A DNA stretch of 20,744 nucleotides from a virus, in the IMG/VR virus record IMGVR_UViG_3300042465_004824, positions 1 through 20,744 of that record. The stretch is one strand, 5' to 3'. Under the pieces are notes generated by a model, which worked only from the letters and a program-made list of their open reading frames with translations, was not told where the DNA came from and ran no database searches. Positions 1 to 20,744 of the stretch are shown here, one piece after another. The stretch's first letter is position 1, and the number at the start of each line of letters is the position of its first letter. Position numbers and translations under genes: made by a program.

Positions 1-165
1 GAAGGCGGTCTGGATAAAGTGACGAGCGCAACGAAGAACGGCGTGAGCATGGGCAAGCAAGTCGGCTTGTCGGTGCCTGAAACAATGGAAGCGATGAGCA
101 AAGCCATCAGCTATATTGACCTTGGACTTGTCCCCTATACGACTCGGACATACGGCAGGTTTTGA
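1..165 (+). CDS. C-terminal end of a gpW-like head-tail joining protein (partial)
   Basis: The window opens inside a gene; 54 codons remain before the TGA at 163-165. The visible part reads as a beta-hairpin (TKNGVSMGKQVGLS), then one helix (PETMEAMSKAISYI), then a basic aromatic tail ending RTYGRF. That matches the layout of the lambda gpW family, small proteins of roughly 70 residues that join head and tail and are encoded between the large terminase subunit and the portal gene. The position just before a lambda-type portal gene fits. The stop codon overlaps the TTGACA element in front of the portal start. The identification rests on topology and gene order, not on a strong motif, and the N-terminus lies outside the window. 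Confidence 0.5.
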   Translation, partial: EGGLDKVTSATKNGVSMGKQVGLSVPETMEAMSKAISYIDLGLVPYTTRTYGRF

Positions 166-184
166 CACGCTAGTCTAGTAAATG
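162..184 (+). promoter_or_regulatory. TTGACA element 14 bases before the portal start codon
   Basis: TTGACA at 162-167 overlaps the upstream stop codon and is followed by 14 bases and the ATG at 182. The A/T-rich TAGTAA abuts the ATG. The same arrangement recurs at 4226, 4983 and 11318. The spacing is too short for an ordinary sigma70 promoter serving this ATG. Confidence 0.4.
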
Positions 185-1939
185 GCAATCCTCGATCAAT
201 ACGGCAACTCTATCCAATACAAGGCAGCCAGAGCAGCAGCCAATTCTCAGTATTTGAGCGGCAATCATAGACCGTGGGAGCCGATCGAGAAGAAGGACAT
301 TTCAGACCTTATTCCAGAAGCGGATCGTGTAAATTTGCAGAGCCAGGCTCGACGCATCTATATCAACTTCGGACCGATCAAGAACGCGATCAATCAGCGT
401 TCGATGTATTCCGTCGGTCGAGCCTTTATGCCGGAGTTCAAAGGACAAGACACCGAGTTTGGGATTGTCGCGACCGAATGGCTGAACAGCACCTTTTATC
501 CTATCGGCGACACCCGGGGAGGGATGCACGATTTCAAGACCAACCTTTTCACATGGTCGAGCGCGATTGACGTCGATGGCGAGATATTCATCTTGATGAC
601 GGAAACCAAGAACGGCTTCCCGCTTTATCAGGGAATACCATCACACCGGATCGCAACGCCGAAGGGCATGAGAGACGGCCCGATGAGAGGTGGAGAGTTG
701 AAGGACGGCATCATCTATCTTGCCAGCGGAACCCCAAAAGAATACGCATTCTGCGACAAGCAAGGGATGCTTTCTGAGTGGATACCGGCTGCCAATATCA
801 TCCACCTTTACGATCCGGAGTGGCAGTATCAGGGACGCGGATTGACCGCGCTCACTCATTGCATCAACGACTGCCGGGACATCATCCAATCTACCGAGTG
901 GGAACGCTTGGCGATGATGCAGATGAGCAGCATCAGTCTCATCGAATACAACGATACCGGAGGTGCCGACACCGAAGATCCTCGGAATATGCTCCTCGGC
1001 AACTGCGAGAGCGCAAATAAGGGCATGGTCGTCGAGAGCATGGACGGCGGCACGGTTCGTTATTTCAAATCGAACAGCGGCGGCAAGATCGAGACGCTAG
1101 TCAACAACCGACCGGGCAATCCGTTCTTGGACTTCCACGACCGACTTCTCAAATCTGCGTATGCCGGATTGAACTGGCCATATGCTTTTTACAACGGCCA
1201 CGGCGCCGGCGGCGGCACGGCACAGCGCACCGAGATTGCAATGGCGCAACGTGCGATTGAGGACCGGCAGGATCTACTTTTCTACGCAGCACGTCGGATC
1301 GTGTCCTATGCGGTCGCGAAAGCGCAAAAACGCGGCGACTTGCCGCAGTCTGCAGACTGGTATAAATGGGAGTTCTCAACACCGCCGAAACTAACGATTG
1401 ATGACGGCAGGGTTATGAAGGAACTGGAGTCAGCATACAAGCTTGGCTTTAAGTCTGCCGGAGACATCACCGCAGCGATGGGCAAAAAATACACCGACGT
1501 TGTCCGCATGAAAGCGGAGGAGGCAGCAATGCGACAAGTGATTAAGGTAGAGGTCGAGAAGAAATACGGAGTTAAAATTGATTCTCGCGAAATCGCCATG
1601 ATGACACCTAACGACCAACCAGACCAAGAGCAGATCGACTTATCTAGTGATGAAAATCAACAACCAGATGAATCAGCCAACGAGCGTATGAAGTTTGACA
1701 ATCTAAAAGCCAAGTTCGACGCTTACGGCGTAGCAGTTCGCGCAGGTGCAATCACACCAGCAGAAGTTGACGAGGACGCTTTCCGAAAAGAAGCAGGACT
1801 CCCAACCATGTCGCCAGCAGTAAGAGGGGCATGGAAAGAAGATAAAGGATACCGCCGCCCGATCACGCTTCTCCAAAAAGGAGCGGCAGCGATGGGATTT
1901 GGAGGCAAACCACAAACAGAAGATCCAACCGAGGAATAA
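182..1939 (+). CDS. Portal protein, lambda gpB-type
   Basis: This encodes a 585-residue portal, the ring at the capsid vertex through which DNA is packaged and ejected. Features typical of the lambda-type portal family are the N-terminal part with RRIYINFGPIKNAINQRSMY, a WLNSTF segment, DGEIFILM, the IPSHRI stretch and IIHLYDPEWQYQGRGLTAL (around residues 209-228). The length is slightly above the 533 residues of lambda gpB. The C-terminal 100 residues are acidic and polar, as in other portals with a flexible tail. The ATG at 182 is preceded by a TTGACA element rather than a Shine-Dalgarno site. The head-protease gene follows after 9 bases. Function is assigned with good confidence from family features and from gene order with the protease and capsid genes. 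Confidence 0.88.
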   Translation: MAILDQYGNSIQYKAARAAANSQYLSGNHRPWEPIEKKDISDLIPEADRVNLQSQARRIYINFGPIKNAINQRSMYSVGRAFMPEFKGQDTEFGIVATEWLNSTFYPIGDTRGGMHDFKTNLFTWSSAIDVDGEIFILMTETKNGFPLYQGIPSHRIATPKGMRDGPMRGGELKDGIIYLASGTPKEYAFCDKQGMLSEWIPAANIIHLYDPEWQYQGRGLTALTHCINDCRDIIQSTEWERLAMMQMSSISLIEYNDTGGADTEDPRNMLLGNCESANKGMVVESMDGGTVRYFKSNSGGKIETLVNNRPGNPFLDFHDRLLKSAYAGLNWPYAFYNGHGAGGGTAQRTEIAMAQRAIEDRQDLLFYAARRIVSYAVAKAQKRGDLPQSADWYKWEFSTPPKLTIDDGRVMKELESAYKLGFKSAGDITAAMGKKYTDVVRMKAEEAAMRQVIKVEVEKKYGVKIDSREIAMMTPNDQPDQEQIDLSSDENQQPDESANERMKFDNLKAKFDAYGVAVRAGAITPAEVDEDAFRKEAGLPTMSPAVRGAWKEDKGYRRPITLLQKGAAAMGFGGKPQTEDPTEE

Positions 1940-1948
1940 TTTAACACC

Positions 1949-2983
1949 ATGAAATTTTTACAAATCAACAACAAAATCGGCAAGGTCAAGCTGAACGATG
2001 CAGTCACGCCTTGGAGCGCGGATGACTTGATCGGAGAGATTGAGAAGCAATACGGCAACCAGGCAGTTGTGGAAAACCTGACAATCGGAGGCTTCCAATG
2101 CTCGTCAGATGACGCACTCGAAACGCTTGAGATCGAAATCAACTCCCCGGGCGGCAGCGTCCTTGATGGCTACCGCGTCTACAACTCACTCATGCAGATG
2201 CGCAGCCGTGGAGTTGAAGTCATCGCAACGGTCAACACGCTGGCAGCATCGATGGGCAGCGTCATCCTGATGGCAGCGAACAAGGTCAAGATCGTTGAAG
2301 GCGGTCGGATCATGATTCACGAAGCGTCTCAGACCGTATCTGGCGACAGCGAAGATCACGCACGAGCAGCCAAGAATCTCGAAGAAATCTCCGAAGAAAT
2401 TTCAATCATCTACGCTAACCGGACCGGCGCAGAACCCGAGGAAATGCGGGAGCTGATGAAAAAGGAAACTTGGATGGGTGCAAAGGAGGCGGTGGATAGA
2501 AAGTTCGCCGATGAGATCGTGAAATTTGACACCGGCGCAAAGAACAATATGAGCATCCTCGCAAAATTATTCCCAAACAACGATCAAGTGGAACAGATCG
2601 AAGCCGCAATTCAGGAAGCCGACTCGATCCGTGCCGAACTCAAATCAGCACAAGATCAAATCTCTGAGCTTCAAACATCCATCCAAGATCACGCGATTGT
2701 TTCAAGCAATCTGATTGAGGCACAAACTAAGATCACCGAGATCGAAGCATTGATTGAAGGGAAGGATCTGGAGATTTCAAATCTTAAAGAAGAAATCCAA
2801 TCAGTCGACGAGAAAGCATCCATCAAAGCCGCTGAACTCCTCGCACAAAACGGACATCCTCAAGCCGTAAATCTCAATGATGAAGCTGGCGAGTCCATCA
2901 AATCAATGTCTCTTGAAGCATTCAATGCAATGACACCGCATAAACGCATGTCGTTCATCAAAGAAGGCGGAAAGATCAAGTAA
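1949..2983 (+). CDS. ClpP-fold prohead protease with C-terminal scaffold-like region
   Basis: This 344-residue protein is a head maturation protease of the ClpP/S49 superfamily. The core spans about residues 1-195: EIEINSPGGSVLDGYRVYN (61-79), the nucleophile Ser101 in NTLAASMGS and His124 in IMIHEAS. Glu173 in KKETWMGAKEAV stands where E. coli ClpP has its catalytic Asp. Residues 200-300 are rich in heptad-like Glu, Gln, Leu and Ile, predicted as a long coiled coil, and the end is a short basic domain (MTPHKRMSFIKEGGKIK). This arrangement resembles lambda gpC, whose C-terminal part is the scaffold Nu3. It would process and shape the prohead made by the capsid protein encoded 29 bases downstream. 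The substrate is inferred from context. Confidence 0.85.
   Translation: MKFLQINNKIGKVKLNDAVTPWSADDLIGEIEKQYGNQAVVENLTIGGFQCSSDDALETLEIEINSPGGSVLDGYRVYNSLMQMRSRGVEVIATVNTLAASMGSVILMAANKVKIVEGGRIMIHEASQTVSGDSEDHARAAKNLEEISEEISIIYANRTGAEPEEMRELMKKETWMGAKEAVDRKFADEIVKFDTGAKNNMSILAKLFPNNDQVEQIEAAIQEADSIRAELKSAQDQISELQTSIQDHAIVSSNLIEAQTKITEIEALIEGKDLEISNLKEEIQSVDEKASIKAAELLAQNGHPQAVNLNDEAGESIKSMSLEAFNAMTPHKRMSFIKEGGKIK
2549..2983 (+). CDS. Probable nested scaffold protein from an internal start
   Basis: Met201 of the protease lies exactly where the protease domain ends and the coiled coil begins. The bases before it, aaagaacaatATG, resemble the leader of the major capsid gene, aaataacaatATG. Independent initiation here would make a 144-residue, strongly helical protein ending in the same basic C-terminus, which suits a scaffold. 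In lambda, Nu3 is made by internal initiation within gene C, so the arrangement has precedent. The sequence does not prove that the internal start is used. Confidence 0.45.
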   Translation: MSILAKLFPNNDQVEQIEAAIQEADSIRAELKSAQDQISELQTSIQDHAIVSSNLIEAQTKITEIEALIEGKDLEISNLKEEIQSVDEKASIKAAELLAQNGHPQAVNLNDEAGESIKSMSLEAFNAMTPHKRMSFIKEGGKIK

Positions 2984-3012
2984 TCAATCTCAATCTCTAA
3001 TCAAATAACAAT

Positions 3013-4161
3013 ATGCCTAACACCCTCACAAACCTAGTATCCGACGCCTACGCTGCGTTGGATGTCGTATCTCGCGAACTCGTGGGATTCATTCCATCCG
3101 TAACTCGTGACGCTTCTGTCGATCGTGTTGCAGTTGGTCAAAACGTTCGTTCTTTCAAAACCGCTGCCAACACCGCAGGGAAAGACATCGAAGCAGCAAT
3201 GGCATTCCCAGCCGCAGCTTATCAGACCGTCGGCAACGACGCGATCACGATCAGCAAAGCTCGTGCATTCCCATTCAGCTGGACCGCCGAAGAGCAATAC
3301 ACGGTCAACGCCGGTGCCGGAACTCTTTCCGTCGCTCAAGACCAGATCGCTCAAGCCTATCGCGCAGCCGTGAATGAGATCGAAAACGACCTCGCTGACG
3401 CAGCCGCACTTGGCGCTTCCGGTGGTATCACACCGAACGCAACCACTCTTTTCAGCGCAAGCCTGAAAGATGCAGCCTTCGCGAAAAAATTCCTCGATGA
3501 CCGCGGCGCTCCACTCAGCGACCGTCACATGGTCCTCAACACGACTGCCTCCGCAGCAATGCGCGGTCTGACTCAGCTCACCAACGTTGGTGATTCTGGA
3601 GAAGACTCGCTGCTTCGCCAAGGAGTTCTGAACAACCTCATGGGCTTCGCTGTCCGTGAGTCTGCTCAAGTCGGATTGACTGCTACCGCTACCGGCGCAA
3701 GCTACCTTGTTGACTTAACTGCTGGCTATCCAGTAGGCACCACCGTGATCCATGTTGACACCGGCACCGGCACGATCCCAGCAGGATCGCTCGTGACCAT
3801 CGGCGGCAACAGCTATATGGTCGTGACTGGCTTCGCTGGAGACGGCGACGGCGACATCACAATCGCTGCACCGGGTCTCATCAAAGCGATCGCCAACAAC
3901 GATCCCGTGACTGTCCTTTCCGCACAAGACGCGAACGCAGCTTTCAGCCGCAACTCAATCGTTCTTGCAACTCGCCTCCCAGCTGTGCCACTCAGCGGCA
4001 ATGACCTCGCTCTTATGCGCGAAGTCATCACCGACCCACGCAGCGGCCTGAGCTTCGAGCTTGCTGTCTATCCCGGGTATCGCATGGTCCACTACGAGAT
4101 CGGCGTGCTTTGGGGTGCCAAGGTGATCAAGCCAGAGCATATCTGCTTGTTGACCGACTAA
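3013..4161 (+). CDS. Major capsid protein, P22-coat-like
   Basis: This 382-residue shell protein has the signature C-terminal region of the P22 coat-like family: AFSRNSIVLATRLPAVP, then TDPRSGLSFEL, YPGYRMVHYEIGVLWGAKVIKPEHICLL. The N-terminal part (NTLTNLVSDAYAALDVVSRELVG) is also typical. A Gly/Thr-rich beta insertion around residues 230-295 (PAGSLVTIGGNSYMVV, then DGDITIAAPGL) probably forms an inserted domain, as P22 coat has. The ATG is preceded by aatcaaataacaat, with no Shine-Dalgarno site. The gene lies between the protease and a strong terminator, consistent with a separate highly expressed unit. Codons are enriched in GCC, ATC and CTC, more than in flanking genes, as expected for an abundant protein. 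Confidence 0.85.
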   Translation: MPNTLTNLVSDAYAALDVVSRELVGFIPSVTRDASVDRVAVGQNVRSFKTAANTAGKDIEAAMAFPAAAYQTVGNDAITISKARAFPFSWTAEEQYTVNAGAGTLSVAQDQIAQAYRAAVNEIENDLADAAALGASGGITPNATTLFSASLKDAAFAKKFLDDRGAPLSDRHMVLNTTASAAMRGLTQLTNVGDSGEDSLLRQGVLNNLMGFAVRESAQVGLTATATGASYLVDLTAGYPVGTTVIHVDTGTGTIPAGSLVTIGGNSYMVVTGFAGDGDGDITIAAPGLIKAIANNDPVTVLSAQDANAAFSRNSIVLATRLPAVPLSGNDLALMREVITDPRSGLSFELAVYPGYRMVHYEIGVLWGAKVIKPEHICLLTD

Positions 4162-4187
4162 CTTCTAGTGTTCATGTATTAGTGAAG

Positions 4188-4224
4188 AAGCCGTCCTCAG
4201 AAATGGGGGCGGCTTTGTGCTTTT
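4188..4224 (+). terminator. Rho-independent terminator after the capsid gene
   Basis: An 11-pair stem joins AAGCCGTCCTC (4188-4198) to GGGGGCGGCTT (4205-4215), with two G-U pairs and a six-base loop, and is followed by tgtgctttt. It sits 26 bases after the capsid stop codon and would separate head transcripts from the neck and tail genes. Confidence 0.8.
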
Positions 4225-4225
4225 A

Positions 4226-4248
4226 TTGACAAGCTGGCTTTATAGATG
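4226..4248 (+). promoter_or_regulatory. TTGACA element 14 bases before the connector gene
   Basis: TTGACA (4226-4231) begins one base after the terminator U-tract. TTTATAG directly precedes the ATG at 4246. A restart signal is expected here because the terminator should stop upstream transcripts, but the spacing from TTGACA to the A/T-rich box is only 8-9 bases. Confidence 0.42.
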
Positions 4249-4557
4249 AGCGGAATTGATAGTTTCCTTTTGAGCGCACTTGACGAGGTTGATGCGATGC
4301 TCGGCACGGTCACAATGACCGTCAGCGGACAAACCTTCGCGGTCGTGATCGACGACGTGACAAAATCGACAATCGGCGACGATGTAGGCTTGACTGCCGA
4401 ATATGATGTGATCGCCTGCGCGCAGCCTGCCGACGTGACCAATCCGAAAAGCCTTGTCAATAAGCGATGCACTCTCGACGGATCCGATTATCGGATCAAT
4501 CAAGTCAGGGTCGGAACGATCGCGGTCCACTTCATTCTCACAGATATAAACAAATGA
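4246..4557 (+). CDS. Putative head-tail connector (gpFII-like)
   Basis: This 103-residue protein has a beta-rich layout: an N-terminal helix (SFLLSALDEVDAMLG), strands around TVTMTVSGQTFAVVIDD, and a closing SDYRINQVRVGTIAVHFIL. Small proteins with a variable-loop centre, a 'value of the field must be redefined' middle and a YRIxxV...xL ending are common at this position as head-tail joining or stopper proteins like lambda gpFII. No single motif is decisive, so the role comes mainly from position after the capsid gene and before the tail completion gene. Its stop overlaps the next start as ATGA, showing translational coupling. Confidence 0.5.
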   Translation: MSGIDSFLLSALDEVDAMLGTVTMTVSGQTFAVVIDDVTKSTIGDDVGLTAEYDVIACAQPADVTNPKSLVNKRCTLDGSDYRINQVRVGTIAVHFILTDINK

Positions 4558-4979
4558 ACATCCAGAGGCAGCTCAAATCAATCCTGATCGACTATCTCAC
4601 GATCTACAAACCAGCCGCAGACATCGAGGTGATCGATGCCAAGCGCCTCGAGCTGGCTACCCTGCCGACAATCGCGGTCGAAGTGACCAACGAGTCGGCA
4701 CATTCTCAGGCGCTCTGGAACGTGATCGTCTGCCAGGTATCGATCCTCTACCGTGTCCATGCCGGCGACGTCGAGCAATCCGATCTTGATGAACACCTCG
4801 AAGCCATCGAGCAATCGATACAGGATCCGAACAGTATTGTGGCTCTCGGCGACGAATCAAGCCTTGTGATTTTCAACTGGCTTTATCAAGGATCGACGCA
4901 GGACTGGAACGATTCGATGATCGACACAGTATTTACCGCGGAGTGTATCGTGACAATTAAGCCGGTTAATTCAAACTGA
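4554..4979 (+). CDS. Putative tail completion or terminator protein
   Basis: The start is taken at ATG 4554, which overlaps the previous stop as ATGA; the open frame extends further upstream to 4467 but only inside the preceding gene. The product has 141 residues: an N-terminal helix (NIQRQLKSILIDYLTIY), a central LPTIAVEVTNES segment, a hydrophobic strand (VIVCQVSILYRVHAG), a helix (SDLDEHLEAIEQSIQD) and two final strands. Proteins of this size and alpha/beta layout directly before the tail-tube gene usually cap the tail or join it to the head (lambda gpU/gpZ-type roles). No defining residues are recognised, so this is a positional call. Confidence 0.5.
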   Translation: MNIQRQLKSILIDYLTIYKPAADIEVIDAKRLELATLPTIAVEVTNESAHSQALWNVIVCQVSILYRVHAGDVEQSDLDEHLEAIEQSIQDPNSIVALGDESSLVIFNWLYQGSTQDWNDSMIDTVFTAECIVTIKPVNSN

Positions 4980-4982
4980 AAT

Positions 4983-5004
4983 TTGACAGCCGTGCATAAG
5001 CATG
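4983..5004 (+). promoter_or_regulatory. TTGACA element 13 bases before the tail-tube gene
   Basis: TTGACA (4983-4988) is followed by gccgtg, CATAAG and then the ATG at 5002. The CATAAG box is shared with the copy at 11318. The element fills the 22-base gap between the two genes. Confidence 0.4.
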
Positions 5005-5373
5005 GCAGCAACAGTATATACCGCAGCATCGGCTTCTGACTTAGTTTTCGCACTTACGAACGAAACCGGAATTATTCTCACCAACTACTCACGCAACGTC
5101 AGCCCGGTTAAGACCGAGGTGCGCGATGCTGAGAACGAAGTTGTAGCAGTCGCATATAGCGGCATCACCGCAGCGATCACCCTTGATGGATTCATCAACG
5201 GCACCACCGAGTTCGAGGTCGCAAACCTTTTGACCCTCGCAAACGATACCAGTTCGTATGGCTTAACCGGCGGCACCGTGATCGTCGATTCCGTCAACGA
5301 ATCACACGCACAAGGCGAGTTCAAAAAAGTTTCAGTTTCCTGCACTCAATACGCAGAAACGATGACTGCCTAA
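5002..5373 (+). CDS. Putative major tail-tube protein
   Basis: This 123-residue protein is predicted to be almost entirely beta structure: DLVFALTNETGIILTNYS, then TEVRDAENEVVAVAYSG, ITLDGFING, and a final KKVSVSCTQY strand. The phrase 'EVRDAENEVVAVAYSG' followed by a glycine-rich loop is reminiscent of small tube-like proteins that form the tail tube or baseplate hub by stacking. Its position between tail completion and the tail assembly chaperones is where siphoviruses encode the tube subunit. It has its own TTGACA element and is followed by a 47-base structured gap, as expected for an abundant structural protein. The family is inferred from context and fold rather than from a diagnostic motif. 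Confidence 0.55.
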   Translation: MAATVYTAASASDLVFALTNETGIILTNYSRNVSPVKTEVRDAENEVVAVAYSGITAAITLDGFINGTTEFEVANLLTLANDTSSYGLTGGTVIVDSVNESHAQGEFKKVSVSCTQYAETMTA

Positions 5374-5382
5374 TCATTAAAC

Positions 5383-5411
5383 AACCCTGCCGCTGGGTTT
5401 GAATAGGCGGC
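5383..5411 (+). other. Possible H-type RNA pseudoknot between tail-tube and next gene
   Basis: Stem 1 pairs AACCC (5383-5387) with GGGTT (5395-5399). The loop of that hairpin contains GCCGC (5389-5393), which can pair with GCGGC (5407-5411). The element starts 9 bases after the tail-tube stop and ends 9 bases before the next ATG. It could modulate translation or protect the upstream message end. Confidence 0.35.
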
Positions 5412-5420
5412 AAATATATT

Positions 5421-5810
5421 ATGAGCCGAGAAATGTTTCACACGACGAATCTGAAAGCCGCGACCGCATTGGTGACGCTTGGCTTTGATCTACTGACGCC
5501 GCCAGTCACTCGCTCGATCCGCGATGATGGCGAGGAGTCGACCGTTTTCTGGTTTGAGCCTCGCAACAAGGAAGGACGCAAAGCCATGGATGTCTATCGA
5601 GACATGACCAAAGGCAGCGACGCGCTCCGCGCAGCGGATCCAGAGAACCCGATCAACTACATCCGCGAGGCACTTGGCAATCGCGATGAGCTAATCAGCC
5701 TTATTCGCAACACTCCACGCAACGTCGTGATCAAGCGCAACGGTCGATCGATCGCAATCCGCGAGGATGCAACGCAGGAGCAGAAAGAACAATTCAAACC
5801 ATACCTATAA
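5421..5810 (+). CDS. DUF5659-like small protein in the tail module
   Basis: This 129-residue protein begins with FHTTNLKAATALVTLGFDLL, followed by a charged loop, TVFWFEP and a helix (GRKAMDVYRDM). That order (substrate-like helix, a GF-x-L turn, a strand ending in F-x-F/W, then a helix) resembles DUF5659-type small phage proteins of unknown function. The C-terminal half adds helices (NYIREALGNRDELISLIRN) and a basic strand (NVVIKRNGRSIAI). It lies between the tail-tube and chaperone genes, with 3 bases to the next start. A tail-assembly role is possible from position only. Confidence 0.45.
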   Translation: MSREMFHTTNLKAATALVTLGFDLLTPPVTRSIRDDGEESTVFWFEPRNKEGRKAMDVYRDMTKGSDALRAADPENPINYIREALGNRDELISLIRNTPRNVVIKRNGRSIAIREDATQEQKEQFKPYL

Positions 5811-5813
5811 ATT

Positions 5814-6218
5814 ATGAGCAAAAAACAAAACATCGAACTGATGACAGACGAGGAAGTATTGACCCGGGGAGCGGTCAAGACAGATGAGAAGATCGCAAAG
5901 TTGAATCTGCGGCCGATCACGATCCGGACCTTTTCCCAGATGATGCGGAACGGGATCGTCGGCAATGACAATCAAGACATTTTCCAGAAGACCGCGGCAT
6001 TCGGCTTTATTCACAGCGCATCAAAAGAAGAAGTGAGCGCGGTCGTCAGCGACAAGGACAAATTCCAAGCTGCGGTCGATGACTGGATGGATGAGAACTT
6101 TACCTACCACAACGAGATGGAGCCGCTCGCCGAGGCTATGAATCGAGCCTTCGAGGAATACTCAGCCGCTACATCAACTGGATTCGTCCCATACCAAGGC
6201 AACGGCTCAAAAAACTAG
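5814..6218 (+). CDS. Tail assembly chaperone, short form (gpG-like)
   Basis: This 134-residue protein ends at a TAG immediately after the slip sequence A AAA AAC. Its place before the tape-measure gene, its small size and the frameshift product identify it as the lambda gpG equivalent, a chaperone that coats the tape-measure protein while the tail tube polymerises. The sequence starts MSKKQNIELMTDEEVLTRG, has a mid-protein helix-rich part (TFSQMMRNGIV, KTAAFGFIHSAS) and an acidic end (DDWMDENF, EMEPLAEAMNRAFEEY). Sequence similarity to lambda gpG is not evident. The assignment rests on architecture, which is well conserved in siphoviruses. Confidence 0.75.
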   Translation: MSKKQNIELMTDEEVLTRGAVKTDEKIAKLNLRPITIRTFSQMMRNGIVGNDNQDIFQKTAAFGFIHSASKEEVSAVVSDKDKFQAAVDDWMDENFTYHNEMEPLAEAMNRAFEEYSAATSTGFVPYQGNGSKN

Positions 6219-6457
6219 CCACACCCATCTGGATCGCTTCGTATGTGCATCAGCTTGCGGCAGCTACCGGGTGGGGATACAACGAGATCATGGATGAGGT
6301 GCCGCTGGCACTCGGCTTGCAGATCATCGATGCTCAATGTTTGAAGGAAGGGATTATGCGCGAGCGGATGACTTCATACGATGACTATGAATCCGCGGAT
6401 GACATAATTGACAAAGCATTTAACAACATAGGGAATGGCAGCAAAAATCAAATCTGA
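5814..6457 (+). CDS. Tail assembly chaperone, frameshifted long form (gpGT-like)
   Basis: A -1 slip on A AAA AAC (6209-6215) bypasses the TAG at 6216 and continues in the frame of 6215-6457. The result is a 214-residue fusion: 134 residues of the short form plus 80 more beginning LATPIWIASYVHQLAAATGWG. The added part has helices (NEIMDEVPLALGLQIIDAQCL) and an acidic C-terminus, as the T domain of gpGT does, which contacts the tape measure. The downstream frame has no ATG near its beginning, only a GTG at 6245, so it is unlikely to be an independent gene. The fused product should be made at a small fixed ratio to the short form. Confidence 0.78.
6209..6215 (+). other. Programmed -1 frameshift slip site A AAA AAC
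   Basis: The heptamer matches the X XXY YYZ rule in the zero frame (TCA AAA AAC TAG), with the stop codon directly after. Both tRNAs can re-pair after a one-base back-slip. No convincing downstream hairpin was found; a 5-pair CACCC (6222-6226) with GGGTG (6269-6273) is the best candidate. Confidence 0.8.
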
Positions 6458-7256
6458 TACCAAGGAATTGGACGAGATACTCGCGAACTTCAACAAGTTC
6501 GCTAGTATGAGCTTGCCGATATTGGTCCGCCGCCACGCTCGACTCCTAGCAGTTGAATTAGCCAACCGAAGCCAGCCATTCTCAGTTGGATCGACCAGAA
6601 GTAATGCAAAGAAGCTCGGTCAGAACGCAGTCAACAACGACCTTTCAAAAGTATTCCGAAACAAAGGCTCATTGCAGGGAGTCGTCGATAAGACTGTAAA
6701 TGAAACACTCAAGAAGAAGCTGCAAAAAACGCTTGATAGCGGAAACAATCAAAAGATTGGCGAGATTTTCAAAGCAGTCGGGATGGTTAATGAATTTGAA
6801 TTGATAGCCAAATCTGGATTGAAAGAAATACACAAAAATCAAAGATCGCCAAGATCAGGCAGAACATGGAGTCCAAAGAAGACCATGTATATTGCGACAG
6901 GACAAAGCCTTTCCGCTTACACGAAGGAAGTGCAAAAGCGAGTTGGATTCAGTAAGTCGGCTTGGGCTGAATGCGCTGAGTATATCGGCGGAGTCAAAGG
7001 CGATGCGACAAGAGGCATCCCAGCATGGGCAAAGAGCAAAGACAACATTGCCAAGGGCGTAATTCAAGACGGCATAAAAAGTAGGAATCCATTCATTCGA
7101 ATGGAGAGCCGGTTGCCTTGGGCGTCAAAAATCCTTCCCGTTAGCGAGATAAAACACGCGCATCATATCGTTCGTGAAAAGATGATCAAGCAAGCAAACT
7201 ATATGATCAAACACGCAGCAAAGAAAAATTTCAACCCAACCCCAGAAGATGAGTAA
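6435..7256 (+). CDS. Unknown protein between tail chaperone and tape measure
   Basis: This 273-residue protein is basic and mainly helical, with DTKELDEILANFNKFASM at the start and a Lys/Arg-rich middle (KKKLQKTLDSGNNQKIGE). A conserved-looking patch, SAWAECAEYIGG and GIPAWAKS, lies around residues 175-205. It overlaps the chaperone extension by 23 bases and the tape-measure start by 8 bases, so it belongs to the same translationally coupled unit. Its position suggests a minor tail or tail-completion role, but no family is recognised. The ATG at 6435 is preceded by ataggga, a weak ribosome-binding sequence. Confidence 0.6.
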   Translation: MAAKIKSDTKELDEILANFNKFASMSLPILVRRHARLLAVELANRSQPFSVGSTRSNAKKLGQNAVNNDLSKVFRNKGSLQGVVDKTVNETLKKKLQKTLDSGNNQKIGEIFKAVGMVNEFELIAKSGLKEIHKNQRSPRSGRTWSPKKTMYIATGQSLSAYTKEVQKRVGFSKSAWAECAEYIGGVKGDATRGIPAWAKSKDNIAKGVIQDGIKSRNPFIRMESRLPWASKILPVSEIKHAHHIVREKMIKQANYMIKHAAKKNFNPTPEDE

Positions 7257-9162
7257 AGTCACCACAACATTTGAGGCCGTCGATACAGGCATGGTCTCGA
7301 CGATCAATAAGATCGAGCGCGAAACCAAGTCGATGAAAGACACAACCGAGAAGGCTGAAAAATCAGTTAGCCTTAGTTTTAGCTCTATGGCTAAAGCTGG
7401 AGCGGGATTAGCAATCGGTATCGGTGCTATTAAAGGGGCATTTGCGGCACTATCAGGAACACTAGATAACTTCAGCCAGGCACTAGACATGGGCGGCAGA
7501 CTTAGCGACCTTTCATCCCGGACAGGCGAGACGGCGGGTAATCTGTTACTACTCGAGCGTTCTTTCGATAACACGGGAGTAGGAGCAGATAAGGTGGGGT
7601 CTAGTATCAACAAACTTCAAAAGTTTATGTCTGATGCCAACACGGGCGCGACAAAGAATATCGAAGTTTTAAGCAACCTTGGAATAGCTTATTCGCAGAT
7701 TGCCAACCTATCGCCAACAGAACAACTCGGAATGATTGCTGAACGGATCACAGCTATCAATTCACCAACCGAAAGAGCGGCGGCAGCGATGGGTATTTTT
7801 GGAAGAGCTGGTGGTGAATTACTGCCAATGCTTCAAAACTTTTCAGGCGAGCTTGATAACGCTAAATCCGAACTTGGATCCATGGCAGGCATCATGGATT
7901 CTAAGAGCGCGGTATTCGATACAGTTTCAGATAAGATCGCAGTTATTAAAGGTAAATTCACCGAGTTTGCGGTAGGTCTATTGAGTAACGTTACACCCGC
8001 TCTTGAAATGTTCACAACGATGCTTGCTAAAGTAGACGCAGCGGGGATAGGACAAAGATTGACCAACGGAGCAATGAGTTTTTTCGATGTATTGATCGGC
8101 GCATTTCATAACGCTAACGAAGCAGCCGCGACACTAGGAACCGCTTTGATGTATGCGGTTAAGTCTTTTGGTAATCTAATTATGAATTCAATAATTGACG
8201 CTGGAAACTCAATCGGTGTTATAATGATTGGAGGATTCAAGATTGCGGTTAATGCCTTTAAAGGCATGATGTTTCAAGCGGTGGCGGCATCTATTAGCTT
8301 CCTAGCTGAAAAGATGGTTTCGGCAGCAAGCTTGTTTGGTGAAGAGGCAGAGAAAAAAGCCAGAAGCATTGCGGATCCATTGATTTTATCAGTCAAGCTC
8401 GGCGCGAGGGAATATGCAATGGAAATGCAAGAAGCTAATAATAAGATTGGCGATGACATGGCGAAAATGATGTCAGAGAACCAGAAATCCACCAAGGATT
8501 TCTTTGGCGCGCAAGGGGAACTGGATAAACTTAGGGAATCAACAAAAAAACTTACTGAAGATGGCAAAGCATTCCGCGAAGGATTTATGGGCAATGATGG
8601 TAAAAAAGAATTTAACCCACTCGCGCCGATGGAAAAAGCAGCCGGCAGGATTCATCTCCAGATGAGAAAAGCTGGCGATGATGTCAAAGGCATGGTTGAT
8701 AAAATCAAAGAACTGACCAACATCGAAAAGCTAATGATCGAGTTGAAAGAGGCGAAGACAGGCAAAGGAACAAAAGAAGAAGAAAAACAAGCCAAGGAAT
8801 TGATCGGAGCTGGCAAATTCAAACAAGCGGAACGAGCTATTGAGAAAGTCAGAGCAAAAGAAATCGAAGATCAGATTCGAATAAATGAAAAGGGAGAGAT
8901 GGATAAACGGAGCATCGTTGACATCGCCAAGGAGGAAGGCATAAAAACTTTTGGCAAGTCTAAGGATCAACTTAGAAAAGAGATTTTGGAAAAACGTAAA
9001 GGCAAAAACTTGGAGGATTTATTTCGCGAAAAAGAAGATAAAAAAGAAGGCAAAAAAGAACCAGAGAAAAAAGAAGATCCGCTTTTTGAAATGGTCAAAG
9101 CGATAAAAGAACTTGTCGCGAAGATCGAACCAAAACTCCCAACCCACGCACTAGGACTATGA
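7249..9162 (+). CDS. Tail tape-measure protein
   Basis: This 637-residue protein sets tail length and is ejected with the DNA. It has the usual features: an N-terminal coiled coil (TINKIERETKSMKDTTEKAEK), a hydrophobic glycine/alanine stretch (MAKAGAGLAIGIGAIKGAFAAL, ending near residue 68), the conserved-type RLSDLSSRTGETAGNLLLLE and AAAAMGIFGRAGGELLPML segments, further hydrophobic helices between residues 270 and 370, and a long charged Lys/Glu-rich C-terminal third (for example KEEEKQAKELIGAGKFKQAE). At about 1.5 angstrom per residue the tail would be near 95 nm, an estimate from the usual helical rule. It follows the chaperone pair as expected. The A/G-rich C-terminal codon use differs from flanking genes. 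Confidence 0.88.
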   Translation: MSKVTTTFEAVDTGMVSTINKIERETKSMKDTTEKAEKSVSLSFSSMAKAGAGLAIGIGAIKGAFAALSGTLDNFSQALDMGGRLSDLSSRTGETAGNLLLLERSFDNTGVGADKVGSSINKLQKFMSDANTGATKNIEVLSNLGIAYSQIANLSPTEQLGMIAERITAINSPTERAAAAMGIFGRAGGELLPMLQNFSGELDNAKSELGSMAGIMDSKSAVFDTVSDKIAVIKGKFTEFAVGLLSNVTPALEMFTTMLAKVDAAGIGQRLTNGAMSFFDVLIGAFHNANEAAATLGTALMYAVKSFGNLIMNSIIDAGNSIGVIMIGGFKIAVNAFKGMMFQAVAASISFLAEKMVSAASLFGEEAEKKARSIADPLILSVKLGAREYAMEMQEANNKIGDDMAKMMSENQKSTKDFFGAQGELDKLRESTKKLTEDGKAFREGFMGNDGKKEFNPLAPMEKAAGRIHLQMRKAGDDVKGMVDKIKELTNIEKLMIELKEAKTGKGTKEEEKQAKELIGAGKFKQAERAIEKVRAKEIEDQIRINEKGEMDKRSIVDIAKEEGIKTFGKSKDQLRKEILEKRKGKNLEDLFREKEDKKEGKKEPEKKEDPLFEMVKAIKELVAKIEPKLPTHALGL

Positions 9163-9839
9163 TGATATATAGTAAAACGGAAGGATTGATCACCACCGGG
9201 GATCGGTCTGTAAATAACTTTCAAAGCGGATTGATTCGTGTTGATCAGAAATATACTGGCTTATCCACCAATGAGGCTTCCGATCGAACATTGCTGGCTG
9301 ATGGCTTGATATTACCTAATCAACCAGATGATCCATCTATCGATGGATTGTATATCTACGGAGGAGCGCAAGAAAGTAGAAACGGAGATGGCTTCACAAA
9401 TTTTCAGGTCAGCGCATACGGTCGGAGAATCGACACGATGGTCGAGCTTTCCAGAAATCAAAGAACCGTAGTCGTGAGAACAAGTTTGACTTCAACCTTG
9501 AACAATGTGGAGGTTATCATCTACGATATGATCGGGACTATCGTAAAAAAAAGAGGAGAGATAATTGAGCCGAATGAGTTTATTTTTTCAGATGATTTCT
9601 TGATGCCGAAATACGTTCGCTATGTAAGGCTGCCACAAGTCGAGTCGATCAGTATTGCAGAAATTAATGTCAATAATTTCGTAATTCCAACAAGAACCTA
9701 CCAAGTAAGATTCAACGACGGATCGAATAGAAAATTTAAGTTAAAAGATCCCATTATTCGAGTTACATCGCAAAGGAATTTCGGCAAATGGATCGAGTAT
9801 GAATTTGAAGCAATCAGACAATCAGACAGCGCAGAATAA
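9159..9839 (+). CDS. Minor tail protein, distal-tail position
   Basis: This 226-residue protein starts within ATGATG at 9159, overlapping the tape-measure stop; either Met is possible. It is beta-rich: IDGLYIYGGAQES, DGFTNFQVSAYGRRI, RTVVVRTSLTSTLNNVEVIIYD and YVRYVRLPQVESISIAEINV. Genes right after the tape measure commonly encode the distal tail (Dit) or first baseplate protein, which are also beta-sandwich proteins. No family-defining residues are recognised, so the assignment is positional. Its stop overlaps the next start as TAATG. Confidence 0.5.
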   Translation: MMIYSKTEGLITTGDRSVNNFQSGLIRVDQKYTGLSTNEASDRTLLADGLILPNQPDDPSIDGLYIYGGAQESRNGDGFTNFQVSAYGRRIDTMVELSRNQRTVVVRTSLTSTLNNVEVIIYDMIGTIVKKRGEIIEPNEFIFSDDFLMPKYVRYVRLPQVESISIAEINVNNFVIPTRTYQVRFNDGSNRKFKLKDPIIRVTSQRNFGKWIEYEFEAIRQSDSAE

Positions 9840-10429
9840 TGAACCTACCAGTCGATTTTGAACAGAAAGTGAAACTGCCGCCAGCAGTCAATGGCAGATC
9901 GTATCCATACCGGATCTCAGCCAGAGATCTGATGCAGGATTTTCGATATGCAGCCTTGCAGGTCGATGATACTGAGGTCAGCGGATTATCGCTCGAGGAA
10001 ACCTTGAATCCAGACGGAACAAGAACAGTCAAACTGGCAGGTGAAGCAACTTCAGGATCAACAATCAATCATCCGTTTCGAGTGACATACAACTCAGCAG
10101 ATGAAAACTACGAAGTGATCGGCGGAGATTGTGGAGGTATCGAAATATCGGATCAGACGATCACGAGCGTCGCTCCTGAGTTTCTCTATGTAAAGATCGA
10201 GAGGAACACGAGTTCGAGAGTCGTCATTGCCGCAACGCTTGAGCAAGGATCACCACTTCCAACCTCGACCGAGGAGTTCCAGTATATCGCCATCGCCTAC
10301 CTTGACGGGCCAGAAGTGACTCAACTTCGATTCGAGGACATCCGCTTGACGGAGTTTCTGATCTCAGACGCAGGCGAGTTGAAACTTGTCTCAGTATTCG
10401 ACACGACCAACACCTACGCACTTCCGTAA
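9839..10429 (+). CDS. Minor tail or baseplate structural protein
   Basis: This 196-residue protein overlaps both neighbours through TAATG junctions, so translation is coupled along the chain. It starts MNLPVDFEQKVKLPPAVNGRSY and alternates short strands with loops (TRTVKLAGEATSG, EFLYVKIERNTSSRVVIAATL, EFQYIAIAYLDG). A strand-loop pattern of this type suggests a jelly-roll or sandwich fold. No enzyme motif is visible. From position between the tape measure and the fibre genes it is most likely a tail-tip component. The family is unknown to me. Confidence 0.5.
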   Translation: MNLPVDFEQKVKLPPAVNGRSYPYRISARDLMQDFRYAALQVDDTEVSGLSLEETLNPDGTRTVKLAGEATSGSTINHPFRVTYNSADENYEVIGGDCGGIEISDQTITSVAPEFLYVKIERNTSSRVVIAATLEQGSPLPTSTEEFQYIAIAYLDGPEVTQLRFEDIRLTEFLISDAGELKLVSVFDTTNTYALP

Positions 10430-11316
10430 TGGGCAACCGAGTAACAACGCCAAACCTTCGATTTGAATTTGTCAACGGATGGATGACAGGCGGAACAGAT
10501 CCAGCCGACGGCAGCGTGGAGTGTGGCGATGGGACAGCATTTCCAATGGAGGTGACGCTCGATCAAGTTGCAGAGATATTCTACCGGGTCAAAGATGCTT
10601 GGTTCACATCTGGGAGCGCATCATGGAAAGTTTCAGGAACGCCGCAAACGATAAACGCAGCAACAGATGCACCAGTAAATAGAACGCTTGAAATCGACTC
10701 TGTAACATACCAGAAAAGAGGATACACGATTTCAGGCGCCTACCCATACAACGCTGCGACATACGACGCAGGCATCGGTAACAATTACAGCGACATTGCA
10801 GACAACGAAAACGGAATGTGGAAGGATGCTTGGAATGACCCGGATCATGTCGACGCCTTTTCATACCATCAAGATGATCCGAACAGCATACAAGGAGGAG
10901 ATCCAGAATGGTGGGGCGACACGGGTCTCGGAGTCTATGCAAAAGTTTTTCGTGGCAAGCGCGTGGCAGTCGTCAAACTCGATCCGGCAGATGGGCTGTA
11001 TGCGGCAACGAACAAGTTCTATCTGGAGATTGAAATGTATTGGTTTGATTATGGCGTGGTGCCGTTTGGAGGCAGCACCAACATTTACAATTCTCAAGGC
11101 GGATTCGGTGATTTCAGCTCTCGGGCAGTCTTAATTTCAGACTACATCTTGAGGCTTGCAACTGGTGATGCAACTTGTCTTGTCTACTTCGATGCGCTTG
11201 GATCGACTGACGAGACTGGAACCGATTTTATCCATGAGCCGCAGGTCTGGTGGCCCTATGCCAAAGACAATCCAGCCGTGCCGGTCTGGGATACTGACAA
11301 CGGCGCGAAGCTCTAG
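10429..11316 (+). CDS. Large minor tail or tail-tip structural protein
   Basis: This 295-residue protein is rich in Asp, Gly, Trp and Tyr: NGWMTGGTDPADGSVECGDG near the start, FYRVKDAWFTSGSASWKV, DPEWWGDTGLGVYAKVFRG, and EIEMYWFDYGVVPFGGS. High aromatic content with many short strands is typical of exposed structural or receptor-facing proteins. It has no signal peptide and no recognisable catalytic motif. It starts within the TAATG of its neighbour and is followed by a TTGACA element, so it may close this transcription or translation block. Function beyond a tail structural role is not known. Confidence 0.48.
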   Translation: MGNRVTTPNLRFEFVNGWMTGGTDPADGSVECGDGTAFPMEVTLDQVAEIFYRVKDAWFTSGSASWKVSGTPQTINAATDAPVNRTLEIDSVTYQKRGYTISGAYPYNAATYDAGIGNNYSDIADNENGMWKDAWNDPDHVDAFSYHQDDPNSIQGGDPEWWGDTGLGVYAKVFRGKRVAVVKLDPADGLYAATNKFYLEIEMYWFDYGVVPFGGSTNIYNSQGGFGDFSSRAVLISDYILRLATGDATCLVYFDALGSTDETGTDFIHEPQVWWPYAKDNPAVPVWDTDNGAKL

Positions 11317-11317
11317 T

Positions 11318-11342
11318 TTGACAAGCCTCATAAGTCATTATG
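11318..11342 (+). promoter_or_regulatory. TTGACA element 16 bases before a structural gene
   Basis: TTGACA (11318-11323) is followed by agcct, CATAAG and tcatt before the ATG at 11340. It begins two bases after the upstream stop codon and fills the gap between the genes. It is the fourth copy of this arrangement. Confidence 0.4.
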
Positions 11343-12239
11343 GACATCTCCCAGACTCGCGCATTTTCCGGTTTAAGAATGGTCGCAACGCCGACCGCAA
11401 GCCTCGTCACGAATGACGTGACCATCGGCGTGCCTAGCACGAACACTTCAATCGATGACGTCGATACCGGCTATGCAGTCCGCGCATTGATCGTCGGAGC
11501 ATCTTCCGATCTTGTCCTCGATCTTGCTGACAACGACAGCACTGGCACAACCGCTTGGACCGCAGGCGTTGCACAGGTCGAGACCGCAACCGCGGCTGGC
11601 ACAGTTACAGCATCTGGCAACGCGACCGTGGTTGTGACCGCAGCCGGCATGACTGGCACGCCTAAGACTATTTCCGTCGCAGTTCTCAACGGAGACACCG
11701 CATCGGTATGGGCTGGCAAAGTTCGCACCGCTCTCGCAGCAGATACCGCTGTCTCAGCTTTGTTCACAGTCGGAGGCACTACCACAGCGATCGTTCTCAC
11801 ACGCAAGCCAACGGCAACCTACACGGTCGGTAGCACATCCGTGCCGCTCTACGCAGCCAACGATGCGACGCTGAACATCTCGCTCGACAACGGCACCTGC
11901 ACAGGGATCACGACCGCAGCAACTTCGGCAAACACGACCTCCGGCACTTTGAGCGTTGGAGTCTATCTCCTCGACGGAGATGGCAAGGACTTCGAGGGAT
12001 CGACCTTGAGTGCAATCGCAGCCAATCGCCTCGGTGGAGTTCTCATCACAAACCAATCTGGATCCGCTGGCGACATCCTAGTATCGACAGCAGCAACGCT
12101 CGTCGACTTCCCGGTGCAGCCAGACGGCAGCCTGCAAGTGACCGCAAAGAACTGCGATCAGTCGCTTGAGGTCCTGACCATCGAAGCAGCAAGTTCGGCA
12201 GTGCTTTCCATCGTCGTCTGCGGAGCAACCACAGCCTAA
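11340..12239 (+). CDS. Beta-rich structural protein, probable tail or decoration protein
   Basis: This 299-residue protein is very rich in Ala, Thr, Val and Gly with few charged residues. Residues about 80-155 form a module (GTVTASGNATVVVTAAGMTG, then SVAVLNGDTASVWAGKVRTAL, then VGGTTTAIVLTRK) of a kind seen repeatedly in phage tube, decoration and fibre proteins. The C-terminal half has VGVYLLDGDGKDFEG and SLQVTAKNCDQSLEVLTIE. GC-rich, strongly biased codons (ATC, CTC, ACC), like those of the major capsid gene, suggest high expression. Its own TTGACA element supports a separate, strongly expressed unit. The exact place in the particle is unknown; a decoration or tail-surface role is inferred. 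Confidence 0.5.
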   Translation: MDISQTRAFSGLRMVATPTASLVTNDVTIGVPSTNTSIDDVDTGYAVRALIVGASSDLVLDLADNDSTGTTAWTAGVAQVETATAAGTVTASGNATVVVTAAGMTGTPKTISVAVLNGDTASVWAGKVRTALAADTAVSALFTVGGTTTAIVLTRKPTATYTVGSTSVPLYAANDATLNISLDNGTCTGITTAATSANTTSGTLSVGVYLLDGDGKDFEGSTLSAIAANRLGGVLITNQSGSAGDILVSTAATLVDFPVQPDGSLQVTAKNCDQSLEVLTIEAASSAVLSIVVCGATTA

Positions 12240-12248
12240 TCCTATCCA

Positions 12249-12599
12249 ATGACATGCAACTCCACTCTCATCCTCAAGCCATGCGTCTACCTTGATACAT
12301 GGGACGGACTATCGAATTGTTCATTTTCATCCGATGGAACCGCATTCGCATCGAGCTTGACGCTCGTGCGGATGTTTTTCCGTGATGAAGAGAATGTTGT
12401 CGGTTTGGAGTTAAGCAGCGCAAACAGCACGATCACGATCGACAACGCAGCAGATTGGCACTTCACGATTGCACCAGTCTCACCGATGACATTGACGCCA
12501 GGCAACTGGTATTGGTCGATCGAGACAACCGACTATGATGGGACTATCAAGACCCGCGTCTTCGGAACGATTGAAATTTTAAACGATGCAACACGATGA
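12249..12599 (+). CDS. Small beta-sandwich protein preceding the tail fibre
   Basis: This 116-residue protein has an Ig-like strand pattern: LTLVRMFFRDEENVVGLEL, then ITIDNAADWHFTIAPVSPMT, then GNWYWSIETTDYDGTIKTRVF and GTIEIL. Small proteins with 'YxxWSIE...DG...xxxG...I' endings directly upstream of fibre genes are widespread in phages and probably form a fibre-attachment or baseplate part. Its stop overlaps the fibre start as ATGA. No function has been shown that I can cite from the sequence. Confidence 0.5.
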   Translation: MTCNSTLILKPCVYLDTWDGLSNCSFSSDGTAFASSLTLVRMFFRDEENVVGLELSSANSTITIDNAADWHFTIAPVSPMTLTPGNWYWSIETTDYDGTIKTRVFGTIEILNDATR

Positions 12600-14359
12600 G
12601 CGAAAAAATCACATTTGAAGTTACCGATCAAAAAGAAGAAATTACTTTTAGCTTTTCAGAGGCGGCACGCGGACCGCAAGGCGAGCCAGGTGCAGCCGCC
12701 ACAGTCGATCAAACTATTATTGATGGCAGCGCTAACGCTGTCTCTGGCAACGCTGTATTCGATGGACTTGCACTCAAGGCGCCACTTGCCAACCCTACCT
12801 TCACCGGCATCGTCACAGCACCACGGATCACAGGTCGCTGCGATGGGCTTGAGGTTTTCTGCAAGGCAGGACTTGCGATCAACGCTGGTCAGGTGGTCTA
12901 TGTCACAGGAGCATCTGGCAACAACATCATCATCGGTCTGGCACAAGCCAACGCCGAGCTGACATCCAGCAAGACCATCGGCATCAGCGAGTCAACTCTT
13001 GCCAACAACGGCACGGGCTACGTCATCACCGAGGGGCTGATGACAGTCAGTATCTCAGCACCGTCTGCTATCGAAGGCGACCCAATCTGGCTCTCACCAT
13101 CGACCGCTGGCGGCATGGTCTTTGGCGCAGCCAATAAGCCGGTGGCACCGAATCACATGGTTTATCTCGGCGTGGTAACACGCAAGACGGGCAACAATGT
13201 TGTCGAGATATACGTTAAGATACAGAACGGATCGGAGCTTGATGAGCTTTCCGATGTGTTGATTACCAGCCCAACCGCAGGGCAAGCATTGATGCGCGCG
13301 GCGACTCTTTGGGAGAATCGCAGTCTTGTAGCCGCTGACATCAGCGACTCAACTAGCGCAGGTCGCGCTTTGCTCACGGCCGCAGATGCAGCAGCTCAGC
13401 GGACATCGCTGGGACTTGGCACCGCAGCGACTACTGCATCCACCGATTACGCAACCGCAGCGCAAGGCACCGACGAGCGAGTTCCAACCGCAGCGGGGCT
13501 GACCACTAAGTTCGGCACGGCAAAAGCAACTCCAGTTGACGCTGACAAGGTGGCTATCCTCGACTCGGCTGCATCAGACGCGCCGAAGCACTCAACGCTG
13601 ACGGCGATCTGGACGTGGATACAAAGCAAGTTCGCAGGCGCATCGAGCAAGACAACCCCGATTGATGCCGATTCGTTTAACATCGTTGATTCAGCCGATT
13701 CTAACGCAGCCAAGCGAGTTACGGGAACTAACCTCAAGGCGTTTCTCAAAACCTACCTAGATACGCTCTACGTGGCTTTGACGGGCAACCAGACCGTAGC
13801 TGGCAACAAGACGTTCAGTGGACAGACGGAACTCACAGGACAGGCTGCAACGAACTCGACCAGCGCGATGACCCGTGCGCTTACCGATACCCGCGCAGGA
13901 AGGATTTTTTACCTAATCGAATCAGGATCAACTTCTTCAAACTCAACGAGCGTTGTTTTAAGTGCGACATCGATCGTTTTGCCAGCAGGGACTTACTGCT
14001 ACAAATGTTCAAGCTTAACCCAAACCGCATCAACAACGGCGGGGATGAGTTCTTATATCAGCGGACTGACAGCATCCGCCCGATTACATAAAAATATCGT
14101 TTTTACCGCGCAGGATAAATTTGGAACAGGTGTGGCATTTTCTCGCGGTAACTGCCGCAATGATGTTGATTTGACTTTCGGTGCAGCCTTTGAAGATGCA
14201 AGCGCGACCAAGCTTTCGCTTTATCAATCAGGCGATGGATACTTTACAATCGCCTCAGATATGACGCTGCAATATGCTGTTTCACAGAGAACGACCACGG
14301 ACGCAGCGAACCCCGCAACTATAACTTCCGCAATTGTGGAATTCACAAAACTATACTAA
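12596..14359 (+). CDS. Tail fibre or receptor-binding protein
   Basis: This 587-residue protein shows the modular layout of fibres. It has an N-terminal attachment segment with a brief collagen-like stretch (GPQGEPG, residues 26-32), a repeat unit LALKAPLANPTFTG (around 58-71), and two copies of a shaft module starting KATPVDADKVAILDSA (about 309-345) and KTTPIDADSFNIVDSA (about 351-391). A NQTVAGNKTFSGQTELTG trimer-type motif lies near 402. The C-terminal part (about 440-587) is a unique beta-rich domain with aromatic and Ser/Thr residues, which likely contacts the host surface. There are no enzymatic motifs. It begins in the ATGA overlap with the preceding gene. It is the best candidate for host-range determination here. 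Confidence 0.75.
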   Translation: MSEKITFEVTDQKEEITFSFSEAARGPQGEPGAAATVDQTIIDGSANAVSGNAVFDGLALKAPLANPTFTGIVTAPRITGRCDGLEVFCKAGLAINAGQVVYVTGASGNNIIIGLAQANAELTSSKTIGISESTLANNGTGYVITEGLMTVSISAPSAIEGDPIWLSPSTAGGMVFGAANKPVAPNHMVYLGVVTRKTGNNVVEIYVKIQNGSELDELSDVLITSPTAGQALMRAATLWENRSLVAADISDSTSAGRALLTAADAAAQRTSLGLGTAATTASTDYATAAQGTDERVPTAAGLTTKFGTAKATPVDADKVAILDSAASDAPKHSTLTAIWTWIQSKFAGASSKTTPIDADSFNIVDSADSNAAKRVTGTNLKAFLKTYLDTLYVALTGNQTVAGNKTFSGQTELTGQAATNSTSAMTRALTDTRAGRIFYLIESGSTSSNSTSVVLSATSIVLPAGTYCYKCSSLTQTASTTAGMSSYISGLTASARLHKNIVFTAQDKFGTGVAFSRGNCRNDVDLTFGAAFEDASATKLSLYQSGDGYFTIASDMTLQYAVSQRTTTDAANPATITSAIVEFTKLY

Positions 14360-14360
14360 G

Positions 14361-14687
14361 ATGAGCCTAATAACAAAAACAAACGCCCAGCGAATCGCGG
14401 AAGAGATCGACGCGAGCCAGAATGAACTTTTAAACCACGTTCAGTCGATGCTTAAAACCATCCACGCCAAGGTCAACACAGACGGCGAGCAACAAGCCAT
14501 CCTAGACGCTTTCGGCGCGAATGGAGTCAAAGCACTAACGGCTTACTCGGCGATGTTCCAAGCGGTTTCTGCGATCAATCCTAGCACGGACATTCCCGCA
14601 CCTGATTTGATGGTATTCCAACCACAGCAAGACGGCACTGTTATTTTTGTTGCCCCGCCTATTCCTGAGCCAGCACCGCAACCATGA
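14361..14687 (+). CDS. Small helical protein downstream of the tail fibre
   Basis: The start is the ATG at 14361, one base after the fibre stop; an upstream extension to 14334 would lie inside the fibre gene. The product is 108 residues. The first 70 are helical (NAQRIAEEIDASQNELLNHV, HAKVNTDGEQQAILDAFG). The rest is a Pro-rich tail (IPEPAPQP at the end). It is not a recognised chaperone family. The position could suit a fibre-assembly helper or an accessory protein, but that is only inference. It overlaps the next small ORF by ATGA. Confidence 0.55.
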   Translation: MSLITKTNAQRIAEEIDASQNELLNHVQSMLKTIHAKVNTDGEQQAILDAFGANGVKALTAYSAMFQAVSAINPSTDIPAPDLMVFQPQQDGTVIFVAPPIPEPAPQP

Positions 14688-14740
14688 TCGATCCAGACGA
14701 TGACGAAATCGGCGAAGGCACAGGATCACCAGTAACATGA
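14684..14740 (+). CDS. 18-residue acidic ORF linked by ATGA overlaps
   Basis: The reading frame encodes MIDPDDDEIGEGTGSPVT. Its ATG overlaps the previous stop and its stop overlaps the ATG at 14737, both in the form ATGA. That chain would pass ribosomes from the upstream gene into the small membrane ORF. It may be a coupling device more than a functional protein. Confidence 0.35.
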   Translation: MIDPDDDEIGEGTGSPVT

Positions 14741-14853
14741 AACCAATGTATCCATACCGACCACCGCAATCAGATGGAACGGACTCGATGATTTCCCTAT
14801 CGATCGCGCTTGTAATACTCACCATTTTAATCATCTTCTATAACTTTCAATAA
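14737..14853 (+). CDS. 38-residue single-span membrane protein
   Basis: The sequence starts MKPMYPYRPPQSDG and ends in one hydrophobic helix, SMISLSIALVILTILIIFYN (about residues 17-36). A Pro/Tyr-rich cytoplasmic or periplasmic tail of 16 residues precedes it. The ORF is coupled to its neighbours by ATGA upstream and is 3 bases from the holin-like gene. In a lysis cassette, a tiny one-span protein may act as an antiholin, pinholin or inner-membrane spanin part. It is too short for family assignment. Confidence 0.55.
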   Translation: MKPMYPYRPPQSDGTDSMISLSIALVILTILIIFYNFQ

Positions 14854-14856
14854 GCC

Positions 14857-15039
14857 ATGCACGAGCATTCTCACCTTTACAACTTAGTCAACGGCGCAGT
14901 CGGGACTGTCGCATCATTACTTGGCGTGATTAGCACCTGCCAAGAACAATTTGAATATGGCGTTCGCATTACTGGTGGATTGATCGGTATTTTTATTGGC
15001 TTGATCACCCTGTATAACTTCATCAGAAAAAGGAAGTAA
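14857..15039 (+). CDS. Holin-like protein with two membrane segments
   Basis: This 60-residue protein has a short His-rich N-terminus (MHEHSHL), a first hydrophobic stretch at about residues 10-27, a short loop (CQEQFEYG), a second stretch at about 36-56 with GG and IFIGLI, and a basic end (RKRK). Two spans plus a charged C-terminus is the class II holin layout. It lies in a block with a lipoprotein and cell-wall enzymes, consistent with a role in inner-membrane permeabilisation at lysis. The start overlaps nothing upstream but its stop overlaps the next ATG as TAATG. Sequence alone cannot separate holin from antiholin. Confidence 0.6.
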   Translation: MHEHSHLYNLVNGAVGTVASLLGVISTCQEQFEYGVRITGGLIGIFIGLITLYNFIRKRK

Positions 15040-15647
15040 TGAACAAGAGAGCGATTATATCGTTCTCCGGCTTTCAAGAGTCCGAGGACAACCGCAACGG
15101 CTTCGAGGACGGATTCTTCCGCGTCGTCTCCGCCTTCGCCAAGCCGGGCGAGATCTACGTCTACGCACCGCGCACTTGGAAGTCGAACGTCAAGGCTCTC
15201 GCCGATCAACTCCGCAGGCAGCGGCTAAGCAGCGTCGCCGTGCTGAGCTACTCGCACGGGCAAGCAGCGACCACGGCCTTCGCTCGATACGCATACGAGA
15301 TCGGACTCGACATCGATCTCTGGATCGCCTGCGACCCTGTCTATCGTCCTACATGGCTGCCTCGCTGCACTCTCGCACAAGCCGTCTCATTCCGCGCCAT
15401 GCTCAAGCGCGGCACGATCAAGATCCCGAAGGGGATCGCTCGGACCGTCTACGTCCGCCAAGAGCGCGATCGACCCAACGGTCACGACCTCGTCCCAACC
15501 TCGCCGGCTCAGATCGTCGAGCTGGCTGGCGTATTCCACAGCTACGGTCACAGCGAGATCGACGAGTCGCCAGAGTTCTGGCAGGTCGTCAAGGACGAGC
15601 TGACCATCTGGGCGAACCCACCGAAGGCGATCTTGATACCAGAATGA
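15039..15647 (+). CDS. Alpha/beta-hydrolase in the lysis cassette (LysB-like position)
   Basis: This 202-residue enzyme has an alpha/beta-hydrolase layout: strand AIISFSGF at the start, VAVLSYSHGQAATTAF with the nucleophile elbow S-Y-S-H-G (Ser72, first Gly replaced by Ser), IDLWIACDPVY with a likely acid Asp99, and SYGHSEIDESPEFW with likely His171. It has no signal peptide, so export would depend on the holin. It is encoded between the holin-like gene and the lipoprotein and peptidase genes. In actinobacteriophages the analogous slot is filled by LysB esterases that cut the mycolate layer; here the substrate could be an outer-membrane lipid or acyl group, but that is inference. Codon use is GC-richer than in flanking genes, suggesting a separate origin. 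Confidence 0.6.
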   Translation: MNKRAIISFSGFQESEDNRNGFEDGFFRVVSAFAKPGEIYVYAPRTWKSNVKALADQLRRQRLSSVAVLSYSHGQAATTAFARYAYEIGLDIDLWIACDPVYRPTWLPRCTLAQAVSFRAMLKRGTIKIPKGIARTVYVRQERDRPNGHDLVPTSPAQIVELAGVFHSYGHSEIDESPEFWQVVKDELTIWANPPKAILIPE

Positions 15648-15775
15648 AAACTTTATTACTTTTACCGATCCTCCTCCTGCCGAGCTGCAACCTGACCGTG
15701 GATCCAGACGGCACTCGCAACTGGTCTTTCAGCGGAGAAGCAGCCAAGGCAATCGTCGTCTACGCAACCAAGTAA
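15644..15775 (+). CDS. Small lipoprotein (Rz1-like outer-membrane spanin candidate)
   Basis: The ATG at 15644 overlaps the previous stop as ATGA. The 43-residue product starts MKTLLLLPILLLPSC, a signal peptide ending in a lipobox with Cys15. The mature chain has 28-29 residues (TVDPDGTRNWSFSGEAAKAI). Outer-membrane lipoproteins of this size in a lysis block are typical of o-spanins such as lambda Rz1, though no matching i-spanin with a periplasmic coiled coil was found nearby. It supports an outer-membrane host. An alternative is an accessory lipoprotein with no lysis role. Confidence 0.6.
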   Translation: MKTLLLLPILLLPSCNLTVDPDGTRNWSFSGEAAKAIVVYATK

Positions 15776-15778
15776 TCC

Positions 15779-16366
15779 ATGACACCAAACTCCAAGCCAA
15801 AAGCCAGCCGCCAGCGAGTCGAGGTCGCTGCGCTGAGAAAATGGAAAGAAGCAGGACGAAAGGCGGAGGATTTCCCGACGACCTACATCTTCGCCAGCCG
15901 CGCCTACTATCGAGACACGATGGGCAAGCCTGGCGTCAACGACACCGGCATCTACGATGACGCGATCTTCATCGTCACCCCCGACCATTTCAGCGCGTGG
16001 AACGCCAACACCGACCCGAGCCGCTACGGATGGAACGCAGGAGCTGGGAAGTTCATGGCACGACTCAAGCCGGGCATCTGGTCATTCCGAAGGCTCAAGC
16101 ACAAGATGTCATCGCCACGCGGCTACATGGCCTTCGGGCAAGGCTCGGCGCCTGTCACGGTCGAGCGGATCAAGCAGGACGGCACGATCGCTGTAACCGA
16201 GACAGGAGTCTTCGGCATCAACCTGCATCGAGGCGGCAACATCGGCACCTCCTCCGAGGGATGCCAGACGATCCCACCCTCGCAATGGATCGACTTTGAC
16301 AAGACGCTCGCCGCGATCATCGGCGACCGCCGGATCGAATACATCCTCACCGATGAGGAAATTTAA
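15779..16366 (+). CDS. YkuD-like peptidase, candidate endolysin
   Basis: This 195-residue protein has VFGINLHRGGNIGTSSEGC near residues 144-162, with H150 and C162 in the spacing of the L,D-transpeptidase (YkuD) active site (H-x-G...S-x-G-C), followed by QTIPPSQWIDF. That pattern points to an enzyme acting on peptidoglycan peptides, either as a hydrolase or a transpeptidase. The N-terminal 20 residues are basic (NSKPKASRQRVEVAALRKW) with no signal peptide. It is the last gene of the lysis block, 3 bases after the lipoprotein. The fold assignment is moderately secure, and the endolysin role follows from context. Alternatives include a peptidase of unrelated origin. Confidence 0.6.
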   Translation: MTPNSKPKASRQRVEVAALRKWKEAGRKAEDFPTTYIFASRAYYRDTMGKPGVNDTGIYDDAIFIVTPDHFSAWNANTDPSRYGWNAGAGKFMARLKPGIWSFRRLKHKMSSPRGYMAFGQGSAPVTVERIKQDGTIAVTETGVFGINLHRGGNIGTSSEGCQTIPPSQWIDFDKTLAAIIGDRRIEYILTDEEI

Positions 16367-16384
16367 AATTATTTTCGGCGATGC

Positions 16385-16405
16385 ATCCTTTATAGAATAA
16401 AGGAT
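16385..16405 (+). terminator. Possible terminator hairpin after the late block
   Basis: ATCCTTTAT (16385-16393) and ATAAAGGAT (16397-16405) form a perfect nine-pair stem with a three-base AGA loop. Following bases ttgattgctttg give only a weak U-tract. It lies 19 bases after the lysis-block stop. Confidence 0.5.
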
Positions 16406-16441
16406 TTGATTGCTTTGAGACTATCCTATCAAAAATAGTTC

Positions 16442-16470
16442 TTTACTTTTAACTAGGCAATGCCTAGTTT
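16442..16470 (+). promoter_or_regulatory. Weak promoter candidate containing a dyad
   Basis: TTTACT (16442-16447) and TAGTTT (16465-16470) are separated by 17 bases. The near-perfect dyad AACTAGGCA-A-TGCCTAGTT (16451-16469) lies between and over them, so a dimeric repressor could block the site. Matches to sigma70 boxes are partial (4/6 and 3/6). Confidence 0.3.
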
Positions 16471-16520
16471 CCTCACATCGCCAACGCGACTTACCAAAAT
16501 AACCAAATTAACCGACCAAC

Positions 16521-16808
16521 ATGAAATCGACCAAATCACAAATCCGCGCAGCAGTAGACAATTTTATCTACTCATACAATGACCTGACAGGCGGCACTCG
16601 CCAAGAAGTTTTTCAACAAGCCCCGCACGGCATTATTCGTTTAACGGAACAAGCCGCAATCGTTTCGTTACTCGCTGCAAATCCAAACAAGGCAGCGGCC
16701 GCAGACGCTCACTTGATGGACATGGTTGGACGTGTTGCCAACAAACTGGCACTTTATTCTGAGATGTATCTCATGCCATCAAACATCGTTCCATTCAAAG
16801 CTGCCTAA
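16521..16808 (+). CDS. Unknown small protein, start of the early-type block
   Basis: This 95-residue protein begins MKSTKSQIRAAVDNFIYSYN and is helical (RLTEQAAIVSLLAANPNKAAAADAHLMD). It has a basic N-terminus and a hydrophobic C-terminal part, but no predicted membrane span. The leader is the A/C-rich ttaaccgaccaacATG type used by several downstream genes. It is the first gene after the control region, so it may be an early protein. No family is recognised. Confidence 0.5.
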   Translation: MKSTKSQIRAAVDNFIYSYNDLTGGTRQEVFQQAPHGIIRLTEQAAIVSLLAANPNKAAAADAHLMDMVGRVANKLALYSEMYLMPSNIVPFKAA

Positions 16809-16818
16809 TTCTCCCAAC

Positions 16819-16855
16819 CCTCCTCGCGTTTTCTTTGGTCGGTTGACCGAGGAGG
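16819..16855 (+). other. Stem-loop in the leader of the next gene
   Basis: CCTCCTCG (16819-16826) pairs perfectly with CGAGGAGG (16848-16855) around a 21-base loop. The loop contains GGTCGGTTGACC, which may form a competing small hairpin. It lies between two genes; an attenuator or processing role is possible. There is only a short T-tract after it. Confidence 0.4.
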
Positions 16856-16881
16856 CGCGGGGGTTTAACAACAATAACAAC

Positions 16882-17091
16882 ATGAACAACAACTACGACA
16901 TCAAGCCCGGAACTGACAAGTTCCTCCGCCTCCACATCGACGATCTGAGCAAGCTCACGCTAAACGAGATGAATCAGCGCAAGTCAATAAATGTTGACCG
17001 CACTCTCACGCCAGTCATCGTCACAGCGACGATCACCGGATTCATTATCGGCATCATAGCCGCTTACTGCCTCGGGCTGCTTCCGAACTAA
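16882..17091 (+). CDS. Small single-span membrane protein
   Basis: The start is ATG 16882, after ttaacaacaataacaac; an upstream open frame reaches 16726 but runs through the preceding gene. The 69-residue protein has a hydrophilic part (KPGTDKFLRLHIDDLSKL) and one C-terminal membrane helix (about residues 43-67, TPVIVTATITGFIIGIIA). With only five residues beyond the helix it would be anchored by its tail. Small early membrane proteins may act in superinfection exclusion or membrane changes, but no family is recognised. Confidence 0.5.
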   Translation: MNNNYDIKPGTDKFLRLHIDDLSKLTLNEMNQRKSINVDRTLTPVIVTATITGFIIGIIAAYCLGLLPN

Positions 17092-17131
17092 TCTCCCCAA
17101 ATAACAACAAACCAATAACGTAATATAATAC

Positions 17132-17821
17132 ATGAAACTAAGTGAAAAAAAGAACAGTAACTTCACCCCGCATCCCGAAACCGAAGGACCGATCAAGGCC
17201 GTCTTGGTGGACGTTACGGAGCTGAAAAAACGCATGACACAATACGGCGAGAAAGAAGAGTTCCGGCTCGTCTTCGAAACCGAGGTCATGGACGAAGAGA
17301 ACGACCGCCGCTTCTGCATCTGGTCACGCGGATACACGCCGAGCCTCAACGAAAAGGCAGCGCTCCGCAGGGATCTGAAGAAGCTCATGGGTCGCGATCT
17401 GACCAGCAACGAACTCAACGAGTTCGACCTCGAGGCGCTCATCGGTCACGGCGTCAAGCTCATCATCCAGCATGAGACGAAAGACGACAAGACGTATGCG
17501 AATATCAGCTTCATGGCACCCGACCGCGACAAGGTTACTCTCAAGCCATCGGGAAAATATACGCGCATCCGCGACCGAGAGATCGATGGCGCCGCTGCTG
17601 GCAGCTCCGAGGAGAAGTCCGAAGAGCAAGGCTGGGAGTCAGTCGAGATCCACGTCGGAAAATACAAGGGGAAGAAGCTCGGCGAAGTCGACGAGGCAGG
17701 CGTCTCAACCCTCATCGAGAAATGGCTGCCGAAGGCGGTCGCTGACAAGAAGTTAGAGGACAAGGCGCTCATCGCTGCGCTGACCGAACTCTCAGCGATC
17801 CTAATCGGCGACGACTATTGA
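17132..17821 (+). CDS. Single-strand-DNA-binding-like protein
   Basis: This 229-residue protein starts with KAVLVDVTELKKRMTQYGEK and has an OB-fold-like strand pattern in the first 130 residues (EFRLVFETEVMD, RFCIWSRGYTPSL, GVKLIIQHETKD, YANISFMAP). A second segment from about residue 165 has VEIHVGKYKGKKLGEV, a G-K-Y-K-G-K phrase that also occurs in short phage and nuclease-associated domains. The protein ends LIGDDY, a short acidic tip that resembles SSB C-termini. The role in replication or recombination is inferred from fold and from neighbouring genes. Whether it is a true SSB, a DUF669-type protein or another OB protein cannot be decided here. Confidence 0.5.
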   Translation: MKLSEKKNSNFTPHPETEGPIKAVLVDVTELKKRMTQYGEKEEFRLVFETEVMDEENDRRFCIWSRGYTPSLNEKAALRRDLKKLMGRDLTSNELNEFDLEALIGHGVKLIIQHETKDDKTYANISFMAPDRDKVTLKPSGKYTRIRDREIDGAAAGSSEEKSEEQGWESVEIHVGKYKGKKLGEVDEAGVSTLIEKWLPKAVADKKLEDKALIAALTELSAILIGDDY

Positions 17822-17853
17822 TCTCTCTGGATAAATAGTGCATTGCATGGCAC

Positions 17854-17881
17854 GCCTCATCCTGCTCACGCGGGGTGGGGC
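17854..17881 (+). other. Strong stem-loop in the leader of the next gene
   Basis: GCCTCATCC (17854-17862) pairs with GGGGTGGGC-type sequence at 17873-17881, nine pairs with two G-U, around a ten-base loop. It lies 32 bases after the previous stop and 32 bases before the next ATG. No U-tract follows, so a terminator is unlikely; translation control or RNA processing is possible. Confidence 0.4.
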
Positions 17882-17913
17882 ATTCTGGGCAAAACCTACC
17901 AACAAGACACACC

Positions 17914-18396
17914 ATGCCAACCATCGCCGAAATCATCGCAGCCAAGAAAGCCGCAGCCGCAGGATCACAACCGATCAAGCCAGCCGCAGCACCAAGCCAA
18001 CCCACCGCAGCCGACCTAGAACTCGAGGCAGCTATCAACCGCATCGACCCGCCGGGAAAGCGCCGCGCCGGTCTGGTCGTGAGCAACAAGACGCCACTCC
18101 AACCGGCAGTCATCGCGGAGAAGGCAGCGCACAAGGAAAACCGCAGCCTATCGCGGACGAACGGCGAGGCGATCCCGATGGTGCCGGTCAACGCGGATCC
18201 AGAGCAGACAACCTGGCACGCAGCCTTGAACGCATTCGAGACCGAGCTGTGCGTGATGCGCGATCCAACGGATTCGGAAGCGGTCTGGCTGGCAATCCGA
18301 CCCTACCGCGACGGAATGCCTCCGATCCTGCTGCATCGCCTGCCGTGGCTCCTGTGGGACTATCCTCACCAACCGACCGACAGCCAACCTTTCTAA
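17914..18396 (+). CDS. Unknown early protein with MPTIAEIIAAKK start
   Basis: The start is ATG 17914, preceded by accaacaagacacacc; an upstream frame extends to 17875 but the ATG with this leader matches the other genes. The 160-residue product starts MPTIAEIIAAKKAAAAG, followed by a low-complexity Ala/Pro part, then a conserved-looking C-terminal half (PVNADPEQTTWHAALNAFE, MPPILLHRLPWLLWDYP). Its disordered N-terminus and aromatic C-terminus suggest a DNA-metabolism accessory. No family is recognised. The end overlaps the start of the next putative gene. Confidence 0.5.
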   Translation: MPTIAEIIAAKKAAAAGSQPIKPAAAPSQPTAADLELEAAINRIDPPGKRRAGLVVSNKTPLQPAVIAEKAAHKENRSLSRTNGEAIPMVPVNADPEQTTWHAALNAFETELCVMRDPTDSEAVWLAIRPYRDGMPPILLHRLPWLLWDYPHQPTDSQPF

Positions 18397-18566
18397 GCAT
18401 CAAGCAGGCACTCGCCGAACGCGCTCACAAAGCCAGAGCGAGAGTCTGCCAACCCAATCATTGCCCAACCTGCTTCCACAAGCACTACCGAGCGCTGCTC
18501 ATCGACTGCTGCGTCTGCACCGGACACATCGACCTCTCACCACCTAGACCATTCTCCAAACAATAA
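18354..18566 (+). CDS. Putative zinc-ribbon protein
   Basis: A second frame from GTG 18354 (or GTG 18345) encodes about 70 residues with CPTCFHKHYRALLIDCCVC, giving a C-x2-C and a second CC-x-C group that could hold one zinc ion. A helical KQALAERAHKARARV precedes it. The upstream continuation of this frame to 17838 is very Arg/Ser-rich and looks like a shadow of the preceding gene, so only the 3' part is called. The next ATG at 18572 follows directly. The start codon is uncertain and could need a ribosome shift. A nucleic-acid-binding role is possible. Confidence 0.4.
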   Translation: MGLSSPTDRQPTFLSIKQALAERAHKARARVCQPNHCPTCFHKHYRALLIDCCVCTGHIDLSPPRPFSKQ

Positions 18567-18571
18567 CACAA

Positions 18572-19285
18572 ATGACATCCGAACTATCCGAAATCACTCC
18601 GCTCATCCTCGCTGGGGATGGGTATCAACTGACCATCTCCCCAGAGGCCGAGGCTCGCAAGGCAGCGCTCATCGAGAAGGCATCCGCGGTCACGACCGTT
18701 GCCAGCAACGACGACAGCTCCGCCGCACAGCGCCACACCCGCGCTCTCGCTGCCATGCGCATCGAGGTAGAGAAGTCACGCAAGCTCGTCAAGGAGCCGG
18801 TCAACCGGATCGGCAAGATGATTGACGCCGCCGCTGCCGACTTCCTAGCCGAGATCGTCGCCGAGGAGAACCGCATCAAGAAGCTTGTCGGCGACCATGC
18901 CGAGGAGGTCTTGCGCATCAAAGCAGCGAAGGAGGCGGAAGAGCGCAAGGCGTTCGACGCTGCTCGGGCAGCGAAGGAGGAGGCTGAGAACGGCGGGATC
19001 GCCGCAGTCATCGCCGCAAAGAAGGCTCTCGCCGACAAGCTCCAAGCGAGCAACGAGGTCGCCGCGACCAAACTCTCCGACGGCATCCGCTTCGCTTGGG
19101 ACTTCGAGGTCATCGACATCAATCAACTGCAATCGCTCCGCAACGACCTTGTCACCGTCGAGCCGAAGCGAGCCGCTATTCTCGCAACAATCAAGGACAT
19201 GGAGGAACACGGCTATGCAGTCGAGGCACTCGCCGAGACCCTCGGCATCCGCGCATTCAAAAAACCAATCGTCAGCAGCCGATGA
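18572..19285 (+). CDS. Coiled-coil recombination-type protein
   Basis: This 237-residue protein has a long central coiled coil (about residues 90-160, EEVLRIKAAKEAEERKAFD) and a C-terminal part FAWDFEVIDINQLQSL, LVTVEPKRAAILATI and GIRAFKKPIVSSR. The WxFEV(T/I)D...I(K/L)...G-I/V-R ending resembles phage proteins that accompany RecT-type recombinases and are often annotated DUF1351-like. It lies between a single-strand-binding-like gene and a nuclease gene, consistent with a recombination or replication module. The start is ATG 18572 with leader acaataacacaa. Its stop overlaps the nuclease start (ATGA). Confidence 0.5.
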   Translation: MTSELSEITPLILAGDGYQLTISPEAEARKAALIEKASAVTTVASNDDSSAAQRHTRALAAMRIEVEKSRKLVKEPVNRIGKMIDAAAADFLAEIVAEENRIKKLVGDHAEEVLRIKAAKEAEERKAFDAARAAKEEAENGGIAAVIAAKKALADKLQASNEVAATKLSDGIRFAWDFEVIDINQLQSLRNDLVTVEPKRAAILATIKDMEEHGYAVEALAETLGIRAFKKPIVSSR

Positions 19286-19557
19286 GAGAGTCAACCATCG
19301 AGAAGGCGGTCTGCGCGTATGCGAAAGCCAAGGGCTGCATCGTCATGAAGCTGGCCGGGCAGAACCAGCGCGGCCAGCCCGACCGGCTATTCATCCGCGC
19401 CGGCAAGGCACTCTTCCTTGAGTTCAAGTCTCAAGGCAAGAAGCCGACCGCGCTCCAAATCAAGTGGCTCATCGACCTTACCAACCAAGGCATGAACGCC
19501 ATGTGGTGCGACTCGATACCCGACGGAAAAAAACTTATCGACAGGATCTTTCTTTAA
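19282..19557 (+). CDS. VRR-NUC family nuclease
   Basis: The start is ATG 19282 in an ATGA overlap; the open frame also continues upstream inside the previous gene. The 91-residue protein has the compact VRR-NUC pattern: Glu7 in STIEKAV, QPDR with Asp34, LFLEFKSQG with Glu47 and Lys49, then ALQIKWL with Gln59. These match the D...(E)xK core of PD-(D/E)xK enzymes, which cleave DNA junctions or flaps. The length matches stand-alone phage members. It is probably a junction or recombination nuclease working with the preceding two proteins. The same frame contains the stop TAA at 19555 and the next ATG 12 bases later. Confidence 0.8.
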   Translation: MRESTIEKAVCAYAKAKGCIVMKLAGQNQRGQPDRLFIRAGKALFLEFKSQGKKPTALQIKWLIDLTNQGMNAMWCDSIPDGKKLIDRIFL

Positions 19558-19569
19558 ACCAACCAAAAA

Positions 19570-20744
19570 ATGTGGATACTACCAAAACAATTACACACCT
19601 CAGCCTTTGTGCCGGATACGGAGGCATTGATCTCGGACTTAGCCGAGCAATCCCAAATCTGCGCACAGTCGCTTTTTCTGAGATCGAAGCCTTCGCTTGC
19701 GCGAACTTGGTCGCAAAAATGGAAGCGGGACTCTTGGTCGCAGCTCCTATCTGGACGAATCTTAAAACCTTCCCTTGGTCAGAGTTTCGTGACCGCGTGG
19801 ACATCCTCTCTGGAGGTTATCCCTGTCAGCCATTCTCTGCAGCTGGAAAGCGGCTCGGAAAAGACGACCCAAGACACCTCTGGCCTTGGATTGCAGATGG
19901 AATTGTTTCCATGCGACCCAGAGTCGTCTTCTTCGAGAATGTCGAAGGACATATCAGTCTTGGACTCAGAGAGGTCATTGAAGATCTGGAAAGACTTGGT
20001 TACAACTCGACGTGGGGAGTATTCTCTGCGCGTGAAGTCGGCGCACCTCACCAAAGGAAACGAGTGTTTATCCTGGCCGACCGTGACGGCAAACGAGGAC
20101 AGTTATCGGATTGGTGGAAACTCACAGCAGAGTCATTGTCTGTCAGCGATGGCGAGACGCGGAGAGCTTGGCCTAGCCGCCCAGGTCAAGCCCAGCACGG
20201 ATGGGAGCCGCCTAGAGTCGTGGGCAACGCCGAGTACGATGGATCACATCAATGTAGTGAGGAGGCCAGAGGAACGAAGTCAGGCGGCGAACAAGGGCGG
20301 GTGCAAAAACTTGAGGGAGGAGGTACATCAATGGGCGACTCCTCAACAGATGCCACAGACGGATGCGAGTTGGCCAACACCAGCAGTCAAGGATGTGACT
20401 GGCGGCCCGTACAAGACCGAACTGGTCAATGGTCAGTTTCGCAGATACCACAACCATACAGAGGAAAATCCAGTGGCATACGGAACGAATTTAAAAGATG
20501 CGGTGAGAGTGATGGAGACATGGGCAACGCCGAGGGCGGGATGCCCAAGCAGTCCAGTGCCGGGGACTGGCGGGAAGGTGCTGGAGGAGCAGGTGAGGGG
20601 AGGCAACTGGGCAACACCGCAGGCAGATTGCAGAACCAAACCAATGCATCCCGAAAGACTAGGGGGTGGGCAACCAACTCTAAAATCTCAAACTCAAACT
20701 GGGACGGGCAAACTGAATCCACGCTGGGTGGAGACTCTGATGGG
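19570..20744 (+). CDS. Overlapping ORF with W-(P/A)-T-P modules, in the +1 frame of the methyltransferase (3'-partial)
   Basis: This frame opens at ATG 19570, 12 bases after the nuclease stop, in the caaccaaaaa context shared with other starts. It has no stop to the end of the window (391 codons). It begins MWILPKQLHTSAFVPDTEAL. From residue about 169 it shows W-x-T-x modules: WPTVTANED (20074), WATPSTMDH (20221), WATPQQMPQ (20332), WPTPAVKDV (20371), WATPRAGCP (20521) and WATPQADCR (20608). It ends in view with LNPRWVETLMG. These modules and the LNPxWVExLMG phrase occur in proteins often annotated as phage methyltransferase parts. Here the frame runs through the whole methyltransferase gene, so it may be a true overlapping gene. 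Its N-terminal half is Ser-rich and has no recognised domain. Confidence 0.6.
   Translation, partial: MWILPKQLHTSAFVPDTEALISDLAEQSQICAQSLFLRSKPSLARTWSQKWKRDSWSQLLSGRILKPSLGQSFVTAWTSSLEVIPVSHSLQLESGSEKTTQDTSGLGLQMELFPCDPESSSSRMSKDISVLDSERSLKIWKDLVTTRRGEYSLRVKSAHLTKGNECLSWPTVTANEDSYRIGGNSQQSHCLSAMARRGELGLAAQVKPSTDGSRLESWATPSTMDHINVVRRPEERSQAANKGGCKNLREEVHQWATPQQMPQTDASWPTPAVKDVTGGPYKTELVNGQFRRYHNHTEENPVAYGTNLKDAVRVMETWATPRAGCPSSPVPGTGGKVLEEQVRGGNWATPQADCRTKPMHPERLGGGQPTLKSQTQTGTGKLNPRWVETLM
19572..20744 (+). CDS. DNA cytosine-C5 methyltransferase (3'-partial)
   Basis: This frame uses GTG 19572, inside ATGTG with the overlapping ORF start, and stays open to the end of the window (391 codons, no stop). 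It carries C5-methyltransferase motifs in order: motif I LSLCAGYGGIDLGL (residues 10-23), motif IV GGYPCQPFSAAGKR with catalytic Cys85, motif VI FFENVEGH (Glu122-Asn123-Val124) and motif VIII APHQRKRVFILAD (Gln161 to Arg164). After residue 168 follows the variable, Gly/Ser/Glu-rich region with VGNAE, MGDSS, LANTSS, MGNAEG and LGNTAG units. The later motifs IX and X would lie beyond the window. It probably modifies phage DNA to evade host restriction. Alternatives in the leader: the frame is open upstream, but the GTG is the best-placed start. Confidence 0.85.
   Translation, partial: MDTTKTITHLSLCAGYGGIDLGLSRAIPNLRTVAFSEIEAFACANLVAKMEAGLLVAAPIWTNLKTFPWSEFRDRVDILSGGYPCQPFSAAGKRLGKDDPRHLWPWIADGIVSMRPRVVFFENVEGHISLGLREVIEDLERLGYNSTWGVFSAREVGAPHQRKRVFILADRDGKRGQLSDWWKLTAESLSVSDGETRRAWPSRPGQAQHGWEPPRVVGNAEYDGSHQCSEEARGTKSGGEQGRVQKLEGGGTSMGDSSTDATDGCELANTSSQGCDWRPVQDRTGQWSVSQIPQPYRGKSSGIRNEFKRCGESDGDMGNAEGGMPKQSSAGDWREGAGGAGEGRQLGNTAGRLQNQTNASRKTRGWATNSKISNSNWDGQTESTLGGDSDG

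Follow-up and report, generated by a model that had tools for sequence, protein, structure and literature searches.

We analysed the whole of virus record IMGVR_UViG_3300042465_004824 (20,744 nt, hereafter the window) and found that its 3' end carries two long frames, A and B, which overlap on one strand and are both conserved and constrained. On comparative sequence evidence the double coding is real, and it is this evidence, not single-sequence chance, that settles the matter. We consider it likely that a single phage C5-cytosine DNA methyltransferase (MTase) is encoded here as two subunits, although there are no expression, interaction or activity data.

The two-frame locus is cut by the end of the record at position 20744, and the window also encodes portal, head protease, major head and tape-measure genes. 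The coordinates are listed in Table 1. The gene directly upstream (19282-19557) matched the phrog_93 endonuclease (6e-21) and, weakly, a Holliday junction resolvase family. An Rfam scan and a tRNA scan gave no matches.

Table 1. Coordinates of the two frames and their motifs in the window
Feature	Position	Strand	Description
Frame A	19572..20744	+	C5 cytosine methyltransferase, putative large subunit; carries motifs I-VIII in window; Pfam PF00145, E=3e-33; cut by record end
Frame B	19570..20742	+	+1-frame overlapping gene; PHROG_1008 (1.8e-13); putative motif-IX subunit with W-x-T-P modules; cut by record end
Dual start ATGTG	19570..19574	+	B begins at the ATG and A at the GTG 2 nt downstream
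A motif I, CAGYGGIDLG	19608..19637	+	Columns invariant in alignment A4
A catalytic motif IV, GGYPCQPFS	19812..19838	+	PCQPFS invariant
A motif VI, ENVEGH	19935..19952	+	Located in window sequence
A motif VIII, QRKRVFIL	20052..20075	+	3' end overlaps first W-P-T-V module of B
B six W-(P/A)-T-(P/V) modules	20074..20619	+	Starts 20074, 20221, 20332, 20371, 20521, 20608
B LNPRWVETLMG	20713..20744	+	Start of motif-IX equivalent (LNPRWVETLMGLPVGWTM in L003); near-invariant in alignment A3

A first-pass annotation, made from the sequence alone, had described A and B as open for 391 codons from ATGTG and the third frame as closing early. Both frames did run stop-free to the record end, and the third frame was interrupted by 22 stops, beginning with its 20th codon. 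Motifs I, IV, VI and VIII of A, and the six modules and LNPRWVETLMG of B, were all located as described, and the first module does begin where motif VIII ends. The DNA under the modules reads as repeats of the V-G-N-A-E / L-A-N-T-S type in frame A. The uniform-base estimate of about 1e-8 for the chance of such openness was overstated for a single sequence. When synonymous codons were shuffled with the A protein and its codon usage fixed, B contained 5.6 stops on average and was open with P of about 1e-4; the N half of B alone was open with P=0.056, which is not rare.

Both gene ends are present in the homologous locus L003, whose A is 97.7% identical to the first 215 residues of the window A. 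The stop codons of both frames are visible there: A spans 3003-4322 (440 aa) and B spans 3001-4287 (429 aa), with the B stop 35 nt upstream of that of A. Motif X (LLGNGVVPATA) lies at the end of A in L003 and would fall past the record end in the window.

Conservation of and selection on both frames

We collected 103 distinct loci by scanning IMG/VR with B and with A as queries and adding Phage C75C1 from GenBank. Most were found using A, and since A was the query, B openness is unselected in these loci. Openness of B was scored across the length of A, leaving out the last 105 nt, with synonymous codon shuffling as the null. The results showed that B was stop-free in 102 of the 103 loci versus 0.86 expected, while frame C of the same loci contained 15 stops on average. 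None of the 102 has a B stop before the motif-VIII junction, and the exception, L122, stops later. The B of Phage C75C1, in which GenBank annotates only A, was 31.8% identical to the window B over all 391 residues (E=5e-33). In that phage too, the MTase has recombination and replication genes around it, forming a block that includes exonuclease, Erf, SSB and DnaB.

The start codons of A and B were 2-11 nt apart in all 103 loci. The layout was ATGTGG in 63, the ATGACATGG type in 29 (ATG of B at -5, ATG of A at 0), the ATGATATGG type in 6 (ATG of B at -2, ATG of A at +3) and other in 5, so that the dual start is achieved by at least three different sequence solutions. The overlap measured 1.2-1.7 kb and B was 282-628 aa long, with 0-7 W-x-T-P modules. 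In most loci B stopped slightly upstream of A, the commonest gap being 17 nt.

Several loci depart from this layout. In L122 (IMGVR_UViG_3300037508_000881, roughly 3815-4400), an HNH-endonuclease-like ORF is apparently inserted in the motif-IX codons of B (LNPRWV/CVLMN..., the slash marking the junction), which cuts B to 282 aa; frame A stays open through the insert and then reaches motif X. This most conserved site may have received a homing element or an intron. In L036 (3001-4884), B lacks its usual stop and continues into the downstream ORF (MSDIFDDLFDPNAP...), giving a 628-aa fusion. At the 3' ends of L050 and L051, B is about 220-230 nt longer than A, by which L050 gains another W-P-T module. 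In L129, a conserved Trp at codon 148 of A is replaced by TGA with the rest of A and the whole of B intact, reflecting either a nonsense mutation or a sequencing error.

We then sorted substitutions by their effect in A and in B, using simple counts with a transition weight of 2 and no multiple-hit correction. Neighbouring single-frame genes of the same contigs served as controls, in three identity bins. Frame C of the same loci was dropped as a control owing to codon-position bias (1.5-2.7; about 1.8-2.8 in ordinary genes too). With the switch to neighbouring genes, the N-half result for A-nonsynonymous changes weakened, but the A-silent test remained clear. Among A-silent changes, the ratio of B-altering to B-silent rates was 0.38, 0.36 and 0.43 in the N half and 0.33, 0.49 and 0.36 in the C half, versus 1.00, 0.95 and 1.25 in the controls. 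B-altering changes were thus 2-3 times rarer than changes silent in both frames, and no such bias was seen in the neighbouring genes.

Among A-altering changes, the B signal was 0.29-0.46 in the C half versus 0.72-1.01 in the controls. In the N half it was 0.55-0.85, overlapping the controls, and the N-half case therefore depends on the A-silent test, stop avoidance and the starts. The third/first codon position divergence ratio of A was about 2.0 in the N half and 0.6-0.7 in the C half, versus 2.5-5.1 in the controls. These ratios indicate that A and B are both constrained, with A dominant in the N half and B in the C half. In split MTases of the M.EcoHK31I type, a target-recognition domain is predicted on the large chain; the variable region of A was weakly constrained and predicted to be unstructured, and B was constrained over the same stretch. 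Genuine double coding, the reading favoured by the first-pass annotation, is supported by the 103 loci, and the relaxed selection in B that would have spoken against it was not found: B is under purifying selection. Selection along the length of B is read from these counts, and its translation is inferred in the absence of expression data.

Partition of methyltransferase motifs between A and B

The canonical MTase motifs were divided between the two frames. Motif IX was found in none of the A proteins from the 98 complete loci, and motif X (DNRTDELRLLGNGVVPATA) stood at the end of A in 93 of them. In complete copies, the motif-IX equivalent of B reads LNPRWVETLMGLPxGWT. Motif X, of the same sequence (DNRTDELRLLGNGVVP), was in B and missing from A in L088 and L089, where both A proteins ended in a different, cysteine-rich tail. 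Motif X can thus lie on either subunit.

In profile comparisons, B matched single-chain enzymes in their C-terminal half. PHROG_1008 ('DNA methyltransferase') matched the L003 B (7.6e-18, profile positions 36-279 of 329), the C75C1 B, the B of Acinetobacter phage ABMM1 (5e-28) and a Paenibacillus phage internal gene (6e-72). It also matched the downstream genes of the annotated overlapping pairs in Dylan (1e-59) and ArV1 (2e-74), and residues 196-388, the C-terminal half, of the single-chain ShiLan gp70 (2e-61). With hhalign, LNPRWVETLMGLPVGWTM of B corresponded to LAPAFSEWMMGWPAGWVT of single-chain MTases (E=3.8e-5), and the first ~177 residues of A aligned with the N half of these enzymes (100%, E=5.9e-47). 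The motif-IX segment of B had no Pfam match when compared with PF00145, and its assignment rests on position and on homology to the single-chain phage enzymes. B is thus unlikely to be an unrelated protein. Its function, given as unknown in the first-pass annotation, is narrowed by homology to that of a putative motif-IX, specificity-side subunit.

AlphaFold modelled A confidently at residues 1-175 and about 420-440, whereas residues 180-415 had pLDDT 34-60 and hardly any secondary structure. With Foldseek, A aligned to M.HaeIII/M.HhaI over their large domain alone (about 170-180 of 325 residues). Together these predictions indicate that A lacks the small, DNA-recognising domain. The model of B was poor (mean pLDDT 53, pTM 0.28), with only helices 43-61, 70-80 and 130-161 reasonable, and for this reason we claim no target-recognition fold for B. 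Searches of Pfam and PDB with B returned no match; its N-terminal 165 residues, which mostly overprint the catalytic domain, likewise matched no Pfam or PDB family.

A search with B in a second clade (ABMM1 type) yielded 160 loci from bacterial genomes and viral contigs. The bacterial genomes included Pseudomonadota, Bacillota, Bacteroidota, Verrucomicrobiota and others, and some loci are surely prophages. Per B ORF, frame A had 0.5 stops versus 16.6 in frame C. A carried motif IV in 146/160 and motif X in 146/160, and B carried motif IX in 135/160 and motif X in 0/160. The ATG of B lay 4 nt downstream of the A start in 114 of 135 loci, a spacing also found in Leptospira plasmid p2 and Salmonella phage ABTNLsp11242. 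B was constrained in this clade as well: in the C half, omega_B given A-nonsynonymous changes was 0.15 [0.12-0.19], without a neighbouring-gene control. Judged from sequence, the two-frame layout recurs in hundreds of phages and in bacteria of many phyla, and the second protein is usually unannotated.

We propose that ribosomes initiate at both adjacent starts and give A and B separately, translation being inferred. A would be the large catalytic subunit, in which a long unstructured linker connects the AdoMet-binding/catalytic domain (motifs I-VIII) to a C-terminal motif X. B would supply what A misses, namely motif IX and the W-x-T-P modules, which occupy the variable (target-recognition) position of single-chain relatives. 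By inference, A and B may associate as a heterodimer, and it would be mainly B that selects the sequence at which this enzyme methylates DNA of the phage (or host) genome. Its role would probably be protection of phage DNA from host restriction, which is also inferred.

Alternative readings of B

The two-subunit reading has four competitors. B may be a real, translated and selected protein with a separate job, such as anti-restriction or regulation of A, and not an MTase subunit. The N-terminal 165 residues, without relatives, would fit this, as would the extension of B past A in L050 (extra W-P-T modules) and L036 (downstream-ORF fusion). We regard it as unlikely, however, because the C-terminal half of single-chain MTases is a homologue of B, because B has the motif IX that A is missing, because motif X switches between A and B, and because the 160 second-clade loci, although retrieved with B, had A in the other frame in nearly all cases.

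Programmed ribosomal frameshifting near motif VIII could instead fuse the N half of A to the C half of B. The first B module starts exactly at the end of motif VIII, and the single-chain actinophage enzymes look like such a joined product. However, reaching motif X in A would require a second shift back, and the B start and full N-terminal half, which a frameshift product does not need, are kept and selected in 103 loci, leaving very little room for this mechanism. The related proposal of the first-pass annotation, one ancestral protein split by a frameshift, holds in part: single-chain phage C5 methyltransferases have a C-terminal half homologous to B, and the overlap of B with the catalytic domain is additional to that homology.

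That only A is functional, with B open through composition and codon usage, is hardly credible. The window alone (about 1e-4) and the A-driven open N half (P=0.056) would leave space for it, but 102/103 loci were open against 0.9 expected, the start is conserved, B-specific constraint was found relative to neighbouring-gene controls, and 14 stops interrupt the +1 frame of the single-frame enzyme E. coli dcm; at this sampling the comparative data already refute it. A sequencing or assembly frameshift that divided one ORF, which L031 resembles in that its frame contents are swapped past about codon 200, is refuted for the window family, since the layout recurs in more than 100 distinct, independent contigs, finished phage genomes and bacterial genomes, which also excludes a base missing near 20080.

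Related systems, distribution and significance

The target of M.EcoHK31I, a naturally two-polypeptide C5 MTase, is YGGCCR. Lee, Kam and Shaw reportedly found in 1995 that its beta ORF (528 nt) is nested, in a different frame, within the alpha ORF (927 nt) and that both proteins are required. Like that enzyme, as its nesting is reported, the present locus encodes B within the A gene in another frame. It differs in that B starts beside the A start, the overlap covers the whole length of A (1.2-1.7 kb), B is longer (282-628 aa) with repeated W-x-T-P modules, and the variable region of A looks unstructured. M.EcoHK31I carries motifs I-VIII and X on its larger chain and IX on the smaller (PMC3404938), the division also seen between A and B. 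M.AquI has motifs I-VIII on the large chain and motif IX and the distal variable region on the small chain (PMC3404938); its motif X is on beta. It shares with the enzyme proposed for our locus a C5 MTase divided between two chains with motif IX on the second, but motif X is on A in 93 of our loci and on B only in L088 and L089.

Dylan gp7/gp6 and ArV1_067a/b are AquI-like phage forms with partial overlap and motifs IX and X on the second chain. The single-chain ShiLan gp70, Filuzino gp68 and Graduation gp47 have an A-like N half followed by a motif-IX segment matching that of B (LNPRWVETLMGLPVGW), and ShiLan and Filuzino also have PTP modules; these actinophage MTases differ in having every motif in one frame and no dual coding. 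The 'g62 internal gene' of Paenibacillus larvae phage Lily and its equivalents are annotated as a +1 ORF within a cytosine MTase gene, and the Arcticfreeze copy is a PHROG_1008 member. In these phages the start of B is internal and B is shorter (234 aa in Arcticfreeze). In an unrooted MTase tree, single-chain enzymes were nested among split and dual ones. With a Dcm outgroup, whose branch is very long, the placement shifted, and the direction between dual, split and fused forms is therefore unresolved.

Apart from M.EcoHK31I and M.AquI as precedents, we found no account in the open-licence literature that describes such overlaps in general. Compared with M.EcoHK31I, the near-complete overlap, the longer modular B and a distribution unreported in that literature are new. 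To our knowledge, prokaryotic overlaps of more than 1 kb with both frames constrained are rare. With less assurance than for the two-subunit reading, we lean towards the view that full-length double coding of C5 MTase halves is pervasive and largely unannotated in phages and bacteria of many phyla, that the N-terminal ~165 residues of B form a functional module without known relatives, and that overlapping, split and fused forms interconvert as motifs move between frames.

The locus has a built-in functional test, because A-silent changes can switch off B and vice versa. Automatic annotation usually retains one of the two frames, and the overlap accounts for many 'hypothetical' or 'internal' genes at phage MTase loci. 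MTase constructs codon-optimised for frame A only would drop a probable subunit. The overlapping, split and fused versions provide a natural series of one enzyme.

Follow-up and report, generated by a model that had tools for sequence, protein, structure and literature searches.

Two open reading frames across one phage cytosine methyltransferase gene, probably encoding complementary parts of a single enzyme

Introduction

Close to the right end of a virus record, a short DNA word recurs six times within a methyltransferase gene that is open in two frames on the same strand. This raises the question of which of the two possible proteins the word belongs to, and what the second frame might encode. 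The DNA analysed here, the window, is the 20,744 nucleotides of IMG/VR record IMGVR_UViG_3300042465_004824, which is truncated at its end and in which portal, protease and capsid genes are present. The methyltransferase gene (PF00145) is at the right end of the window, where both of its frames run off the sequence, and an endonuclease ORF with a match to phrog_93 is just upstream (19096-19557). A 98% identical relative (L003/L054) contains both ORFs complete, and comparison of the window with L003 finds zero differences in the repeat region. In this relative the methyltransferase frame reads on through LRLLGNGVVPATA, which is motif X, while the +1 frame, referred to here as the W frame, reads on through LNPRWVETLMGLPVGW and stops 35 nt ahead of the methyltransferase-frame stop. 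The bacterial genomes matched by a profile of the W frame are three Verrucomicrobiota and one unclassified bin, which suggests the Verrucomicrobiota as possible hosts of the virus.

To our knowledge, few full-length overlaps on one strand show conservation of both frames across hundreds of genomes, and it is rarer still for the halves of one enzyme to overlap in this way. Literature searches found no description of this overlapping arrangement in phages.

Results and discussion

The six copies of the word are as follows, each with its reading in the two frames.

20074..20085, + strand: repeat copy 1, WPTV (W frame) / LADR (methyltransferase frame)
20221..20232, + strand: repeat copy 2, WATP (W frame) / VGNA (methyltransferase frame)
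20332..20343, + strand: repeat copy 3, WATP (W frame) / MGDS (methyltransferase frame)
20371..20382, + strand: repeat copy 4, WPTP (W frame) / LANT (methyltransferase frame)
20521..20532, + strand: repeat copy 5, WATP (W frame) / MGNA (methyltransferase frame)
20608..20619, + strand: repeat copy 6, WATP (W frame) / LGNT (methyltransferase frame)

The original prediction placed TGG[CG]C[GA]AC at 20074, 20221, 20332, 20371, 20521 and 20608, with one frame reading W-[P/A]-T and the other [L/V/M]-[A/G]-[D/N], and this is exactly what is found, all six positions leaving a remainder of 1 when divided by 3. The stricter word TGGSCRACNCC is present 5 times in the window, always in the repeat region, against 0.14 expected, and 0 of 100 shuffles reached 5. 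TGGGCAAC occurs a seventh time at 20667-20674, in a different phase from the others and without forming a W-x-T-P copy, and again at 10430, elsewhere in the window. Tandem Repeats Finder reported no array for the repeats and their spacing is variable, from 39 to 150 nt; the copies therefore do not form an ordinary DNA repeat.

The frame to which the repeats belong was addressed with two controls on the window, each of 2000 synonymous codon shuffles, holding either the methyltransferase residues or the W-frame residues fixed. With the methyltransferase residues fixed, W[PA]T words have a mean of 0.70 and a maximum of 4, and the 6 observed are reached in 0/2000. With the W-frame residues fixed, [LVM][AG][DN] has a mean of 5.56 against the 6 observed, and 1050 of the 2000 shuffles are at or above this. 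It follows that the repeat is W-[A/P]-T-P, an amino-acid motif selected in the W frame, and that the L-A-D series only shadows it. The comparison of W-T-P and L-A-D codons that had been proposed gives the same answer in relatives, where the W-frame residues of 257 W-x-T-P words are held, their third bases vary and L-A-D follows. The third bases of the methyltransferase codons at [LVM][AG][DN] are G in 92%, C in 77% and C in 98%; neighbouring ORFs, whose usage is ordinary, have 31-39%, 34-44% and 58-66% at these residues. The equivalent I-[A/G]-[D/N] is almost missing from the methyltransferase frame (6 versus 288), though isoleucine is not rare there.

The expectation that phase is kept across the spacers was borne out in all 4,487 of 4,487 alignable variable-region blocks compared between relatives. 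It had also been proposed that one repeated word shapes both proteins, either through selection in both frames or through expansion of the word. Selection in both frames is supported, with stops absent from either frame against the shuffle expectation. Shuffles preserving the W frame give 8.7 expected methyltransferase-frame stops in the repeat region and zero stops in 0/2000, and shuffles preserving the methyltransferase give 5.5 expected W-frame stops over the window gene and zero in 2/2000; zero were observed in each case. Expansion is not supported, since the W-frame residues are kept, their third bases are free and the L-A-D series is a shadow. That a mobile or slipped DNA word has expanded with its phase incidental would fit six similar 8-nt words in 550 nt, but it is scarcely credible and is rejected on the lack of a tandem array, the variable spacing, the shuffle controls, the freedom of W-frame third positions and the conservation of the words in phase in hundreds of relatives.

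Relatives in which one frame keeps the repeats and the other is disrupted, which would have spoken against the original prediction, are rare. The case found is L247, with one nonsense codon in the methyltransferase frame and an intact W frame. Other candidates of this kind were rejected. In L031 and L251, what looks like a single indel after the core shifts the frame and joins the W-frame N-terminus to the methyltransferase-frame C-terminus; metagenomic frameshift errors exist in the set of relatives, and these two are probably assembly errors or decayed genes. In L124, L131, L076, L137 and L267, motif X has moved into the W frame.

The overlap is not confined to the repeats noted first: it extends over the whole methyltransferase gene, with the following features.

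19570..19574, + strand: twin overlapping starts ATGTG, read directly; the W frame starts with ATG at 19570 and the methyltransferase frame with GTG at 19572
19572..20744, running off the window end, + strand: methyltransferase (alpha-like) frame, with C5 cytosine methyltransferase motifs I-VIII (PF00145, E 3.6e-33; phrog_363, E 1.2e-55)
19570..20742, running off the window end, + strand: W (beta-like) frame, +1, open over the whole methyltransferase gene (phrog_1008, E 1.8e-13)
19812..19838, + strand: motif IV GGYPCQPFS with the catalytic cysteine, methyltransferase frame, from the translation and inside the PF00145 match
20052..20075, + strand: motif VIII QRKRVFIL, methyltransferase frame, from the translation; the end of the catalytic core, where the Pfam match ends
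20169..20222, + strand: block that the family alignments show to be conserved in both frames, WPSRPGQAQHGWEPPRVV in the methyltransferase frame and AAQVKPSTDGSRLESW in the W frame
20710..20744, cut by the window end, + strand: motif IX-like KLNPRWVETLM(G), W frame, nearly invariant in 91 W-frame relatives

Viral contigs were collected with either frame as the query, giving 183 distinct methyltransferase genes. In 181 of these the +1 frame is open to within 40 codons of the methyltransferase end, as it is in 54 of the 55 complete genes at loci found by the methyltransferase frame alone. In the catalytic core there are no +1 stops in 27,364 codons, compared with 398 +/- 15 expected from synonymous shuffles, and in the variable and C-terminal region there are 4, compared with 374 +/- 12. 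The +2 frame is ordinary, with 1634 stops and 1611 expected. The multispecific methyltransferase of Bacillus phage SPR is a C5 methyltransferase with tandem recognition units. It was used as a canonical control, and differs from the gene described here in that its motif IX is in frame and its +1 stops (32 versus 33 expected) are ordinary in number.

Conceivably the +1 frame goes untranslated and is a shadow whose openness comes from codon bias or from the methyltransferase sequence. Composition can create same-strand overlaps, and annotation pipelines normally retain just one of two such frames. However, this explanation is very improbable and was rejected: synonymous shuffles predict many stops where none or few are observed, the +2 frame and the SPR control are as expected, six W[PA]T words do not arise in 2000 shuffles, and 181 of the 183 genes do not show ordinary numbers of +1 stops.

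Substitution rates at the three codon positions of the methyltransferase frame differ along the gene. In the catalytic core, at 75-80% identity, they are 0.19, 0.12 and 0.35, the methyltransferase third base being the fastest. In the C-terminal part the first and third positions are nearly equal (0.34 and 0.36) and the second is low (0.17), so both frames are under constraint there. In the repeat region the first position, which is the W-frame third base, is fastest at 0.367, compared with 0.144 and 0.171, and the W frame therefore dominates. The variable-region rates come from ungapped blocks, as codon-position rates from full alignments are blurred by misalignment. Seven named phages of enterobacteria and Rhodobacter are too diverged for a clear codon-position signal.

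The methyltransferase frame has motifs I-VIII, including PCQ and ENV, and matches HhaI and HaeIII by profile and by fold. Motif X is cut off in the window, is present in L054 (LRLLGNGVVPATA) and is nearly invariant across the family. No motif IX was found in this frame, and the Pfam match of the complete relative ends after motif VIII. The predicted structure is of the large domain fold only, with a confidence of about 90 in the core, a confident final helix and residues 174-414 mostly below a pLDDT of 50. On this model, the stretch between motifs VIII and X is apparently unstructured filler. In three relatives (L124, L131 and L076) a cysteine-rich, metal-site-like tail, CxxCDDVICWKCGGHYADCPCxGP, replaces motif X at the methyltransferase-frame C-terminus.

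The W-[A/P]-T-P repeats, likely to be a target-recognition region, are in the C-terminal half of the W frame, together with the nearly invariant segment KLNPRWVETLMG of the 91 W-frame relatives. This segment, LNPRWVETLMG in part, is taken to be the motif IX of C5 methyltransferases. A plasmid methyltransferase (L295) has LNPDWVEWLMGYP in frame, aligning with RKLHPRECARVMGYP of M.HhaI; taken by itself, the second domain is weak, and the PF00145 match of this protein extends through LNPDWVEWLMGYP. The W frame of the window is 31.8% identical to that of C75C1 over all 391 residues (E 5e-33), and PHROG 1008, labelled as a DNA methyltransferase, matches 93 of 93 W-frame proteins. No credible relative of the W frame was found in the PDB by profile search or in Pfam by member-by-member scans, and AlphaFold of the W protein alone is poor (pLDDT 53). 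The N-terminal half of the W frame overlies the catalytic core, where a two-subunit enzyme gives it no role; like the poor model and the lack of Pfam and PDB relatives, this weighs against the reading offered below. In two relatives, L106 and L240, the W frame ends early, with RLNPRWVCVLMNLPVFWVKP or KLNPRWVCVLMNLPVFWVKP and then a stop, and about 200 new residues are added to the methyltransferase frame ahead of motif X.

The W protein could have an independent task, for example in counter-defence, and merely share its DNA with the methyltransferase. Its conservation, its own start, its own repeats and its lack of a Pfam match would be consistent with this. The explanation is nonetheless improbable, as the most conserved segment of the W frame matches the one motif that the methyltransferase frame is without, and the same module is present in frame within other C5 methyltransferases. 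In the Mycobacterium phages WillSterrel (gp71) and Filuzino (gp68), the region from motif VIII to motif X contains LLPTP repeats and motif IX; these phages differ from the window in that the repeats and motif IX are mostly in frame with the core, as one polypeptide. In mycobacteriophage Firecracker the repeats, motif IX and motif X are on an overlapping second ORF. The W/LxTP repeats and motif IX can therefore be seen as a module of C5 methyltransferases.

There is precedent for division of a C5 methyltransferase between two polypeptides. The small (beta) subunit of M.EcoHK31I is encoded in another frame inside the gene for the large (alpha) subunit. Compared by description with this two-polypeptide enzyme, which recognises YGGCCR, the locus appears similar, with motifs I-VIII and X in one frame and motif IX on a second that is +1, open, conserved and provided with its own start within the same gene. 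It differs in that the overlap is nearly complete, the starts are twinned and the W protein is larger, with several W-x-T-P repeats. The large subunit of M.EcoHK31I has motifs I-VIII and X and only motif IX is on the small subunit, the predicted target recognition domain (TRD) being placed in the large subunit and not the small (PMC3404938). Here the W frame is the one under selection in the repeats, and between VIII and X most of the methyltransferase frame is modelled below a pLDDT of 50. In the split methyltransferase M.AquI, the distal variable region and motif IX are on the second polypeptide, as is motif X (PMC3404938). The distal variable region and motif IX are similarly on the W frame here; motif X differs, being on the second frame in only a few relatives, for example L124, L131, L137 and L267.

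The +1 motif IX segment is also present in named phages and plasmids, although these records were partly picked by W-frame similarity and so give no frequency. They are C75C1, Paenibacillus phage Rani, P. polymyxa plasmid pAP1, Erwinia Gungnir39, Acinetobacter ABMM1, a cyanophage, Rhodoplanes and Nostoc plasmids, Klebsiella phi12.5, Stenotrophomonas S72, N15, Bas70, K1ind2, KMB43, RcRios and Klebsiella PIN2. With the exception of Rhodoplanes, most have a +1 open length exceeding all or nearly all of 300 shuffles, an excess not seen in the canonical SPR methyltransferase. In pAP1 (L288) there are two copies of motif IX, LNPTWVECLMGFP and LNPAWVECLMGFP, in the +1 frame with stops between them, which suggests a C-terminal duplication. 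Streptococcus phage Javan246 (L313:1501-2487) has a canonical C5 methyltransferase with motif IX in frame, and yet a 189-codon +1 ORF, reached by 0 of 300 shuffles, covers its core and variable region. This ORF is without W-x-T-P repeats.

Databases annotate either frame as the methyltransferase. In Klebsiella phages PIN2 (L291) and PIN1 (L298) the annotation 'DNA methyltransferase' was given to the W frame, and the catalytic-motif frame has no annotated CDS. In Paenibacillus phage Rani (gp50/gp51) and Escherichia phage K1ind2 (gp32/gp33), a second CDS is annotated within the methyltransferase CDS, in the +1 frame, and is labelled 'g50 Internal gene' in Rani. These +1 frames share the W-x-TP repeats and LNPxxxxxLMG with the window. 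They differ in having an internal start within the core instead of twin starts, and the records state no mechanism.

The explanation that best survives as an alternative is a +1 ribosomal frameshift after motif VIII, joining the core to the W repeats and motif IX as a canonical enzyme, with the unshifted frame as a second product. The core, LxTP repeats, IX and X do exist in frame in mycobacteriophages, and in L124, L131, L076, L137 and L267, where motif X is in the W frame, a fusion of the core with W would complete the enzyme. However, a frameshift leaves unexplained the openness of the W frame over the whole core (0 stops versus 398), the W start beside the methyltransferase start, and the methyltransferase frame that remains open beyond the junction with its own motif X. 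The junction also lacks the frame-0 stop expected at a typical +1 shift site. Among 181 relatives, 114 have ATGTGGRT, in which the W frame starts at ATG and the methyltransferase at GTG, and 57 have ATG(NNN)nNNATGGRT, with one ATG per frame; in all 181, each frame has a start codon in the 60 nt before motif I. Because both starts are correctly framed in 171 of 181, the sequences argue for independent initiation rather than frameshifting, and the latter is considered unlikely. Twin starts are not universal, as the W ORF of the Paenibacillus phages starts inside the core.

Conclusions

Both frames are open and conserved, have start codons and, on the motifs that can be read in them, are complementary. 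From this we infer that both may be translated, that their products would act as one joint enzyme, that the repeats would read DNA and that the role would be protective. The same DNA thus probably encodes a two-subunit C5 methyltransferase twice over, resembling M.EcoHK31I and M.AquI. Both halves would come from a single mRNA, on which the two start codons are 2-5 nt apart. The frame from GTG at 19572 would produce the large subunit of a C5 cytosine methyltransferase, with motifs I-VIII, apparently unstructured filler and motif X, and the +1 frame from ATG at 19570 would produce the second protein, with the W-[A/P]-T-P repeats and motif IX in its C-terminal half. The two halves would pair to form an active sequence-specific enzyme, alpha responsible for catalysis and beta for the small domain, as in M.EcoHK31I and M.AquI, and the enzyme would presumably shield phage DNA against host restriction.

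There is a reasonable likelihood that these genes are a very large phage family that has been overlooked, with twin starts and both subunits of one enzyme encoded over almost the entire length, the +1 frame providing recognition and motif IX and the other catalysis. If true, this would account for two unrelated protein families being called 'DNA methyltransferase' by PHROG and GenBank. It would also mean that many phage methyltransferases, in their annotated form, are without motif IX, and would offer a clean system for asking how two proteins evolve within one sequence.
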